Below, piece by piece: positions 1-64,000 of a stretch of DNA of 64,000 bases. The stretch is from assembly GCF_023208015.1 (NCBI RefSeq), contig NZ_CP051627.1:3640422-3704421 (forward strand), written 5' to 3'. Source of the stretch: Thermobifida alba (lineage in GTDB: Bacteria; Actinomycetota; Actinomycetes; Streptosporangiales; Streptosporangiaceae). Position 1 is the stretch's first letter. Every line of letters starts with the position of its first letter. The notes beneath the pieces are model-generated. The model was not told the origin of the DNA. It made no database searches and worked only from the letters and a program-made list of their open reading frames with translations. Made by a program: the position numbers and the translations under genes.

Positions 1-434
1 CGGTGCAGGCTCCGCCACTCGGTGGCCAGTTCGGCGGGAATCCTCAGGTAGTCGTTGGTGACCAGTTTCCCGCTGGGGACGTCGACGATTGCGGGGACAC
101 TGATCCCGCCGGTGTACTCGGGGTCGCGGGCGTGGTAGGCCTCGGCCAGGTAGCGGATGCCGAGCACCGGGTCGCGGCCGTCCGGATCGAGCGTGAACCG
201 CCAGCTCCGCTCGTCCTGGATGGGGTCGGCCACGGCCAGGGAGAGCGTCGGCTCCAGGCCCAGCAGGCGGCGCGCGATCATCGCCCGGTTGGCCCACGGG
301 CAGGCGCGGCTCACCACCAGCCGGTACCGTCCCGGCTCCACCGGCCACCCCTCGGAGCCGTCGGCGGTGATGCGGTCGACGAAACCGCTCGGCGACCGTT
401 TGAACTCCGGCTTGTCCGACGTGTCGGTTCCCAT
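1..434 (-). CDS. glutathionyl-hydroquinone reductase-like GST, N-terminal part (runs off the window)
   Basis: The gene reads leftward from an ATG at 434 and is cut by the window edge, leaving about 144 residues. Near residue 42 it has SRACPWANR, the Cys-Pro-Trp-Ala active site (Cys45) of the Xi-class transferases (E. coli YqjG, yeast ECM4), which remove glutathione from glutathionyl-hydroquinones. The stretch ending VPAIVDVPSGKLVTND is the usual thioredoxin-fold end of this family with the cis-Pro. Actinomycetes make mycothiol rather than glutathione, so the natural thiol here may be mycothiol; that is inference. The C-terminal helical domain lies outside the window. It is divergent from the gene at 586. 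The family call is good, the substrate unknown. Confidence 0.85.
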   Translation of the reverse strand, partial: MGTDTSDKPEFKRSPSGFVDRITADGSEGWPVEPGRYRLVVSRACPWANRAMIARRLLGLEPTLSLAVADPIQDERSWRFTLDPDGRDPVLGIRYLAEAYHARDPEYTGGISVPAIVDVPSGKLVTNDYLRIPAELATEWRSLH

Positions 435-585
435 GCCCACCCTTTCGTGTCTGTCGTCCGTGGCGTGCCGTTCCGCGCGGCGGGCCGCCCGGATCCGGCG
501 ATGGACAGAACATTCCCCGCCGATCGGGGATTCCCCGGTATCCCGCCGCCGAGTGGGTAGGGGGCTGCCCGTCAGGAGGTGAGGC

Positions 586-1098
586 ATGAGACTCGACAGG
601 AACCGGCCGGAGGACCGCCGGCTCGGCAACGTCTACCGCTTCGGCGCCGCACTGACCGGCGGGGCGCTCGTCGTCCTCGGCCTGCTCGGCGCGGCGGACC
701 AGGCCGCGTTCCTCACCACCGAGGGTGAGGTGTTCTCGGGGGTCTCCACCACCGAGGCGGTGGGCTTCCTCATGGTGGCGTTCGGCTCGCTGCTGCTCGG
801 CGGCGCGGTCGTCGGCGGCACCTTCGCCTCCACCGTCAACATCGTGCTGGGGGCGGTGTTCGTGCTGAGCGGCCTGACGTCCCTGGCGGTGCTGGACACC
901 CCGTACAACCTGCTGGCCCTGCGCATGCCGAACGTGCTCTGCGTCTTCGCCGTCGGCGTGGTGCTGCTGACGTTCGGCATGTACGGGCGGTTCAGCGGCC
1001 GTCTGCCGTACGACAACCCGTACTGGCGGTCGCGCCATCCGCACGCCGTTGCGGAGCCGCCCCGGCGGCAGCGCCCGTTCTTCACCGGCCGGGGGTGA
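586..1098 (+). CDS. DUF4383 family membrane protein
   Basis: This 170-residue protein has four hydrophobic segments (about residues 18-40, 58-80, 85-105 and 112-135), a short basic N-terminus and a cytoplasmic-looking Pro/Arg-rich tail. Length and arrangement fit the DUF4383 family of small actinobacterial membrane proteins, whose function is unknown. An AGGAGGTG ribosome-binding site ends about 7 nt before the ATG. The stop codon (1096-1098) lies 2 nt before the ATG of the next gene, so the two are probably co-transcribed and translationally coupled. Family recognition is by appearance only. Confidence 0.75.
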   Translation: MRLDRNRPEDRRLGNVYRFGAALTGGALVVLGLLGAADQAAFLTTEGEVFSGVSTTEAVGFLMVAFGSLLLGGAVVGGTFASTVNIVLGAVFVLSGLTSLAVLDTPYNLLALRMPNVLCVFAVGVVLLTFGMYGRFSGRLPYDNPYWRSRHPHAVAEPPRRQRPFFTGRG

Positions 1099-1100
1099 GC

Positions 1101-2570
1101 ATGGCGCGGGTCCTGGTCACGGGGGCGAGCGGCTACATCGGCGGCCGGCTCGTCCCGGAACTGCTCGCCGCCGGGCACCGGGTGCGCTGCCTGGCCCGTT
1201 CGCCCGAGAAGCTCCGCGACCACCCGTGGCGCGCCGACGTGTCGGTCGTCCGGGGCGACGTGCTGTCCCCCGAGACCCTGGCTCCGGCGCTGGCGGACGT
1301 GGACGTCGCCTACTACCTGGTGCACTCGATGGGCGGCGGGGCCGACTTCGCCCGCCGGGACGAGGAGGGGGCGCGCAACTTCGCCGCCGCCGCGCACGCC
1401 GCCGGCGTCCGCCGCATCGTCTACCTGGGCGGGCTCGTCCCCAGAGGGGAGCGGCTCTCCCCGCACCTGCGCTCCCGCGCCCAGGTGGGCGACATCCTGC
1501 TGGCCTCGCCCGTGCCGACCGCGGTGCTGCGGGCCGCGGTCATCCTCGGTTCGGGCTCGGCCTCCTTCGAGATGCTGCGCCACCTCACCGAGCGGCTGCC
1601 GGTGATGACCACGCCCCGCTGGGTGACGACCCGGGTGCAGCCGATCGCGGTGCGGGACGTGCTGCGGCTGCTCGTCCGGTGCACGGACCTGCCCGCCGAC
1701 GTCGACCGGGTCTTCGACATCGGGGGGCCGGAGGTCCTCACCTACGCCGAGATGATCCAGCGTTTCGCCCGCGTCGCGGGGCTGCGGCGGCGGCTGATCG
1801 TCCCCGTCCCGGTGCTCTCGCCGGGCCTGTCGAGCCTGTGGGTGGGCGTGGTCACCCCGGTTCCGGCCGCTGTCGCGCGGCCCCTGGTGGAGTCGCTGCG
1901 CAACGAGGTGGTCTGCGGCGAGAACGACCTGGCCGACCTGCTCGGCGACCACGACCGGCTCGGTTTCGACGAGGCGGTGCGGCTGGCGCTGCGCCGGGTC
2001 CGGGAGGCGCGGGTGGACACCCGCTGGTCGTCGGCGGCCTGGCCGTCGGCTCCCGCGGACCCGCTGCCCACCGACCCGGGGTGGACGGGCGGTTCCCTCT
2101 ACGTCGACGAGCGGGTCCGCCCGGTCGCGGCGTCGCGTGAGGCGCTGTGGCGGGTCATCGAGGGCATCGGCGGTGAGCGCGGCTGGTACTCGTGGCCGCT
2201 GGCGTGGGCGGCGCGGGGCTGGCTGGACCGGTTGGGCGGCGGGGTGGGGCTGCGCCGGGGGCGGCGCGACCCCGACCGGCTGCGGGTGGGCGACTCCCTC
2301 GACTTCTGGCGGGTCGAGGAGGTCGACCGCGGTTCGCTGCTGCGGCTGCGCGCCGAGATGCGGCTGCCCGGGGACGCCTGGCTGGAGCTGCGCGCCGACA
2401 CCGAGGGAGGGCACACGTGCTACCGGCAGCGTGCGCTGTTCCGTCCGCACGGCCTCGGCGGCCACCTGTACTGGCGCGGCATCACCGTGTTCCACGGGGT
2501 CGTCTTCGCCTCGATGGCGCGCAACATCGCGCTCGCGGCCGTGCGCGAGACCGCGCACCAGCGAACGTGA
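1101..2570 (+). CDS. NmrA/SDR-type NAD(P)-binding protein with C-terminal DUF2867
   Basis: The protein has about 490 residues. It opens with VLVTGASGYIGGRL, an atypical-SDR dinucleotide-binding glycine motif, followed by a Rossmann-like domain to about residue 300 that matches NAD(P)H-binding epimerase-like proteins of the YbjT type. The C-terminal 150 residues, rich in Arg/Trp (RGWLDRLGGGVGLRRGRRDP), correspond to DUF2867, a SRPBCC-like domain often fused to this SDR type. No catalytic YxxxK is obvious, as usual for NmrA-like sensors, so it may bind NAD(P) without being a dehydrogenase. The ATG at 1101 has a GGGGG ribosome-binding site; a GTG at 1095 overlapping the upstream stop is an alternative. 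Substrate unknown. Confidence 0.8.
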   Translation: MARVLVTGASGYIGGRLVPELLAAGHRVRCLARSPEKLRDHPWRADVSVVRGDVLSPETLAPALADVDVAYYLVHSMGGGADFARRDEEGARNFAAAAHAAGVRRIVYLGGLVPRGERLSPHLRSRAQVGDILLASPVPTAVLRAAVILGSGSASFEMLRHLTERLPVMTTPRWVTTRVQPIAVRDVLRLLVRCTDLPADVDRVFDIGGPEVLTYAEMIQRFARVAGLRRRLIVPVPVLSPGLSSLWVGVVTPVPAAVARPLVESLRNEVVCGENDLADLLGDHDRLGFDEAVRLALRRVREARVDTRWSSAAWPSAPADPLPTDPGWTGGSLYVDERVRPVAASREALWRVIEGIGGERGWYSWPLAWAARGWLDRLGGGVGLRRGRRDPDRLRVGDSLDFWRVEEVDRGSLLRLRAEMRLPGDAWLELRADTEGGHTCYRQRALFRPHGLGGHLYWRGITVFHGVVFASMARNIALAAVRETAHQRT

Positions 2571-2707
2571 TCCAGATCACCATTACTCGGGGTGTGGTGT
2601 CATGTTCCCCGCGGTCGGCCGCGCCGGGCGGCCCCGTGGACCGGGCCCCGCACGCCCACGCCGACCCGACCCTTCTTCCGCTGTCGAACACCACGTGAGG
2701 AGCCCTC

Positions 2708-5032
2708 TTGCACCGGATCGCGAAACAGTCGGCGGACGCCGACCATCCCCCCGGGTCCCGGCCACCGGTGCGCCACCGCCGCGTCTGGTACGGGGCGGCG
2801 GTCCTGCTCGTCCTGGCCTGGCTGTTCGGTGCGGGCCCCCTGGGGGCCTTCATGGGCCGCCTCACCGAGGTGCAGACCAACGACGAGTCCTCCTTCCTCC
2901 CGGTCAGCGCCGAATCCACCGAGGTCAGCCGGATCCAGCAGGATTTCGCGCAACAGGAGCGGGTCCCCGCGATCATCGCCTACTCCGCCGACGACACCCT
3001 CACCGAGGAGCAGCTGGCCGCCATCGGCGACCAGGTCGCGGCGGTACGGGACCGCCCGGAGATCTCCGACGGCGAGGCGGTCGGCCCGCTGGTGGGCACC
3101 GAGGACGACTCCGTCGCCCAGGTGGTCGTGCCGCTGCGCGAGGACGCCGACGTCGGCGACACCGTCGAGGAGCTGCGCGCCCTCCTCGCCGAGCACCCCG
3201 TCGACGGGGTGGAGGTGTACGTGGCCGGTCCCGCCGGGCTCGTCGCCGACCTGTCGGCGGCCTTCGGCGGCATCGACAGCACCCTGCTGCTGGTGGCGCT
3301 CGGCGCGGTGCTGGTCATCCTCATCTCCGTGTACCGCTCCCCGATCCTGCCGGTCGTGGTGATCCTCGCCGCGATGCTCGCCCTGGTACTGGCCGCGGCG
3401 GCCGTCTACGCCGCGGCGGCGGCCGACTGGGTGCAGCTCAACGGGCAGAGCCAGGGCATCCTGTTCATCCTGGTCGTCGGCGCGTGCACGGACTACGCGC
3501 TGCTGCTGGTCTCCCGCTACCGGGAGACCCTCCAGGAGCACGCCCGGCCCCTGGACGCGATGCGCACGGCGGTGCGCGGCACCGTCGAGCCGATCCTCGC
3601 CTCCGGCGGCACCGTCATCCTCGGCGTGCTGTGCCTGCTCGCCAGCGACCTGGCCTCCAACCGCGGTCTCGGCCCGGTCGCCGCGATCGGCATCGCCGCG
3701 GCGCTGTTCGCGGCGCTGACCTTCCTGCCCGCGGTGCTCCTGCTGCTGGGCCGTGCCGCGTTCTGGCCGATCCGCCCCCGCTTCGAGGGAGTCGAGGCGA
3801 CCGGGGAGGCCGAACCCACCGACACCGTGCTGCGCCGGCACCGCCTGTGGGGCGGCATCGCCACCTCGGTGGCGCGCCACCCCCGCCGCTACTGGGTGGC
3901 GACGGCGCTGGTGCTGCTGGCCGCGGCCGCGTTCGTGCCGCAGTTCCGCGCCGAGGGGACCTCCGACTTCGACGTGTTCCGCACCGAGGTGGACTCGGTG
4001 GCCGGCCAGGAGGTGCTGGAGGACGGTTTCGGGCAGGCGGTGACGGCCCAGCCCGCGGTGATCGTCGCCGACGCCGACGAGATCGACGCGGTCATCGAGG
4101 CCGCCGAGGGCGTCGACGGCGTCACCGAGGTGGTGCCGGTCACCGAGAAGCCGGACCCGGCGGGCGGCGCTCCCCCGGCGGCCGGCGGGGAGGACACGCC
4201 GGGCGGTCCGCCGCCCGGCGCCGCGGACGGCCCGGACGCGGGGACGGAGGGACCGCCCCCCGGCGCCACCGGGGACGGACCGCCACCCGGCGTCGCCGGC
4301 GGAGGACCGTCCGAGGCCGAGCCGAAGGTCGTGGACGGCCGGGTGCTGCTGGAGGCGTCCCTGAGCGAACCCGCCGCGTCCACCGAGGCCGTGGACATCA
4401 CCCGCGACCTGCGGGCGGCCGTGCACGCGGTGGACGGCGCCGACGCCCTGGTGGGCGGCCCCTCCGCGGAGACCCTCGACACGCTCGACACCGCCACCCG
4501 CGACCTGTACGTCGTGGTGCCGCTGGTGCTGACCGTGGTGCTGCTGGTGCTGGTCGTGCTGCTCCGGTCGGTGGTGGCCCCGGTGCTGCTCATGATCACC
4601 ACGGTGGTGTCGTTCGGTTCGGCGCTGGGCGTGGGCGCGCTCGTCTTCAACCACCTGCTGGACCTGCCGGGCGCGGACCCGGGGGTGCCGCTGTTCGCGT
4701 TCGTGTTCCTGGTGGCCCTGGGCATCGACTACAACATCTTCCTGATGACCCGGGTCCGCGAGGAGGCGGCGGGCTTCGGCCACCGCGAGGGGGTGCTGCG
4801 CGGCCTCACCGTCACCGGCGGCGTCATCACCTCCGCGGGCGTGGTGCTGGCCGCGACCTTCGCCGCGCTGGCGGTGGTGCCGCTGCTGTTCCTGCTCCAG
4901 TTGGCGTTCCTGGTGGCGTTCGGCGTGCTGCTGGACGCGCTGGTCGTGCGCTCCCTGCTGGTCCCCGCGCTCAGCCTCGACGTGGGCCGCGCGATGTGGT
5001 GGCCCAGCCGGCTGGCCCGCGACCGGTCCTGA
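2708..5032 (+). CDS. MMPL/RND family membrane transporter
   Basis: This 774-residue protein has the MMPL layout: one transmembrane helix at about 28-48, an extracytoplasmic domain to about 190, a cluster of helices at about 195-370 containing GACTDYALLLVSRYRE, a second extracytoplasmic domain at 400-590, and a second helix cluster at 595-760 containing LGIDYNIFLMTRVREE. The two Asp-Tyr motifs are the proton-relay signatures of the family. Relatives export lipids, siderophores or drugs by proton motive force. A TTG start is used, preceded by GAGGAG. Residues about 480-540 form a Gly/Pro-rich insert inside the second periplasmic domain. A strong bidirectional hairpin follows the stop. Substrate unknown. 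Confidence 0.9.
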   Translation: MHRIAKQSADADHPPGSRPPVRHRRVWYGAAVLLVLAWLFGAGPLGAFMGRLTEVQTNDESSFLPVSAESTEVSRIQQDFAQQERVPAIIAYSADDTLTEEQLAAIGDQVAAVRDRPEISDGEAVGPLVGTEDDSVAQVVVPLREDADVGDTVEELRALLAEHPVDGVEVYVAGPAGLVADLSAAFGGIDSTLLLVALGAVLVILISVYRSPILPVVVILAAMLALVLAAAAVYAAAAADWVQLNGQSQGILFILVVGACTDYALLLVSRYRETLQEHARPLDAMRTAVRGTVEPILASGGTVILGVLCLLASDLASNRGLGPVAAIGIAAALFAALTFLPAVLLLLGRAAFWPIRPRFEGVEATGEAEPTDTVLRRHRLWGGIATSVARHPRRYWVATALVLLAAAAFVPQFRAEGTSDFDVFRTEVDSVAGQEVLEDGFGQAVTAQPAVIVADADEIDAVIEAAEGVDGVTEVVPVTEKPDPAGGAPPAAGGEDTPGGPPPGAADGPDAGTEGPPPGATGDGPPPGVAGGGPSEAEPKVVDGRVLLEASLSEPAASTEAVDITRDLRAAVHAVDGADALVGGPSAETLDTLDTATRDLYVVVPLVLTVVLLVLVVLLRSVVAPVLLMITTVVSFGSALGVGALVFNHLLDLPGADPGVPLFAFVFLVALGIDYNIFLMTRVREEAAGFGHREGVLRGLTVTGGVITSAGVVLAATFAALAVVPLLFLLQLAFLVAFGVLLDALVVRSLLVPALSLDVGRAMWWPSRLARDRS

Positions 5033-5041
5033 CCCGCGGCC

Positions 5042-5075
5042 CCGGGGGCGGGAGGCGTCGCCCTCCCGCCCCCGG
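5042..5075. terminator. bidirectional intrinsic terminator hairpin
   Basis: Perfect 13-bp GC stem (5042-5054 with 5063-5075) and an 8-nt loop, lying between the convergent MMPL gene and the gene ending at 5094. There is no U tract, as is common in actinomycetes. Confidence 0.75.
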
Positions 5076-5093
5076 CCGGTCCCGGGCGCGGCG

Positions 5094-5861
5094 TCAGTCC
5101 CAGGGCCAGACCACGCGCGCCCGGGTCCGCCACAGTTCCAGGACCGAGGCGTCCCCCGTCACGGTGAGCCCGGCGGTGCCGCGCCGGTTCCACAGCAGGG
5201 TGTACAGGTCGCCGGCGTTGCCGGTGACCGTGCAGTCGGCCGTGCCGTAGCCGCGCACGGTGGCCACGCCCTCCGGACCGATGGTGGCCAGCCAGGCGTC
5301 GCCGGTGTCCACGGCCCGCACCGCCAGGGTCCGCGACGGCTCGGCGGTGACCACCGGGTTGCGGGAGGTGAAGAAGTTGCGCAGGATCTCGTCGACGCCG
5401 TCGGCGGCGAAACCGGCGGACACCGGGGTCACGCCCCGGCCCGCGGCCTCGGCGTCGACGCGGTGGATGGTCGTCTCGTGGGCCTGGCGGCGGGCCCAGA
5501 ACTCCACCGGGGACGGCGCGGGCTGGAACGACCAGCACCGCGTGGACAGGTCGGCGCCGCCCAGGACGTCCACCAGCCGGGCGTGGCCCTCCCGGAACCA
5601 GGCGAGCAGTTCACCGTCGTCCTCCGGCCAGCTCCGCATGGCCGCCGCGTGCTTCTCGCCCTGCGGACGCCTCTCCAGCCGTTCACTCACGATGGTCGCG
5701 GCGAAGCGGTGCACCCCGCCGGTGTGCCGCAGCAGATCCCGCACCCGCCACTCGGGGCAGGTGGGCACCTTCGCGTCCATGCCCGCGGCCTCGGCGGCGT
5801 CGGCCATGCGTTCGCCCTCCACACGCAGCCAGCGGACGTGCTCGTCCCGTCGCGTCCTCAC
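5094..5861 (-). CDS. maleylpyruvate isomerase family mycothiol-dependent protein
   Basis: This 255-residue protein has an N-terminal DinB-like four-helix domain (about 1-150) with CPEWRVRDLLRHTGGVHRF, including the HTGGVH segment that carries a metal-binding His, then AHETTIHRVDAE with further metal-ligand candidates. A C-terminal MDMPI_C-type domain (about 170-250) follows. The family covers mycothiol-dependent maleylpyruvate isomerase and many uncharacterised actinobacterial thiol transferases, so an isomerase reaction is not implied. The GTG start is 8-9 nt after a GGAGGTGA site. No gentisate pathway genes lie nearby. Conversion of an electrophile with mycothiol is the best inference. Confidence 0.85.
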   Translation of the reverse strand: MRTRRDEHVRWLRVEGERMADAAEAAGMDAKVPTCPEWRVRDLLRHTGGVHRFAATIVSERLERRPQGEKHAAAMRSWPEDDGELLAWFREGHARLVDVLGGADLSTRCWSFQPAPSPVEFWARRQAHETTIHRVDAEAAGRGVTPVSAGFAADGVDEILRNFFTSRNPVVTAEPSRTLAVRAVDTGDAWLATIGPEGVATVRGYGTADCTVTGNAGDLYTLLWNRRGTAGLTVTGDASVLELWRTRARVVWPWD

Positions 5862-5948
5862 CGTTGTTCACCTCCAGAGGGGAAAACTCTCTCAAGGCAA
5901 CCACACGGCGTTTCCGCGCGAATCGGCGGATCGACCAGAACGCGCACC

Positions 5949-6758
5949 TCAGGACGGGACGCCGGGCCGTTCCGCGGTGCGGGTGGTCTCGGTGATCGCG
6001 GCCGACACCAGCGCGGGACGGTCCGCCATCGGCACGTGCCCGCATCCGGGCAGGCTGACCAGGCGGGCGTGGGCGATGCGCGCGGCGACCCGGCGCGCCG
6101 CGTGGGGGGTGAGGACGCGGTCGCGGTCCCCCCAGCCGACGGTCACCGGGCACACCACGCTCGCGGTGAACGAGTAGCAGGCGACCTCGGGAGCCAGCCT
6201 GACGAAGGGGGAGCCGGCGGAGAGCGCGGTGGCGTCGAAACGCACGTCGCGGTGGCTGTCCGGACCGGGGGTGCCGCGCAGCACCCGGCGCGCCACGGAC
6301 CGCATGAGCGGACTGTCGGCCACCGCCACCCGGATGTGCTCGGGGACCCGGGCGGCCACCCCCGCGCCCACGGCGAGCAGCCGGTTGCCCAGGTTCTCCG
6401 CGCCGGCGGTGAACCCGACGGGCGAGAACACGGTGGCCGAGGCGGCGGTCCCGCGCGCGGCCAGTTCCAGGGCGATCGCCCCGCCCAACGAGTTGCCCGC
6501 CAGGTGCGGGCGGTACAGCCCCAACCGGTCGCAGAACCGCTCCACCGCCTCCACCAGCCAGGCGATGTCGTAGCGCTCCCCCGCTCCGGGCGCCCGCGAC
6601 TCCCCGAACCCCGGCAGGTCCAGGGCCACCACGTCGTGGACGGTCTCCAGCATCCGCAGCACCGGACGCCACGCCTGCCTGCGGTGGCCCAGCCCGTGCA
6701 GCAGCACCAGAGGGCTGCCGCTGCCCCGCCGTTCGTAAACGATCCGTGACTCCCCCAT
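5949..6758 (-). CDS. alpha/beta-hydrolase fold protein
   Basis: This is an about 269-residue single-domain alpha/beta hydrolase. LLHGLGHRRQAW is the oxyanion-hole HG motif, GNSLGG the nucleophile elbow with the catalytic Ser, GWGDRDRVL carries the acid, and GCGHVPM the catalytic His, so the triad is complete and correctly spaced. Members include esterases, C-C hydrolases and haloperoxidases, and the substrate cannot be read from sequence. The start is uncertain: the frame stays open to 6869, but the upstream residues look like translated intergenic DNA, so the ATG at 6758 just before ESRIVYERRG was chosen. It is divergent from the Uma2 gene at 6896. Confidence 0.85.
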   Translation of the reverse strand: MGESRIVYERRGSGSPLVLLHGLGHRRQAWRPVLRMLETVHDVVALDLPGFGESRAPGAGERYDIAWLVEAVERFCDRLGLYRPHLAGNSLGGAIALELAARGTAASATVFSPVGFTAGAENLGNRLLAVGAGVAARVPEHIRVAVADSPLMRSVARRVLRGTPGPDSHRDVRFDATALSAGSPFVRLAPEVACYSFTASVVCPVTVGWGDRDRVLTPHAARRVAARIAHARLVSLPGCGHVPMADRPALVSAAITETTRTAERPGVPS

Positions 6759-6895
6759 GAACCACAGCGGTACCCGGGGAGGAAAGGGCCATTCCCTAAC
6801 GCCGCGTTCCGTGGCTTCCGGCCGCGTGTGGGTACGCTTTCCGATACCTTCCCACCCCGGAGTCGTCACCGAACGCGACCAGGGGCGAACCGAGC

Positions 6896-7501
6896 GTGTC
6901 GATCCAGTTGAAGGAGCCGACGTTGTCCGCTGAGCCGCTGCCCGACTGGTTCATGCCGCCCCCCGGGGGCTGGACGGCTGACGACCTCGACCGGCTCCCC
7001 CCGGAGGCGCCGCAGCACATCGAACTGATCGACGGAGCGCTCATCGTGGTGTCCCCCCACCGGTCCTTCCACTCCCGCGTGATGCTGCGTCTGGGCAGTG
7101 CCCTGGACCTCGCTGCCCCGGAAGGCATCGGCGTCGAAATCGAGATGGCGGTCAAGCTGGGGCAACGCCAGCGTCCCGAACCCGACATCCTCGCTTTCCG
7201 CACTTCCGACCGCGACAATGACCGCACCTTCTACCTGCCGGAGGAGGTCCTGCTCGTGGTGGAGATCGTGTCGGAGGAGTCGGCCGAACGCGATCGCGAG
7301 ACCAAACCGCTGAAATATGCCAAGGCCGAAATTCCGCACTTCTGGCGGGTGGAGGAGGACGACTCCGGGTTCCCGGTCGTCTACGTCTACGAACTCGATC
7401 CGGCAACAGGACAGTACGTTCCGACGACGATCGCCCATGACCGGCTGACGGTGAGCGTTCCCTTCGACATCGACGTGGACCTCCGAAGGCTGGTCCGGTG
7501 A
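6896..7501 (+). CDS. Uma2 family (DUF820) PD-(D/E)XK nuclease-like protein
   Basis: The protein has 201 residues. The core reads HIELIDGALIVVSP, then RPEPDILAFR, then VLLVVEIVSEES and a downstream KYAKAEIPHFWRV: the Uma2 pattern in which the PD and the ExV(I) form the PD-(D/E)XK metal site. The family is greatly expanded in cyanobacteria and actinomycetes; the biological role of most copies is unknown. The start is GTG, with ATG starts only further in. No transposase, toxin or methylase sits beside it, so nothing in context suggests a restriction or toxin-antitoxin role. Confidence 0.88.
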   Translation: MSIQLKEPTLSAEPLPDWFMPPPGGWTADDLDRLPPEAPQHIELIDGALIVVSPHRSFHSRVMLRLGSALDLAAPEGIGVEIEMAVKLGQRQRPEPDILAFRTSDRDNDRTFYLPEEVLLVVEIVSEESAERDRETKPLKYAKAEIPHFWRVEEDDSGFPVVYVYELDPATGQYVPTTIAHDRLTVSVPFDIDVDLRRLVR

Positions 7502-7514
7502 CCGGACCCGCCGT

Positions 7515-8087
7515 TCAGGCGATCCGCCGGGCCAGGCGCTCGTAGTCGACGACCAGGCCGTTGCGGTCCACCGTCAGGTCGAACGCCCCGTACCCGGAGT
7601 CGCGGTACCGGTAGCGGTCCAACCCTTCCTCGGGGGTCAGGCGCGTGTAGCGCTGCCGCATCCGGGTGACCCGCAGCTCCGGCACGTCCACCCAGGCGAC
7701 GTGGATGTCGCGGTGCTCCCCCGGTTCCAGGCCCAGACGGCGGATGGGCAGCGTGTTGGTGAGCGGGGCCGCGGCCACGTCCACGTCCACGCACCCCTCC
7801 AGTTCGGGGGCCGCCGCACCGTTGACCGTCCACTGCCCGGACCGGTTGACCAGTTCCAGGACGTGCGCACCGCGCGCGTCGACGACGTCCACCCGGGCGC
7901 TCCGGGTGCTCCACGCCAGGTCGGTGCGCACGCTGAACCGGCACGAGTACCGTTCCCGCGGATCGGCGACGACCTCACCGGCCTCCAGGCGGTAGCCGTG
8001 CCGTTCGGTGACCAGGGTGCCGACGCAGAGCCCCTCGGCGACGTCGAGCCGGGACCAGGCGACGGGGAGCTCGTTCTTGGGGCTCAT
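7515..8087 (-). CDS. putative glycolipid-binding domain protein (DUF1089 type)
   Basis: This 190-residue protein has no signal peptide and no membrane segment. Its pattern (an early CVGTLVTERHGYRLEAGEVV stretch, a central strand-rich region and a closing YRDSGYGAFDLTVDRNGLVVDY) fits the putative glycolipid-binding family, a beta-barrel resembling lipoprotein carriers. Function in bacteria is undetermined. It is convergent with the Uma2 gene (13 nt between stops) and transcribed in the same direction as putP upstream. The family call rests on recognition of the overall pattern. Confidence 0.75.
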   Translation of the reverse strand: MSPKNELPVAWSRLDVAEGLCVGTLVTERHGYRLEAGEVVADPRERYSCRFSVRTDLAWSTRSARVDVVDARGAHVLELVNRSGQWTVNGAAAPELEGCVDVDVAAAPLTNTLPIRRLGLEPGEHRDIHVAWVDVPELRVTRMRQRYTRLTPEEGLDRYRYRDSGYGAFDLTVDRNGLVVDYERLARRIA

Positions 8088-8201
8088 GTCGACCGTTCTA
8101 CCGGTATTTCGCGCTTTGACGCCACACCCGGTGTCCGGTTCGTGACGTGTCGAGAGGCCGAAATCCCGGCGGCGGCGCCCTCCCGGGACGCCGCCGCGGC
8201 C

Positions 8202-9734
8202 TCAGAGTCCGCCCGCGACCTCCTGTTCGACTCTGCGGAAGTCCGCCGCCAGCTGCTCGGTGGCCTGCGGGCCGAGCGGGTTGCACACGAGGATCGCGGC
8301 CACCGAGGCGAGCACCGCCGGGACCATCGCGTACAGGCCGATCGGGTCGACGCCGGGCCAGACCAGCGCGACCGTGCCGCCCGCGACCATGCCCGCCAGC
8401 GCCCCCGCCCAGTTCATCCGGCGCCAGTACAGCGCCAGCACGATCACCGGCCCGAACGCCGCGCCGAACCCGGCCCAGGCATAGCCCACGAGGTCCAGCA
8501 CGCTGTCCTGGCTGGTCACGGCGAGCACTCCGGCCGCGACCGCCACCCCGACCACGGCGAACCGGCTGATCCACACCATCGCGGCGGGCGACACCTCGCG
8601 CCGCGCCAGGACACGGTAGCCGTCCTCGGTCAGCGCCGCGGCGGCGACCAGCAGCTGCGAGTCGGCGGTGCTCATCACCGCGGCGAGGACCGCCGACAGC
8701 AGGAAGCCCGCCACCCACGGGTTCGTGAGCGCCTGGATCAGCGACAGGAACACGCTCTCCGGGTTGTCCAGCGGCCGGTCGAAGTAGGCGATGCCGAGAA
8801 AGCCGACGAGGACGGCCAGGGCCATCGCGGTGACCGCCCACGCGACGCTGACCACGCGCGCGCGGGGGATGTGGGCGACCGAACGGATCCCCATGAACCG
8901 GGCCAGGATGTGCGGCTGCCCGAAGTACCCGATCCCCCAGGCCAGTCCGGAGACGATCACCAGGACGCCCAGCGTCTCCGTGGACGTCCACTCACCGTCG
9001 GCCAGCGCCGTCCCGCCGAGCGGGGAGAGCAGGGCGTCGCCGCGCGACGCCACCCCGTCGACGGCCCCGCCGAGGCCGCCGAGCGCGACCAGCGCGGTCG
9101 CCGCCACCGCCAGCAGCGCGGCCCACATCATGGCGGCCTGCACCACGTCGGTGAAGCTGACCGCGAGGAACCCGCCGAGGAACGTGTACAGCACGATGAC
9201 CGACGCGCCCAGGACCACCGCCGCCGTGCCCGGCAGGCCGAAGACCTGGTCGAACAGCACCGACATGGCGACCAGCCCGGACGCCACGTAGAACAGGTAG
9301 AACACCAGGATGAGCAGGGCGGAGACACCGCGCAGCAGGCCCCGCCGCTCACCGAACCGGTTCTCCAGGAAGGACGAGAGGGTCAGGGAGTCGGACTCGC
9401 CTCCCCGGCGGGCGTCCGTGGCGCGTTCGGTGTAGACCCGCAGTCGGGGCGCGACGACCCGCCAGCTCGCGTAGAAGCCGATCGCCAGCCCGACCGCGAT
9501 CCACGCCTCCCCCAGTCCGGACAGGTAGATCGCGCCGGGCAGCCCCAGCAGCAGCCAGCCGCTGAAGTCGCTGGCGTTGGCGCTGAGCCCCGACACCCAG
9601 CTGTTGAGGCTGCGCCCGCCGAGGTAGAAGTCGGAGGCGGAGGTCGTCCGCCGGTACGTCCACAGGCCGATGCCCACCATCACCGCGAAGTAGACGGCGA
9701 AGGTGACCGCCGAGGCCAGCACCGAGTCGGTCAT
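8202..9734 (-). CDS. putP: sodium/proline symporter, SSS family
   Basis: The 510-residue protein has about 13 hydrophobic helices. It carries GGRSLNSWVSGLSANASDFSGW near residues 40-60, the Na+/solute-symporter signature typical of PutP, and DFSGWLLLGLPGAIY, which lines the Na2/proline sites in that family. It imports proline with sodium at the cytoplasmic membrane. An AAGGAG site precedes the ATG. No putA or P5C dehydrogenase gene is adjacent, so it probably serves osmoprotection or scavenging (inference). A close pantothenate- or phenylacetate-type SSS transporter is a less likely alternative. Confidence 0.85.
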   Translation of the reverse strand: MTDSVLASAVTFAVYFAVMVGIGLWTYRRTTSASDFYLGGRSLNSWVSGLSANASDFSGWLLLGLPGAIYLSGLGEAWIAVGLAIGFYASWRVVAPRLRVYTERATDARRGGESDSLTLSSFLENRFGERRGLLRGVSALLILVFYLFYVASGLVAMSVLFDQVFGLPGTAAVVLGASVIVLYTFLGGFLAVSFTDVVQAAMMWAALLAVAATALVALGGLGGAVDGVASRGDALLSPLGGTALADGEWTSTETLGVLVIVSGLAWGIGYFGQPHILARFMGIRSVAHIPRARVVSVAWAVTAMALAVLVGFLGIAYFDRPLDNPESVFLSLIQALTNPWVAGFLLSAVLAAVMSTADSQLLVAAAALTEDGYRVLARREVSPAAMVWISRFAVVGVAVAAGVLAVTSQDSVLDLVGYAWAGFGAAFGPVIVLALYWRRMNWAGALAGMVAGGTVALVWPGVDPIGLYAMVPAVLASVAAILVCNPLGPQATEQLAADFRRVEQEVAGGL

Positions 9735-9856
9735 GGGGACTCCTTACTGCCCGCAATCGGGCGGGGGGTGACCTGACTCACATAGTGAGCCCGATCGGCG
9801 GCCCCGACAACCCCCGGTCCCGTCGAGCGGGGCGCCCGGGCCGCCCGCACGGCGCG

Positions 9857-10516
9857 TCAGACCACCAGGCCGTGGCGGTAGGCGTAGACCACCGCCTGGA
9901 CCCGGTCGCGGAGCCCGAGTTTGGTGAGGATGCGCGACACGAAGGTCTTGACGGTCTCCTGGCTCAACTGGAGGGCCTCGGCGATCTCCCGGTTGGAGAG
10001 GCCCTCCGCGATGAGACGGAGGACCTCCAGTTCCCGGGGGGTCAGCGGGAGGTCGCGCGGGCCGTGCTCGGCGGGCCGGATGCGGGCGGCGTACCTGCCC
10101 ACGAGCCGGCGCGTCACCTTGGGGTCCAGCAGCGCCGTGCCGGCGGCCACGGTCCGGATGCCGTGCAGCAGCTGGGCCGGCGGCGCGTCCTTGAGCAGGA
10201 ACCCGCTGGCCCCCGCGCGCAGCGCCTCGTAGACGTACTCGTCCAGGTTGAACGTCGTCACCACGAGCACCTTGACGGGGTGCGGCACCCCGGCGCCGGC
10301 CAGCAGGCGGGTGGCCTCGATGCCGTTGAGCACCGGCATGCGCACGTCCATCACCACGACGTCCGGACGCAGTCGGCCGCCCAGGTCGACCGCGGTCCGC
10401 CCGTCCCCGCACTCGCCCACCACCTCAAGGTCGTCCTGGGCGTTGATGATCGTGGTCAGCCCCGTGCGGATCAGCGCCTGGTCGTCGCAGACCAGGACCC
10501 GGATCGGCGCGGTCAC
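9857..10516 (-). CDS. NarL/LuxR-type response regulator
   Basis: The 219-residue protein has a receiver domain (1-120) with the acidic pair at 11-12, phospho-acceptor Asp57 in VVMDVRMP, and a switch Thr and a Lys in the expected places (VKVLVVTTF, LLKDAPP). A LuxR-type HTH follows at about 155-215 (LTPRELEVLRLIAEGLSNREIAEAL). The GTG start at 10516 overlaps the stop of the histidine kinase gene by 4 nt, so it is translationally coupled and is its cognate regulator. It is the last gene of a three-gene minus-strand operon. Confidence 0.93.
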   Translation of the reverse strand: MTAPIRVLVCDDQALIRTGLTTIINAQDDLEVVGECGDGRTAVDLGGRLRPDVVVMDVRMPVLNGIEATRLLAGAGVPHPVKVLVVTTFNLDEYVYEALRAGASGFLLKDAPPAQLLHGIRTVAAGTALLDPKVTRRLVGRYAARIRPAEHGPRDLPLTPRELEVLRLIAEGLSNREIAEALQLSQETVKTFVSRILTKLGLRDRVQAVVYAYRHGLVV

Positions 10517-11670
10517 GACGGGTCCCCCGCGGGGATGCGCGCCCGCACGGCGAAGCCGCCGTCCGGCCGCCGCTCCGCGCGGAAGTCGCCGCCCAGCACG
10601 TCGACCCGTTCCCGGAGGCCGGCGAGCCCCCGCCCGCTCCCTCCGGGGGAGCCTCCCCGCGAGCCGGAACCGTCCGTGTCGACCTCCACGGTGATCTCCT
10701 TCTCGTCGTGGCGCACCCGGACCGAGGTGCGGCTGCCGTAGGCGTGTTTGAGGGCGTTCGTCAGGGCCTCCTGCACGACCCGGTGGGCCACGAGGTGGGC
10801 GCTGCCGCCCGGCTCCGCCGGCGTGCCCTCCTCGGTGAACTCCACCGGCTGCCCCGCCCGGCGCGTCTGCTCCACCAGCGCGGGGATCCCGTCGGCGGAC
10901 GGCATCCCGCCCCCGGCCCCGTGGTCGGGGTTGAGCAGGTCGAGCAGGTTCCGCAGGTCGGCGATGGCCCGCCGGCCGGTGTCGGTGACGGCGGCCAGGG
11001 CCTGGTCGAGGCGGTCGGGCGCCGCGGTCAGGTACCGCGCCGCCTCGGCCTGCACGACCATCGCCGTCACGTGGTGGGTCACGACGTCGTGGAGCTCGCG
11101 GGCGATGCGGGTCCGCTCGGCGGCGCGGGTGTCCTCGGCGACGCGGCGGCGGCGCTCCGCCTCCGCGGCCCGGGTGGAGCGCATCCACGCCCCGATGCCC
11201 CACATGAGGACCAGCGCCAGGTAGAACGTCACGAACCCGCTCAACGACTCGCCCGAGCCGAGCACGGAGAGCGCGACCGCCAGCGGCACGTACGCCGCGG
11301 AGAACAGCAGCGCGGCGGCACGCCGGTGCCGCTCCAGGCGGAACCCCGCGTTCAGCAGCGCGATGGGCAGCGCGACCCCCGCGAACGAGTGGTAGCCGCG
11401 GAGCTGGTCGACCGCGAAGCCGAGCGACACGAGAGCGAGGCAGGCGGCCGGCCAGCGCCGGCCCACGGAGAGCGCGAGGCTTTCGAGGGCGACCGCCACA
11501 ACGGCCCACTCGTCGAAGGGACGGGACGGCACGCCGCCGAGCTGCGTCCCCTGGCTGTGGAGCGCGGGGAGGAACGACCCGGCGAAGAGCAGCAGGCTGA
11601 GCGGGGGGAGGTACCAGGCCGCGGTGCCGAGTCGGCGCCACAGCTCCTGGAGCCGCCGACAGTTGGTCAC
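10513..11670 (-). CDS. sensor histidine kinase, HisKA_3 (NarL-partner) type
   Basis: The 385-residue protein has about five membrane helices (20-160), a coiled linker and the dimerisation/phospho-acceptor helix with His194 in RELHDVVTHH. It also has an HATPase domain with NALKHAYG (N box) and GRGLAGLRERV (G2 box). There is no large extracellular loop, so the signal is probably sensed in or at the membrane, as in DesK/LiaS-type kinases. The GTG start overlaps the CPBP protease stop by 4 nt, and its own stop overlaps the response regulator start by 4 nt, an unusually tight coupling. Confidence 0.92.
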   Translation of the reverse strand: MTNCRRLQELWRRLGTAAWYLPPLSLLLFAGSFLPALHSQGTQLGGVPSRPFDEWAVVAVALESLALSVGRRWPAACLALVSLGFAVDQLRGYHSFAGVALPIALLNAGFRLERHRRAAALLFSAAYVPLAVALSVLGSGESLSGFVTFYLALVLMWGIGAWMRSTRAAEAERRRRVAEDTRAAERTRIARELHDVVTHHVTAMVVQAEAARYLTAAPDRLDQALAAVTDTGRRAIADLRNLLDLLNPDHGAGGGMPSADGIPALVEQTRRAGQPVEFTEEGTPAEPGGSAHLVAHRVVQEALTNALKHAYGSRTSVRVRHDEKEITVEVDTDGSGSRGGSPGGSGRGLAGLRERVDVLGGDFRAERRPDGGFAVRARIPAGDPS

Positions 11671-12491
11671 CGGGGAAGTGTAGTGGCGGCGGCGCCCCGG
11701 CGGAAAGGCACCAGGCGTCCGCGCCGGTGGGCCAGCCACCCGAACCCGACGGTCGCCAGCACGCAGAACAGCACCGCGAACAGGCTGCCCTCCGGACCGA
11801 AGTCGCCGCCGGTGACGAGCACCGGTCCCGACGTCGCGGCGTCCAGCAGCCCCTGCGGGGTGTCGTTGCCCGAGACCTCGGTGCTGAAGATGCCGGACGC
11901 GGCGAAGTTCCAGCCGAAGTGCAGGCCGATCGGCACCCACAGGTTGCGGGTGGCGACGTACGCGGCGGTGAGCATGCCGCCGCCCTCGATCGCGACGGCG
12001 ACGGCGCCCCACACGTCGGCGTGCGGGTTGACCAGGTGCAGCAGGCCGAACGGCACGCTGATCAGCACCAGCGCGATCCACGTGCCGACGCGCTCCTCCA
12101 CGATCCGGAACAGGACGCCGCGGAACAGCAGTTCCTCCGTCACAGCAGCGGCCGCCATGAAGCCGAACAGCCCCACCGCGCCGGTCACCGAGCCGAGGCC
12201 GCCGACCTCGTAGCCCCCGAGCAGGGCGATGGCCGCGATGACGGCCCCGAACAGCGCGGTGCCGCCCAGCGTCCCCCAGCCGACCGCGGCGGCCGCGCCC
12301 CTCCCGGCCAGCTCCGTGGGCGCGCGGTCCTCGGTCCGCCGCACCACCCACCGGTAGACGAGCACCGCGAACACCGCGGTCAGAACCCCCAGGGCCGACG
12401 CGGCCCACGGGCTGCCCCCCAGCGCGAGGGCAGCCCGGCTGCCGATCAGGGCGACCGCCGCGACGGCCGCGAACTGCCACACCAGTCTCAC
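11667..12491 (-). CDS. CPBP family intramembrane metalloprotease
   Basis: The 274-residue protein has about seven to eight helices. Motif 1 is EELLFRG (Glu119, Glu120, Arg124), motif 2 is FGLLHL with His152, and motif 3 is HFGWN (His191, Asn195). These are the metal and catalytic residues of the CAAX-protease/bacteriocin-processing (ABI) family of glutamyl intramembrane proteases. It leads an operon with a histidine kinase and a response regulator, joined by 4-nt overlaps. That suggests regulated cleavage of a membrane substrate or a part in signal perception (inference). Prenyl-protein processing is not implied. Confidence 0.92.
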   Translation of the reverse strand: MRLVWQFAAVAAVALIGSRAALALGGSPWAASALGVLTAVFAVLVYRWVVRRTEDRAPTELAGRGAAAAVGWGTLGGTALFGAVIAAIALLGGYEVGGLGSVTGAVGLFGFMAAAAVTEELLFRGVLFRIVEERVGTWIALVLISVPFGLLHLVNPHADVWGAVAVAIEGGGMLTAAYVATRNLWVPIGLHFGWNFAASGIFSTEVSGNDTPQGLLDAATSGPVLVTGGDFGPEGSLFAVLFCVLATVGFGWLAHRRGRLVPFRRGAAATTLPR

Positions 12492-12622
12492 CGGAACTCC
12501 TTCACCATCCGCGCGGCCCGAATGCCGCGACCGCGTCGAACACTACGGATCCGGCGGCCGGGAGTCGTCACCATGCGGTGGACACCTGCGTGTGGCTCGC
12601 ACGGGGGACAAGCCCTGCGGGC

Positions 12623-12654
12623 GTACCGGTCCCGGCGGCCGCCGGGACCGGTAC
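12623..12654 (-). terminator. 32-nt perfect palindrome, probable terminator
   Basis: A 32-nt perfect palindrome (16 + 16) centred at 12638/12639, 31 nt past the stop of the SPFH-like lipoprotein gene and before the CPBP start. A role as a protein-binding operator for the CPBP operon is also possible. Confidence 0.6.
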
Positions 12655-12684
12655 GGAGCCGGGGAGGTCACCGTCCGGGGACGG

Positions 12685-13560
12685 TCACTCCCCGCGGCGG
12701 GGAGTGATGTTGACCGCGCCGCCCTGCGGCACCGGCATCAGCTCGATGTCGCCGTTGCGCATCGCCTCGTAGAGGATGTAGCCCTCGGGCCCGAGGACGT
12801 CGACGAGCTGCTCGATCGCCTCCAGCTCCATCTCGACGCGCTTGTTCTCCTCCTCCTGGGCGGCGGTCTCCTCGATGGCCGTCTGCGCCTTGGTGAGCGC
12901 CGCGCGCACGTCCGCCGGAGGCACCGGCTGCTGGATGGTCAGCTGCGGGGTGCCGCAGTCCTGGTCCTCGGCCCCGGTGTAGTTGGGGGAGCAGAAGAAG
13001 TCGCCGCCGCCGCCCTGCTCGGCGATGTACTCCGACAGCAGCTCCCCGACCTTCTGCTCCCACTCGGCCTTGGTCTCGGCCGAGGTGTACAGGTCGCGCC
13101 AGGAGTACTGCTTGCTGGCGTCGTCGAGGGCGCGGTTCAGCGGCTGGCCGATGTAGGTGGTCAGCATCTCCACCCAGCCCTCGTCGGTGTCGGCCTCGTA
13201 CTTCAGCCCGATGCGCTCGTGCCACTCGCGCAGCGTGTCGCAGGTCGGGTTGAGGGTGAAGGTGACCACCCCCTCCACCGTCAGCTCCAGGTCGTCGTTG
13301 GACACGACGGTGGCCTGCGGCGCCTCGGCGGTCTCGGCGGCGCTGAACGTGAACGTGCGCTGGCCCCCCGGGTAGATGAAGGTGAGGTCGCCGGGACCGT
13401 AGTACTCGCGCTCGCCGGGGCCGATGCAGTTGTCGAACGTGGTGGCGGAGAACGCCCCGGCGTCGTACTCCAGTCCCACCTGGTCGGGGCCGGTGGACAC
13501 GGAGCACGCCGTGGCTCCGAGCACGAGCAGGGCCGCGGCGGCAATGCGGGGGGTCTTCAC
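12685..13560 (-). CDS. SPFH/Band 7-like lipoprotein
   Basis: The 291-residue protein starts at a GTG with an AGGAGA site. The first 19 residues form a lipoprotein signal (KTPR, then hydrophobic, ending GATAC-S), placing Cys19 at the outer membrane face. The body has a strand-rich region with VVTFTLNP, then a helical segment (Arg/Glu/Ala-rich, about 190-250) ending in QEEENKRVEMELEAIEQ. This is the order of Band 7 domains, where strands precede a long helix that drives oligomerisation. SPFH proteins usually face the cytoplasm through an N-terminal helix; an exported, lipid-anchored member is unusual. The stop is just before the CPBP operon. Function unknown. Confidence 0.7.
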   Translation of the reverse strand: MKTPRIAAAALLVLGATACSVSTGPDQVGLEYDAGAFSATTFDNCIGPGEREYYGPGDLTFIYPGGQRTFTFSAAETAEAPQATVVSNDDLELTVEGVVTFTLNPTCDTLREWHERIGLKYEADTDEGWVEMLTTYIGQPLNRALDDASKQYSWRDLYTSAETKAEWEQKVGELLSEYIAEQGGGGDFFCSPNYTGAEDQDCGTPQLTIQQPVPPADVRAALTKAQTAIEETAAQEEENKRVEMELEAIEQLVDVLGPEGYILYEAMRNGDIELMPVPQGGAVNITPRRGE

Positions 13561-13785
13561 TGGATGTCCATCTCCTGTCGGTCGTTCCCGGTCCGTGGCA
13601 GCCCGGCGGACCGCCCGGCTGCGGGGGGTCGGATCGGTGCCGTCCGGCCGCGGGAGGGACACGCGGCCGACGGTCGTCTTCGGGACGCGCCACGCGCCGC
13701 ACCGGGGGCGGCTCCGCGTCTCCTCTGTCTTTGACTCCCGAAAACGCCTAATGGATCCCTCGTCGCCGCGAAAATCTCCGACACG

Positions 13786-13820
13786 GCCGGGCCGCCGCCC
13801 CGGCGGGGCGGCGGCCCGGC
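13786..13820. terminator. strong hairpin downstream of nrdB
   Basis: Perfect 16-bp GC-only stem (13786-13801 with 13805-13820) with a 3-nt loop. It is the distal of two tandem hairpins between nrdB and the lipoprotein gene. The remaining 13561-13785 stretch holds the lipoprotein promoter region and no convincing gene. Confidence 0.65.
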
Positions 13821-13840
13821 GAAGGCTCCCGGCAGCAGAA

Positions 13841-13870
13841 CGGCCCTCCCCTCGGCCGAGGGGAGGGCCG
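13841..13870 (-). terminator. nrdAB operon terminator
   Basis: A 30-nt perfect palindrome whose edge is 16 nt past the nrdB stop, on the transcript's 3' side. Confidence 0.75.
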
Positions 13871-13885
13871 CGGCACCGTCCCGGA

Positions 13886-14950
13886 TCAGTCCCAGGACAG
13901 GCCGCCGCCGGTCTGGTACTCGATCACCCGGGTCTCGAAGAAGTTCTTCTCCTTCTTCAGGTCCATCATCTCCGACATCCACGGGAACGGGTTCTCCGTC
14001 TCACCGAAGATCGGCGCCAGGCCGATCTGCTCGGCACGGCGGTCGGTGATGAAACGCATGTACTGCTCGCACAGCCCGGCGTTGAGGCCGAGGATGCCGC
14101 GCGGCATGGTCTCCCGCCCGTAGGCGACCTCCAGTTCGCACGCCTCGGTGAGCATGCTCCGCACCTCGGCCTGGAACTCCTCGGTCCACAGGTGCGGGTT
14201 CTCGATCTTGATCTGGTTGATCACGTCGATGCCGAAGTTCAGGTGGATGCTCTCGTCGCGCAGGATGTACTGGTACTGCTCGGCGACGCCCACCATCTTG
14301 TTGCGCCGCCCCAGCGACAGGATCTGCGCGAACCCGGTGTAGAACCACATGCCCTCGAACACCACGTAGAAGGCGACGAGGTCGCGCAGGAACGCCTGGT
14401 CGGCCTCTGGCGTGCCGGTGGCGAAGTCCGGGTTCTCCAGGTTGCGGGTGTAGCGCAGCGCCCACGCGTCCTTCTCGGTGATGGAGGGCACCTCGCGGTA
14501 CATGTTGAACAGCTCGCCCTCGTCCAGGCCGAGGCTCTCGCAGATGTACTGGAAGGTGTGCGTGTGCACGGCCTCCTCGAAGGCCTGCCGCAGCAGGTAC
14601 TGGCGGCACTCGGGGTTGGTCAGGTGCCGGTAGACCGCCAGCACGATATTGTTCGCCACCAGAGATTCCGCCGTGGCGAAGAATCCGAGGTTGCGCTTGA
14701 CCATGAGCCGCTCGTCCTCGGTGAGGCCGTCGGCGGACTTCCACAGCGCGATGTCGGCCTGCATGCTGACCTCGGTCGGCATCCAGTGGTTGTTGCAGGC
14801 GGCCAGGTACTTCTCCCACGCCCAGCGGTACTTGAGCGGCAGCAGCTGGTTGACGTCGGCACGGGAGTTGATCATCCGCTTGTCGGCGACGTCGACGCGC
14901 GCGGCGCCGCTCTGGATCTCACCGAGACCGGTGCTGTCGACGGTGGTCAT
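13886..14950 (-). CDS. nrdB: class Ic ribonucleoside-diphosphate reductase, small subunit
   Basis: The 354-residue R2 subunit provides the oxidant that starts ribonucleotide reduction in NrdA. Ligand motifs are complete: Glu95 (AESLVANN), Glu126 and His129 (EEAVHTHTF), a Glu in [10 protein letters not shown], and Glu/His in [10 protein letters not shown]. The residue normally Tyr seven positions after the first Glu of EAVH is Phe133, and the first ligand is Glu instead of Asp. Both are hallmarks of the Chlamydia-type class Ic protein, which uses a Mn(IV)/Fe(III) centre and no tyrosyl radical. The C-terminal tail ends GGGLSWD for docking to NrdA. ATG follows AGAGGAA. There is no N-terminal ATP-cone. 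It lies 75 nt after nrdA in one operon. Confidence 0.93.
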
Positions 14951-15025
14951 GGGTTCCTCTCAGCGTGTTCCGGATGGGGCCGCGGCCACGGGGGCGGACG
15001 CGGCCGGGGGCGGGGACTCGGCCGG

Positions 15026-17554
15026 TTACTGGCAGGCCTCGCATTCGGGGTCGTCCAGCGAGCAGAACGCGGCGTCCGGGTCGATCTCGGGGGCCGACCC
15101 GCTCACCGGGGGCGCCGACGGCGCGGCCGCCGGGCGCGGGGCCGGACCGGGCGAGGGGGCGGGGGAGGCAGCGGGAGAGGCGGCCGCGACGGGCGCGACC
15201 GCGTTGAGTCGGCCGTCGGTGCCGCGCAGCGTGCTCTTCTCCACGTGCGTGGCGCCCTGCGACCGCAGGTAGTAGGTGGTCTTGAGGCCCCGGCGCCAGG
15301 CCCGCCGGTACAGCTCGTCGAGCTTGCGGCCGCTCGGCTCGGCCATGTACAGGTTCAGCGACTGCGCCTGGTCCAGCCACTTCTGCCGCCGCGAGGCCGC
15401 GTCGACCAGCCAGGACGGGTCGATCTCGAAGGCGGTGGCGTACAGCTCCTTCAGGTCCGCGGGGACCCGGTCGATCGGCCCGAGGCTGCCGTCGTACAGC
15501 TTCAGCGCCGCCACCATCTCCTCGTCCCACAGGCCGCGCTCCTTGAGGTCGCGCACCAGGTACGGGTTGACGACGGTGAAGTCGCCGGACATGTTCGCCT
15601 TGACGAACAGGTTGCGGTAGATCGGCTCGATGGACTGGTTGACGCCGGTGATGTTGGCGATGGTCGCGGTGGGCGCGATCGCCATCACGTTGGAGTTGCG
15701 CATCCCGGTGGTGCGTACCTTCTCCCGCAGCGCGTCCCAGTCCAGCCGCCGCGTGCGGTCCACGTCCAGGCCGCCGCGGCGGGCCTCGGCGAGCAGTTCC
15801 AGCGAGTCGATCGGCAGGATGCCCCGGCTCCACAGCGACCCGTCGAAGGAGGAGTAGGCGCCGCGCTCGGCCGCCAGGTCCGCGGACGCCTCGATGGCGT
15901 GGTAGCTGATCAACTCCATGCTCGCGTCGGCGAACTCCACGGCCTCCGGCGACGCCACGGGCAGCCGCAGCGTGAACAGCGCGTCCTGGTAGCCCATCAG
16001 GCCCAGGCCGACCGGGCGGTGCCGCAGGTTGGCGCGCTCGGCCTCGGGCACGGTGTACAGGTTCACGTCGATGACGTTGTCGAGCATGCGCACGGCGGTG
16101 CGCACGGTCCGGCGCAGCCGTTCGGCGTCCAGCCCGTCGGGGCCGACGTGGTTGGCGAGGTTCACCGAGCCCAGGTTGCACACGGCGACCTCGTCGAGGC
16201 TGGTGTTCAGGGTGATCTCGGTGCACAGGTTGGAGGAGTGGACCACGCCGGCGTGCTGCTGCGGGGAGCGCAGGTTGCACGGGTCCTTGAAGGTGATCCA
16301 CGGGTGCCCGGTCTCGAACAGCATGGTGAGCATGCGCCGCCACAGGTCCACGGCGCGCACCCGGCGGAACACGCGGATCTCGCCCCGGTCGGCGGCGCGC
16401 TCGTAGGCGGTGTAGGCGCGCGCGAACTCCTCCCCGTAGAGGTCGTGCAGGTCGGGCACCTCGTCGGGGGAGAACAGGGTCCACTGGGCGTCGCTCTCCA
16501 CCCGTTCCAGGAACAGGTCGGGCACCCAGTTGGCGGTGTTCATGTCGTGGGTGCGGCGGCGCTCGTCGCCGGTGTTCTTGCGCAGGTCGAGGAACTCCTC
16601 GATGTCGATGTGCCAGGTCTCCAGGTAGGCGCAGACCGCGCCCCGCCGGCGCCCTCCCTGGTTGACTGCCACCGCCGTGTCGTTGGCGACCTTGAGGAAG
16701 GGGACGACGCCCTGGCTCCTGCCGTTGGTGCCCTTGATGTGCGCGCCCAGACCGCGCACGGGCGTCCAGTCGTTGCCGAGGCCGCCGGAGTACTTGGACA
16801 GCAGGGCGTTGTTGCTGATGGCGTGGAAGATCTGGGCGAGGTCGTCGCCGACGGTGGTGAGGAAGCAGGAGGACAGCTGCGGACGCCGGGTGCCGGAGTT
16901 GAACAGGGTCGGCGTGGAGCACATGAAGTCGAACGAGGACAGCAGTTCGTAGAACTCGATCGCGCGCGCGTCCCGGTCGTCCTCACGCAGCGCCAGTCCC
17001 ATGGCCACCCGCATGAGGAACGCCTGCGGCAGTTCGTAGCGGGTGCCGCCGTGGTGCAGGAAGTAGCGGTCGTAGAGGGTCTGCAGGCCCAGGTAGGTGA
17101 AGTTCAGGTCGCGTTCGGGGCGCAGCGCCGCACCGAGGCGGTCCAGGTCGAAGTCGGCGAGCTCGGGGGTGAGCTGCTCCAGTTCGATGCCGCGTGCGAC
17201 GTAGGCGCGCAGGTAGGCGGGGTAGCGCCGGACCATGTCGGCGTGGGTGGCCTCGTCGGGGGCGCCGCTGAGGAAGGTCAGCGCCTCGCGGCGGAGCTTG
17301 TCCAGCAGCAGCCGGGCACTGACGTGGGAGTAGTCGGGGTCGGTTTCGACGAACGTACGCGCCGCCATGATCAGGGCGAGTTCGAGTTCGGCGGGGGTGA
17401 TGCCCGGGTACAGCCCGCGCTCGGCCTCCGCGATGACCGTCTCCGCCGAGGCGCCGGGCAGCCCCTGGCACGCCTCGGTGACCACCTGCCTGATCCGCTC
17501 CGTGGGGATGCCGGCGGGGGTCGCGGCGGAATCGACGTCCGTGTCGATGGTCAA
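15026..17554 (-). CDS. nrdA: class Ic-type ribonucleoside-diphosphate reductase, large subunit
   Basis: This R1 subunit of about 842 residues reduces NDPs to dNDPs. Visible: the active-site Cys in QLSSCFLT, the Asn-x-Cys-x-Glu triad in SSNLCTEIT, a downstream Cys in AVCNLGSVN, the radical-transfer Tyr pair region, and a C-terminal CEAC disulfide pair reached through an Ala/Pro-rich linker of about 40 residues. The protein begins directly at the helical region (PTERIRQVV) that in Chlamydia NrdA follows two ATP-cones, so the overall-activity ATP/dATP site is absent. A TTG start at 17554 with a GGAG site was preferred over the open GTG at 17608. Two candidate NrdR boxes lie about 325-375 nt upstream. 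Confidence 0.93.
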
Positions 17555-17878
17555 GGTGGCTCCAACCTGGTAGGTGACGACCGGCTGGGGGTGGGAAACC
17601 GCGCGCACGCCGACGGAGCACGTGGCGTGCGACCGTGGATTGCTGCTGCGCGGCGGCTTCGGCGGCCCCCGTGGTGGTGCGCTTGGCGCATGCCGACGGC
17701 GGGCGGCGGACGCGTCGCTTCCCGCGTCGTTCCCCCTGTCGCCGGTGCGGCCCGAGGGACTGTCCGGGCACGGGCTTCGCCCTGTTCACTGACCCTGGGC
17801 AGCCCGAGGACACACCGTTCTCCGGTCGCCGCGGCCTTGTTCTCCCGCGGCGAACCGTCGGCGGGGCACGACTCTACA

Positions 17879-17894
17879 ACACATCATCTAGTGG
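17879..17894. promoter_or_regulatory. candidate NrdR box 1
   Basis: ACACATCATCTAGTGG resembles the NrdR consensus acaCwAtATaTwgtgt at about 11 of 16 positions, keeping the outer ACAC and AGTG arms. It overlaps the presumed nrdA promoter. Confidence 0.5.
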
Positions 17895-17911
17895 TGCTCA
17901 CCCATTCAAGG

Positions 17912-17927
17912 CACAACATGATGGTGT
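17912..17927. promoter_or_regulatory. candidate NrdR box 2
   Basis: CACAACATGATGGTGT is a near-perfect inverted repeat (ACA.CAT.ATG.TGT). Its centre is 33 nt from box 1, about three helical turns, the spacing NrdR normally requires. It matches the consensus less well than box 1. Confidence 0.4.
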
Positions 17928-18046
17928 GTCGGTTCTTGACTTTCATGATGTGAAATCCAGGTCCGCTGCCTTGCCCGGGTCCTCCCAGCACCGGGACGTC
18001 CGTTTCCTTCAAGACCCGGCACGCCCGCGCCGCCTAGGTTGGCGGC

Positions 18047-18445
18047 ATGACCGTCACGTTGAACTACATCGGCATCACCACCTCGGACATGGCGCGGTCG
18101 CTGGCGTTCTACCGGCGGCTGGGACTGCCCGTCCCCGCCGGGGCGGACACGCTGCCGCACGTCGAGGTGGACCTCGGCGGCGGTGTGCGGCTCGCCTGGG
18201 ACACCGACGAGGTGGTCCGCTCCTACGACCCGGACTGGCGGGGCGACGGGGCCGCCGGACGGGTCGGGCTGGCGTTCGCCTGCGGCAGCCCCGCCGAGGT
18301 GGACGCCGTCTACGCCGAACTGACCGGAGCCGGGTACCCGGGCCTGCTCGCTCCCTGGGATGCGGAGTGGGGGCAGCGCTACGCCGTGGTGCGCGACCCC
18401 GACGACAACTCCGTGGACCTGTACGCGCCCCTGGCCGGGGGCTGA
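18047..18445 (+). CDS. VOC superfamily (glyoxalase/bleomycin resistance fold) protein
   Basis: The 132-residue protein has two beta-alpha-beta-beta-beta modules. The first starts LNYIGITTSDMARSLAFYRRLG and the second closes with YAVVRDPDDNSVDLYAPL, the typical metal/dimer-forming ends. The first-module ligand position is not a His, so metal binding is uncertain. Members detoxify, isomerise or bind small molecules; the substrate cannot be told. Its stop is 1 nt from the stop of the convergent AraC-type regulator. It is divergent from nrdA. Confidence 0.85.
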   Translation: MTVTLNYIGITTSDMARSLAFYRRLGLPVPAGADTLPHVEVDLGGGVRLAWDTDEVVRSYDPDWRGDGAAGRVGLAFACGSPAEVDAVYAELTGAGYPGLLAPWDAEWGQRYAVVRDPDDNSVDLYAPLAGG

Positions 18446-18446
18446 G

Positions 18447-19157
18447 TCAGCCTCCGAGCAGCGCGCCCGGCGTCATCCCGGTCAGGGCGCGCACCTCCCG
18501 GGTGAGGTGGGCCTGGTCGGCGTAGCCGGTCCGGGCCGCCGTCTCGGCCAACGGCGTCCCGGCCCGGGCCAGGTCCAGGGCCCGGTTGAGGCGCAGCACG
18601 CGGTCGAGGGTCTTGGGGCCGTAGCCGAAGGCGGCCAGGCAGCGTCGGCGCAGCTGGCGTTCGCTGAGGCCGACCGCCGCGGCCATCTCGCGCACCCGCC
18701 TCCCCGGGGAGGCGGGTGCCTCCGTCCGCAGGCGGGCCAGCACCTCCGCGGCCACCGGGTCGACCGAGTCGCCGCGGAGCGGCAGTCCGGCGACACTCGC
18801 CTCCAGGGCCCGGGCCGGGTCGGCAGCGGCGGCCACCTGTTCGGTGATCCGCCGGACCAGGGGCTCGGGCCACAGCCGGTCCAACGGCACGCGCGTGTCG
18901 CGCAGTTCGGCGGCGGGGACCCCCAGCACCGCCGGCCCGCGGCCGGGAGCGAACCGGAGCCCGGCGTAGACGCCTCCCGGTGTGTCGCTCACCAGGTGGG
19001 CCGTGGTGTCGGGGCCGGCCGCGACCAGCCGGTCCCCCAGCCAGACGATGTCCATGCATCCGTCGGGCAGGATCCGGCGCTCCTCTGCGACGTGGTCGGG
19101 CGCCCGGTAGCGCCACAGCACCGCGCCCGCCACCGTCGACGGTCTCTCCTGGTCCAT
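18447..19157 (-). CDS. AraC-family transcriptional regulator
   Basis: The 236-residue protein has an N-terminal domain (1-110) with RILPDGCMDIVWLGDRLVAA, the DUF6597-type sensing domain common in AraC proteins. A double HTH follows at about 150-235, containing VREMAAAVGLSERQLRRR and ETAARTGYADQAHLTREVRA. The ligand is unknown. It is convergent with and abuts the VOC gene, so it may act on that gene or elsewhere. A GGGGTGGGA stretch precedes the ATG. Confidence 0.88.
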   Translation of the reverse strand: MDQERPSTVAGAVLWRYRAPDHVAEERRILPDGCMDIVWLGDRLVAAGPDTTAHLVSDTPGGVYAGLRFAPGRGPAVLGVPAAELRDTRVPLDRLWPEPLVRRITEQVAAAADPARALEASVAGLPLRGDSVDPVAAEVLARLRTEAPASPGRRVREMAAAVGLSERQLRRRCLAAFGYGPKTLDRVLRLNRALDLARAGTPLAETAARTGYADQAHLTREVRALTGMTPGALLGG

Positions 19158-19241
19158 GTCCCACCCCTTCCCGCCGGGGCGCCCGGTGACCGCCGGGCAG
19201 GAGCCGCCGCGGACCGCGGGCGGGGCGGCGCGGCCGCCGTC

Positions 19242-19796
19242 TCAGTCCTCCACGAGCTTGTCCAGGTGGTCCTCGGGCAGCCCCAGGTCGACGCGGATGC
19301 GGTAGCGGATGCGCAGCAGTTCCATCAGCAGGTCGTGCATGTACGGGGAGACGTCCTGGTGCTGGAAGCACTCCACGCCCCGGGTGGCCCAGGCGTGCGC
19401 GTTCTCCAGGTCGGAGTGGGCCATCAGGGTCTCGGTGACGTGGATGTAGGTGGGGAGGTTGCGGACTCCCACGGCCTTGAGCCGGTCCAGGTGGGCGTAG
19501 GCCTCGTCGACGCGGTCGAGTTCCAGGAGCGCTCCCGCCAGCAGGGCTCGGGCGTCGATGATGGTCTCTCCGCCGTCGTCGATCGCCCGCTGGTAGGCCC
19601 GCACCGCCCGTTCGGCCTCCTGGGCCATCTCCCACTGCTCTCCCGCGCGCACGAACAGTTCCGCCCGGCAGACCTCACTGTCGGCCGCCACCTGGTTGGC
19701 CAGGTTGATGAGTTGCTCGGCGACCGCGATATGGTCCCCGGACTGCACGGCTTGGAACTCCAACCGGTCGAGGTCGGCTGTCGTCACGCGGGTCAT
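19242..19796 (-). CDS. tetratricopeptide-like helical repeat protein
   Basis: The 184-residue, all-helical protein has repeated helix pairs with TPR-like spacing (AELFVRAGEQWEMAQEAERA, then ARALLAGALLELDRVDEAYA, then ENAHAWATRGVECF). There is no signal peptide or membrane segment, so a cytoplasmic scaffold role is likely. A GGAAGG site precedes the ATG. It lies 33 nt downstream of the NYN-domain gene on the same strand, so the two are probably one operon, and it may act as a protein partner for the nuclease (inference). Confidence 0.75.
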   Translation of the reverse strand: MTRVTTADLDRLEFQAVQSGDHIAVAEQLINLANQVAADSEVCRAELFVRAGEQWEMAQEAERAVRAYQRAIDDGGETIIDARALLAGALLELDRVDEAYAHLDRLKAVGVRNLPTYIHVTETLMAHSDLENAHAWATRGVECFQHQDVSPYMHDLLMELLRIRYRIRVDLGLPEDHLDKLVED

Positions 19797-19829
19797 CGCG
19801 GTCCTTCCTGCTGCTCGCGGCCCCGGTGG

Positions 19830-21371
19830 TCACGTGCGGGAACGCTCCAAAGCATCCCAGAAACCCTGGCGCAGCGCGTGCCTGACCTCGTCCCGTAACA
19901 GGAAGTCGACGGGCAGCGCGGATCCCTGGAGCAGACGGGCTTCCAGGTCGGAGGGCATGCGGGGCTTACGTGCCAGTACCGCCTCAAGCCACAGCACGGG
20001 GGCGTCCCGGGCGATCGACTCGGCGAAGTCGTTGCCCTCCTGGTGGGCGATGCCGACGGCCTCTTCGAGGGTGTGGCCTCCCTGCGGGGGGTGGCCGAGG
20101 CGTGGTGCGGGGCTGGGGTAGGCGTTGTGCGGTGCCTGGTTGTTCTGCGGACGGGGGCCAGCAGCGGTCTCGGGGCCCTGGTGGACCCGTTGAGTGCTCC
20201 GGTAGCGGGAGTCAGTTCCCGTACTGGCCCCAAAAGTAGGGTTTGCGCCGGTGTTACCCCCGTATCCCGGGTTCTCACCGGTGTTGCCCCCGAACCGTGG
20301 TTCGGGAGGGACCTCCCTGGCTGGTGGTGGGGCCTCCCGTTCGTAGGCGCCGCCCATCGCCGGGTCCCGGGGTTGGCCCTGGTGCTGGCCGGGCTGCCCC
20401 TGGCCGGGGGTCGGATACCCCTGGGGCGGCATGGCCGGGTGCGCGCCGGTCGGGGTGTTGCCGACCACGCCCGCCATGCCGGGGTGGGCTCCGGTGCCGT
20501 GCTGCGGCGGATAGCCCGCCTGGCCGAGGGAGGGCTGGCCGCCGGTGCGCGGTTCCATGGCGGCGGTGTTCTGCGCGGCGAGGTGGTCGCCGCGCTGCTG
20601 GGCGAGGCTCTGGCGCATCGCGCGCAGCTGTTCCATCGCGCTGCCCGTGGCGGCCGGCTGGGCGCCCGTCGCCGCGAACATGGCCTCCACGGCCGCCGCG
20701 GGCTCCACCCGGGAGGCCCCCGCGTGCGCGGTGGCGGGCTGGCGGGTCGTGGGGCCGGTGGTGGGACGCGACCGTCCGTTGGCCAGCGGACCGTTCTGCC
20801 CGGAGGGGATGGTGTCGTCGGCCGGGCCCGCCCCCGCCTCCAGCAGGTTGACGTGCGGGCGCAGGTGTCCCGCGCCGATCTCGATGAGGTCGTCGCACTC
20901 GCGGCGCAGCGCGCGCGAGATCGTCCAGTTCCCCTCGATCGAGATGTTCACCACGGTGACCCGGACCCCGAACTCCTGGGCCTCGGCGATGACCGGCGCC
21001 ATGTCCTCGTCGCCGCAGATGAGCACGGCGTCGCAGATGGCGCCGTTGCGAGCCAGCGGGACCAGGTCCTTTTGCACATAGTTCTCGACGCCTTCTCGCC
21101 GGCCGGGGCGGATGCGGGCGGCGCGGAACTTCACACCGGGCAGCTCCGCGATGCCCTCCTGCTCCTGGGAGCGGCGACCGTCGGTGACCGCTTCGTACCA
21201 GTAGCAGCGGAGCAGCGGGAGTCCCGTGCGGTCGCGGGCGACCTCGTTGAGGAGTTGCACGAGCGCCGCGTAGTCCCACGACACCGAGTCGCGGTCGCGT
21301 GTTCCATGCACCGCCATCGCGCCCTCGGCCAGGAGGTAGGCGGCGTCGACGAACAGCGCGCAGCGATCCAC
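19830..21371 (-). CDS. NYN/LabA-type (DUF88) nuclease-domain protein with disordered linker
   Basis: The 513-residue protein begins CALFVDAAYLLAEG, and DAVLICGDEDMAPVIAEA supplies the acidic cluster of the NYN PIN-like nuclease fold (about 1-170). A low-complexity Gly/Pro/Gln/Asn stretch (about 200-430) follows, with a short tandem repeat of the GGNTGxNPxYGG kind. A conserved-looking 70-residue helical domain closes the protein (EEAVGIAHQEGNDFAES). The GTG at 21371 has a GGAAGGGA site; the frame upstream of it does not look coding. Relatives act on RNA; a condensate-forming linker is inference. A TPR protein follows. Confidence 0.82.
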   Translation of the reverse strand: MDRCALFVDAAYLLAEGAMAVHGTRDRDSVSWDYAALVQLLNEVARDRTGLPLLRCYWYEAVTDGRRSQEQEGIAELPGVKFRAARIRPGRREGVENYVQKDLVPLARNGAICDAVLICGDEDMAPVIAEAQEFGVRVTVVNISIEGNWTISRALRRECDDLIEIGAGHLRPHVNLLEAGAGPADDTIPSGQNGPLANGRSRPTTGPTTRQPATAHAGASRVEPAAAVEAMFAATGAQPAATGSAMEQLRAMRQSLAQQRGDHLAAQNTAAMEPRTGGQPSLGQAGYPPQHGTGAHPGMAGVVGNTPTGAHPAMPPQGYPTPGQGQPGQHQGQPRDPAMGGAYEREAPPPAREVPPEPRFGGNTGENPGYGGNTGANPTFGASTGTDSRYRSTQRVHQGPETAAGPRPQNNQAPHNAYPSPAPRLGHPPQGGHTLEEAVGIAHQEGNDFAESIARDAPVLWLEAVLARKPRMPSDLEARLLQGSALPVDFLLRDEVRHALRQGFWDALERSRT

Positions 21372-21515
21372 GTGACACCGTCCCTTCCTTGGTTCTGGTG
21401 GCCTCGGACGCACGAGCGCGGCCGAGCTGGTCCAACAGTCGGTTTCGGCCGGACTGGGGCCAGGCCACAGCCTAGCCAAGTCTGTGTGCTCTGTGGGGCG
21501 ACTCCGCTGCGGAGG

Positions 21516-22109
21516 TCATCCGCCCTCCGGCAGCAGTTCCGTGACCAGCTCCGCCAGTGCGTCTGCGAGCGGGGCTCCGGCCGTGCGGTGGACCGGCCAG
21601 GAGCGCAGCGCCGCCAGGTGTGCGGGGCGGGCGTAGTCCTCCCCGGTGCGCAGGTACCCGCAGGGCGCGTCCGGCCAGTCCGCGGTCATCGGCAACGGTT
21701 CGGTGAAGAACTCGGGCGGCCGCACCGGCGGATCGAGGTGCTGCTGGGCAGCGGCGAGCTCGGCCCGGGTGGGGGTGCCGGGCTGCGGGAGGAGCGCGTC
21801 GACCAGGACGTATCCGGCGACCGTGCGGTGGGCGGCGCGCTGGGCGGCGGCGACCGCGGGCACCAGTGGTCCGGCCGCTCCGGAGGCCACGAGCAGCAGC
21901 GGGTGCCGCGGGGCGGCGGCCGCGACCTGCAGGGCGCAGCGCGCCACGTAGCGGGAGGCGAAGGGCGGCCGGTCGTCGTCGGTGACCTCGACGACGACGG
22001 TCTCGACGCCCCGGTCGGCGAGGTCGTCCGGCAGGCTCCCCCAGTCGGCGGCCGTGCCCAGCGGACTGTGCAGCAGCACCGGGCAGAGCCGCCCGAGCGG
22101 CCCGGTCAC
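21516..22109 (-). CDS. alpha/beta-hydrolase-like protein
   Basis: This is an about 197-residue protein with the pattern of a small alpha/beta hydrolase (VLLHSPLGTAADWGSLPDDL, then LLLVASGAAGPLVPAVAAA at the nucleophile-elbow position, then VLVDALLPQPG). The expected G-x-S-x-G is not standard (ASGAAG), so it may not be catalytic. The GTG start overlaps the CutA stop by 4 nt; the open frame continues upstream but only as an alternate frame of cutA. Function unknown. Confidence 0.7.
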   Translation of the reverse strand: MTGPLGRLCPVLLHSPLGTAADWGSLPDDLADRGVETVVVEVTDDDRPPFASRYVARCALQVAAAAPRHPLLLVASGAAGPLVPAVAAAQRAAHRTVAGYVLVDALLPQPGTPTRAELAAAQQHLDPPVRPPEFFTEPLPMTADWPDAPCGYLRTGEDYARPAHLAALRSWPVHRTAGAPLADALAELVTELLPEGG

Positions 22110-22450
22110 GGCCGGGGCCGGGTGGACTCGGTGACCCAGGCGAGGTACTCGGGGTTGCCGCCCTCGACGGGGACGGCGACGATCTCGGGGACCTCGTAGG
22201 AGTGCCGGTCGACCAGGAGCGCGGTCAGTTCGGCCAGCCGGTCGTCGGCGGTCTTGAACACGATCCGCCACTCCTCGTCGGCGTGGATGCTGCCCTCCCA
22301 CCGGTAGACGCTGGTGATGGGGCCGCTGATCTGGGCGCAGGCGGCCAGGCGGGCGTCCACCGCCGCGTCGGCCAGTGCCCGGGCCTCCTCGCTGCTGCCC
22401 GCGGTGACCTCGACCCGCACGTGACCGACGCCGCTCTCGATGTGCGTCAA
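22106..22450 (-). CDS. cutA: CutA1-type divalent cation tolerance protein
   Basis: The 114-residue CutA homologue has EARALADAAVDARLAACAQI, SVYRWEGSIHADEEWRIVFKT and HSYEVPEIVAVPVEGGNPEYLAWV, the three conserved blocks of this trimeric ferredoxin-like protein. The family binds copper in vitro and affects metal tolerance in E. coli; its precise role is unsettled. A TTG start at 22450 after GGGAG gives the normal family length. It is coupled to the hydrolase-like gene and divergent from pyrE. Confidence 0.88.
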   Translation of the reverse strand: MTHIESGVGHVRVEVTAGSSEEARALADAAVDARLAACAQISGPITSVYRWEGSIHADEEWRIVFKTADDRLAELTALLVDRHSYEVPEIVAVPVEGGNPEYLAWVTESTRPRP

Positions 22451-22503
22451 AGCGCGCTCCCTCGACTGCCCGACGGTGTCCGGCACGCTCTAGGCTCGCA
22501 GCC

Positions 22504-23037
22504 ATGAGCGACCGTGACGATCTTCTGCGACAGATCAACGATAAGGCCGTCGTGCACGGCAGGGTGATCCTGTCCTCGGGTGCCGAGGCCGACTACTACG
22601 TGGACCTGCGCCGGGTCACCCTGGACGGGCAGAGCGCGCCGCTGGTGGGGCGGGTGATGCTGGAGGCGACCGCCGACCTGGACTACGAGGCGGTGGGCGG
22701 GTTGACGCTGGGCGCGGACCCGGTGGCCACGGCCATGCTGCACGCGGCGGCGGCGCGGGGGCGGCGCCTGGACGCGTTCGTGGTGCGCAAGGAGGGCAAG
22801 GCACACGGGTTGCAGCGCCGTATCGAGGGGCCCGACGTCCGCGGTCGCCGGGTGCTCGCGGTGGAGGACACCTCGACCACCGGGGGGTCGGTGTTGACGG
22901 CCGTGACCGCGTTGCGTGAGGCGGGTGCCGAGGTGGTCGGCGTGGCCGTGATCGTGGATCGGGGGGCGCGGGACCGGATCGTCGGCGAGGGGCTGCCCTA
23001 CCGGGCCGCCTACACGCTGGACGACCTGGACGTCTGA
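22504..23037 (+). CDS. pyrE: orotate phosphoribosyltransferase
   Basis: The 177-residue enzyme joins orotate and PRPP to give OMP in pyrimidine synthesis. Features: LSSGAEADYYVDLRR at the orotate site, FVVRKEGKAHG (flexible-loop Lys/His), and VLAVEDTSTTGGSVLTAVTA, the PRPP-binding motif with its acidic pair. Length matches the family. It stands alone here, apart from other pyr genes, as usual in actinomycetes. ATG start. Confidence 0.95.
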   Translation: MSDRDDLLRQINDKAVVHGRVILSSGAEADYYVDLRRVTLDGQSAPLVGRVMLEATADLDYEAVGGLTLGADPVATAMLHAAAARGRRLDAFVVRKEGKAHGLQRRIEGPDVRGRRVLAVEDTSTTGGSVLTAVTALREAGAEVVGVAVIVDRGARDRIVGEGLPYRAAYTLDDLDV

Positions 23038-23066
23038 CCGTCCGTCGGGCCCTGCCGGGGCAGGGC

Positions 23067-23495
23067 CTAGTCGGCCTCGGCCGTGAAGGTGTAGCCGGGC
23101 TCCTCTCCGCTGACGTCCTTCGGTTCACCGTTGACGTGCACCTCGACCGCTGAGGGGGTGCCCAGGGTCACGTCCATGCGGGGCTTGTCGTAGGAGACGT
23201 ACTCGCCCCGGGTCATGGTCGTGTCGATGAGCACCTCGCCTCCGGGTACTCGTACGAGGACGTCGCTGGATTCCCCCACCACCCGGATGTGCAGCACTTT
23301 CTGCTCCTCGGCGGCGGGCTGCGAGGGCTCGGCGAGGGAGCCGGACTCGCTGGGCACCAAGACGTCGCTGTTGCCGGGAAGAGAGCGGTAGAAGAAGTAT
23401 CCGCCCAATACAATGAGGATGACCAGCAGCGCGATCGCTCCGGCGATCGCGAGTGCCTGGCCGATGCCTCTCGGGTCATTGCGGTGTCGTCCCAC
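23067..23495 (-). CDS. membrane-anchored protein with RodZ-like (DUF4115) extracytoplasmic domain
   Basis: The protein has about 142 residues. A short basic N-terminus (GRHRNDPRG) precedes one membrane helix (about 15-38). The outer part has KVLHIRVVGESSDVLVRVP, then EYVSYDKPRMDVTLGTPSAVEVHVNG, the strand pattern of the DUF4115 domain found at the end of RodZ. It lacks the RodZ cytoplasmic HTH, so it is not RodZ itself. The start is uncertain: GTG at 23495 is taken because upstream residues look non-coding, though a TTG at 23528 is open. It is convergent with pyrE. Function unknown. Confidence 0.65.
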   Translation of the reverse strand: MGRHRNDPRGIGQALAIAGAIALLVILIVLGGYFFYRSLPGNSDVLVPSESGSLAEPSQPAAEEQKVLHIRVVGESSDVLVRVPGGEVLIDTTMTRGEYVSYDKPRMDVTLGTPSAVEVHVNGEPKDVSGEEPGYTFTAEAD

Positions 23496-23646
23496 GCTGC
23501 TGAATGTAGCGCGAATCACCCATAACAATCGACAGGGGCATGAGCTTCTTCTTTTCCGCCCGTCGGCGCGGGGCCCGCTCCCGCCGCGTCCGCCACTCCC
23601 CGTGTCCGTCCGGGCCGCTGTTGCGCACGGGAGGCGTTCACGGCAT

Positions 23647-23662
23647 TGTGGTCTAGACCTTT
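23647..23662. promoter_or_regulatory. candidate DasR (dre) operator upstream of fba
   Basis: TGTGGTCTAGACCTTT matches the dre consensus AGTGGTCTAGACCACT at 13 of 16 positions, with a perfect GGTCTAGACC core. It lies about 130 nt upstream of the aldolase ATG. DasR is the GlcNAc-6P-responsive GntR repressor of actinomycetes. The match is seen; binding is inferred. Confidence 0.45.
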
Positions 23663-23790
23663 CGTGACGGACACGCCCTCCAGAGCGCCGGGCGGGTGAC
23701 CGCCGGAAACCCGTCGTGGAAAAATCGAGGTGACGGAACCATCCGAAACCGCTCCGTCACCACTCCAGGCCAATCAGGGGAGTCAACACC

Positions 23791-24813
<1,023 letters not shown>

Positions 24814-24836
24814 CCGGCGCGGAGTACTCCGCGGCA

Positions 24837-24870
24837 CGGGGCCCCCGGACCACGGCTTCCGGGGGCCCCG
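24837..24870 (+). terminator. fbaA terminator
   Basis: Perfect 13-bp stem (24837-24849 with 24858-24870) with an 8-nt loop, 23 nt after the stop. There is no U tract. Confidence 0.8.
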
Positions 24871-24913
24871 TCGGTGTCGGCTCTCCCGGGCGCCCCCTGG
24901 CAGGATGGGGGGC

Positions 24914-25330
24914 ATGGAGCTGAAGCAGAACCTGCTGGGCGGTCCGCCGCCCACCGAGCTGCCCGACCTGCCGGAGGCGCGCGAGGCCCTGGCCGCGGGG
25001 ACCGATCCGGCCGAGGTCGCGGCGCGCTTCCCCGAGTACTCGGCGGCCTGGGCCGCGCTCGCCGAACGCGCCTACGAGGCGGGTGAGGACATCGCCGCCT
25101 ACGCCTACGCGCGCACCGGCTACCACCGGGGCCTGGACCAGTTGCGCCGCAACGGGTGGAAGGGGCACGGCCCGATCCCGTGGGAGCACGAGCCCAACCG
25201 CGGCTTCCTGCGTTCGCTGTACTACCTCGGCAAGGCCGCCGAGGCGATCGAGGAGACCGAGGAGGCGCAGCGGTGCGCCGCCTTCCTGCGGGACAGCAGC
25301 GAGACCGCGGCCCGGGAACTCCAGGGCTGA
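24914..25330 (+). CDS. DUF3151 family protein
   Basis: The protein has about 138 residues. LPEAREALAAGTDPAEVAARFPEYSAAWA (read in two halves) and the run ending HEPNRGFLRSLYYLGKAAEAI are the conserved blocks of DUF3151, an actinobacteria-specific family typically found, as here, between fba and purA. No function is known. There is no signal or membrane segment and the second half is helical. The ATG at 24914 follows a GGGGGG stretch; an ATG nine bases earlier is also possible. Confidence 0.88.
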   Translation: MELKQNLLGGPPPTELPDLPEAREALAAGTDPAEVAARFPEYSAAWAALAERAYEAGEDIAAYAYARTGYHRGLDQLRRNGWKGHGPIPWEHEPNRGFLRSLYYLGKAAEAIEETEEAQRCAAFLRDSSETAARELQG

Positions 25331-25414
25331 CCGCGGAGCCGCAGGTCCGCCGGACGCGGTCCCCGCTTCGGCCTCTGAGCGGGACTTACCGGTCGTGTAA
25401 CCTCTATGTGCAAG

Positions 25415-25443
25415 AGCCCCTGCCGCTTCTTGCGCCAGGGGCT
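25415..25443 (+). terminator. hairpin between DUF3151 gene and purA
   Basis: 8-bp stem (25415-25422 with 25436-25443), 57 nt before purA. It could be a terminator for the upstream gene or a leader attenuator for purA; the rest of the 170-nt gap shows nothing clear. Confidence 0.45.
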
Positions 25444-25499
25444 TCGGCACGTCCGGGGCAGGTCTCGGTCCGATTCGAGGAATGAAGAGGTAGACGGCG

Positions 25500-26783
25500 A
25501 TGCCGGCGATCACGCTCGTTGGGGCCCAGTGGGGTGACGAGGGGAAGGGGAAGGCGACCGACCTTGTCGGTGACCGCGTCGACTACGTGGTCCGTTACCA
25601 GGGCGGCAACAACGCCGGCCACACCGTGGTCATCGGCGACCAGAAATACGCCCTGCACCTGCTGCCGTCGGGCATCCTCTCCCCCGGCGTCGTCCCGGTG
25701 ATCGCCAACGGCGTCGTCATCGACCCGGCGGTGCTGTTCGAGGAGCTCGACGGGCTGATCGCGCGCGGCGTCGACGTCTCGCGCCTGCTCATCTCGGCCA
25801 ACGCGCACCTGATCATGCCCTACCACCGGGCGCTGGACAAGGTCAGCGAGCGCTTCCTGGGCAAGGGCCGCATCGGTACCACCGGCCGCGGCATCGGCCC
25901 GACCTACGCCGACAAGACCTCCCGGGCGGGCGTGCGCGTGCAGGACATGTTCGACGCCAAGATCCTGCGCAAGAAGCTGGAGCTGGCGCTCAACGACAAG
26001 AACCAGATCCTCACCAAGGTGTACAACCGCCGCGGCCTGGACGTGGAGCGCATCCTCGACGAGTACCTGGGCTACGCCGAGAAGATCCGCCCCTACGTCG
26101 CCGACACCGCGCTGGTGCTGAACCGGGCGCTGGACGAGGGCAAGACCGTGTTCCTGGAGGGGTCGCAGGGCACCCTGCTGGACATCGACCACGGCACCTA
26201 CCCGTTCGTCACCTCCTCCTCCCCCACCGCGGGCGGCGCGTGCGCGGGCTCCGGTATCGGCCCCACCCGCATCACCAAGGTCATCGGCATCCTGAAGTCC
26301 TACACCACCCGCGTCGGCTCGGGGCCGTTCCCCACCGAGCTGGAGGACGAGTGGGGCGAGTGGCTGCGCACCCAGGGCCACGAGTACGGCGTCACCACGG
26401 GACGCAACCGCCGCTGCGGCTGGTTCGACGCGCCGATCGCCCGCTACGCCGCCCGGATCAACGGCATCACCGACTTCTTCCTCACCAAGCTGGACGTGCT
26501 GTCGGGGCTGGAGCGCATCCCGGTGTGCGTGGCCTACGACATCGACGGCGTGCGGCACGACGAGCTGCCCATGACGCAGACGGAGTTCCACCACGCCAAG
26601 CCGGTCTACGAGTACCTGGACGGCTGGGACGAGGACATCACCGGCGCGCGGTCCTTCGACGAGCTGCCGAAGAACGCGCAGGCGTACGTGCGGGCGCTGG
26701 AGGAGATGTCGGGGGCGCCGATCTCGGCCATCGGGGTCGGGCCGGGCCGCGACCAGACCCTGGAGCTGCGTCCCCTCGTGTAG
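25500..26783 (+). CDS. purA: adenylosuccinate synthetase
   Basis: This 427-residue enzyme makes adenylosuccinate from IMP, aspartate and [14 protein letters not shown] at residues 11-21 is the P-loop region with catalytic Asp, followed by GGNNAGHTV (catalytic His), [14 protein letters not shown] (IMP binding), [16 protein letters not shown], and [13 protein letters not shown] (Asp site). Length and motifs are standard. The gene has its own ATG and lies in a run of purine genes (purA, purD, purB, purC), each separated by 75-120 nt gaps. Confidence 0.97.
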
Positions 26784-26889
26784 CCGTCGTCCCGCGGGGC
26801 GCCACCCCGCTCCGCGGACCGGCGCGGCGCCCCCGAAACGCCGCGCTGCTTTCCCCTTTCCCCCATCGAAACCAATAGGGTCCATTGCT

Positions 26890-28143
26890 GTGAAAGCCCT
26901 CGTGATCGGCGGCGGAGGCCGCGAACACGCGCTGGTGCGCGCGTTGTCCCTCGACCCCGGTGTGACCAGCCTGCACTGCGCCCCCGGCAACCCGGGGACC
27001 TCGGAGCTGGCGGAGAACCACGTCATCAACGCCACCGACGGACTGGCCGTCACCGAGCTGGCCGCGCGCATCGGCGCGGAGCTGGTGGTGATCGGCCCGG
27101 AGGCTCCGCTGGTGGCCGGTGTCGCCGACGAGCTGCGGCGGCGCGGCATCCCGGTGTTCGGCCCCGACCGGGAGGCGGCCCGCATCGAAGGCTCCAAGGC
27201 GTTCGCCAAGGAGGTGATGGCGGCGGCGGGCGTGCCCACCGCCGAGGCGCGGGTGTGCCGCACGGCCTCCCAGGTCTCCGAGGCCCTGGACCTGTTCGGC
27301 CCGCCGTACGTGGTCAAGGACGACGGGCTGGCCGCGGGCAAGGGCGTCGTGGTCACCGAGGACCGGGCGCTCGCCGAACGGCACGCCCAGGAGTGCGGCC
27401 GGGTCGTCATCGAGGAGTACCTGGACGGCCCCGAGGTGTCGCTGTTCGCGCTCAGCGACGGACGCAACACGGTGCCGCTGCTGCCCGCGCAGGACTTCAA
27501 GCGCGCCCACGACGGCGACCGGGGGCCCAACACCGGCGGCATGGGCGCCTACGCGCCGCTGCCGTGGGCTCCGTCCGGCCTCGTGGACGAGGTCATGGAG
27601 ACCGTGGTGCGGCCCACCGTCGCGGAGCTGGCCCGGCGCGGCACCCCCTACCAGGGGCTGCTGTACGCGGGGCTGGCGCTGACCTCGCGCGGGGTGCGGG
27701 TGGTGGAGTTCAACGCCCGCTTCGGCGACCCGGAGACCCAGGTGGTGCTGGACCGGCTGGCGACACCGCTGGGCGCGCTGCTGCAGGCCACCGACACCGG
27801 GAACCTGGGCGGGGTGTCGGCCCTGGAGTGGCGTCCGGGCGCGGCCGTGACCGTGGTGGTCGCCGCGGAGGGCTACCCGGCCGACCCGGTCAAGGGCGAC
27901 CTGGTGGGCGGGCTGGCGGAGGCCAACGCCGTGGAGGGCGCCTACGTGCTGCACGCGGGCACCGCGTGGCAGGGGGTGAGCGACGTCAGGTCCAACGGCG
28001 GCCGGGTGCTGAGCGTGGTCGGCTCGGGCGCCGACCTCGCCGAGGCGCGGCGGCGCGCCTACGAGGCGGTGTCCAGGATCGAGCTGCGCGGTTCGTTCCA
28101 CCGCACCGACATCGCGGAGAAGGCGGCGCTGGGGCAGCTCTGA
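26890..28143 (+). CDS. purD: phosphoribosylamine-glycine ligase (GAR synthetase)
   Basis: This 417-residue ATP-grasp enzyme joins phosphoribosylamine, glycine and ATP to GAR. VIGGGGREHALVRAL is the N-terminal nucleotide-like motif, YVVKDDGLAAGKGVVVT and VIEEYLDGPEVSLFAL form the ATP-grasp lid, and RGPNTGGMGAYAPLP and VVEFNARFGDPETQ are the diagnostic purD motifs. The start is GTG after a weak ribosome-binding site. Second gene of the purine run. Confidence 0.97.
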   Translation: MKALVIGGGGREHALVRALSLDPGVTSLHCAPGNPGTSELAENHVINATDGLAVTELAARIGAELVVIGPEAPLVAGVADELRRRGIPVFGPDREAARIEGSKAFAKEVMAAAGVPTAEARVCRTASQVSEALDLFGPPYVVKDDGLAAGKGVVVTEDRALAERHAQECGRVVIEEYLDGPEVSLFALSDGRNTVPLLPAQDFKRAHDGDRGPNTGGMGAYAPLPWAPSGLVDEVMETVVRPTVAELARRGTPYQGLLYAGLALTSRGVRVVEFNARFGDPETQVVLDRLATPLGALLQATDTGNLGGVSALEWRPGAAVTVVVAAEGYPADPVKGDLVGGLAEANAVEGAYVLHAGTAWQGVSDVRSNGGRVLSVVGSGADLAEARRRAYEAVSRIELRGSFHRTDIAEKAALGQL

Positions 28144-28161
28144 CCGGCGGTTCGCGGCGTG

Positions 28162-28187
28162 CCGCCCCGGCCCGGCGGCCGGGGCGG
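28162..28187 (+). terminator. intercistronic hairpin after purD
   Basis: 11-bp GC stem with a 4-nt loop, 19 nt after the purD stop. A second inverted repeat (GGACCCGGG and CCCGGGTCC arms) follows at about 28186-28218. Confidence 0.55.
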
Positions 28188-28264
28188 ACCCGGGTCCGCG
28201 GTCCCGGGTCCGCCGAACTCGTCACCGTCCGCCCCGCTTCCCGGCGCTCTGCGACAATGGGAGG

Positions 28265-29572
28265 GTGATCGAGCGCTACACCCTTCCGGAAATGGGGCGC
28301 GTCTTCAGCGACGCCCACAAGTACGAGCTCTGGTGCCAGGTGGAGACCCTGGTCATGGAGGCCCACGCGGCGGCCGGGACGATCCCCGCCGACGCGGTGG
28401 AGCCGGTCCGCCAGGCTCCTCCGCCCACGCCCGAGCGGGTGGCCGAGATCGAGGCGGTGACCCAGCACGACGTCATCGCGTTCCTGACCGCGTGGGCCGA
28501 CAACACCGAGCCGCGGGAGGCCGCCAAGTGGGTGCACTTCGGCATGACCTCCTCCGACCTGCTGGACACGGCGCTGGCCGCGCAGCTGGTGGAGGCCACC
28601 GACGTGCTGCTGGCCAAGGCCGACGAGCTGGTGGCGGTGCTGCGCGACCACGCCCTGGAGCACCGCGAGACGCTGCGGGTGGGCCGCACCCACGGCATCC
28701 ACGCCGAACCCGACGTGTGGGGCCACCGGGTGGCGGACTTCGCGTTCGGCATGGCGCGCTCCCGCGACCGGCTGCGGCGCGCCCGCGAGGCCGTGGGTGT
28801 GATGGCGATCTCCGGTCCGGTGGGCACCTACTCCAACATCGACCCCCGGGTCGAGGACTACGTCGCCGAGAAGCTGGGGCTGCGTCCGGCGGACGTGTCC
28901 ACCCAGGTGGTGCTGCGTGACGGCATCTCCGAGTGGGTGAGCGCGCTGGCGGTCGTCGCGACCGTCTGCGAGGCGATCGCGCTGGAGGTCCGGCACGGCC
29001 AGCGCACCGAGGTGCGGGAGCTGTGGGAGCCGTTCGGCAAGGGGCAGAAGGGCTCCAGCGCCATGCCCCACAAGAAGAACCCGATCCTGTCGGAGCGCAT
29101 CTGCGGCATGGCGCGGATCGTGCGCGCCCAGATCGTGCCGGTCATGGAGGGCATCCCGCTCTGGCACGAACGTGACATCTCTCACTCCTCCACCGAGCGG
29201 ATCGCGCTGCCGGACGCCGCCATCGCCACCGACTACCTGCTGCATCTGACCACCCGCCTGGTGCGTGGTCTGGTCGTGGACACCGAGCGGATGCGGTACA
29301 ACCTGGACTCCACCAACGGCCTGATCTACTCCTCCACGGTGGTCTCCGAGCTGATCGAGACCGGTCTGTCCCGGGAGGACGTCTACGCGCTGGTGCAGTC
29401 CGCCGCGATGCGCACCTGGGAGACCGGGGTCGCCTTCCGGCAGTCCCTGCGGGAGCGGGCCGCCGAGAGCGGCGTGGAGCTGGACGAGGCGCGGCTGGAC
29501 GAGGTGTGCCGGCCGGAGCGGTTCGTCCGCCGTCTGGACCGGGTCTTCGACCGGTTGAAGAACCTGAGCTGA
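28265..29572 (+). CDS. purB: adenylosuccinate lyase
   Basis: The 435-residue fumarase-superfamily lyase cleaves SAICAR and adenylosuccinate. The signature loop reads GSSAMPHKKNP, with the catalytic Ser. RTHGIHAEPDVWGHRV holds the catalytic His, and FGMTSSDLLDTALA is conserved region 1. The start is GTG after GGGAGG. Standard length for the short PurB clade. Confidence 0.96.
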   Translation: MIERYTLPEMGRVFSDAHKYELWCQVETLVMEAHAAAGTIPADAVEPVRQAPPPTPERVAEIEAVTQHDVIAFLTAWADNTEPREAAKWVHFGMTSSDLLDTALAAQLVEATDVLLAKADELVAVLRDHALEHRETLRVGRTHGIHAEPDVWGHRVADFAFGMARSRDRLRRAREAVGVMAISGPVGTYSNIDPRVEDYVAEKLGLRPADVSTQVVLRDGISEWVSALAVVATVCEAIALEVRHGQRTEVRELWEPFGKGQKGSSAMPHKKNPILSERICGMARIVRAQIVPVMEGIPLWHERDISHSSTERIALPDAAIATDYLLHLTTRLVRGLVVDTERMRYNLDSTNGLIYSSTVVSELIETGLSREDVYALVQSAAMRTWETGVAFRQSLRERAAESGVELDEARLDEVCRPERFVRRLDRVFDRLKNLS

Positions 29573-29592
29573 GCCGCCGTCCCGGGCCGTTC

Positions 29593-29620
29593 GCGCCGCC
29601 GGCGGCTCTGCCGGCGGCGC
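29593..29620 (+). terminator. intercistronic hairpin purB-purC
   Basis: 11-bp perfect stem with a 6-nt loop, 20 nt after purB and 25 nt before purC. It could terminate part of the transcripts. Confidence 0.5.
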
Positions 29621-29645
29621 CCCCACGCAGATCGGAAAGACCACG

Positions 29646-30569
29646 ATGAGCGGTTTTGTCGCCAAGCCGGTGCCCGTCGAGGTGCCGGGCCTCACCCACC
29701 TGCACACCGGCAAGGTGCGGGACCTGTACGCCACCGGGTCGGGGGAGCTGGTCATGGTGGCCAGCGACCGGGTCTCGGCCTTCGACTGGGTGCTGCCCAC
29801 CGAGATCCCCGACAAGGGGCGGCTGCTCACCCAGTTGTCGCTGTGGTGGTTCGACCAGCTGTCCGACCTGGTGGACAACCACGTGATCTCGGACACTCCC
29901 CCGCCGGGTGCTCCGGAGGACTGGGCGGGGCGCACCCTGGTCTGCCGCCGGCTCGACATGGTGCCGGTGGAGTGCGTGGCACGCGGCTACCTGACCGGCT
30001 CCGGGCTGAGCGAGTACACCGCCACCGGGTCGGTGTGCGGGGTGCCGCTGCCCGGGGGGCTGGTGGACGGGTCCCGGCTGGACCGGGCGATCTTCACCCC
30101 GGCGATCAAGGCCGAGGTGGGCGAGCACGACGAGAACGTCTCGTTCGACACCGTGGCAGAGCTGCACGGCCCGGCGCTGGCGGCCCGGCTGCGGGAGCTG
30201 ACCCTGGACCTGTACGAGCGGGGCCGGGCGGTCGCCGAGGAGCGCGGCATCCTGCTGGCCGACACCAAGTTCGAGTTCGGGCGGGACGCCGACGGCTCGC
30301 TGGTGCTGGCCGACGAGGTCTTCACGCCCGACTCGTCGCGGTTCTGGCCGAAGGAGGAGTGGCGTCCGGGCCGGGCGCAGCCCTCGTTCGACAAGCAGAT
30401 CATCCGTGACTGGCTGGCCTCCCCCGCCTCGGGCTGGGACCGCGCCGCGGAGACGCCGCCCCCGCCGCTCCCCGACGACGTGGTGGAGCACACCCGCGCC
30501 CGGTATGTCGAGGTGTTCGAGCGGTTGACCGGCCGAACCGCCGATTTCGTCCGGGATTCGCGACGTTGA
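29646..30569 (+). CDS. purC: phosphoribosylaminoimidazole-succinocarboxamide (SAICAR) synthase
   Basis: The 307-residue enzyme ligates aspartate to CAIR. HTGKVRDLYATGSGELVMVA is the ATP-binding entry, VASDRVSAFDWVLPTEIPDKG the CAIR site, VVECVARGYLTGS-like VPVECVARGYLTGSGLSEY the substrate loop, and VLADEVFTPDSSRFWP the C-terminal motif. It is the longer, eukaryote-like form common in actinomycetes. Last gene of the purine run. Confidence 0.96.
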   Translation: MSGFVAKPVPVEVPGLTHLHTGKVRDLYATGSGELVMVASDRVSAFDWVLPTEIPDKGRLLTQLSLWWFDQLSDLVDNHVISDTPPPGAPEDWAGRTLVCRRLDMVPVECVARGYLTGSGLSEYTATGSVCGVPLPGGLVDGSRLDRAIFTPAIKAEVGEHDENVSFDTVAELHGPALAARLRELTLDLYERGRAVAEERGILLADTKFEFGRDADGSLVLADEVFTPDSSRFWPKEEWRPGRAQPSFDKQIIRDWLASPASGWDRAAETPPPPLPDDVVEHTRARYVEVFERLTGRTADFVRDSRR

Positions 30570-30960
30570 CGCAGGTGGGAGGGGGTTGTGTGGCTGATCG
30601 CGCAACGCCGCCCACCCGGGATTGTGCCCGTTTCGCACCGGTGCGACGTAAAGTGGTGCTCGGCGTCCTGAGCACCCCGAACAGGTGTGAAGTATCTACC
30701 GTGGCGCCGGAAAGCGTTATAGAACTACCCAAAGCCAGGAAATCGGCCACAGGTGGTGTGACCATGCCGTTGGACCTGTGATCACCGCGTCATCCGCGGA
30801 CCGGGAAGTGCGTTGCCGCTGAGACGCAACGGAACGGCTGACACCAGTCCCCTTACTTGTCGGAACCCGCCGCGCACTTTCCTCGTCAGATACTTCGGGA
30901 TCAGGTCACACCGGTAAGAACACCCTTGAATTTTTCTGCCTCACGAAGGAGCCAAAGAGC
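30570..30960 (+). promoter_or_regulatory. intergenic region before murA, with a palindrome
   Basis: This 390-nt stretch is less GC-rich than its surroundings and holds the 14-nt perfect palindrome TCGCACCGGTGCGA at 30633-30646. A 71-codon frame (30566-30781) has poor third-position GC, so I treat it as non-coding. No RNA family was recognised. A GAAGGAG site precedes the murA ATG. Confidence 0.5.
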
Positions 30961-32256
30961 ATGGGCCAGGAGGTTCGCTACCGCGTCCGCGGCGGTCATG
31001 CCCTGAACGGAACCGCGTTCATCCAGGGGGCGAAAAACGCTGTCTTGCCGATGATCGGCGCGGCCCTGCTCGCGTCCAAGGGCAGGACGGTGTTGCGGAA
31101 CGTTCCCGTCATCGAAGACGTCCGTCGTGCTCTGGAACTCGCCGAGTACGTGGGCGCCAAGGTCGAGTTCCACGAGGCGGAGCGGACCATCGTCATCGAC
31201 GCCACCCAGTTGAGCGATCCCTCGCGGGCGGTGCTGCCCGCGGCCATCGCGTCCCGCTTCCGCGGCTCCGTGCTCTTCGTCCCCGCGCTCATGCACCGCA
31301 TGGGCCGCGCCCGCATCGAGGGCGTGGGCGGCTGCAACCTCGGCAGCCGCAACCTCGACTTCCACTACCGGGGCTTCGCCCGCCTGGGCGCCGAGGTGAC
31401 CGAGGACCCCGAGCGCAACCACATCAACGTGCGCGCGGAGAACCTCCGGGGCGGCCGCCTCTACCTGGACACCCCGTCGCACACCGGCACCGAGAACCTG
31501 ATCATGGCCGCGGTGCTCACCCCGGGCACCACCGTCATCGAGCACGCCGCGCTGGAGCCCGAGGTCCTCGACGTCATCGAGTTCCTGGGCAGCATGGGTG
31601 CCAAGATCAGCGGGGGCGGCACCGGCCTGATCACCGTCGAGGGGGTTCCCGAGCTCACCGCGGTCGAGCACACCGTCATGTCGGACCGGATCGACGCCGG
31701 CGTGTTCGCGATGATGACGGCGGCCACCGGCGGCGACGTCAGCCTGGTCGGGGCGAACCTGGACCACCTGGGCGTGGCCCGGTGGAAGCTGGAGCAGATG
31801 GGCGTCCAGTTCACCCAGCACGGCGCGGTCCTGCGGGTGCGCCGCGACCCCTCCGTGCCGCTGCGGCCGATCAACGCCGTCACCTCCCCGTTCCCCGGCT
31901 TCGCCACGGACCTGCAGTCGCCGCTGATGGCGCTGGCCACGCTGGCCGACGGGGAGAGCTACATCCACGAGGCCATCTACGACGGCCGGTTCGCGCTCGC
32001 CGACGAGCTCACCAAGATGGGCGCCAAGATCGAGGTCGACGGCACCCGCGCCATCGTGCACGGCCCCACCGTGCTGCGCGGCACCGAGGTCATCGCGCAC
32101 GACCTGCGCAGCGGCGCGGCGGCGATCCTGGCGGGCCTGGTGGCCGAGGGCGAGACGATCGTGGCTCCCGCCTACCCGGTGGACCGCGGTCACTCGCAGT
32201 TCGCCACCCGCCTGTCGGCGCTGGGTGCCGATGTCGTCAGGGAAGAACACAACTAG
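30961..32256 (+). CDS. murA: UDP-GlcNAc 1-carboxyvinyltransferase (MurA-type)
   Basis: The 431-residue enolpyruvyl transferase would move PEP to UDP-GlcNAc in the first committed step of peptidoglycan synthesis. Key residues: Lys25-Asn26 (GAKNAVLP), Cys125 in GVGGCNLGSRN (the PEP-adduct and fosfomycin-target Cys), Asp in FATDLQSPLMA and Arg in HDLRSGAAA. Overall it is clearly diverged from the E. coli form, so it could be a second MurA paralogue with a special role; actinomycetes often have two. The next gene is a regulator. A terminator follows. Confidence 0.88.
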   Translation: MGQEVRYRVRGGHALNGTAFIQGAKNAVLPMIGAALLASKGRTVLRNVPVIEDVRRALELAEYVGAKVEFHEAERTIVIDATQLSDPSRAVLPAAIASRFRGSVLFVPALMHRMGRARIEGVGGCNLGSRNLDFHYRGFARLGAEVTEDPERNHINVRAENLRGGRLYLDTPSHTGTENLIMAAVLTPGTTVIEHAALEPEVLDVIEFLGSMGAKISGGGTGLITVEGVPELTAVEHTVMSDRIDAGVFAMMTAATGGDVSLVGANLDHLGVARWKLEQMGVQFTQHGAVLRVRRDPSVPLRPINAVTSPFPGFATDLQSPLMALATLADGESYIHEAIYDGRFALADELTKMGAKIEVDGTRAIVHGPTVLRGTEVIAHDLRSGAAAILAGLVAEGETIVAPAYPVDRGHSQFATRLSALGADVVREEHN

Positions 32257-32276
32257 CCCGGAAAGTCTGATTCACT

Positions 32277-32310
32277 GCGGGCGGGAAGAGTGCCTTCCCG
32301 CCCGCGTGTT
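32277..32310 (+). terminator. murA terminator
   Basis: 12-bp perfect stem (32277-32288 with 32294-32305), AGTGC loop, then a T-rich tail (GTGTTTTGA). Confidence 0.85.
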
Positions 32311-32359
32311 TTGACGTTCTGGGGAAAACGATCTTCACTGGCTCTCAACAATGGGTACG

Positions 32360-32378
32360 ATCGCGGCAATGCCGCGAT
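32360..32378. promoter_or_regulatory. 19-nt palindrome upstream of the regulator gene
   Basis: ATCGCGGCAATGCCGCGAT has 9-nt arms around one base, 74 nt before the start of the regulator gene and just after a possible -10 TACGAT. A plausible autoregulatory operator. Confidence 0.4.
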
Positions 32379-32451
32379 GGAAAGAACATGGGTCGGGACC
32401 GGTGGGCGCACAGAGTGCAGAGCGTGAAACGGTAGCGGGGAGCAACCCGAG

Positions 32452-33777
32452 GTGAGTGCGCAACGTACTGGCGATCTGACAATCGGTGTCATCGGGCCGC
32501 ACGAGGTTGTCGAACGCGTCATGTTGATGGGCCCGGGGTCGACCGGTCCCCTGAACGCCAGACTCATCGCAGCCGCCTATCGGGATGAGCAGGAAGCCAC
32601 CGACAAGGTGCTCCGGCTGGGGGCGGCCATCGACGCGTACCTGTTCGCGAGTCCCGTTCCGTACGAGTTCGCCCGGAAAGCCGGCGTGCTGACGATGCCG
32701 GCCACCTACGTCCCGCTCAGCGGGGCGAGTCTGCACGAGGCCCTGCTGCACGCCACCCTGGACGAGCGCTTCGACCCGACCCGGGCCAGTCTGGACGTAC
32801 TCAGCCGCGCCGACGTGGTCGAGGCGTACTCCGAGGTGGACCTGCCGGTGGACGGCCTCCACGTCCACGAGGAGCTGGCCGGGACCGCCACGCTCACGGC
32901 CTTCCACGAGGGGCTGTGGCGGCGCAAGATCACCAAGATGGCCATCACCTGTGTGCGGGGTGTCGCCGAGCGGCTGGACGCCATCGGCGTGCCCAACCTG
33001 CGGCTGCGCCCCACCACGGCGGGGGTGCGCAGTGCGTTGCAGACCGCGGGCCTGCTGGGCGCCCACCACCGCCTGGAGGAGGCCCAGCTCGGCGTGGTGA
33101 TCGTGGACGTGCCCACACTGCGTGACTCCAGCCGCCGCTCCACGCCCCGCTACTGGCGGGACGAACTGCGGCTGTCGCTGCACCGGCTGCTGATGCAGGA
33201 GGCGCACCGGATCAACGCCACCGCCCACCAGGTGGACGACCACACCTTCATGATCACCGCGACCCGGGGGTCGCTGGTGACGGCCACCGAGGGGTTCCGC
33301 AAACCGCCGTTCGTGGAGCGGGCCAAGGCCGAACTGGGCATCGCCATCGAGGTCGGCATCGGCATGGGCCGCACCACCCAGGACGCCGAGACGCACGCCA
33401 GGGCGGCGCTGAATCGCGCACAGGCGACCCGGCAGAGCTTCGCGGTGGACCGGGAGGGCCGCTCGCTGGTGCCCGCCCAGCGTGCCCCACAGCGCCAGAC
33501 GGGGGAGCCGCTGCGCTCCAAGGGCCGCGAGACCCTCATGCGGCTGTCGGAGAAGATCGCCGAGGAGGACGCGCCCCTGGTGGTCGACGCCGAGAGCGCG
33601 GGCCGGATGCTGGGGGTGACCCCGCGCACGGCCCGGCGGCTGCTGCGCACCCTGGTGGAGGAGGGCCTGGCCTGGCCGCTCCCGCCCAACCGCACCCTGC
33701 AGCCGGGCCGTCCCCGCCAGCTGTACCGGCTCATCGTGGAGAAGCTGGACAAGGACAAGGCGGACAACAACAAGTAG
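32452..33777 (+). CDS. multidomain transcriptional regulator (sensor, GGDEF-like, HTH)
   Basis: The 441-residue protein has no signal or membrane segment. The N-terminal part (IGVIGPHEVVERVMLMGPG) looks like the sensor/phosphate-loop start of PrpR-like binding domains. The middle (about 205-335) has VVIVDVP, ATAHQVDDHTFMITAT and VGIGMGRTTQDAETHARAAL, which follow the strand and helix order of GGDEF/nucleotide-cyclase-type folds but without the catalytic GGDEF. The C-terminal 70 residues form a winged HTH (GRMLGVTPRTARRLLRTLVE). It is probably a ligand- or nucleotide-sensing repressor; the target is unknown. The start is GTG. Fold calls are by eye. Confidence 0.6.
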   Translation: MSAQRTGDLTIGVIGPHEVVERVMLMGPGSTGPLNARLIAAAYRDEQEATDKVLRLGAAIDAYLFASPVPYEFARKAGVLTMPATYVPLSGASLHEALLHATLDERFDPTRASLDVLSRADVVEAYSEVDLPVDGLHVHEELAGTATLTAFHEGLWRRKITKMAITCVRGVAERLDAIGVPNLRLRPTTAGVRSALQTAGLLGAHHRLEEAQLGVVIVDVPTLRDSSRRSTPRYWRDELRLSLHRLLMQEAHRINATAHQVDDHTFMITATRGSLVTATEGFRKPPFVERAKAELGIAIEVGIGMGRTTQDAETHARAALNRAQATRQSFAVDREGRSLVPAQRAPQRQTGEPLRSKGRETLMRLSEKIAEEDAPLVVDAESAGRMLGVTPRTARRLLRTLVEEGLAWPLPPNRTLQPGRPRQLYRLIVEKLDKDKADNNK

Positions 33778-33782
33778 CCCGT

Positions 33783-33813
33783 CGAGGGGCCGGGACCGCA
33801 GCCCGGCCCCTCG
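33783..33813. terminator. bidirectional terminator
   Basis: 12-bp perfect stem (33783-33794 with 33802-33813), 7-nt loop, between the convergent regulator gene and hisC. Confidence 0.75.
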
Positions 33814-33823
33814 GCGTCTCCGC

Positions 33824-34909
33824 TCAGTGCCGTCGCGGGTGGGCGCGGGCCACCGCCAGGAAGGCGTCGTTGTCCTCGGGCAGTCCGATGCTGACCCGGG
33901 CGCCCTCCCCCGCGAAGGGGCGGACCGTGACACCGGCCCGTTCGCAGGCGGCGGCGAAGTCGAGGGTGTCCTCGCCGAGCCTCAGCCAGACGAAGTTGGC
34001 CTCGGTTTCGGGAACGGTCCAGCCGTCGGCGAGCAGCGCGTCGCGGACCCGCTCCCGCTCCTTGACGGTGGCGTCGACCCGTTCCAGCAGTTCCTGTTCG
34101 GCGTCCAGGGAGGCCACCGCCGCCGCCTGGGCGAGGTGGTTGACCGCGAAGGGCACCATCGTCTTGCGCACGGCCTCGGCCACGTGGGGGTGGGCGACGA
34201 GGAAGCCCACGCGCAGCGCGGCCAGTCCGTAGGCCTTGGAAAAGGTGCGCAGCACGGCGACGTTGGGGCGGTCCCGGTACAGCCGCATCCCGTCGGGCAC
34301 CTGCGGGGCGCGGACGTACTCGCGGTAGGCCTCGTCCAGGACCACCAGCACGTGGTCGGGGACGGCGTCGAGGAACGCGGCGAGTTCTGCCTCGCGCACC
34401 GCCGTGCCGGTGGGGTTGTTCGGGTTGCACACGAACAGCATGCGGGTGCGGTCGGTGACGGCGGCGGCGAGCGCGTCCAGGTCGTGGCTCTCCGCGCGCA
34501 GCGGCACCTGCACGGAGGCGGCCCCCGACAGGCCGACCAGCAGCGGGTAGGCCTCGAACGAGCGCCACGCGTAGACCACCTCCGCCCCTGGTTCCGCGAC
34601 GGCCTCCAGCAGCTGCTGGAGGAGGCCCACCGACCCCGCGCCCAGCGCCACGTGCTCCGCGGGAACCTCGAAGCGGCGGGCGAGGGCGGCCGTCAAGGCG
34701 GCCGCCGCGGGGTCGGGGTAGCGGTTGAGGTCCGCCGCCGCGTCCGCGACGGCCCGGCGCACCGAGGGCAGCGGGCCGAAGGGGCTTTCGTTGGAGGAGA
34801 GCTTGGCCGACCTCCCGTCCGGCCCGACGACCTTGCGTCCGGGCCGGTAGGGCGGGACCGAGTCGAGTACCGACCGGAGGTACGAGGTTTTCCGCTCCGA
34901 CACCGTCAT
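33824..34909 (-). CDS. hisC: histidinol-phosphate aminotransferase family enzyme
   Basis: This is a 361-residue fold-type I PLP enzyme. [13 protein letters not shown] holds the N-terminal substrate arm, CNPNNPTGT the PLP Asn, VLDEAYREY the pyridine Asp/Tyr, and [14 protein letters not shown] the Schiff-base Lys225. It transaminates imidazole acetol phosphate in histidine synthesis; a related aromatic aminotransferase (PatA-type) cannot be excluded, since no other his genes are near. Divergent from the lipoprotein gene. Confidence 0.85.
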
Positions 34910-35106
34910 CCTTCCCTGATACTTTGTGCAATCATCTGATTACTTCTCGGAGTCGGAGTTCGCTTTCCCCTGAGGGAGCACCACCCCTTCGTCCACCGAG
35001 AAAACCGCGCGGGCGCCCGCAGCCGGGGCCGCACACCCCGTCCCCGCGGCCGCCGCCCTTCACCGCCTCCGGGCACAACACCACCAGAGAACAGGAACCA
35101 CGTCTC

Positions 35107-35832
35107 ATGAATTCTCCCAAGAAGCTGCGCACGACCGCCGCCGCGTCCCTGGGGGCCGCAGCACTGGCCTGGGTGCTGGCGGGCTGCGGAAGCGACTCCG
35201 GGACCGCCTCCGAGGACGCGGGCCGCTCGGCCGACGGGTCCCCGGAGGAGGTCGCGGCGCGACTGCACGAGGCCCAGTTGAGCGGGTTCCAGGGGCTCGA
35301 ACGCGTGGAGGAGGAGAGCCGCACCGGTGTCTACAGCCGACTCGACGTGGTGCGCGAGGCGGCGGAGAAGCGCGAGGCGCTGGTCCTGGACAAGCCGGAG
35401 TGCGCGGACGCCGCGAGCCAGTGGCAGGAACTGCCGGAGGTGCAGGAGGCACCCGCCTCGGTGGCGCTCTTCCGGGGAGCGGACGGCTCCCTCACCCACA
35501 CTCTGCTGGAGCTTCCCGAGGACCTCGCCACGCAGGCCATCGACACCGTGCCCGTCGAGGAGTGCGCCACCTACGAGGCGACCCTGGAGGACGGCGCCTC
35601 CCACTCGTACACGGTGCGCGAACTCGACCTGGAGACCATCGGCGACCAGTCCCGCGGCTTCGTCGTGGCGACGGAGTCCGGGGACGGGGAGGCGGTGCTG
35701 CTCTACAGCCTCCTCTACCGGGAGGGCGGACGCCTGGGCTCGGTCTCCATGATCGGCGGACCCGAGACGGAGCAGCGGGTCGCGGACTTCGCCGCCGCCG
35801 CCCTGGAGTACCAGAGCGAGGTCCTGGGGTGA
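35107..35832 (+). CDS. putative lipoprotein
   Basis: The 241-residue protein has a lipoprotein signal peptide: basic KKLR start, hydrophobic AAALAWVLAGC, so Cys near 27 is lipidated. The mature region is acidic and contains three Cys, one early and two in the body (KPECADA and VEECATY). No family is recognised; the layout is like sensor-type or LppX-like actinomycete lipoproteins. ATG after AGGAAC. The upstream 200 nt is less GC-rich than average and shared with hisC. Function unknown. Confidence 0.75.
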   Translation: MNSPKKLRTTAAASLGAAALAWVLAGCGSDSGTASEDAGRSADGSPEEVAARLHEAQLSGFQGLERVEEESRTGVYSRLDVVREAAEKREALVLDKPECADAASQWQELPEVQEAPASVALFRGADGSLTHTLLELPEDLATQAIDTVPVEECATYEATLEDGASHSYTVRELDLETIGDQSRGFVVATESGDGEAVLLYSLLYREGGRLGSVSMIGGPETEQRVADFAAAALEYQSEVLG

Positions 35833-35889
35833 CTCCCCGGCCGCCACGGCTGGCGCCCCCCGGGCCGATCCACTAGAGTGGACGGCAGT

Positions 35890-35905
35890 TCGAACGCACG
35901 TTCGA
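35890..35905. promoter_or_regulatory. LexA/SOS box
   Basis: TCGAACGCACGTTCGA is a perfect actinobacterial SOS box (TCGAAC-N4-GTTCGA). It lies 21 nt upstream of a GTG-started small ORF and about 10 nt after a possible -10 TAGAGT (35874-35879), a good place for LexA repression. Confidence 0.8.
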
Positions 35906-35925
35906 CTCCAGTGGGGGGAGAGGGC

Positions 35926-36015
35926 GTGACCACGGCAGCGTCCACGTCGGACCGCGGGGCGATCCGGTCCGGCCTGGCGGGACAGCCCTCTCCCCCGCCC
36001 TCCCGGCCCGGCTGA
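35926..36015 (+). CDS. 29-residue small ORF downstream of the SOS box
   Basis: GTG follows a strong GGGGGGAGAGGG site. The encoded peptide is 29 residues, basic and Ser/Pro-rich at the end, without a membrane segment. It ends 18 nt before the convergent MauE-like gene. The combination of a perfect SOS box and a good ribosome-binding site makes it worth considering as a damage-inducible small protein. It may instead be non-coding DNA or a small RNA. No homologue is recognised. Confidence 0.4.
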   Translation: MTTAASTSDRGAIRSGLAGQPSPPPSRPG

Positions 36016-36032
36016 CCGCGCCCGCCGCGGCC

Positions 36033-36833
36033 TCATCCCGCCGCTCCTCGCGCCCCCGTGGGGCTGTCCGCCGACGCGTCCGCGACCAGGGCCCGCACCT
36101 CGGGACGGCGTCCGGACACCCCGACCGCGAAGACCACGTCGACCGTCCGCTCCCCGTCCCGTCCGGCGAACCGGGCCAGCCACCAGCATCCGTGCCGCCA
36201 GACGTCCACCGGTTCGGCCGAGACCAGCAGGCGCCGCCGCTCCCGCCACTCCCCGCTGGCCCGCAGCCGCCGCAGCATCCGCGTGCGTGACACCTCGCGC
36301 AGCTCGCACGGGACAGGGGAGCGCATCCGCCTCCCGAGCTCCCGGAGCTCCGGGGACAGCGCCGCGACGACCGCGACCTCCGCGGCCAGCAGCCCCCAGT
36401 GCCAGGGGGAGGAGTCGGCCAGTACCGCCCAACCGGAGCGGGGCAGCCCGATCGTGGCCGCCGCCGCGGCGAGGAACAGGCCGCTGCGGGTCAGACTGCG
36501 CCATCCGACGGGTTCGGTGCTCAGTCCGCCGAAACAGCCGCACCCCAGCTCCGGATCACGTCTGCGCAACCGGAGGAGGGCGACCAGGCCGACGGCGAAC
36601 ATCGCGGCGCAGACCACCCGGGCGGCCTGCGCGACCGGTCCGGCCAGGGCCAGCAGCGCCACCGCCAGCACAGCCTCCAGCACCGCGTGGGCCAGTGAGA
36701 ACGGCTGGCGCAGAGCCACGGGGAGCAGCACCGCCGGCCCCTGGGGGGTGCGATCCGCCGCCTTGGCCGCGGCGCCGAGCAGCAGCACGGCGGCCAGGAT
36801 CCACAACTGGGTCTCACGGAACGTCTCGATCAC
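36033..36833 (-). CDS. MauE/DoxX-like membrane protein
   Basis: The 266-residue protein has four to five helices in the first 160 residues, with CGCFGG (about residue 100) after DPELG. This Cys-x-Cys loop is typical of MauE-type membrane proteins that help form disulfides during methylamine dehydrogenase maturation. A C-terminal domain (about 170-265) is basic and soluble. The GTG start overlaps the stop of the cysteine-rich protein by 4 nt, so the two are coupled. The likely role is thiol-disulfide exchange at the membrane, possibly serving the partner (inference). Confidence 0.75.
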   Translation of the reverse strand: MIETFRETQLWILAAVLLLGAAAKAADRTPQGPAVLLPVALRQPFSLAHAVLEAVLAVALLALAGPVAQAARVVCAAMFAVGLVALLRLRRRDPELGCGCFGGLSTEPVGWRSLTRSGLFLAAAAATIGLPRSGWAVLADSSPWHWGLLAAEVAVVAALSPELRELGRRMRSPVPCELREVSRTRMLRRLRASGEWRERRRLLVSAEPVDVWRHGCWWLARFAGRDGERTVDVVFAVGVSGRRPEVRALVADASADSPTGARGAAG

Positions 36834-37801
36834 GGTCCACCTGCGGTCAGGGTCGCGGTACAGCACCCGGTCTCGGGCTGTCCGCCCAACGCCACGAAGG
36901 CGGCGAGGGTCAGTTCGGCGATCCGGCCGCTGGCCGGGGAGTCGCAGACGGTGCAGCGGTCGCAGAAGTGGCTGGCGGCCGCACCGCAGGCCACCACGGG
37001 AAGCACCGCGGCGGTCCGGGCGCACTCGTTGACCAGGCGGACCGTCGCGCCGAGGGACAGCAGCGGCAGCGGCGCGCACGAGGTCGCCCGGTCGCAGACC
37101 GGACCGCAGTCACCGGTCCGGTCCAGGGCCGGGTAGGCCACACCCATGAGCGTGCCCCGCGCGTCGGCGTGGACGTCGCGGCCCAGCACCGGGTCGTACC
37201 AGGCGGCCGTCCCCGTCACCCGCATGCTCCCCCGGTTCGTCGGGGGGCGCCGCGGCGTCTCCACGACGGGGTAGGGCGGCTGGGTGGTCGCGGGCACGAG
37301 GGCGCGGACGGCGTCGCCGTCGCGCACGCCGACGGCGTCGAACAGGTATCCCGGTTCCAGGCGGGGGTGGCGTACCCGCATCCGGCCGGAGGCCCGGTAC
37401 GGGATGGCCACGGTGACCGGGGCGCGGTCGTGTCCGGTGGCGACCTCCAGGGTGTCGCCGTCGGCCGCGGTGATCACCCCGGCGGCCCGGGCGAGGTCCG
37501 CCCAGACCCGCTCGACGACGAGCTCGGCTCCGGGCACGCAGCGCAGCAGCACGTCCTGGCCGGGGCGCAGGTCGCGGGCCGCGCGGTCGCCGCCGTGCCA
37601 GAAGGTCGTCTGCGGGGTGAGGATGAAGCGCCGCTCGCCGCCGGGGGTGGCCAGGCCGAGCATGTGCGGGCTGATGTCGGTGAGCGTTCCCCGGACGACG
37701 TGGGCGGGGGCGGGGTCGGGTTCCGGTGCCGCGGCCGGGCCGAGCAGGGCGGCGGTCATGCGGCGACGGTCGTGTCCCTCCGCTGCCAGGTCCGCTGCCA
37801 C
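36830..37801 (-). CDS. cysteine-rich protein with beta-barrel repeats and DPBB-like C-terminus
   Basis: The 323-residue protein starts at a GTG with GGAGAGGA. The N-terminal part carries two strand-rich units (about 20-90 and 95-165) resembling DUF5666/OB-type barrels. The last 110 residues have ten Cys (DCGPVC, TSC, NEC, ACG, HFCDRCTVC, GCC) and end SGRIAELTLAAFVALGG, which resembles a double-psi beta-barrel (RlpA/expansin-like) with the Asp of CDRC in the active-site position. No signal peptide is seen at the N-terminus, which is odd for a disulfide-rich protein. It is coupled to a MauE-like protein. A quinone-cofactor light-chain-like fold is a weaker alternative. Confidence 0.5.
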   Translation of the reverse strand: MAADLAAEGHDRRRMTAALLGPAAAPEPDPAPAHVVRGTLTDISPHMLGLATPGGERRFILTPQTTFWHGGDRAARDLRPGQDVLLRCVPGAELVVERVWADLARAAGVITAADGDTLEVATGHDRAPVTVAIPYRASGRMRVRHPRLEPGYLFDAVGVRDGDAVRALVPATTQPPYPVVETPRRPPTNRGSMRVTGTAAWYDPVLGRDVHADARGTLMGVAYPALDRTGDCGPVCDRATSCAPLPLLSLGATVRLVNECARTAAVLPVVACGAAASHFCDRCTVCDSPASGRIAELTLAAFVALGGQPETGCCTATLTAGGP

Positions 37802-38131
37802 GAGTGCGTCCTCTCCACTGGGGGTCGGCGCGGCGTCGTGCCGCTGTCCACACGCTGTGGAAACCACCTCCCATTCTCCCCCAGGGCCGGAGCCGGCCGG
37901 GCGGAGACCGTCCCTGACGTGCGCCGTCGGCGGGGGGAGGCGTCCGGCGCGGCTCCCGGAGCGCCGCACCGGCCCCACAGACGACGACGCCGGATTCCAC
38001 GGGACCGCGGCGCCTTCCGACCTGTTTGTCAGAAGATGCCCCCGAACAGGGCAAACGATGACGCTTCCCATGTCACAGTGAAGAACGTGGTGATGTGACC
38101 GAAAACACGTACCTCGGGGGTCGGTGGTCGT

Positions 38132-38647
38132 GTGAACGAAGCGACGCGAGCCACGTACGACGAGTTCACCGAGTACGTGCGGCGCCGCGGTCCCGCACTG
38201 CGGCGCATGGCTCGGTCGCTGACCAGCAACGACGCCGACGCCGAGGACCTGCTCCAGGCCGCCCTGATCAAGACCTTCTTCGCCTGGGACCGCATCACCA
38301 GCCCGAGCGCCCGGGACGGGTACGTGCGCCGCGCGATGGTCAACACGCAGATCTCCGAGTGGCGGCGGCGGCATCTGGACGTCTACCCCACCGACGAGAT
38401 CCCCGAGCAGCGGATCGACGACCCGAGTTGGCGCACCGACCTGGCCGACACCGTCAACCGCGCGGTCAACCGGCTGCCGCACCGGCAGCGGCTGGCCGTG
38501 ATCCTGCGCTACTACGAGGACCTGTCCGAGACCGAGATCGCCTCTGTGCTGGGCGTGAGCGTCGGCACGGTCAAGAGCACCGTCTCCCGCGCCGTGGCCA
38601 AACTACGCCACGACGCCGACCTGGTCATCGAGCGCACGACCCCCTGA
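38132..38647 (+). CDS. SigE-family ECF RNA polymerase sigma factor
   Basis: The 171-residue protein has a region 2 (about 15-80) with DAEDLLQAALIKTFFAWDRI and region 4 (about 110-165) with RLPHRQRLAVILRYYEDLSE and ASVLGVSVGTVKSTVSRA. It has the compact two-domain layout of ECF/SigE factors, and the lack of a region 1 or 3 is typical. No anti-sigma gene follows; tRNA-Ser lies 64 nt downstream. GTG start. Target promoters unknown. Confidence 0.93.
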   Translation: MNEATRATYDEFTEYVRRRGPALRRMARSLTSNDADAEDLLQAALIKTFFAWDRITSPSARDGYVRRAMVNTQISEWRRRHLDVYPTDEIPEQRIDDPSWRTDLADTVNRAVNRLPHRQRLAVILRYYEDLSETEIASVLGVSVGTVKSTVSRAVAKLRHDADLVIERTTP

Positions 38648-38711
38648 CCACAGCGGTGCGCGCTTTTGTTTTGCACCTTGGCCCCTTCTCTCTGTACGCT
38701 TGTCCCAGCCA

Positions 38712-38800
38712 GGAGGATTCGCCTAGTCCGGTCTATGGCGCCGCACTGCTAATGCGGTTAGGGCTCACGCCCTTCCGGGGTTCAAATCCCCGATCCTCCG
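38712..38800 (+). tRNA. tRNA-Ser(GCT)
   Basis: The acceptor stem GGAGGAT (38712-38718) pairs with ATCCTCC (38793-38799), with a G discriminator at 38800. The anticodon stem CCGCA/TGCGG encloses loop CTGCTAA (anticodon GCT, 38748-38750). A long variable arm follows (class II), with T arm GGGGTTCAAATCCCC. No encoded CCA. Reads Ser codons AGC/AGU. Confidence 0.97.
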
Positions 38801-38808
38801 CGCTGCGA

Positions 38809-38839
38809 AGCCGGGCCCCGACCCTGTCGGGGCCCGGCT
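38809..38839 (+). terminator. tRNA-Ser terminator
   Basis: 13-bp perfect stem (38809-38821 with 38827-38839), 5-nt loop, then CTTCTTGTT tail. Confidence 0.9.
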
Positions 38840-39856
38840 CTTCTTGTTGCCCCGACCGCCCTGCCTCCCCGGGCCGCACCCGCCCCGGGGCCTGGCCGCC
38901 GAGCCGCCGCGGCGGGCCGGCCCCGGACGTCCGCGGCGGGCCCGGCCAGGCCGCCGCCGTTTCCCGGCGCGCCGGGGCAGCCCGCCCGCGCCCACCGCGA
39001 CGCCGGCCGCCGGACCGCGGCGCACGACTCCGGATCCGGAATTCCGCGGTCCGCCGGCCGCGGAACGCGGGCGAGACGTCCGTCCCCGAAGCGGCGGGAC
39101 CGGGCGGTCTCCCGTTCGCGAACGGCCGTCGGCTCCGCATCTCGATACGGCCGCCGCCGGCCCGGGATTTTCTTTCCGGTCGGTAGAGAAACGTCGTCCT
39201 CCCGCGCGCACCGGGGCGGCCGAAAAGAGACCGTGAACTGTCCGAACGAGGACTCCGGCGGGGGAAATGGCCCGGTGTCCCGTGCCGTCGCCCGGCCGAC
39301 AGCGGCGCCCGTGGAATCGGGGCGGCGACCGAAGGCGTGCGCCGTCGCGATTCCCCTCCGGCCGACGGCCTCCGACCGGCCCACCCCGGACCCCGCACCT
39401 CAAAAATCCCTGTGACCAGCGGTTTCCTTGCGGGAAAGCGCGGCCACTCATCCCCTGCGGCTCCGCCTCCGGGAACTCCGGGCCCACCGCGGGATTTTTG
39501 GACACACACCACCCGCAGTTAAGGACAAACCAGGCAAACAATGAACTAATCCCACATTTCCCCAACCCTCGGTCCGCCAGGAAAGAGAAAGGGCAGGTCA
39601 TCCGCCACAGCCACTACGGCATCCTGCAGAGAATTCGGAAATATTGCGCTACACCCCCCTCTGGGCATTATGTGGTGTTAAGATCCACTACTCGAATGCC
39701 AGAAGCACATATTCGGAAATTCCTGTCGCCTATCAGCCCGGCCCGAACGATTTCCGCGCACGGCACAACCGTCACGGAACCGCACCGGACCCGCAGCCTC
39801 CGAGGACGCACCGCCCGCCTCCCCTCCCGCTGTCCCTCCGCCCGTGCCGAGATGTG
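38840..39856 (+). promoter_or_regulatory. about 1-kb non-coding leader before the P450 pair
   Basis: Frames across here are shadows with no recognisable family. Base composition drops toward 39500-39740 (several A/T runs such as GGAAATATTGCGC), unlike the surrounding window. It probably holds the P450 promoter. I found no RNA family and no repeat of the tRNA-Ser 3' end that would mark an attachment site. Confidence 0.5.
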
Positions 39857-41227
39857 ATGCCCATGAGCCGCCCTTCCTCTCCCACCCCCGTGGTCCGCCT
39901 CTACGAGACCACCGACCCCAGCGCCCTGTGGCCCGAGCTGCTGAAGAAGTACGGGGAGATCGCCCCGGTCGAACTGGAGCCGGGCGTCCACGGATGGCTG
40001 CTGCTGTCCTGGCGGCTCAACTGGGAGGTCATGCGCGACCACCAGACCTACGCCCGCGACCCCGACCGCTGGGCCGCCATGACCGACGGCCGGATCGGTC
40101 CGCAGTCCCCGCTGCGCATCCTGTTCGGCAAGTACCAGTCGGCGCTGTACTCCGACGGAGCCGAGCACGAGCGGTACCGGAACGCACTGCTCACCGCACT
40201 GAAATCGCTGACCTTCTCCCAGGTCGTCCAGCACATCACCGCGGCCGCCGACCAGCTCATCGACGCCTTCTGCCTGCACGGCAAGGCCGACCTGGTCACC
40301 CAGTACACCCGCCAGCTCCCGGTCACCGTGCTGTGCCGCCTGTTCGGCCTCGGCCCGGCCGAGGTCATGCGCATCTGCCTGGAGATGCAGGCCATGTGGG
40401 GCGAAGGGCCGGACGCCTTCCCCGCCCGCCTCCGCATCGCGGAGATGCTCACCGACCTGGCCCGGAGGCGCCGCCGCGCCCCCGGCAACGACCTGGCCTC
40501 CTCCCTGGTCGCCCAGGGGCTGAGCGACGTCGAGGTCCGCGACAACCTGCTGCTGATCATCGCCGCGGCCGACGACCCGGTCACCCACCTCATCGGCAAC
40601 ACCATCCGGATGCTGCTCGTCGACTCCGGAGTCCGGGCCCGACTCGCCACCTCGTCGACGCTGATCGCGGAGACCGTCAACACCGCGCTGTGGACCGACC
40701 CGCCCCTGCAGACCCTCATCGGCCGCTATCCGGTGCAGGACGTGCGGCTGGCCGGCGCCCACGTCCGCGCCGGGGACTGCCTGGTGCTGGGCTTCGCCGC
40801 GGCCAGCCTCGACCTGATGGCCCGCAGCGGACCGGACGCGATGCTCACCAACCGCGCCCACCTGACCTGGGGCGTGGGCCCCCACACCTGTCCCGTTCGC
40901 GGTCAGGACATGGCCCTGGCCATCGCCGAGACCGCCGTGGACCGGCTGCTGCGCCGACTCCCCGACCTGGCGCTGAGCGTCCCCCCGGACCAGCTGCGCT
41001 GGCGCCCCTCGCTGACCGTCCGCGGCCTGGAGGCGCTGCCCGTCCGTTTCACCCCTGTCCCCGTCAGCAACCCCGGAGGAACCTCATGGGACACCCCCGC
41101 CGCCCCCACACCATCCATCTCGACCCCGCCGGCAGAGTCGACATCCCCGCCCAAAGACGCGAATTCCTCGAAAAAGGCCCGCTGGTACGGGTGGCTTTTC
41201 CCGGGGACCTGGAGGTCTGGGCACTGA
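39857..41227 (+). CDS. cytochrome P450 lacking ExxR (CYP157-like)
   Basis: The P450 has about 456 residues. Heme ligand: WGVGPHTCPVRG (Cys343 counted from the inner ATG at 39863). The I-helix reads IIAAADDPVTH, lacking the usual acid-Thr. The K-helix has ETVNTALWTDPP, so the normally invariant ExxR is ETVN. Loss of this Arg, followed by an A-L-W-x-DPP run, is the feature reported for CYP157 enzymes. The C-terminus continues about 60 Pro/Ser-rich residues past the P450 end and overlaps the next gene by 142 nt. ATG at 39857 or 39863, with weak sites. Substrate unknown; it may be a structural or redox partner of the next P450. Confidence 0.85.
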   Translation: MPMSRPSSPTPVVRLYETTDPSALWPELLKKYGEIAPVELEPGVHGWLLLSWRLNWEVMRDHQTYARDPDRWAAMTDGRIGPQSPLRILFGKYQSALYSDGAEHERYRNALLTALKSLTFSQVVQHITAAADQLIDAFCLHGKADLVTQYTRQLPVTVLCRLFGLGPAEVMRICLEMQAMWGEGPDAFPARLRIAEMLTDLARRRRRAPGNDLASSLVAQGLSDVEVRDNLLLIIAAADDPVTHLIGNTIRMLLVDSGVRARLATSSTLIAETVNTALWTDPPLQTLIGRYPVQDVRLAGAHVRAGDCLVLGFAAASLDLMARSGPDAMLTNRAHLTWGVGPHTCPVRGQDMALAIAETAVDRLLRRLPDLALSVPPDQLRWRPSLTVRGLEALPVRFTPVPVSNPGGTSWDTPAAPTPSISTPPAESTSPPKDANSSKKARWYGWLFPGTWRSGH

Positions 41228-42294
41228 CCCACGACGCGCCGCTGCGGGAGGCGATGGCCGACGAGTCCGTCTTCGTCCGCGGCTGGCGCAACTGGCGCCC
41301 CCTGATGGCCGGTGAGGTCGACCCCCACCACCCCGTCGCCAACATGCTGCGCGTGGAGTCGATGCTGGCCCGTTCCGGAGCGGACCACAAGCGCATGCGC
41401 GGCCTGGTCCAGTCCGCCTTCACCCGCCGCCGCGTCGAGGACCTCCGCCCCCGCATCGAGGCCATCACCGGGGAACTGCTGGACCGCATGGCCGAGAGCG
41501 ACGGAACCGTCGATCTCAAGGCGGCCTACTCCTTCCCCCTGCCCATCCGCGTCATCAGCGACCTCCTCGGCCTCGACGAGGAGGACCACCTCACCCTGCA
41601 GACCCTGGTGGGACGCACCCTCTCCGGCACCGATCCCGACGCCAACACCGACGCGTTCGCCTTTGTCGCGTCCCTGATCGAGGCCAAGCGGAAGGACCCG
41701 GACGACGGTCTGATCAGCGCGATGATCAACGCGCGCGCCGAGGACGGCGACCGGCTCAGCGAGACCGAGCTGATCCACAACACGCTGCTGCTCATCATCG
41801 GCGGCTTCGAGACCACGATGGGCATGATCAGCAACTCGGTGCAGCTGCTGCTCACCCATCCGGACCAGCTGGAACTGCTGCGCACCGGTCAGGTGTCGTG
41901 GGAGAACGCCATCGAGGAGTGCCTGCGTTTCGAGTCGTCGGTGGTCATGCTGCCGTTCCTGTACACCACGCGGGACGTGGAGATCGACGGCATCACCATC
42001 CCCGCCGGGGACGCCGTGCTGCTCTCCTTCGGCTCGGCCAACCGGGACCCGCGGGCCCACGACGATCCCGACCGCTTCGACATCACCCGTCCGAAGATCC
42101 GGCACATGGCGTTCGGCCACGGGGCGCACCTCTGCCTGGGAGCCGCGCTGGCCCGGTTGGAGTTGCTGATCGCGCTTCCCGCGCTGTTCACGCGCTTCCC
42201 CGAGATCTCCCTGGTCGGTGAGGCCCCGCCCACGCCCACGGTCTTCATGAACCACCCGCTGGCCCGCCCCGTGCTGCTGCGTCCGACTCCCTGA
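41086..42294 (+). CDS. cytochrome P450 (CYP154-like)
   Basis: The 402-residue P450 is complete: I-helix GGFETTMGM (239-247), K-helix EECLR (Glu278, Arg281), and heme loop FGHGAHLCLGAAL (Cys350). The N-terminus (PLVRVAFPGDLEVWALTHD) and the C-helix GADHKRMRGLVQSAFT resemble CYP154 proteins, commonly paired with CYP157 in actinomycete conservons. ATG follows GGAGGA and lies inside the upstream gene. No conservon cvnA-D genes (kinase, roadblock, DUF742, GTPase) are near. Ferredoxin genes are also absent, so partner and substrate are unknown. Confidence 0.88.
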   Translation: MGHPRRPHTIHLDPAGRVDIPAQRREFLEKGPLVRVAFPGDLEVWALTHDAPLREAMADESVFVRGWRNWRPLMAGEVDPHHPVANMLRVESMLARSGADHKRMRGLVQSAFTRRRVEDLRPRIEAITGELLDRMAESDGTVDLKAAYSFPLPIRVISDLLGLDEEDHLTLQTLVGRTLSGTDPDANTDAFAFVASLIEAKRKDPDDGLISAMINARAEDGDRLSETELIHNTLLLIIGGFETTMGMISNSVQLLLTHPDQLELLRTGQVSWENAIEECLRFESSVVMLPFLYTTRDVEIDGITIPAGDAVLLSFGSANRDPRAHDDPDRFDITRPKIRHMAFGHGAHLCLGAALARLELLIALPALFTRFPEISLVGEAPPTPTVFMNHPLARPVLLRPTP

Positions 42295-42322
42295 CCGTTC
42301 TCCCGGTTCTCCAGAGGGAGAC

Positions 42323-42384
42323 ACACCAGGGGCCGGGAACGCCGTCTTGGCGGTCGGCCCGCCGTCGGCCCCGGCCCCTGGTGT
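42323..42384. terminator. bidirectional hairpin between P450 and lsr2
   Basis: 15-bp perfect stem (42323-42337 with 42370-42384) around a 32-nt loop that can form its own inner stem. It serves two convergent genes. Confidence 0.7.
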
Positions 42385-42402
42385 CCCGGTGTGCGGTACG
42401 GA

Positions 42403-42735
42403 TCAGCCGTGCGTCGCGAGGTACTCGTCGACGATCGCCTGGGGAATGCGTCCCCGGTCGCTGACCTGCTTGCCCGCGGCCTTGGCCCACGCCCGGATCT
42501 CGGCGCTGCGGTCCCTGCCGGACGCGCCGCGCTGCTTCCCCCGGGAGGTGTTGCGCTTGGTCGGGGCCCTGCGGGCCGCCTCGACGAACGGCGCGAGCGC
42601 GGAGCGGAGCTTCGCCGCGTTATCGCTGCTGAGGTCGATCTCGTAGGCGGAGCCGTCGATCCCGAACGAGACCGTTTCCTCGGCCTCTCCGCCATCGAGG
42701 TCGTCGATGAGAAGCACCTGAACCTTCTGCGCCAT
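42403..42735 (-). CDS. lsr2: Lsr2-type nucleoid-associated protein
   Basis: The 110-residue protein has an N-terminal oligomerisation domain (1-60, KVQVLLIDDLDGGEAEETVS) and a C-terminal DNA-binding domain with RGR (SDRGRIPQAI) after RSAEIRAWAK. Lsr2 silences and bridges AT-rich DNA in actinobacteria, in the manner of H-NS. The start at the ATG of MAQKV gives the usual length; an ATG at 42750 is open. An AT-rich stretch lies just upstream, a possible self-target. Confidence 0.93.
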   Translation of the reverse strand: MAQKVQVLLIDDLDGGEAEETVSFGIDGSAYEIDLSSDNAAKLRSALAPFVEAARRAPTKRNTSRGKQRGASGRDRSAEIRAWAKAAGKQVSDRGRIPQAIVDEYLATHG

Positions 42736-43106
42736 GGGGACGGTCTCCATCCATCGGTAAGAGAGACTTCGGATACCAGACAGGTGATCTGGATAACTTC
42801 AACAGAATGTCAGGTTTTTCCGGACCGCACGGCATCCCGTATTACGATCTTTATCTTTTCTATAAGATTTCGATAGATCGGAGGCCGTTTCAGGGTCCGT
42901 TTAGAAAACCGGGTCCATTTTACCGGTCAAGTCGGGACGGGAGGACACGCAGACCGGGCCACCTCACCGGACTCCCGCCAATCACGGCAGAACAGTGAAC
43001 CTCCCGACAGGTCCGAAAATGGGATTGGCCGGATTCGGCCTCCGGTCCCTCCCGCGGGCCGCCGTGCCCCGCACGGCCGTTCCGGCCGCCCCCGAAGGGG
43101 TATCCG
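42736..43106 (-). promoter_or_regulatory. lsr2 upstream region, AT-rich
   Basis: From about 42770 to 42940 the composition falls far below the GC-rich background (ATCTTTATCTTTTCTATAAG and AGAAAACC-type runs). It sits between lsr2 and the PPOX gene, both transcribed leftward, and should contain the lsr2 promoter. No gene was seen. Confidence 0.55.
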
Positions 43107-43739
43107 TCAGTAGAGCCCCCCGGTGTACTCCTCGGCGTAGAAGCGCTCGATCGCCTCCAGCGGCTCGTCCCGGCGCTCCATGTCCTTGGCGATCCGCGCC
43201 CGCGACGGCAGTGCGTCGGGGCGCCAGGTCTCCGGCCGCCACAGCGAGGAGCGGAGGAAGGCCTTCGCGCAGTGGTGGAACACCTCCTCGACCTCGACGA
43301 GCAGGGCGAGCGCGGGCCGCTTCCCCCGGACGGCCATCGCGTCGAAGAACGGCGCGTCCCGCAGCACCCTGGCGCGGCCGTTGATCCGCAGCGTGTCGCC
43401 CCGTCCGGGAATCAGGTAGACCAGGCCGACGTGGGGATTGGCCAGCACGTTCCGGAAACCGTCGAACCTGCGGTTGCCCCTGCGGTCGGGAATGGCGATC
43501 GTGGTGTCGTCGAGAACCAGCGTGAAACCGGGCGGATCGCCCTTGGGGGAGACGTCGCACCGGCCGTTCGCGTCGGACGTCGCGATGAGGCAGAAAGGGG
43601 AGGCGGCCAGCCACTCCCGGTCGAGTTCGTGCAGTGCCGTGCGCTCTTTGGCCAGGGCCTGCGGGGCCGGGGCGCCGAGCAGCTCCGTGAGTTCCTCCTC
43701 CGAGGTGACCTCCGCCAGACCGCTTTCTTCCACAACCAC
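43107..43739 (-). CDS. MSMEG_1061-family FMN-dependent PPOX-type flavoprotein
   Basis: The 210-residue protein has a split-barrel flavin fold. FCLIATSDANGRCDVSPKGDPPGF, broken at its centre, gives the FMN phosphate site; RRGNRRFDGFRNVLANPHVGLVYL and RGDTLRINGRARVL are the second and third blocks typical of PPOX proteins related to pyridoxamine oxidase. The C-terminus has VFHHCAKAFLRSSLW. Relatives bind F420 or FMN and include nitro-reducers. No partner is visible. Function unknown. Confidence 0.85.
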   Translation of the reverse strand: MVVEESGLAEVTSEEELTELLGAPAPQALAKERTALHELDREWLAASPFCLIATSDANGRCDVSPKGDPPGFTLVLDDTTIAIPDRRGNRRFDGFRNVLANPHVGLVYLIPGRGDTLRINGRARVLRDAPFFDAMAVRGKRPALALLVEVEEVFHHCAKAFLRSSLWRPETWRPDALPSRARIAKDMERRDEPLEAIERFYAEEYTGGLY

Positions 43740-43908
43740 TCCCCGACGGCGACCACGGCTGACGGCCAGAGTAGCCCTTAAGCGGTTCAGGAAGCACCTC
43801 TTTTCCCGGACTGCTTCGCGACGGCAGCCCGGAGCGGTTCCCGCCCCCGGACATCCCCGTCGGCGCCGGACCGCCGTCCGGTGCGGTCCGGCGCCGACGG
43901 GGACCGCG

Positions 43909-45114
43909 TCACTTCTTGCCGGGCACCGACGTCATCGCGGTCATCGTGGGAACGGTGAATCCCGCCGGGATGACCAGGTCGTCGGGGCTCAGGTCGTGGA
44001 TCGACCGGTGACCCAGTCCGATGAGGGACTCGTCGATCCCGGCACGGAGGATCTCCAGGAGTTGGCGGACCCCGTCCTCGCCGCCCGCCGCGAGCCCCCA
44101 CAGCCACACCCGCCCCACGAGCACCGCCTTCGCCCCCATGGCCAGGGCCTTGACCACGTCACTGCCGCGGCGGACCCCGCCGTCCATCAGCACCTCGACC
44201 TGGTCGCCCACGGCCTCGACGACGCCGGGCAGCGCGCGCAGCGCCCCCGGGATGCCGTCGAGGTTGTTGCCGCCGTGGTTGGAGACGGAGATCGCGGTGG
44301 CCCCGCAGTCGACGGCCCGCCGCGCGTCGTCGGGATAGTAGACGCCCTTGACGAGGAACTCGCCGTTCCACAGGTCCCGCAGCCACCGCACGTCCTCCCA
44401 CGTGGGCAGCGGGGTCTGCGCCCACTCCACGTACGCCTGGCGGAAGGTCGGCGTGCCCTTGGCCTCGGTGTGCAGGTTGGGCGCCTTCAGGTCGGGGATG
44501 CCGTTGAGGAGGAACCGCAGCGCCCACCCGGGCCGGGAGAGCCCCATGGGCGCGAACTGCAGCAGCGTGGAGAACGTCACCCGTTCCGGGATGGTGGGGC
44601 TGCCCCAGTCGCGGCGGCTGGCGAAGGACCAGTCCAGGGTGAGGATCAGCGCCTTCGCCCCGGCCCGGCGGGCGCGTTCCACCCGCTCGGCGATGTCGTC
44701 GCGGGTCCCCACCCAGTACAGCTGGAAGAACGCCTTGGGGTTGGCCGCGGCAATGTCCTCGAAGGGCATGCTGGCGAACGAGCTCAGCCCGATGGCGGTG
44801 CCCACCGACGCCGCCGCCTTCGCCACGGCCACCTCCCCGCCGGGGTGGACGGCCTGGGCCCCCGCGGGCGAGACGATGACCGGGAAGTCGATGTCCTGCC
44901 CCAGGACGGTCGTGCTCATCTCGCGTTTGGGCGGCAGGTCCGCGGCGATGCGCGGGATCAATCCGATCTCGTCGAACGCCTGGATGTTGTCGTGCAGGGT
45001 GACCCCCTTCTCCGTTCCGGCGATGAGCGACGCGTACACCGCCGTCGGCAGACGTTTCTTCGCGCGCCGCTGCGCCTCGGCGACGGATTCCAATGGGGCA
45101 CTCGTGAACAGCAC
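43909..45114 (-). CDS. FMN-dependent alpha-hydroxy-acid dehydrogenase, MftD-like
   Basis: The 401-residue protein has a TIM-barrel flavin fold with VIVSPAGAQAVHPGG, GLSSFASMP, the SVSNHGGNNLDG catalytic-His segment and VLMDGGVRRGSDVVKALAMGA (phosphate site). End to end it closely resembles pre-mycofactocin synthase MftD (e.g. RAKKRLPTAVYASLIAGTEK at the start and GLGHRSIHDLSPDDL at the end). MftD oxidises the mycofactocin precursor. None of mftA, B, C, E or F is in the window, so it is an orphan here. GTG start after GAGGAG. An L-lactate dehydrogenase role is a weaker alternative. Confidence 0.85.
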   Translation of the reverse strand: MLFTSAPLESVAEAQRRAKKRLPTAVYASLIAGTEKGVTLHDNIQAFDEIGLIPRIAADLPPKREMSTTVLGQDIDFPVIVSPAGAQAVHPGGEVAVAKAAASVGTAIGLSSFASMPFEDIAAANPKAFFQLYWVGTRDDIAERVERARRAGAKALILTLDWSFASRRDWGSPTIPERVTFSTLLQFAPMGLSRPGWALRFLLNGIPDLKAPNLHTEAKGTPTFRQAYVEWAQTPLPTWEDVRWLRDLWNGEFLVKGVYYPDDARRAVDCGATAISVSNHGGNNLDGIPGALRALPGVVEAVGDQVEVLMDGGVRRGSDVVKALAMGAKAVLVGRVWLWGLAAGGEDGVRQLLEILRAGIDESLIGLGHRSIHDLSPDDLVIPAGFTVPTMTAMTSVPGKK

Positions 45115-45308
45115 CTGGACACACTCCTCGTCGGACTCGTTCGGACGGAAGCGGTCCGCCGCCCCGGGTGTCGGTCGACGGCGGGCCTCCCAACGGCTCG
45201 GCCCTCCGTCTAACCGGGGGGAGGAACGGACAAACCCGAAAGGGGCGGCTCCGCGACACGGGGGCGCACCTGCGGCGTGTCGCCGCAGCCGTGTCGAATA
45301 CTCGGGGC

Positions 45309-45746
45309 ATGGCGACCCTACGACGCAGTGTTGACCTGGCCGCACCGGCCGCAGAGGTCTGGGACCTCATCGGCGACTTCTCCTCGATCCACCGCTGGCA
45401 CCCGGAGGTCAGCGCCCCGGTCATGCGCGGCCCGGCCTCCCCCAACACGCCGAGAGCCGAGCGCGTCTTCGGTGAGCGGACCGAACAGGAACTGGTCGAG
45501 CGGCTCGTGGAACGGGACGAGTCGGCCCGCCGCCTCGTCTACACGATGCCGGATCCGCCATTCCCCATCACCGACCACCGGGCGGTCCTGGAGGTCGTGG
45601 AACGGGACGCGCAGCACTGCACGGTGGTCTGGACGGCGACGTTCGAGTGCTCCGCGGAGACCGCGCAGGAGTTGGAGTCCACGATGGGCGACGGCGTGTT
45701 CGCCGTGGGCCTGGACGCCCTGGCCCACCGCTACGGGCGCGGGTGA
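45309..45746 (+). CDS. SRPBCC (START-like) family protein
   Basis: The 145-residue protein starts RRSVDLAAPAAEVWDLIGDF and has HRWHPEV, then ERLVERDESARRLVYTM, then HCTVVWTATFECSAE and a closing long helix. This is the polyketide cyclase/START helix-grip fold. Members bind small lipophilic molecules. The ATG at 45309 is chosen; the upstream frame is non-coding. It is divergent from the MftD-like gene. Confidence 0.85.
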   Translation: MATLRRSVDLAAPAAEVWDLIGDFSSIHRWHPEVSAPVMRGPASPNTPRAERVFGERTEQELVERLVERDESARRLVYTMPDPPFPITDHRAVLEVVERDAQHCTVVWTATFECSAETAQELESTMGDGVFAVGLDALAHRYGRG

Positions 45747-45926
45747 CCGCGTTCCCGCCGTCCGGCACGGCAACACTCCGTCCTTTGCGAACTCATTGCC
45801 CACGCGCGTGAACCTTCGCCCCGATACGGGGGAGTTTGTGGGGTGGGACGGAACGGGAGTAAGGACGGCGCCGATCGCCATCCCGTCCCCGGCCCCGAGC
45901 AAGCCCGCGAAGGGAAAGGGAAGGCA

Positions 45927-46472
45927 ATGAACCGGACACGTTCCCGCGGCTGGATGCTCTTCGCCGCGACCCTGCTGTTCCTGACGGGAGCGGTCAATCT
46001 CATCCAGGGCATCTTCGCCCTCTTCCTGAGGGACTACCTCTTCATCACCGGAGGCGAGGCGTTCTTCTTCACCCTCACCCCCTGGGGCCTCCTGCTGGGC
46101 CTGTGGGGGCTGCTCCTGCTGGGGGCGGGCTTCGCCCTGACCAGCGGTAGGAGCTGGGCGCGCACCCTGGGTGTGGTCCTGCTCGCGATCAACGTCGTCG
46201 CGCAGCTGGCGTTCTTCGCCGCCAACCCGCTGTGGTCGCTGGTGGTCATCGCCGTTGACCTGCTGGCCATCTACGGGCTGACCGCCGGCTGGTCCTCGGC
46301 CCACGCGGCCGAGGAGGAGCGGGAGTCCGGTCGGGAGGCCGAGGACTCCTACCGCTCCGGTTACGAGGCGGGAATGCGGGAGGCTCGGGAGACCCGCGAG
46401 GAGGCTCCCTCCTCCGGCGCGTCCTCCGGCGCGCACATCCCGCAGCCGTCCCGGGGCGAGCACGCGCGCTGA
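45927..46472 (+). CDS. DUF7144-type membrane protein
   Basis: The 181-residue protein has four helices in the first 125 residues (MLFAATLLFLTGAVNLIQGIF, and others), then a charged Glu/Arg tail. The pattern (ALFLRDYLF, then TPWGLLLGLWGLLLL) fits the DUF7144 family. ATG after GGGAAGG. Upstream 180 nt is non-coding. Function unknown. Confidence 0.75.
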   Translation: MNRTRSRGWMLFAATLLFLTGAVNLIQGIFALFLRDYLFITGGEAFFFTLTPWGLLLGLWGLLLLGAGFALTSGRSWARTLGVVLLAINVVAQLAFFAANPLWSLVVIAVDLLAIYGLTAGWSSAHAAEEERESGREAEDSYRSGYEAGMREARETREEAPSSGASSGAHIPQPSRGEHAR

Positions 46473-46615
46473 GCGTGCTCGGCTCACGGCCGGGGGCACG
46501 GCAGGACGCAGCTGCCCCTGGCCTGGTCCTGGGGCCGGGACCGCCGCCGAATCCGGCCCCGTGGACATGATCGCTGCTGGCCGGGTCCACCGTGGACGCT
46601 TCCGGCGGACCGCGC

Positions 46616-47392
46616 TCAGCGCTCCCGGACCAGCAGCGGCTGGCTGACCTCGCCCAGGTGGCCGTCGGGGTCGCTCAGGGTGGCGTGGGAGACGCCGAGC
46701 CCGTCGGTGGACAGGTGGGAACGGCAGGCCAGGTGCACCCACTCGGCTTCGGGGAAGCGGCCCAGGGTGACGGTGATGGACGGCGGGATGAACAGCCACT
46801 CCGTCATCGGCAGGGCGGCGGACAGGCCGTTGGCGGAGTCCGCGACGACCAGCGTGCGGTCCAGGCCGGTGGGCTTCTCCCCCGCGATCAGGGGGATGCG
46901 GACCCGGGTCCACACGTCCGCCGCTCCGGAGGCGGTGTCGTGGCCGCCGCGGGTGAACCGCCACTCGATCGCCTCGCCGTAGCCCCAGCCGGTCAGGTCG
47001 GGCCCCTGCCCGGTCCCGGGCAGGGCGGGCGGCTGGATGCGCTCCCCGGTGGACGGGGGAGTCGGCCCGGTCGCGATCGCCCAGGCGCGCGCGACCACCG
47101 CCGGACGGTCGTCGAAGACCATCCGCGCCTCGGACAGGGCGATCCGCCGGCCCGGTCGGAGCTGGGCCACCTCGACGCGGAAGGGGCGGCGCGGGATGGC
47201 GCCGAGGAAGTCCGCCGAGATCCGGGCCAGCCGCATGCCGGGGCCGGCGGCCTCGTCGAGGAGGTGTCCCAGCAGCGCCGTGGGCGGGCCGCCGTGCTGG
47301 GCTCCGGGGTCCCAGGGGCTCTCGGTGGCGCGGGTCGGCTCGTAGCGGTCGTCGCCGAGGGGCAGGTAGAAGGCTTCCGCCGGTTCACTCAT
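46616..47392 (-). CDS. acyl-CoA thioesterase-like (double hot-dog) protein
   Basis: The 258-residue protein has two hot-dog halves: QHGGPPTALLGHLLDEAAGPGM with its conserved Gly-Gly, and the C-terminal half VHLACRSHLSTDGLGVSHATLSD. This is the layout of TesB-like thioesterase family proteins, which hydrolyse acyl-CoA. A 17-nt inverted repeat (47451-47467) lies upstream, possibly a TetR-type operator. Substrate unknown. Confidence 0.85.
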   Translation of the reverse strand: MSEPAEAFYLPLGDDRYEPTRATESPWDPGAQHGGPPTALLGHLLDEAAGPGMRLARISADFLGAIPRRPFRVEVAQLRPGRRIALSEARMVFDDRPAVVARAWAIATGPTPPSTGERIQPPALPGTGQGPDLTGWGYGEAIEWRFTRGGHDTASGAADVWTRVRIPLIAGEKPTGLDRTLVVADSANGLSAALPMTEWLFIPPSITVTLGRFPEAEWVHLACRSHLSTDGLGVSHATLSDPDGHLGEVSQPLLVRER

Positions 47393-47450
47393 GGCTCAGT
47401 CCTCGCAGGGGCGGTGCGGTCGGGGCGGAGGGGCATGACACCCAGAGATT

Positions 47451-47467
47451 ACCGAATCCGATTCGGT
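47451..47467. promoter_or_regulatory. inverted repeat operator candidate
   Basis: ACCGAATCCGATTCGGT is a perfect 8+1+8 inverted repeat in the 140-nt gap upstream of the thioesterase gene. The shape is TetR-like, but no regulator gene is adjacent. Confidence 0.5.
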
Positions 47468-47534
47468 TTCGACTGGAGCGGGGGTGCCCCGTCACCCCCC
47501 GTGCGCCGGTCAGCCACCGCACCGGACCCCCGGC

Positions 47535-48608
47535 TCACTCCGCGAGGAAGCGCGCGACGTCGGCCGCCTCGGTCCCGACCGCCTCCCCCACCGGCTCGGA
47601 CGGCGGCTCGAAGAACGTGGTCCCCACCTCCCCGCCGGTGCGCCACCACGTCCCGACCACGCGGCCGTCCACGACGACGGCGGGGCGGATCTGCCCCCCG
47701 CCCGGCCACACCGCCCGTTCGCGCCCCGGCGGCACCGCCAGCGTCCGGTCGCGCCAGCCGACCAGGTAGTCGTCGTAAGCGGGCAGCAGCCGCACGTCCC
47801 CGGGGCCGCCGGCGCGCCCGGCCGCCGCGATCTCGTCGGCGCGTTCCGCGGGCAGCGCGTACGGCTTTCCGTCGACGGTGACCTCGACGGTGTCGAGAGT
47901 CCGCCACGCGGCCCGGGCGACGGCGGCGGGCAGCCCCGACCAGTGGACGAAGTCGGCGAGGGACGCCGGGGCGTGCGCGGCGAGGTAGCGGCCGGCCAGG
48001 CGGGCCGCCGCCTCCTCCCGGTCCCACCCCGGACCGGGACCGGGAACCCAGTCGTCCAAAGCGACGTAGGCGGGTTCGCCGTCGCGGACCGGCCCCTGAC
48101 AGATCCGCCCGGCCAGCGCGTTGCGCCGGATCAGGTGGAACGCGGCCTGCCCGGCGGCGGGCACCCCGGCCGCGGTGAGCAGCCCGGCCAGCTCGGCACG
48201 GGTGCGCGGACGTTCGGCGACCGCGTCCGAGACGAGGGCGTCGGCGCGGGACAGCAGGGGCTCGTCCAACCCCAGTTCGGCGCAGCGGCGGCGGCTCGCC
48301 GCGAGGAACACCGGTCCGAGGAGGGCGAGCAGCCAGCGCACGTCGGCAGCGGGCACCAGGTGGAGGGTGCCGCGCAGGAACCAGCCGCGCACCACCGTCC
48401 GGTCGGTCCCGACGGCACGAGCCACGTCGCTGAGGCGGGCGTCCGCCGCGCGGGCGCGCAGCCCCAGCGCGGCGGCGGTGGCGTCCTGCGCCTGCACCGT
48501 GAGGATCCGGTCGAGCACCCGGACGGGGTCGCGCTCGCGCTCCCCGAGCAGCAGTTGCGCGGCGGCGCGCAGACGACGGGCGGAGGCGGCGGTGAGAGCG
48601 GGAGTCAT
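47535..48608 (-). CDS. winged-helix DNA-binding protein, AlkZ/YcaQ-like
   Basis: The 357-residue protein has RVLDRILTVQAQDATAAALGL. The QAQ motif is the catalytic signature of AlkZ-type DNA glycosylases that unhook crosslinks. Winged-helix repeats follow (VRGWFLRGTLHLVPAADVRWLL, AYDDYLVGWRDR). Proteins of this group are scattered in actinomycetes; only some are shown to be glycosylases. ATG at 48608; the upstream part of the frame is not coding. No neighbour suggests a pathway. Confidence 0.82.
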   Translation of the reverse strand: MTPALTAASARRLRAAAQLLLGERERDPVRVLDRILTVQAQDATAAALGLRARAADARLSDVARAVGTDRTVVRGWFLRGTLHLVPAADVRWLLALLGPVFLAASRRRCAELGLDEPLLSRADALVSDAVAERPRTRAELAGLLTAAGVPAAGQAAFHLIRRNALAGRICQGPVRDGEPAYVALDDWVPGPGPGWDREEAAARLAGRYLAAHAPASLADFVHWSGLPAAVARAAWRTLDTVEVTVDGKPYALPAERADEIAAAGRAGGPGDVRLLPAYDDYLVGWRDRTLAVPPGRERAVWPGGGQIRPAVVVDGRVVGTWWRTGGEVGTTFFEPPSEPVGEAVGTEAADVARFLAE

Positions 48609-48719
48609 GGGGTCTTGGTACACCGCGGTACCGTCACCGAAACCGTCCGGCGGTCCCGCTTCCGACACCGCAGCGGCCGGCGCCCCCGCCGCCGCGGTGC
48701 GCGGACGGCCCCGTCGAGG

Positions 48720-49805
48720 TCAGGCCAGCGCCTCCCGGGTCTCCCCGGCGATCTGGAGGTCCTCGCGGGCGGCGACCACGAACACCCGCACCCGGGAGCC
48801 CTCGGCGGTCAGCTCCGCGTCCGGCACCGCGGTCCGGTCGGCCTCCTCGTCCACGCGGACGCCCAGGAAGCCGAGCCCGGCCGCCGCCCCCGACCGCACC
48901 ACGGGCTGGTGCTCGCCCACGCCCCCGGTGAACACCAGGGTGTCCAGGCCGTCCAGGGCCGAGGCCATCGCGGCGACCTTGCCGCGCAGCCGGTACAGGT
49001 ACACGTCCACGGCCAGCCGCGCCTCGGCGTCGCCCGTCTCGGCGCGCTTCACCACCTCCCGCAGGTCGGCGGTGCCCGCCAGTCCGGCCAGGCCGCTGCG
49101 GTGGGTGAGACCGTGGTCCAGCTCCTCGTAGGTGAGCCGCCCCTCGCGCAGCAGCCACAGCATCAGGCCGGGGTCCACGTCCCCCGCGCGGGTGGCCATC
49201 ACCAGGCCCTCCAACGGGGTGAACCCCATGGTGGTGGCCACGCAGCGCCCGTCGCGCACCGCCGCCAGCGACGCGCCCGCGCCCAGGTGGGCGGTGACCA
49301 CCCGGCCCGGGTCGCCGCCCACCAGCTCGGCGGCGCGGCGGGCCGCGTACGCGTGCGACAGCCCGTGGAACCCGTAGCGGCGCAGCGTGAACCGCTTCCG
49401 CCACGGGGCGGGCAGCGCGTACGTGGCCGCCGCCTCCGGCAGGGTGCTGTGGAACGTGGTGTCGAAGCACGCCACCTGCGGCACCCCGGGCAGCAGGTCG
49501 CGGAGCGTGTCGACCGCGGCCAGCGCCTGCGGCTGGTGCAGCGGCGCCAGTTCCGTCAGCGACCGCAGCGTCCGGCGCACCCGGTCGTCGATGCGCACCG
49601 CCGACCGGTAGGCCGTGCCGCCGTGCACCACCCGGTGCCCCACCGCGTCGCAGGGGCCGAGGGAGCGCAGCGCCCGGACCACCTGGTCGGCGGGCAGGCG
49701 GCCGTCGACGACGGCGAGGTCGTACCGGTCCAGCAGCGTGTCGTCGGCGTCCAGCAGCCGGAGTTTGACGCTGGTGGACCCGGTGTTGACCACGAGGACC
49801 CGCAT
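48720..49805 (-). CDS. ackA: acetate kinase
   Basis: The 361-residue enzyme makes ATP from acetyl phosphate. VLVVNTGSTSVKLRLL is the N-terminal phosphate loop, GHRVVHGGTAYRS and ACFDTTFHSTLP the substrate site, RRYGFHGLSHAYAA the second and VVTAHLGAGASLAAVRDG the ATP loop. Slightly shorter than the E. coli enzyme. The ATG overlaps the phosphoketolase stop (TGATG), so the pair is coupled. Confidence 0.95.
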   Translation of the reverse strand: MRVLVVNTGSTSVKLRLLDADDTLLDRYDLAVVDGRLPADQVVRALRSLGPCDAVGHRVVHGGTAYRSAVRIDDRVRRTLRSLTELAPLHQPQALAAVDTLRDLLPGVPQVACFDTTFHSTLPEAAATYALPAPWRKRFTLRRYGFHGLSHAYAARRAAELVGGDPGRVVTAHLGAGASLAAVRDGRCVATTMGFTPLEGLVMATRAGDVDPGLMLWLLREGRLTYEELDHGLTHRSGLAGLAGTADLREVVKRAETGDAEARLAVDVYLYRLRGKVAAMASALDGLDTLVFTGGVGEHQPVVRSGAAAGLGFLGVRVDEEADRTAVPDAELTAEGSRVRVFVVAAREDLQIAGETREALA

Positions 49806-52183
49806 CAGTGCTCCCACACCCAGTCGCGGATGTCGGGCGCGTCCTCGCCGTACTCGCGGGTGTACGCGCGGCAGCGCAGCCGCTCGTCCCGCATATGCTG
49901 GCGCAGCCCCGCCGCACGCACGCCCAGTCCCGGCACCCGGTCGATCACGTCCATCACCAGGTGGAAGCGGTCCAGGTCGTTGAGCATCACCATGTCGAAC
50001 GGCGTCGTGGTGGTGCCTTCCTCCTTGTAGCCGCGCACGTGCAGGTTGGGGTGCCCGGCGCGGCGGTAGGTGAGCCGGTGGATCAGCCACGGATAGCCGT
50101 GGAACGCGAAGATGACCGGCCTGTCACGGGTGAACAGGGTGTCGTACTCGCGGTCGGTCATGGCGTGCGGGTGCTCGCCCTCGTTGCTCAACCGCATCAG
50201 GTCCACCACGTTGACCACGCGCACCCGCAGCTCCGGCAGGTGGCGGCGGAGCAGGTCGGCGGCGGCCAGCGTCTCCAGGGTGGGCACGTCCCCGGCGCAG
50301 GCCAGCACCACGTCGGGTGCGGCGCCGTCCTCGGAGCCCGCCCACTCCCACAGGCCCGCCCCCCGCGCGCAGTGCGCGACCGCCGCGTCCATCGGCAGGT
50401 AGTTGAACTGCGGCTGCTTGCCCGCGACGACCACGTTGACGTAGTTCCGCGAGCGCAGGCAGTGGTCCACGGTGGACAGCAGGGTGTTGCTGTCCGGCGG
50501 CAGGTACACCCGGACGATCTCCGGCTTCTTGTTGACCACGTGGTCGATGAAACCGGGGTCCTGGTGGCTGAACCCGTTGTGGTCCTGCCGCCACACGTGC
50601 GAGCTGAGCAGGTAGTTCAACGAGGCCACCGGACGCCGCCACGGCAGGTCGCGGGAGACCTTCAACCACTTGGCGTGCTGGTTGAACATCGAGTCGACGA
50701 TGTGGATGAACGCCTCGTAGGAGTTGAACAGGCCGTGCCGCCCGGTCAGCAGGTAGCCCTCCAGCCAGCCCTGGCACAGCTGCTCGTTGAGGACCTCCAT
50801 GACCCGCCCGTCGGGGGAGAGCTGCCGGTCGACGGGCAGGCGGCCGGTGGTCCAGGCCCGGTCGGTGGCCTCGAAGACCGCGTCGAGCCGGTTGGACCGG
50901 GTCTCGTCGGGGCCCATGATCCGGAAGTTGCGCGGGTTGGCGGCGACGACGTCGCACAGGAAACCTCCCAGCACCCGTGTGGCCTCCGCCTTCTCCACCC
51001 CGGGGCGGGTCACCTGCACGGCGTGGTCGCGGAGGTCCGGCAGGAGGAGGTCGCGCAGCAGCAGGCCGCCGTTGGCGTGCGGGCTGCCGCTGATGCGGCG
51101 TTCGGGGCGCGGTACCACGGCGGTGGTCCCGGGGCGGGGCGCGCCGTCGTCGTCGAACAGCTCCCCGGGCCGGTAGCCGCGCAGCCACTCCTCCAGTTGG
51201 CGCAGGTGTTCGGGGTTCTCCCGGGGGGCGGCGAGCGGCACCTGGTGGGACCGCCAGGTGTTCTCCACCGGCTGCCCGTCCACCGTCCGGGGGCCGGTCC
51301 AGCCCTTGGGGGTGCGCAGGACGATCATGGGCCAGCGCACGTTCTCGACACTGCTGCCGCTGTGCCGGGCGCGGAACCGGATCGTGTCGATGCGTTCCAG
51401 ACAGGAGGCGAGGGCCCCGGCCATCGACCGGTGCACGGTGTCCGGGTCGTCGCCCGCGACCACGTGCGGTGCGTAGCCGTGGCCGCGCAGCTGGGCGAGC
51501 AGGTCCTCCTCGGGGATGCGGGCCGGTACGGTCGGTCCGGCGATCTTGTAGCCGTTGAGGTGCAGGATCGGCAGGACCGCGCCGTCGCGCACCGGGTTGA
51601 GGAAGCGGACCGACTGCCAGCTCCCGGACAGCGCTCCGGTCTCGGCCTCGCCGTCGCCGACGACGGCGGCGACCACCAGGTCGGGGTTGTCGAAGGCCGC
51701 GCCGAAGGCGTGGGCGAGCGCGTAGCCGAGTTCGCCGCCCTCGTGGATGGAGCCGGGCGTCTCCGGGGCGGCGTGGCTGGGAACGCCGCCGGGGAAGGAG
51801 AACTGGCGGAACAGGCGGCGCATGCCCGCGGCGTCCCGGCCGACGTCGGGGTAGACCTCGGAGTAGACGCCGTCCAGCCACGCCGTGGCGACGGCCGCGG
51901 GCCCGCCGTGCCCGGGGCCGACGATCCACATCAGTTCGGTGTCGCGGCGGCGGACCTGGTGGTTGAGGTGCGCGTAGACGAAGGTGAGGCCGGGCGTGGT
52001 GCCCCAGTGGCCGAGCAGCCGCGGCTTGATGTGCCCGGGGGCGAGCGGTTCGCGCAGCAGCGGGTTGTCCAGCAGGTAGATCTGGCCGACGGACAGGTAG
52101 TTCGCGGCCCGCCAGTACCGGTCGATCTCGTGGAGTTCGGCGGCGGTGAGGTTCTGGCGGGGAACCGACTCGGTCGCGGTCAT
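49805..52183 (-). CDS. xfp: phosphoketolase
   Basis: The 792-residue thiamine diphosphate enzyme splits xylulose-5-P (or fructose-6-P) with phosphate to acetyl phosphate. Seen: [36 protein letters not shown] (ThDP motif GDG), [12 protein letters not shown], and an [17 protein letters not shown] Xfp signature. With ackA it forms the phosphoketolase shunt from pentose phosphate to acetate and ATP, a by-pass of lower glycolysis. ATG start; divergent from the SDR gene. Confidence 0.96.
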
Positions 52184-52326
52184 ACGGCTTCCCTCGGATC
52201 GGTGGACATCACCTCGTTCACTACCGCCGCCCCGGTGTTCTATGCGGTTCCGGCTCCCCGCACGGGACCCGCCGCACCACGGAAAACGGGATGCGCGCGG
52301 CGGGGGTGCTGCGCGACAGTCTCCCC

Positions 52327-53169
52327 ATGGACAACGACGATCTGGTTCCGGTCGCCCGTCCCACGGTCGAGGAACTGGCCCGTGACCCGCTTCCGCTGCG
52401 CGGCCGCGTCGCCCTGGTCACCGGGGTGAGCCGGCGCGAGGGCATCGGGTACGCGGTGGCGCGGCGGCTCGCGGCCTACGGGGCGAGCGTGTTCTGCCAC
52501 CACTACCGGCCGCACGATGAGGAGCAGCCGTGGGGCGGCGACGACGTGGCCGCGGTGCTCGCGGGGGTGCGCCGGGCGCTGGCCGCTCCCGGCGCGCGGG
52601 TGGCCGACCTCTCGGCGGACCTGGCCGAGGTGGACGCGCCGCGCCGGGTGGTGGCCGCGGCGGCCGCCGAGTTCGGGCACGTGGACATCCTCGTGGCCAA
52701 CCACGCGCGCAGCGGCGGCGACGGCCGCCTGTCCGAGGTGGACGCGGCGATGCTGGACGCGCACTGGGCCGTGAACACCCGTTCCGCGCTGCTGCTGGCC
52801 AAGGAGTTCGCCGCCCGGCACGACGGCCGCGCGGGCGGCCGGGTGGTCTTCCTGACCTCCGGCCAGGTGCGTGGTCCGATGCCCGATGAGATCTGCTACG
52901 CCGCCGCCAAGGGCGCGCTGGCCGCGATCACGCCGAGCGTCGCCGCCGGACTGTCCCGGAGCGGCATCACCGTGAACACGGTCAACCCCGGGCCGGTGCA
53001 GACCGGCTACCTCACCGGGGAGCTGCTGGACCGGCTGCGGCCGATGCTGCCGTTCGGCCGCTGCGGGTTCCCCGACGACCCGGCGCGGCTCATCGCGTGG
53101 CTGGCCACCGACGAGGCGCGGTGGATCACCGGTCAGGTCATCAGCAGTGAGGGAGGTTTCACCTACTGA
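52327..53169 (+). CDS. short-chain dehydrogenase/reductase
   Basis: The protein has about 280 residues. [19 protein letters not shown] is the cofactor glycine motif, followed by ANHARSG (NAG-like), FLTSGQVRG (catalytic Ser region) and CYAAAKGAL (YxxxK), with [10 protein letters not shown] and a closing [15 protein letters not shown] typical of 3-oxoacyl-ACP-reductase-like SDRs. It has an early 26-residue extension. The ATG at 52327 is chosen over 52291. Substrate unknown. Confidence 0.88.
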
Positions 53170-53244
53170 CGTCGCCGTCCGCGGCGGGAGGGGGGCCGTG
53201 ACCTCCCGGGGCCCCTTCCCGGTGAGGATCACCGTGAGCGATCC

Positions 53245-53273
53245 TTGACAAGTCGCCCCCGAGTGGCGAATGC
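53245..53273 (+). promoter_or_regulatory. candidate sigma-70 type promoter
   Basis: TTGACA (53245-53250), 17-nt spacer, GAATGC (53268-53273), about 40 nt before the start codon at 53314. Confidence 0.45.
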
Positions 53274-53313
53274 TCACCAAACGTCCGCTTTCCCTCCCGC
53301 ACGGAGCGTAGTC

Positions 53314-53955
53314 TTGAACGAATTCCTCCTCGTCCTGGCGGGTGGCGCCGTCAGTCTGGTGACCAGCGCCACCGTCACCTGGTTGCAGGGGCGCTACGCC
53401 CGCAGGGCGGAGACGCGGTCGGCGTCACGCACCGCCACCCGGCAACTGACCAGTCTGCTCATCGCGCAGCGCGACGCCCCCGAGGGCACTCCGTCGACCA
53501 CCGCGCTCGCCGAGGCCGAACTGCTCGCGGCGACCATCACCGCACGCCGCCCCCGCGAGGCCGTGCAGGAGGTGATCCGCCTGCTCCGCGAGTGCGACCT
53601 GCCGGAGTTGGAGCAGCTCAGCGGGGTGCCCGCCGCGCGGGCCCGGCAGATCCTGTGCGACCACGGGCTGGCGGTCCTCGGCGCGCACCTGCGCGGCGAC
53701 CGGCTGCCGCAGGCGCCCGAGACCGTCCGCAGTATGCGCAGCGTCGAGAACGAGGCGTTGAACATCCGCGCGGGCGTCGTCTCCTCGGCTCCCCGGCCCG
53801 CGGAGGACACCAACGGCTTCCTGCCCCCCGAGCCCGCCGAGGAGCCGCCGGCCGCGGACACCGCCGAGGTCCCCACCCGGAAGGTGCGCAGCCGACCGCG
53901 CAGCACCCGCAAGAGCACCGCCAAGGACACCAAGGACTCCGACCCGCTGGACTGA
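53314..53955 (+). CDS. single-pass membrane protein of unknown function
   Basis: The 213-residue protein starts at a TTG with GGAG 8 nt upstream. One N-terminal membrane helix (about 3-22) is followed by a basic, helical cytoplasmic domain (AETRSASRTATRQLTSLLIA) and a Pro/Lys-rich tail (about 150-213). No family is recognised. Reading the N-terminus outside would give a type I-like anchor with a disordered tail. Confidence 0.65.
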   Translation: MNEFLLVLAGGAVSLVTSATVTWLQGRYARRAETRSASRTATRQLTSLLIAQRDAPEGTPSTTALAEAELLAATITARRPREAVQEVIRLLRECDLPELEQLSGVPAARARQILCDHGLAVLGAHLRGDRLPQAPETVRSMRSVENEALNIRAGVVSSAPRPAEDTNGFLPPEPAEEPPAADTAEVPTRKVRSRPRSTRKSTAKDTKDSDPLD

Positions 53956-54064
53956 GCCGGCGCGGCCCGTCGGCTCCGCCGGCCGGCCGTCCCACCGGCC
54001 CCTCCGCTGTTTCACAGCCCGCCGTCACGGGAAACCGGGGAGACGGCGGACCAGGGAGGCGGTC

Positions 54065-54631
54065 ATGGGCGAGACGGTGGGCACCGAAGTGGAACGGTCG
54101 TTCCCCGGGGGGTTCCTGCGGCTTCCGTTCCGGGGCAGAACGTGGCGGCGGACGCTGTACGCGGTGGTCTCCCCGCTGGTGGGGCTGTGCCTCCTGGTGG
54201 TGGCGCTGTTCGGCGGCCACCGTGCCGCCGCGCGGGTGCGCCGGCGGCTCGCCGTGCGCCTGCTCGACGCCTCCCCGGGCCGTTCCGTCCCCACCTGGCC
54301 GAGGGTGGTCGGCCACGCACTGTTCGGCCTGCCCCTCGACGTGCTCGCGTCGGTGGTCGCCGGTTACGGCTGGGCCGTCGTGGTGCTGAACATCGCCTAT
54401 CCGGTCCGGCTGCTCGCCGAACCCGACACCGCCAGCCTCACGGCCGACGCGTGGGGCGGACCCACGCTGGCCGGGGCGTGGCTGGTGCACGGACTGGCCG
54501 GGCTGGTCGCGCTCTGGCTCGTCCCCCTGCTGGTCGTCGGGATCACCCAGGTGCAGCTGGCGTTGGCGTCCGCGCTGCTGTGGCCGCCCGCGGAGCCGGT
54601 CAGTCCGCCGCGGGGCGCAGGAACGCGGTGA
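54065..54631 (+). CDS. sensor-domain (PF13796-type) membrane protein
   Basis: The 188-residue protein has four membrane helices (about 31-50, 80-105, 130-155, 160-178) and a DVLASVVAGYGWAVVVLNIAY segment in the style of the 'putative sensor' domain usually found N-terminal to actinobacterial histidine kinases. No kinase domain is attached, so it is a stand-alone domain or a remnant. Its 3' end overlaps the convergent ALDH-like gene by 32 nt. Function unknown. Confidence 0.6.
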   Translation: MGETVGTEVERSFPGGFLRLPFRGRTWRRTLYAVVSPLVGLCLLVVALFGGHRAAARVRRRLAVRLLDASPGRSVPTWPRVVGHALFGLPLDVLASVVAGYGWAVVVLNIAYPVRLLAEPDTASLTADAWGGPTLAGAWLVHGLAGLVALWLVPLLVVGITQVQLALASALLWPPAEPVSPPRGAGTR

Positions 54632-55388
54632 GGCGGGCGGTCCCCGGGTCGGCGAACCAGTCGACGCGCCCCTCGGACCGCAGGATGCGCTTGGCCGTCG
54701 CGGCGGAGCGGTCCGCCAGTCCGGGGGCCGCCTCCCCCGCACCGGTCAGGTCGACGGCGTCGATGCCGGGGTGCGCGGCCAGCAGCGGCGCGAGCTCCGC
54801 GGTGGGCCCGGTGAGCAGGGCGGCCACGCCGTCCGGCAGTTGCGCCTCGGCCAGCGCCTCGGCGAGGGCCAGCGCGGGCAGCGGCGCGCGTTCGCTGACC
54901 GCCACCACCGCCGTGTTGCCGCCCGCGACCACCGGGGCGAGCACCGAGACCAGACCCAGCAGCGGACCGAACGGCGGGGCGACGATTGCGACGACGCCGA
55001 CGGGGGGCCTCCCGGCGCACGCCCCTCCGGCGATCTGCTCGGCGTAGCGGGTCCACCGCTCGGCGGCGGTGTCCACCAGCCGTTCGGCCAGGTCGTGGGG
55101 GACTCCGTCGGCGTCGACGACCTGGCGGACCAGGCGGGTGCGGCGGCCGCGCAGCGCGTCGGCGACCCGGTGCAGGACCCGTGCCCGCTGCCCGGCAGAG
55201 CGCCGTGCCCAGCCGTCGGCGGCCGCGCGGGCCGCACGCACCGCACGGTGGGCGTCGGCGTGCGACATCCGGGGCACCCGGCCCAGCGCGGTCCCGTCAT
55301 GGGCGACCACCGGGTAGCTCTCCGCGGGGGCGGTCCGTCCGGCGGCACGGACCGACGGATCGGCGCCGCCTTCCGCGTGTCCGGTCAT
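54600..55388 (-). CDS. half-length aldehyde dehydrogenase-like protein
   Basis: This 262-residue protein is about half the usual ALDH length. It keeps the N-terminal NAD-binding part (GVVAIVAPPFGPLLGLVS, then GGNTAVVAVSERAP, then TAKRILRSEG), but the catalytic Cys and Glu regions that normally follow are missing. It cannot be a normal dehydrogenase: either a pseudoenzyme or a decayed gene. ATG at 55388; the frame extends upstream but not as ALDH. It is convergent with and overlaps the sensor gene. Confidence 0.65.
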   Translation of the reverse strand: MTGHAEGGADPSVRAAGRTAPAESYPVVAHDGTALGRVPRMSHADAHRAVRAARAAADGWARRSAGQRARVLHRVADALRGRRTRLVRQVVDADGVPHDLAERLVDTAAERWTRYAEQIAGGACAGRPPVGVVAIVAPPFGPLLGLVSVLAPVVAGGNTAVVAVSERAPLPALALAEALAEAQLPDGVAALLTGPTAELAPLLAAHPGIDAVDLTGAGEAAPGLADRSAATAKRILRSEGRVDWFADPGTARLTAFLRPAAD

Positions 55389-55608
55389 CGCCACCCTCTC
55401 CTTTCGGGGCACCGCCCGCGCCGCAACCGCGGCCGTCGGAATCCGCCGAAGAGCGTAGTGCTTCGCCGCGCCCGGTTCATCCCTTATTCCGGTACCGCCC
55501 GGACGCGCCCGGCCCAACCGGCCGCCGCGCGCCCCCGCCGACATCCGCGCGCATCTTTCCGACACTCCCGGGCAGGTGGGGAATGTCCAGAGAACTCGGG
55601 AGGTAAGC

Positions 55609-55890
55609 ATGGAGATCGGCGGTGGATTCTTCGGCACCATCATCAGTGCCCTCTTCGTCGGCCTGATCGTCGGTGCCCTGGGACGTCTCATCGTCCCCGG
55701 CAAGCAGGACATGCCCATCTGGCTGATGCTCGTCATCGGCATCGTCGCCGCCCTGCTCGGGACCGCGATCATGGCGAGCTTCACCAGTTCCTTCTGGCTC
55801 ACCCTGATCGTCCAGGTCCTGCTGGCGGCGGCCGGTGTCTACCTCATCACGATGATGCGCGGCGGGCGCCGTCGGCACAGCCCCGTGTGA
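55609..55890 (+). CDS. GlsB/YeaQ/YmgE-type stress membrane protein
   Basis: The 93-residue protein has three hydrophobic helices, starting GGGFFGTIISALFVGLIVGALGR. It has the glycine-rich pattern and small size of the transglycosylase-associated GlsB/YeaQ family. A GGGAGG site precedes the ATG. A terminator follows. The role is in general envelope stress; details unknown. Confidence 0.82.
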   Translation: MEIGGGFFGTIISALFVGLIVGALGRLIVPGKQDMPIWLMLVIGIVAALLGTAIMASFTSSFWLTLIVQVLLAAAGVYLITMMRGGRRRHSPV

Positions 55891-55979
55891 CGTCCGCACA
55901 TCCCGCAGCACAGCCACGAGGAACGGGACCCGCGCTCCAGGGCGCGGGCCCCGTGCTGCTCGCCCGGGCCGGTCTCCCG

Positions 55980-56007
55980 GGAGCCCGCACCGTCGAGTGC
56001 GGGCTCC
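55980..56007 (+). terminator. terminator of the GlsB-type gene
   Basis: 11-bp perfect stem (55980-55990 with 55997-56007), 6-nt loop, TTCCGTTA tail. A second inverted repeat precedes it at about 55925-55951. Confidence 0.8.
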
Positions 56008-56042
56008 TTCCGTTATGCGAAGAAAAACCAACTTTCGTCGTT

Positions 56043-56075
56043 TTTGGTGATGGCGCGGAACGGCCCCGTCGGCAG
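56043..56075 (+). promoter_or_regulatory. shared surface-locus element, copy A
   Basis: TTTGGTGATG (56043-56052), 18 nt, GGCAG (56071-56075). It is preceded by TTCGTC three bases upstream, as in copy C. It lies 73 nt before the LPXTG gene start and just after the terminator at 56007. Confidence 0.5.
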
Positions 56076-56148
56076 AATCAGCGACTGTGCGGGAACCGTG
56101 CCTGCCCCGTGCCCGCACTCCCCATCCCCCGTCGACTTGGAATCCTTC

Positions 56149-57621
56149 ATGAGCTCTTCCCTGCCCCGGGGCCGCCGCGGTGGACTCTCCCGCTCCCGCG
56201 GGGTCGCCGTCGCCGGCGCCTCGACCGCGGCCCTGCTCGCCTTCGGCCTGACCGCGGCCCCCGTCTCGGCCGCCCCCGTCACGGTCAACCCCGTCTCCGG
56301 CAACCACGGCTTCCTGGTGATGACCGAAGCCGAGGCCCTGCTCGGCGGTGGCCGCTCCGAAGGCCCCGTCGCGGTCGGCGCCACCCTGGACTTCGTGGAC
56401 TACAGCGTGGCCACGGCCACCGCCGGCTCATTCGTGGCGCCCGGTGACCAGCAGCCGTCGGCGCTGGTCGTCGGCGGTGCGGTCGGCGCCCTCGGCTCCG
56501 TGGGCGAGCTGCGGGTGCACAACGGCGGCCTCGTCAGGATCGGTGACACCGGCAACGCCGAGGTCGACAACTCCGGGGAGAACACGGTCATCTCCTTCGC
56601 CCCCGTCAACGACGAGCCCTCGCGCATCACCCTCACCACCCGGCAGGCGGAGGAGACGGTCCAGGGCTCCCCGATCGACTTCGCGGCGGCCTTCGCCGAG
56701 TACCGCACCCGTTCGGCCGCGCTCGCCTCCTGCGAACCGAACGTGGTCCCGGTCGACACCGACACCGATGAACCCTTCGGCGACTCCCCCATGGCCGAAC
56801 GCGTCGCCCAGCTCACCCTGCAACCGGGCCGGCAGAACGTCTGGAACGTCTCCGACGAGGACCTGTCCAGCCTCGCGGGGATCGAGGTCGGCGCCGTCAA
56901 GCCCAGCGCCGACACCCCGCTGGTGATCAACGTGCAGACCTCCGCGGACGAGTTCGACACCTCCTTCCTGGTGCTCCCGCCCGTGGACGGGCTGGGCGCG
57001 GCGGAGGCCCCCTACGTCCTGTTCAACCTCTCCTCCGCGCACGGCCAGCTCCTCCTGGTCAGCCTGGGCACCTTCCCGGGCACCCTGTTCGCCCCCGACG
57101 CCACCGTCCTGGCGGCCCTGGCCGACGGCATGCGGGGCAACGTCATCACCCAGCGCTTCATGACCTTCCTCCTCCCCGAGGAGGGGGAGCCGACGGCGAC
57201 CGAGGACTTCGGGGAACCGGAGGAGTTCGAGGAGTTCCTGGAGATCGAGGAGGAGGTGGTGACGGAGGTGCAGGAGATTCCGGAGTTCGACAACACCCTG
57301 TACCACGTCCCCTTCGCCGCCGAGGTCGAACTGTGCGGCACCGAGGCTCCTCCCGCCGACAACGGCGACGACGACCAGGAGACCGACGAGGAGGAGCAGG
57401 AGGAGACCGGCGACGGCGGGACCACGCCTCCGCCCGGCGACCCGGACGCCACCGCCTCCCCCGCCCCCAGGACCGAGGGCCCCGAAGCCGGCGGTCCCAC
57501 GGCCGACAAGGGCCTGCCCGTCACCGGCGCCGGCCTCGTCGGCCTGATCACCGCGGCCGTCGCCATCGTCGCCGCGGGTGCCGCCGCCCTCTTCCTCACC
57601 CGCCGCCGCAGGAGCACCTGA
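56149..57621 (+). CDS. LPXTG-anchored choice-of-anchor A-type surface protein
   Basis: The 490-residue exported protein has a basic start (RGRRGGLSRSR), a hydrophobic signal (about 18-40, ending VSAA), and a body with VVGGAVGALGSVGELRVHNGG typical of choice-of-anchor A domains. An acidic Glu-rich stretch (about 370-395) and a Pro/Thr/Asp linker lead to LPVTG (about 456-460), a membrane helix and RRRR: a complete sortase signal. ATG at 56149. No sortase gene is in the window. A terminator follows. It probably forms surface fibres or adheres; the ligand is unknown. Confidence 0.85.
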   Translation: MSSSLPRGRRGGLSRSRGVAVAGASTAALLAFGLTAAPVSAAPVTVNPVSGNHGFLVMTEAEALLGGGRSEGPVAVGATLDFVDYSVATATAGSFVAPGDQQPSALVVGGAVGALGSVGELRVHNGGLVRIGDTGNAEVDNSGENTVISFAPVNDEPSRITLTTRQAEETVQGSPIDFAAAFAEYRTRSAALASCEPNVVPVDTDTDEPFGDSPMAERVAQLTLQPGRQNVWNVSDEDLSSLAGIEVGAVKPSADTPLVINVQTSADEFDTSFLVLPPVDGLGAAEAPYVLFNLSSAHGQLLLVSLGTFPGTLFAPDATVLAALADGMRGNVITQRFMTFLLPEEGEPTATEDFGEPEEFEEFLEIEEEVVTEVQEIPEFDNTLYHVPFAAEVELCGTEAPPADNGDDDQETDEEEQEETGDGGTTPPPGDPDATASPAPRTEGPEAGGPTADKGLPVTGAGLVGLITAAVAIVAAGAAALFLTRRRRST

Positions 57622-57634
57622 CCGGACAGCCGAG

Positions 57635-57670
57635 CCGGAAAGGGGGCCGCGCGGTCGGCCCCCTTTCCGG
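57635..57670 (+). terminator. terminator of the LPXTG gene
   Basis: 15-bp perfect stem (57635-57649 with 57656-57670), 6-nt loop. Confidence 0.85.
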
Positions 57671-57828
57671 TTCTCCGGGGCGGCCCACCCCGGCCGCCGG
57701 CCCACTTCCGTCAACTGGACAAAGGACAAAAAGGAGGACGGGAATACCGTTCCGGGGCGTTGCGGTCCGATGACCGGGTAGCCGTTCCCCCGTGCGATCC
57801 GGTGCGACGCCCAGGAATGGTGGTGCCC

Positions 57829-58329
57829 ATGAGCGATGACGCCCGAGGCCCGATCCAGGCGACGCGGACCTTCCCGGGAACGGCCGAGAGTTGCGGCCAG
57901 GCGCGTTCCTGGATCCGCTCCCTGATCCTTCCCTATCCGGAGATCCGCGACTCGGCGGAACTGGTCATCAGCGAACTCTTCACCAACGCGATCAGACACA
58001 CGGCGTCGGGGGACCCGGGAGGGACGGTCCGGGTGACGGTCCGGACCGAAGGCGACCCTCCGTCCCTGCTGCGCCTGGAGGTCACCGACGAAGGTCGGCG
58101 AAACCACGTGCCCAGGCAGGTGTCCCGCGCCATGCTGCCGCCCGAGGACGCGCAGAGCGGCCGCGGCCTGTTCATCACCTCGGTGGTGTCGTACGCGTGG
58201 GGGTGCTTCCCGGCCGACGGCGACGGACCCCGCCCAGCGGAGCCGGTCCGGGAACACCGCGACGGTGCCATGACCACCTGGGTGGAATTCGCCCTTCGTC
58301 AGGAGATGGAGATGGCCGGGAGCCCCTGA
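57829..58329 (+). CDS. RsbW-like ATP-binding (HATPase) protein
   Basis: The 166-residue protein is a stand-alone GHKL domain: VISELFTNAIRHTASG (N box), LRLEVTDEGRRN (G1) and SGRGLFITSVVSYAWG (G2). It matches anti-sigma/serine kinase RsbW-like proteins, many in actinomycetes. A GTTG-N13-GGGTAG run (57759-57781) upstream has a SigB-like look, but this is weak. ATG at 57829, or 57817. Sigma target unknown; it may control the surface locus (inference). Confidence 0.82.
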   Translation: MSDDARGPIQATRTFPGTAESCGQARSWIRSLILPYPEIRDSAELVISELFTNAIRHTASGDPGGTVRVTVRTEGDPPSLLRLEVTDEGRRNHVPRQVSRAMLPPEDAQSGRGLFITSVVSYAWGCFPADGDGPRPAEPVREHRDGAMTTWVEFALRQEMEMAGSP

Positions 58330-58348
58330 ACGGCTCCCGGCCATCTCC
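58308..58348 (+). terminator. terminator overlapping the stop codon
   Basis: 17-bp perfect stem (58308-58324 with 58332-58348). The left arm lies in the last codons of the HATPase gene and the loop carries its stop. It is also 56 nt before the end of the convergent TasA-like gene. Confidence 0.8.
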
Positions 58349-58403
58349 CTTCCTCGGGACCGCGGCCACGGCGGCCGGGGCCGTCGGCGGACGGGCCCGG
58401 CCG

Positions 58404-59006
58404 TCAGAGCGCCTGGGTCACCGTCGCGACCAGCCGGAAGGAGGTGGTCGTCCCGGCGTAGGCGTCGATATCGGACACGTCCGCGAAACGCAGTTTGAGG
58501 TGGATGGTACGGGTCTGCCCGACCGGCAGCCCTCCCAGCCCCGAGGCGACGGCACGACCGCCGGGAGCCGCCTCCGCGGCGATACGCTCCCAGGTCAGCG
58601 CCGGGTCGTGCCAGTCCTGCCCGGGGTCGGCGCTGACCGCCACCTCCAGCACCCTGCTCAGCGCCGCGGAGCCGCCGGGACCGCCGTCGGCGACCTCCAC
58701 CGTCTCCAAGCCGCTGACCACGCCGTCCAGGGTCCCGGTGTTGCGCAGTGACACCGCCAGCGCGCCGTCCTCCGGCCACATCAGGTCCGGCCCCACCTCC
58801 GACAGGTCCACCAGGATCGGGTCCTGGCCGGTGAGCGAGGTGGTCAGCGCCACGTCGAGGCGTCCCGCCGAGACCGGCAGCTCACCTGCGGTGGTCTGCG
58901 TGGTGAACGCGGCCTGGGTGGTCACGAGAACCCCGCACACCGCCGCCGCGGCGGCGGCGACGCTCGCCGCCACCAGCACCGGCTTGCGCAGTCTCATCCT
59001 CTTCAT
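58404..59006 (-). CDS. TasA-like protein, SipW-type signal peptide (third of tandem)
   Basis: The 200-residue protein has a basic start (KRMRLRKP), a hydrophobic segment, then QAAFTTQTTAGELPV, the SipW-type cleavage region. The body has ILVDLSEVGPD, ALAVSLRNTGTLDGVVSGLE and PVGQTRTIHLKLRF, the immunoglobulin-like TasA/camelysin repeat. It is the most diverged of three. ATG at 59006, 12 nt after the previous gene. Likely a secreted fibre subunit or accessory. Confidence 0.8.
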   Translation of the reverse strand: MKRMRLRKPVLVAASVAAAAAAVCGVLVTTQAAFTTQTTAGELPVSAGRLDVALTTSLTGQDPILVDLSEVGPDLMWPEDGALAVSLRNTGTLDGVVSGLETVEVADGGPGGSAALSRVLEVAVSADPGQDWHDPALTWERIAAEAAPGGRAVASGLGGLPVGQTRTIHLKLRFADVSDIDAYAGTTTSFRLVATVTQAL

Positions 59007-59017
59007 CCGGTCCCCCG

Positions 59018-59602
59018 TCACGCCTGGCCGAGACTGACGTCGAACATGAACTCGGTCTCGGCGCCCTGGAAGCGATTGTCGTACTCGGGGGTGCCGTTGG
59101 GCCACCGGAGCTGGAAGTGCAGTTCGCTGGAGCTGCCCGGTCCGAGCGGAGCGGGACGCCCGGGCAGGTGGTCGAGCACCGGTCCGGGGTCCAGTCCGAC
59201 CCAGCCGCTGCCGCGCGACCAGTCCGGTTCGCGGTTCCCCGGGACGAGGCTGTACCTGATCTCCAGGGCCTCACTGAGGTTCGGTCGGCTTCCGTCGGTG
59301 ACCACCACGTCGATGGAGTCGATCAGCGCGGAGAGCGAACCGGTGTTGGTGATGACCAGGGTGTAGGACTCGGCGGAGGAGGCCGGCCAGCGTCCCCCCG
59401 GAGCGGCTCCGCTGAGGCCGACCAGGCCGCTGGCCCCGTTCGGGCCGTGCTCGTCCACCTCCACCCTGAGGTTTCCCGCGGTGATCTGGCCGGGCTGGGA
59501 GACCGCGCTCGTGGAGAAGTAGGCGTAGGTGCCGCCGACGGACAACAGCAGTGCCGCACCGGCCGCGGCGACTCCCAGGGCCAGGGCGGTCCTCTTCCTC
59601 AT
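59018..59602 (-). CDS. TasA-like protein, SipW-type signal peptide (second of tandem)
   Basis: The 194-residue protein starts RKRTALALGVAAAG and has VGGTYAYFSTS, the diagnostic SipW-dependent motif, then GNLRVEVDEHGPNG, SYTLVITNTGSLSALIDSID and HFQLRWPNGTPEYDNRFQGA. About the length of TasA core proteins. It is close to the first tandem copy (LQWPNGSPEEDNPYMNA-like end block). ATG at 59602. Operon with the other two. Confidence 0.85.
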   Translation of the reverse strand: MRKRTALALGVAAAGAALLLSVGGTYAYFSTSAVSQPGQITAGNLRVEVDEHGPNGASGLVGLSGAAPGGRWPASSAESYTLVITNTGSLSALIDSIDVVVTDGSRPNLSEALEIRYSLVPGNREPDWSRGSGWVGLDPGPVLDHLPGRPAPLGPGSSSELHFQLRWPNGTPEYDNRFQGAETEFMFDVSLGQA

Positions 59603-59645
59603 GCTCGCGTCTCATCTCCCCGGATTCCTGCGACCGTGCGACGGT

Positions 59646-59671
59646 CCCGCACCGGCCTCCACCGGTGCGGG
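59646..59671 (-). terminator. hairpin between the first and second TasA-like genes
   Basis: 10-bp perfect stem (59646-59655 with 59662-59671), 6-nt loop, right after the first tandem gene's stop in transcription order. It could reduce expression of the two downstream genes. Confidence 0.55.
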
Positions 59672-59682
59672 GGTGGGCACGG

Positions 59683-60309
59683 CTAGTTCCCCTGGTTGAC
59701 CTGGTCCAGGTTCACCTGGAACTTGAAGGAGGTCGTCGCGTTCATGTACGGGTTGTCCTCCTCCGGGCTGCCGTTGGGCCACTCGATCTGGAAGTAGATG
59801 TAGACGGAGTGGCCCGCGGGCACAAGCTTGATGCCGGGCAGGTTGTCCAGCTTGCCGCTGTCCAGCGGCTCGAAGCCGGGGTTGCCGAAGGAGCCGGGCT
59901 CGAAGTCGAACTGCCTGACGACCGCGCGGATCTGCAGCCGGTCGGCCAGGTTGGGGGTGCTGCCGGCCAGGTCGACGATCTCCAGGGAGTTGATCTCACC
60001 GTCGATGCTGCCGGTGTTGGTGACCTTCAGGCGGTACCACTTGTGTCCGATGTGGGGGAAGGTCAGGTCCTCGACGTAGACGTCCCCGGGCGCGGCGTTG
60101 GTGATGTTGACCGGCTTGTTCGACACCCCGTGCCCGGACTGGTCGATGCGGACCTCCAGGTCTCCGGCCTCGATCGCCTGTTCGACGGTCCGGGCGCTGT
60201 CGGTGAAGTAGGCGTAGGTACCGCCGGTGATCGCCACCGCTGCGCCGATCACCGCCGCCGCACCCAAGCCCGCGACGAGTCTTCTGCTCTTGTTCATCTT
60301 GGTGGCCAC
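59683..60309 (-). CDS. TasA-like protein, SipW-type signal peptide (first of tandem)
   Basis: The 208-residue protein starts at a GTG with GGAAGG 6 nt upstream. NKSRRLVAGLG leads to a hydrophobic run and TGGTYAYFTDS, a textbook SipW-type signal. The body has GDLEVRIDQSG, RLKVTNTGSIDGEINSLEIVD and YFQIEWPNGSPEEDNPYMNA. This is the promoter-proximal, probably major, subunit gene. The leader is 250 nt after element copy C. Confidence 0.87.
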   Translation of the reverse strand: MATKMNKSRRLVAGLGAAAVIGAAVAITGGTYAYFTDSARTVEQAIEAGDLEVRIDQSGHGVSNKPVNITNAAPGDVYVEDLTFPHIGHKWYRLKVTNTGSIDGEINSLEIVDLAGSTPNLADRLQIRAVVRQFDFEPGSFGNPGFEPLDSGKLDNLPGIKLVPAGHSVYIYFQIEWPNGSPEEDNPYMNATTSFKFQVNLDQVNQGN

Positions 60310-60727
60310 AATGGCCCTTCCTTTCACGCCGTGAGGCGAAGCCGGGGGAAGTTCGCGGGGCAGAACCGGAGAGCGGGGACCCGAGGGTGCAGTCGGGCGG
60401 TGCCAGTCCACGCCGAACCGTCCCGTTGTCGCGGTGACGCAGCGGGACCGTCAGGGGGATGTGGCGCGGCTTCGCACCCGCAGCACGCCCGTACCGGCGG
60501 TGTCGCCACCGCGGTGGCCGTGCTCCGCCACCGGACCCTCCGGTTCTGCCGTAGAGCACTCTGCCGATCCGCCGTTCCCCGGTCATCCCCAAAGTGGACG
60601 AAGTCGTTTCCCCCTTTTTTGGCGATGAGCCCCCGCTCCGCCCCGGGCAGTCTGGTCGGTGATATCCGTGGTCGTGGCCCAGACCGCCGACAACAGTTCC
60701 CAACGTCCCGGTTCGAGGATCGACAGC
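60310..60727. promoter_or_regulatory. divergent surface-locus promoter region with two element copies
   Basis: This 418-nt gap between the TasA-like operon (leftward) and the 60728 gene (rightward) has no gene. Copy B reads TTTGGCGATG (60618-60627), 18 nt, GGCAG (60646-60650). Copy C, on the minus strand, has TTTGGGGATG (60593-60584), 18 nt, GGCAG (60565-60561). They are back to back about 25 nt apart. Confidence 0.55.
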
Positions 60728-61216
60728 ATGAGCATCAACCGCGCCGACCGCGGCGCCGGCACAGCGACACGGCAGCCGAACCCGTCGGCCGCGGCGGTCC
60801 GCTCCGTCGCTCTGGTCGTGGTGTTCGCCGCCGCGTCGGCCGCGGCAGCGCTGTCCCTGCTGTCCCTGGCGGGCACGAGCGCCGCCTTCACAGTGCGCGC
60901 CACCACTCCCCCCATCGAGGTGATCGCCCCCGCCCCCACAGCCTCCGCGTCCCCCACCGCCCCCGCGGAGCCGACACCCCCCGCCGCGGACCCCTCCCCC
61001 TCGGCCCCGGTCTCCCCCGCGTCCTCCCCGCAGCAGGAGGAGGGTGCCGGAGCACGACCGTCCCCACAGGAGTCCTCGGGGGTCCCCCAGGACGCCCCCT
61101 TCGAGGGGGACGGCCAAGGACGCTCCCCTCGTTCCCCCCACGGCGGCCTGTCCTCGTCCGACCCGGACGCCTCCACCGCACGAGAACCGAGAGGTGGCGA
61201 CTTTGCGCAGGAGTGA
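60728..61216 (+). CDS. Pro/Ser-rich exported protein
   Basis: The 162-residue protein has a basic start, one hydrophobic helix (about 24-49) and a TSAAFTVRATT motif like the SipW-type cleavage region of the TasA genes. The rest is Pro/Ala/Ser-rich, apparently disordered (wall-spanning type), ending GGDFAQE. The next gene starts inside its end (GTG at 61194). Function unknown; probably an adapter or spacer in the same structure. Confidence 0.65.
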   Translation: MSINRADRGAGTATRQPNPSAAAVRSVALVVVFAAASAAAALSLLSLAGTSAAFTVRATTPPIEVIAPAPTASASPTAPAEPTPPAADPSPSAPVSPASSPQQEEGAGARPSPQESSGVPQDAPFEGDGQGRSPRSPHGGLSSSDPDASTAREPRGGDFAQE

Positions 61217-61985
61217 ACCCTCCACCGCCCGGTCGATCGCCGCACGGACCGCCGCGCTCCTGTTGTGCCCCGCCCTGGTGCTGGCCTCCGGCGCCCCGGT
61301 CCTCGCGGAGGGCTCCCCCCGGCCCGGCGGAGTGGTCCGGATCGGCCAGAAGGTGGACGTGAGCGGCTTCCACGGTCTCGACGTGTCCGACATCGCCCCC
61401 GGCTACGAGGACTCCTGGCTGGTCACCGTCGTCAACGAGCGCCCCGAGCCGGTGACCGTCGGGGTGCGGGTGGACGACCTGCGCAACGCCGAGAACGGGT
61501 GCAGCGGCCCCGAGTCCCGGGTGGACGACACCTGCGACGGTGACGGAGAACTGGGCGAGCACCTGCGGTTGCGGCTGGGCACCCCGGACAACGTCCGCAT
61601 GTTCAGCGCGCCGTTGGACGAGGCCGTCTCGGGCAGCGGCCAGCTCGTCACCGTCCCCGCACAGGGCGAGACCGAGGTGGTGATCGGCCTGCGCCTGCCC
61701 GCCAGCACCGGCAACGAGGTGCAGACCGACTCGGTGGACTTCGTCCTGGTGTGGCGCGCCGAGACGGTTCTGGGCACCGTGCCGGAGACGGCCGAGGACG
61801 GGGTGGAGCTGCGGTCGACCGTCGTGGGCGGCGACAGCTCCGCGGACCTGGCCCAGACGGGCGCCCGGATCATGCTGCTGGTCGGCCTGGCGGTGGCCCT
61901 GGTCGCGGGCGGCGCCCTGCTGTTTCTCATGACGCGGCGAGGCGGAGCGGAACGGCAGCCGGCGGACCGTTCTACCGAACGGTGA
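61194..61985 (+). CDS. TasA-like surface protein with LAXTG sorting signal
   Basis: The 263-residue protein starts at a GTG after GAGAACCGAGAG (or TTG at 61203). Signal peptide (about 12-38). The body has DIAPGYEDSWLVTVVNERPEP and ENGCSGPESRVDDTCDGDGE, matching the TasA-like domain with a conserved Cys pair. It ends LAQTG (219-223), a membrane helix and TRRGG, a class E sortase signal. It is joined to the upstream gene by a 23-nt overlap. Likely a wall-anchored base or tip. Confidence 0.85.
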   Translation: MATLRRSEPSTARSIAARTAALLLCPALVLASGAPVLAEGSPRPGGVVRIGQKVDVSGFHGLDVSDIAPGYEDSWLVTVVNERPEPVTVGVRVDDLRNAENGCSGPESRVDDTCDGDGELGEHLRLRLGTPDNVRMFSAPLDEAVSGSGQLVTVPAQGETEVVIGLRLPASTGNEVQTDSVDFVLVWRAETVLGTVPETAEDGVELRSTVVGGDSSADLAQTGARIMLLVGLAVALVAGGALLFLMTRRGGAERQPADRSTER

Positions 61986-62208
61986 ACACCTCGTCCGTGC
62001 ACGCGTCTCCGACCCCCCGAAGAAAATTCAAAAACTTCATGAGATGCTCCGATTCATATCAATTCTTCGTAAAATCGCTGACGGGCGACACGAACCGGTG
62101 TTGTTCCCTCCGTCCGTTCGACGCATCACGCGAGAACGGGTTTTCCGCCGCGTCGCACAGCCGCGGTGACCAGGCCCGCGAGGCACGCGAACGCGAAGGG
62201 GAGAGCAC

Positions 62209-62916
62209 ATGGACGACCGTCTCGACCAGGTCGGCGACGGTACTTCGCCGCCCGGCGGACTCTCGGAGGACGACCACGGGAAAGAGCCGCCGGACCCCGG
62301 ACCCAAGAAACGTTCCGTGATTCTCCGCGTCCTCTCCGCACTGTTCCGGATCACCGTGACGATTCTCGTGCTCGTCGCACTGGCGATCGTCTTCTCCGTG
62401 TCGGTGCTGCCCCGTGTCACCGGCGCCCAGGCCCTGATCGTGCTCAGCGGCAGCATGGAACCCACCCTCCCGGTCGGCTCGGTGGTGATCGCCGGCCCCG
62501 TGGCGCCCGACGAGGTCGAGGTGGGCGACATCATCACGTTCACCCACGCCGCCCCGGCCCAGACGGAGGTCGCCGAGTCCGCCTCCGCCCCCCTGGTGAC
62601 CCACCGGGTGATCGACGTCGAGACGACCGCCGAGGGCACGTTCTTCCACACCCAGGGGGACGCCAACACGGTCCCCGACGACCCCCCGGTCCCCGCCGCC
62701 GACGTCCAGGGGAGGGTGTGGTACCACATCCCCTACTTCGGCTACGCCCAGCAGGCCCTGGTCCAGGGGCCGACCCTCGTCTACGTTCTGGCCGGTCTGC
62801 TCTTCGTCTTCGGCATCTGGCTGCTCAGCGTGGCGCTCGGCGACGACGAGCCGTCCGACGACGACCGGCCGCGGCCGGTCCCCCCGGTGGCGGGCGGAGG
62901 GGGCGCGTCCCGATGA
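62209..62916 (+). CDS. sipW: SipW-like ER-type signal peptidase I
   Basis: The 235-residue protein has a Pro/Asp-rich cytoplasmic N-terminus (1-35), a membrane helix (about 42-68) and the Ser82 nucleophile (VLSGSMEPTL). It uses His132 (LVTHRVID) rather than Lys, the hallmark of the ER/SipW class. VGDIITFTHAA and GDANTVPDDPP are the next boxes. A second helix (about 185-210) and an acidic tail follow. It should cleave the TasA-like precursors. ATG after GGGGAGAG. The 220-nt upstream gap (61986-62208) is relatively AT-rich with no gene seen. Confidence 0.93.
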   Translation: MDDRLDQVGDGTSPPGGLSEDDHGKEPPDPGPKKRSVILRVLSALFRITVTILVLVALAIVFSVSVLPRVTGAQALIVLSGSMEPTLPVGSVVIAGPVAPDEVEVGDIITFTHAAPAQTEVAESASAPLVTHRVIDVETTAEGTFFHTQGDANTVPDDPPVPAADVQGRVWYHIPYFGYAQQALVQGPTLVYVLAGLLFVFGIWLLSVALGDDEPSDDDRPRPVPPVAGGGGASR

Positions 62917-62956
62917 GCCTTCCCGCTCTGCCCCCGTAGTGAAGGACGGTTGCACC

Positions 62957-64000
62957 GTGCGCAGACTCGTTGTGGAAGCAGGCGTCCTGCTGGCGCTGGT
63001 CATCGGCAGCGCGCTCACGCTCTCCGCCCTGGAGCCCTGGGTCTCGCTGACCTCCGGGGCGATGGCGACCATGGCGATGTTCGCGGCGGCCACCGCGGTG
63101 GCCGCCGGATTCGCCGCCGAACTGGTCACCCGGCTCTCCGAACAGCCCTCGCTGCGCCGGATCGCGGCCGCGATGATGCTCTACGGCATGGTGGTCATCC
63201 CCCCACGGCCTCGGGGCTGGCCGCCGCCACCGTCGACACCATCGTGGTGGCCACGATCCGGCACACCGGCACGCTGCTGACGATCGGTCTGCTGCTGCTC
63301 GCGGTGGTCCCCTTCGACCGGCCCCGCCCCTGGCCGATGCGTCCGCTGCGGACGCCGGCGACCGGTCTGCGCGGCCTGTTCGTCGCAACGGTGTGCTCCC
63401 TGGCCGCGGGGGCGGTCGCCGCGGTGTTCCCCGAAACCGCCCACCTGGTGGTCCGCTCGCCCTTCCTGCTCTACGGCGCCGCGCTGCTGTGGCTGCACGT
63501 CGCGTTGACGACCCTGGTGACGGGACTGCTGCGGCGGCACCGCATGCGGGTGTGGACCGGTTTCGGACAGCTCGCCATCGTCCTGGGGCACGCGCCCCGG
63601 TTCTGGAGCGGCGACCCGCTGCTGTACTCGCCGCTGCTGGTCCCGGCGATCCGCGCGCTGGGCACGACCCTGGTCCTGCTGGCCGTGCTCCAGGTCGCCT
63701 ACCGGACCTACCAGCGGTTCCACCTCGACCGGGAGCGACTCGCCAAGGCCGAGGCCGAGGCCGTCGAGGCACGCGAGCGGCTGTCGACGCAGGCGCACGA
63801 ACTCCGCAACGCCCTGGCCGGGGTGGACGGCGCGGCGCAGCTGCTCACCATGGACGACCCGGAAGGGAGGGTCGACCGCGCCGCCCTGCGCGCCGCGCTG
63901 TCGGCGGAACTGAACCGGATGCGGGCCATGCTGTCCCCGCAGTCGGAGCAGAACCGCCAGGAGCGGACCCGGCTCCGGCCGCTGCTGGAGCAGCTGGTGC
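62957..64000 (+). pseudogene. sensor histidine kinase, frameshifted here and truncated by the window
   Basis: Starting at a GTG, the reading continues 80 codons of membrane helices and then leaves frame at a run of six C (about 63198-63204). The continuation (from 63211, frame -1) is open to the window end. It encodes about five more helices, AKAEAEAVEARERLSTQAHE and the H-box-like AHELRNALAGVDGAAQLL. One inserted C would restore a single kinase gene, so this is either a real frameshift or a sequencing error. It may regulate the surface locus next to it. The catalytic domain is beyond the window. Confidence 0.6.

What the first reader, a model, noticed from the sequence alone, without database searches (positions are those of the whole stretch)
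56043..60650. A repeated promoter-like element marks the surface-protein locus
Three copies of TTTGG-N-GATG, 18 nt, GGCAG occur: 56043-56075 (+), 60618-60650 (+) and 60593-60561 (-). The spacing is identical in all three. Copies A and C also share TTCGTC three bases upstream. They precede, respectively, the LPXTG gene, the Pro/Ser-rich/LAXTG operon and the TasA-like operon, and occur nowhere else that I noticed. This suggests one dedicated sigma factor or activator for the whole structure. The exact element is not one I know from the literature.
Basis: seen in the sequence. Interest (0 to 1): 0.75.

Follow-up and report, generated by a model that had tools for sequence, protein, structure and literature searches.

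The report
Shared promoter of a surface-fibre locus
Three nearly identical gene switches, found nowhere else in this bacterium's genome, sit in front of its surface-protein genes and are probably all turned on by one sensor-regulator pair encoded beside them.

Summary
TTTGGNGATG-N18-GGCAG occurs three times in the window and in the whole 4.9-Mb genome, before the LPXTG, Pro/Ser-LAXTG and TasA-like genes. The genome is a Thermobifida species. Copies lie at the same promoters in all eight of 200 family genomes in which this locus was found: B before the TasA-like gene in 8 of 8, C before the LAXTG genes in 7 of 7 that have them, A in the 2 of 2 with an LPXTG homologue in the fetched stretch. The spacing is not strictly fixed: 3 of 8 B copies have 19 nt, and one C copy is degenerate. 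The alignment suggests what the parts are. GGCAG begins GGCANNNT, a sigma-70-type -10 (CANNNT) whose A and T are invariant in the 16 of 17 copies aligned. YTYC-N6-TTTGRNGATG lies at about -52 to -33, where an activator replacing a -35 would bind. The best candidate is the NarL/LuxR-type response regulator encoded with a membrane histidine kinase behind sipW; it and the TasA-like gene were found in the same eight of 200 genomes. No sigma-factor match was listed in the loci (list cut). A dedicated activator is more likely than a dedicated sigma factor. Binding, start sites and signal are unproven.

The parts
56043..56078 (+). Copy A: TTTGGTGATG-N18-GGCAGAAT, promoter of the LPXTG (choice-of-anchor A) gene; TTCGTC at 56034-56039; predicted -10 CAGAAT 56073-56078
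   Evidence: conserved with 1 mismatch in GGCAG before the LPXTG orthologue of genome G003
60558..60593 (-). Copy B: TTTGGGGATG-N18-GGCAGAGT, promoter of the tasA-like operon; TTCGTC at 60602-60597; predicted -10 CAGAGT 60563-60558
   Evidence: copy present before the TasA-like gene in 8 of 8 genomes with the locus
60618..60653 (+). Copy C: TTTGGCGATG-N18-GGCAGTCT, promoter of the Pro/Ser-rich - LAXTG genes; predicted -10 CAGTCT 60648-60653
   Evidence: TTTGGCGATG in 7 of 7 genomes with a LAXTG homologue in the locus; behind it GGCAG at 18 nt in 5, GTGCAG in one, AACAG three bases further in one
60558..60653 (.). Divergent regulatory unit B/C: the two TTTGG starts are 25 bp apart in 6 and 24 bp in 1 of the 7 genomes that have both
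56149..57621 (+). LPXTG surface protein, choice-of-anchor A / ice-binding-like adhesive domain
   Evidence: PF20597 3.3e-39, TIGR04215 9.1e-31
59683..60309 (-). TasA-like protein with SipW-type signal peptide (start codon GTG 60309 inferred from the Shine-Dalgarno-like sequence); head of the tasA-like operon
   Evidence: PF12389 7.3e-8; TIGR04088 cognate_SipW, both run on 59683-60303
59018..59602 (-). Second TasA-like protein, SipW-type signal peptide
   Evidence: PF12389 7.1e-6; TIGR04088
58404..59012 (-). Third protein, weakly TasA-like
   Evidence: no Pfam or NCBIfam family; tblastn 26% to the TasA-like reading, 1.9e-7
60728..61216 (+). Pro/Ser-rich protein (start ATG 60728 inferred)
   Evidence: no Pfam family for 60659-61216; similar in G001-G003
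61113..61985 (+). LAXTG-type protein, probably cell-wall anchored
   Evidence: LAXTG domain matches below cut-off; homologue in 7 of 8 loci
62209..62916 (+). SipW-like signal peptidase I
   Evidence: TIGR02228 3.3e-28, over cut-off
62939..64000 (+). Membrane histidine kinase (about 500 aa in G003), start uncertain, running past the window end to L004:823; its frame changes inside a C-run near 63200 in this record
   Evidence: PF02518 for the G003 and G047 orthologues; one open frame in G003, two frames here. The response regulator gene follows at L004:938-1615 (match 3704937-3705611 in the genome), outside the window

Best explanation
Each copy is an activator-dependent promoter of one small regulon. 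GGCANNNT carries a sigma-70-type -10 hexamer CANNNT preceded by GG. TTTGRNGATG, together with YTYC about one helical turn upstream, is a binding site at about -52 to -33 (centre about -42) that overlaps and replaces a -35. The activator is most likely the NarL/LuxR-family response regulator encoded with a membrane histidine kinase directly behind sipW. When phosphorylated it would switch on, together, the TasA-like operon (B), the Pro/Ser-rich/LAXTG pair (C) and, where present, the LPXTG adhesin (A). B and C form one divergent, closely spaced control region. Shown: the sequences, their uniqueness in the genome, conservation, invariant positions, and co-occurrence with the regulator. Inferred: that it is a promoter, the -10 assignment, and that this response regulator is the activator.
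For: Three exact copies genome-wide, all before surface genes. Copies at the same promoters in 8 of 8 genomes, of 5 genera, in which the response regulator was found among 200. The TasA-like gene (E up to 1e-10) was found in the same 8 of 200. Copy A is present with the LPXTG gene (2 of 2); gene and copy are both absent from the corresponding interval in the other two Thermobifida genomes. TTTG, GATG, the second G and the A and T of GGCANNNT, and a C seven bases upstream of TTTGG are invariant in the 16 aligned copies while the spacer is much less conserved. A model trained on the 10 Thermobifida copies has three of the seven held-out copies as its three best sites outside Thermobifida in 200 genomes. 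The regulator has receiver and GerE domains over cut-off and near full-length similarity to VraR, NarL, DevR and DesR. No listed sigma-factor match lies in the loci (cut). The region has no consensus -35/-10 pair, although shuffles have only 0.1 on average, so this is weak.
Against: No binding or start-site data. Regulator, TasA-like gene and element are one linked locus, so co-occurrence cannot separate 'bound by this regulator' from 'inherited together', and the 16 copies are related, not independent. A dyad TCRTC-N9-GATGR is visible in B (52% complementary cells at the best centre; no null was run) but not in C, so the form of the site is unsettled. The first -10 position is C (15) or A (1), not T. 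Distant regulator homologues (39-48% identity) have no element and no recognisable TasA-like gene nearby: 17 of the 17 such loci I examined among the 80 returned, and 7 of 7 from the class search. The held-out model missed 3 of 7 held-out copies at E 0.003 and gave 2 unrelated sites in the 192 genomes without the locus, one of them as strong as a true copy.
Confidence: 0.66

Rival explanations
1. A dedicated alternative (ECF-type) sigma factor reads the element, with TTTGGNGATG as -35 and GGCAG as -10.
For: Two blocks with near-fixed spacing; 17-35 PF04542 matches per genome in the eight genomes, so candidates exist elsewhere; an RsbW-like ATPase gene lies next to the tasA-like operon in the four Thermobifida loci.
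Against: None of the PF04542 matches listed lies within any of the eight loci (the table was cut). The conserved -10 extends to CANNNT, a sigma-70 pattern. Conserved bases reach to about -52 (YTYC), further than a sigma factor normally contacts (established knowledge). No GGAAC/CGTC pair (recalled ECF consensus).
Confidence: 0.13
2. An activator other than the neighbouring response regulator (encoded elsewhere) binds the element.
For: Distant homologues of the kinase-regulator pair exist without recognisable TasA-like genes or the element. The genome surely encodes other regulators (the regulator query alone had 54 unscreened first-look candidates).
Against: The response regulator (55-86% identity) is the only transcription regulator I noticed conserved in all eight loci (and the part that was shown; its output was cut), and its HTH region is strongly conserved.
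Confidence: 0.15
3. The copies are only remnants of promoter duplication with no special regulator: ordinary weak housekeeping promoters that happen to share ancestry.
For: B and C are adjacent and inverted, compatible with duplication; the -10 is sigma-70-like.
Against: The same narrow set of columns stays invariant across five genera and three positions while spacers diverge; no consensus -35.
Confidence: 0.05
4. Chance matches.
For: The bare motif occurs once each in 18 of 192 family genomes without the locus, more often than the backwards control (3 matches in 200 genomes), so it can arise by chance or in coding sequence.
Against: 0 in 100 shuffles; the only three in 4.9 Mb are at one locus; conserved across genera.
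Confidence: 0.01

Closest known systems
Class II activator-dependent promoters of NarL/LuxR-family response regulators (recalled: VraR, DevR/DosR, NarL)
   Same: Site overlapping the -35 region, sigma-70-type -10, response regulator of the same architecture
   Different: The motif YTYC-N6-TTTGRNGATG is not a site I recall for any of them; clear dyad only in B; binding not shown
Bacillus subtilis tapA-sipW-tasA matrix operon (recalled)
   Same: SipW-type signal peptides and a SipW-like peptidase encoded together, matrix-protein-like subunits
   Different: Here LPXTG/LAXTG proteins and a kinase-response regulator pair belong to the locus; TasA and SipW equivalog cut-offs are not met; control would be by a response regulator, not SinR/Spo0A
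ECF sigma-factor regulons (recalled)
   Same: Few promoters, two-block motif, one locus
   Different: No listed sigma gene in the loci (cut); -10 looks sigma-70-like; upstream conserved block too far

Membership tests
Activator-dependent sigma-70-type promoter (class II geometry) | -10 with A at the second and T at the sixth position | tested here: met
   A and T invariant in 16 of 16 aligned copies; first position is C (15) or A (1), not T; the 17th, degenerate copy (C of G056, CAGTGA) was left out and would not meet it
Activator-dependent sigma-70-type promoter (class II geometry) | No good -35 hexamer | tested here: met
   No -35/-10 pair found by scan, 0.1 expected in shuffles; bases at a 17-bp spacer are ATGGCG, ATGACC, ATGAGC in A, B, C; ATGACC of B matches TTGACA in 4 of 6
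Activator-dependent sigma-70-type promoter (class II geometry) | Conserved site overlapping the -35 region, centred near -41 | tested here: met
   TTTGRNGATG at -42 to -33 and YTYC ten bases upstream, counted from CANNNT in the N18 copies; the numbering rests on the inferred -10
Activator-dependent sigma-70-type promoter (class II geometry) | Transcription start about 7 nt behind the -10 | not testable with these tools
   needs start-site mapping
Regulon of a NarL/LuxR-family response regulator | Receiver plus GerE domain protein with partner kinase in the locus | tested here: met
   PF00072 and PF00196 over cut-off; kinase PF02518 in the two orthologues scanned; both genes present in 8 of 8 loci
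Regulon of a NarL/LuxR-family response regulator | Repeated half-sites (dyad or tandem) in the operator | tested here: inconclusive
   52% complementary cells at the best centre for B, 40% for A, 38% for C, at different centres; no null run
Regulon of a NarL/LuxR-family response regulator | Direct binding | not testable with these tools
   needs footprinting or DAP-seq
ECF sigma-factor promoter | Sigma gene in or beside the locus | tested here: not met
   No listed PF04542 match inside the eight fetched loci (list cut before its end, weakest matches unseen)
TasA (B. subtilis equivalog) | NCBIfam NF046066 at cut-off | tested here: not met
   16.7 bits against 450; but SipW-type signal peptide TIGR04088 is met
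SipW (Bacillus equivalog) | NCBIfam NF046067 at cut-off | tested here: not met
   76.1 bits against 190; TIGR02228 signal peptidase I met

The most novel reading that the evidence does not exclude
A kinase-response regulator pair dedicated to one structure: it reads the cell envelope through its membrane domain and controls exactly three promoters, all for one TasA-like/sortase-anchored surface fibre of Thermobifida and a few related actinomycetes, through a previously undescribed operator-promoter module. A conserved hairpin in the roughly 240-nt leader of the tasA-like operon may add a second control on the RNA.
Probability: 0.4. Interest if true: 0.55.

Novelty: new member of a known kind. 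Interest (0 to 1): 0.42.

Why it matters
TasA-like fibres are best known from Bacillus (recalled). Here a compact actinomycete locus couples TasA-like subunits, a SipW-like peptidase, LPXTG/LAXTG proteins and a two-component system. The element names the likely complete regulon in this genome (three promoters) and gives precise bases to mutate, so the link from a membrane signal to a surface structure becomes directly testable in a thermophile not known as a pathogen (recalled).

Tried and rejected
Strict N18 as a defining feature: rejected, since 3 of 8 B copies have N19. The exact matches in 18 of 192 family genomes without the locus: treated as chance or coding. All 18 lie in stop-free frames of 600 bases or more in the stretches held, several are near-identical between genomes, and those genomes gave no regulator at E 1e-40 and no TasA-like gene at E 1e-10. 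Long open frames are weak evidence in GC-rich DNA: the two true sites L012 and L024 also lie in frames of 834 and 1917 bases. The next sites found with model R1 (G257 and G006 at 24.3 and 23.7 bits, G038 at 23.1): the first two are near-identical to each other and I take them for coding sequence by eye; G038 was not resolved. Rfam: one match far below its gathering score in 55000-64000. Distant regulator homologues: of the 80 loci I examined the first 19; two are T. cellulosilytica and N. ansamitocini, and the other 17 (Pseudonocardia, Actinomycetospora, Nocardioides, a Pseudonocardiales MAG; some only 4-5 kb long) show no TasA-like gene and no element with GGCAG, 16 of them with a kinase. The seven class-level homologues likewise, one held in 10.7 kb and one in 13 kb. 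A palindromic operator common to all copies: not supported for C. Literature: no paper on this element was recognised in the listings (7 of 7 papers listed; 3 of 3; 12 of 30; 12 of 109; 12 of 24; 8 of 8; 10 of 73). One search searched four letter strings of the motif; the 8 papers have titles on other subjects. Only listings and abstract starts were seen; no paper was opened. Comparisons with VraR, NarL, DevR, ECF consensus and B. subtilis TasA biology are recalled apart.
Full report
Observation. One hundred shuffles of the window gave none. The whole 4.9-Mb genome, one contig, has exactly these three and no control match. With GGCANNNT and up to two mismatches there are 3, 2 and 36 matches at 0, 1 and 2 mismatches, against 21 controls in all, so the set in this genome is most likely complete at three.

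Organism and locus. The same-genus genome G001 has a contig of the length of one of Thermobifida cellulosilytica TB100 (567,282 bases), and G056 one of the length of a Nocardiopsis ansamitocini contig (675,640 bases), so the window is from a Thermobifida species (inference). Around the copies lie an LPXTG protein with a choice-of-anchor A domain, three TasA-like proteins (two with SipW-type signal peptides, one weakly similar), a Pro/Ser-rich protein, a LAXTG-type protein and a SipW-like signal peptidase, then a histidine kinase and a NarL/LuxR-type response regulator.

Conservation. In the genus, 4 of 4 genomes have exact matches, seven in all, all at this locus. In 200 family genomes the response regulator (E up to 1e-40) is found in 8 and the TasA-like protein (E up to 1e-10) in the same 8; the order-wide search gave the same 8 of 297. 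In these eight, copy B lies before the TasA-like gene in 8 of 8 (TTTGGGGATG in 5, TTTGAGGATG in 3; spacing 18 in 5 and 19 in 3). Copy C lies before the Pro/Ser-LAXTG genes in the 7 that have a LAXTG homologue (TTTGGCGATG in 7; GGCAG at 18 nt in 5, GTGCAG in one, only AACAG three bases further in one). Copy A lies before the LPXTG gene in the two Thermobifida genomes in which that gene was found; the other two have neither in the interval between the flanking genes. The B and C starts are 25 bp apart in 6 genomes and 24 in one. Outside the genus the exact motif occurs once each in 20 of 196 genomes: in two of these (G026, G044) it is copy C of this locus, and 18 are among the 192 genomes without the regulator. 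The backwards control gives 3 in 200. I take the 18 as chance or coding matches.

What the parts are. In the alignment of 16 of the 17 copies, TTTG, GATG, a C seven bases before TTTGG, and the second G, the A and the T of GGCANNNT do not vary; most of the spacer does. The copies are related by descent, so this is not 16 independent events, but three different promoters share it. CANNNT is a sigma-70-type -10 with C at its first position. Counting from it, TTTGG is -42 to -38, GATG -36 to -33, and TTCGTC of A and B -51 to -46. This is where an activator that overlaps the -35 would sit. No consensus -35/-10 pair is found, but few are expected by chance either. B shows an imperfect dyad TCRTC-N9-GATGA; C does not.

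Held-out test. A sequence-only model from the 16 copies ranks those 16 first in 297 genomes (29.6-42.5 bits; best other 24.3), but these are its own training rows. A model from the 10 Thermobifida copies alone, run on 200 genomes with stricter filters, has as its three best sites outside Thermobifida copies B and C of G044 and B of G056; B of G026 is at the chance level (22.7 bits, beside an unrelated 22.2). At E 0.003 it recovers 4 of 7 held-out copies, with 2 unrelated sites.

Who reads it. The response regulator has receiver and GerE domains, is similar over nearly its whole length to VraR, NarL, DevR and DesR, and its HTH region is strongly conserved among the eight. No PF04542 match listed lies within the eight fetched loci, although the list was cut before its end. 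I therefore prefer activation by this regulator, with an unknown signal sensed by the kinase's membrane domain (read from its hydrophobic N-terminal half; not scanned with a predictor). More distant homologues (39-48%) occur without recognisable TasA-like genes or the element: 17 of 17 examined, 16 with a kinase, among 80 loci returned, and 7 of 7 from the class search, which found 11 of 394 genomes in all. Two of those seven have weakly SipW-like stretches nearby. So the pairing with this fibre locus seems special to a few genera. Because regulator, element and fibre genes are one linked locus, the co-occurrence is not independent proof.

Further detail. The kinase and regulator genes follow sipW closely. 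The 223-bp gap before sipW holds no copy of the element but a different conserved stretch containing CGTAAAAT, seen in the five genomes printed, so the regulator genes may have their own promoter (inference). The B transcript would carry a leader of about 240 nt with a conserved hairpin (7 of 8 genomes).

Verdict. A real, conserved, locus-specific promoter module, probably an activator-dependent promoter of a three-promoter regulon. It is a new member of a known kind; the operator sequence was not recognised in the paper listings seen, most of them capped and all from the held open-licence library.

Noticed in passing
window 60304-60557 (-): The leader of the tasA-like operon (about 240 nt) holds a conserved inverted repeat (GGTCCCGCTGC ... 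GCAACGGGACG on the minus strand) whose loop varies in length among genomes. In the predicted structure of the whole leader 14 of 42 pairs have at least one two-sided change, but the covariation term is small (-0.22; 7 of 8 genomes).
   Followed up: partly
window 62939-63400: The histidine kinase reading frame changes inside a run of C near 63200; the orthologue in G003 is one open frame. Sequencing error or a real break cannot be told apart here.
   Followed up: partly
window 61986-62208: A conserved stretch containing CGTAAAAT lies before sipW in the five genomes compared, a possible separate promoter of sipW-kinase-regulator.
   Followed up: no
window 57829-58329: Gene for an RsbW-like (HATPase_c_2) protein beside the tasA-like operon in the four Thermobifida loci; a homologue lies further off in N. 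ansamitocini and one is cut by the end of the G044 stretch.
   Followed up: no
L042 (genome G047): Reduced locus: kinase, regulator, one TasA-like gene and an LCP-type gene, no SipW or LAXTG homologue found in the 19 kb fetched; copy B present, no copy C found.
   Followed up: partly
L051 and L055 (genomes G327 and G421): Distant homologues of the kinase-regulator pair (43-48%) have weakly SipW-like stretches nearby (4.5e-5 and 7.8e-7) but no recognisable TasA-like gene and no element.
   Followed up: no
window 60454-60470 (+): GGGGGATG, similar to the element core, is conserved downstream of B within the leader of the tasA-like operon in the four Thermobifida genomes, G044 and N. ansamitocini; it could be a further half-site.
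   Followed up: no
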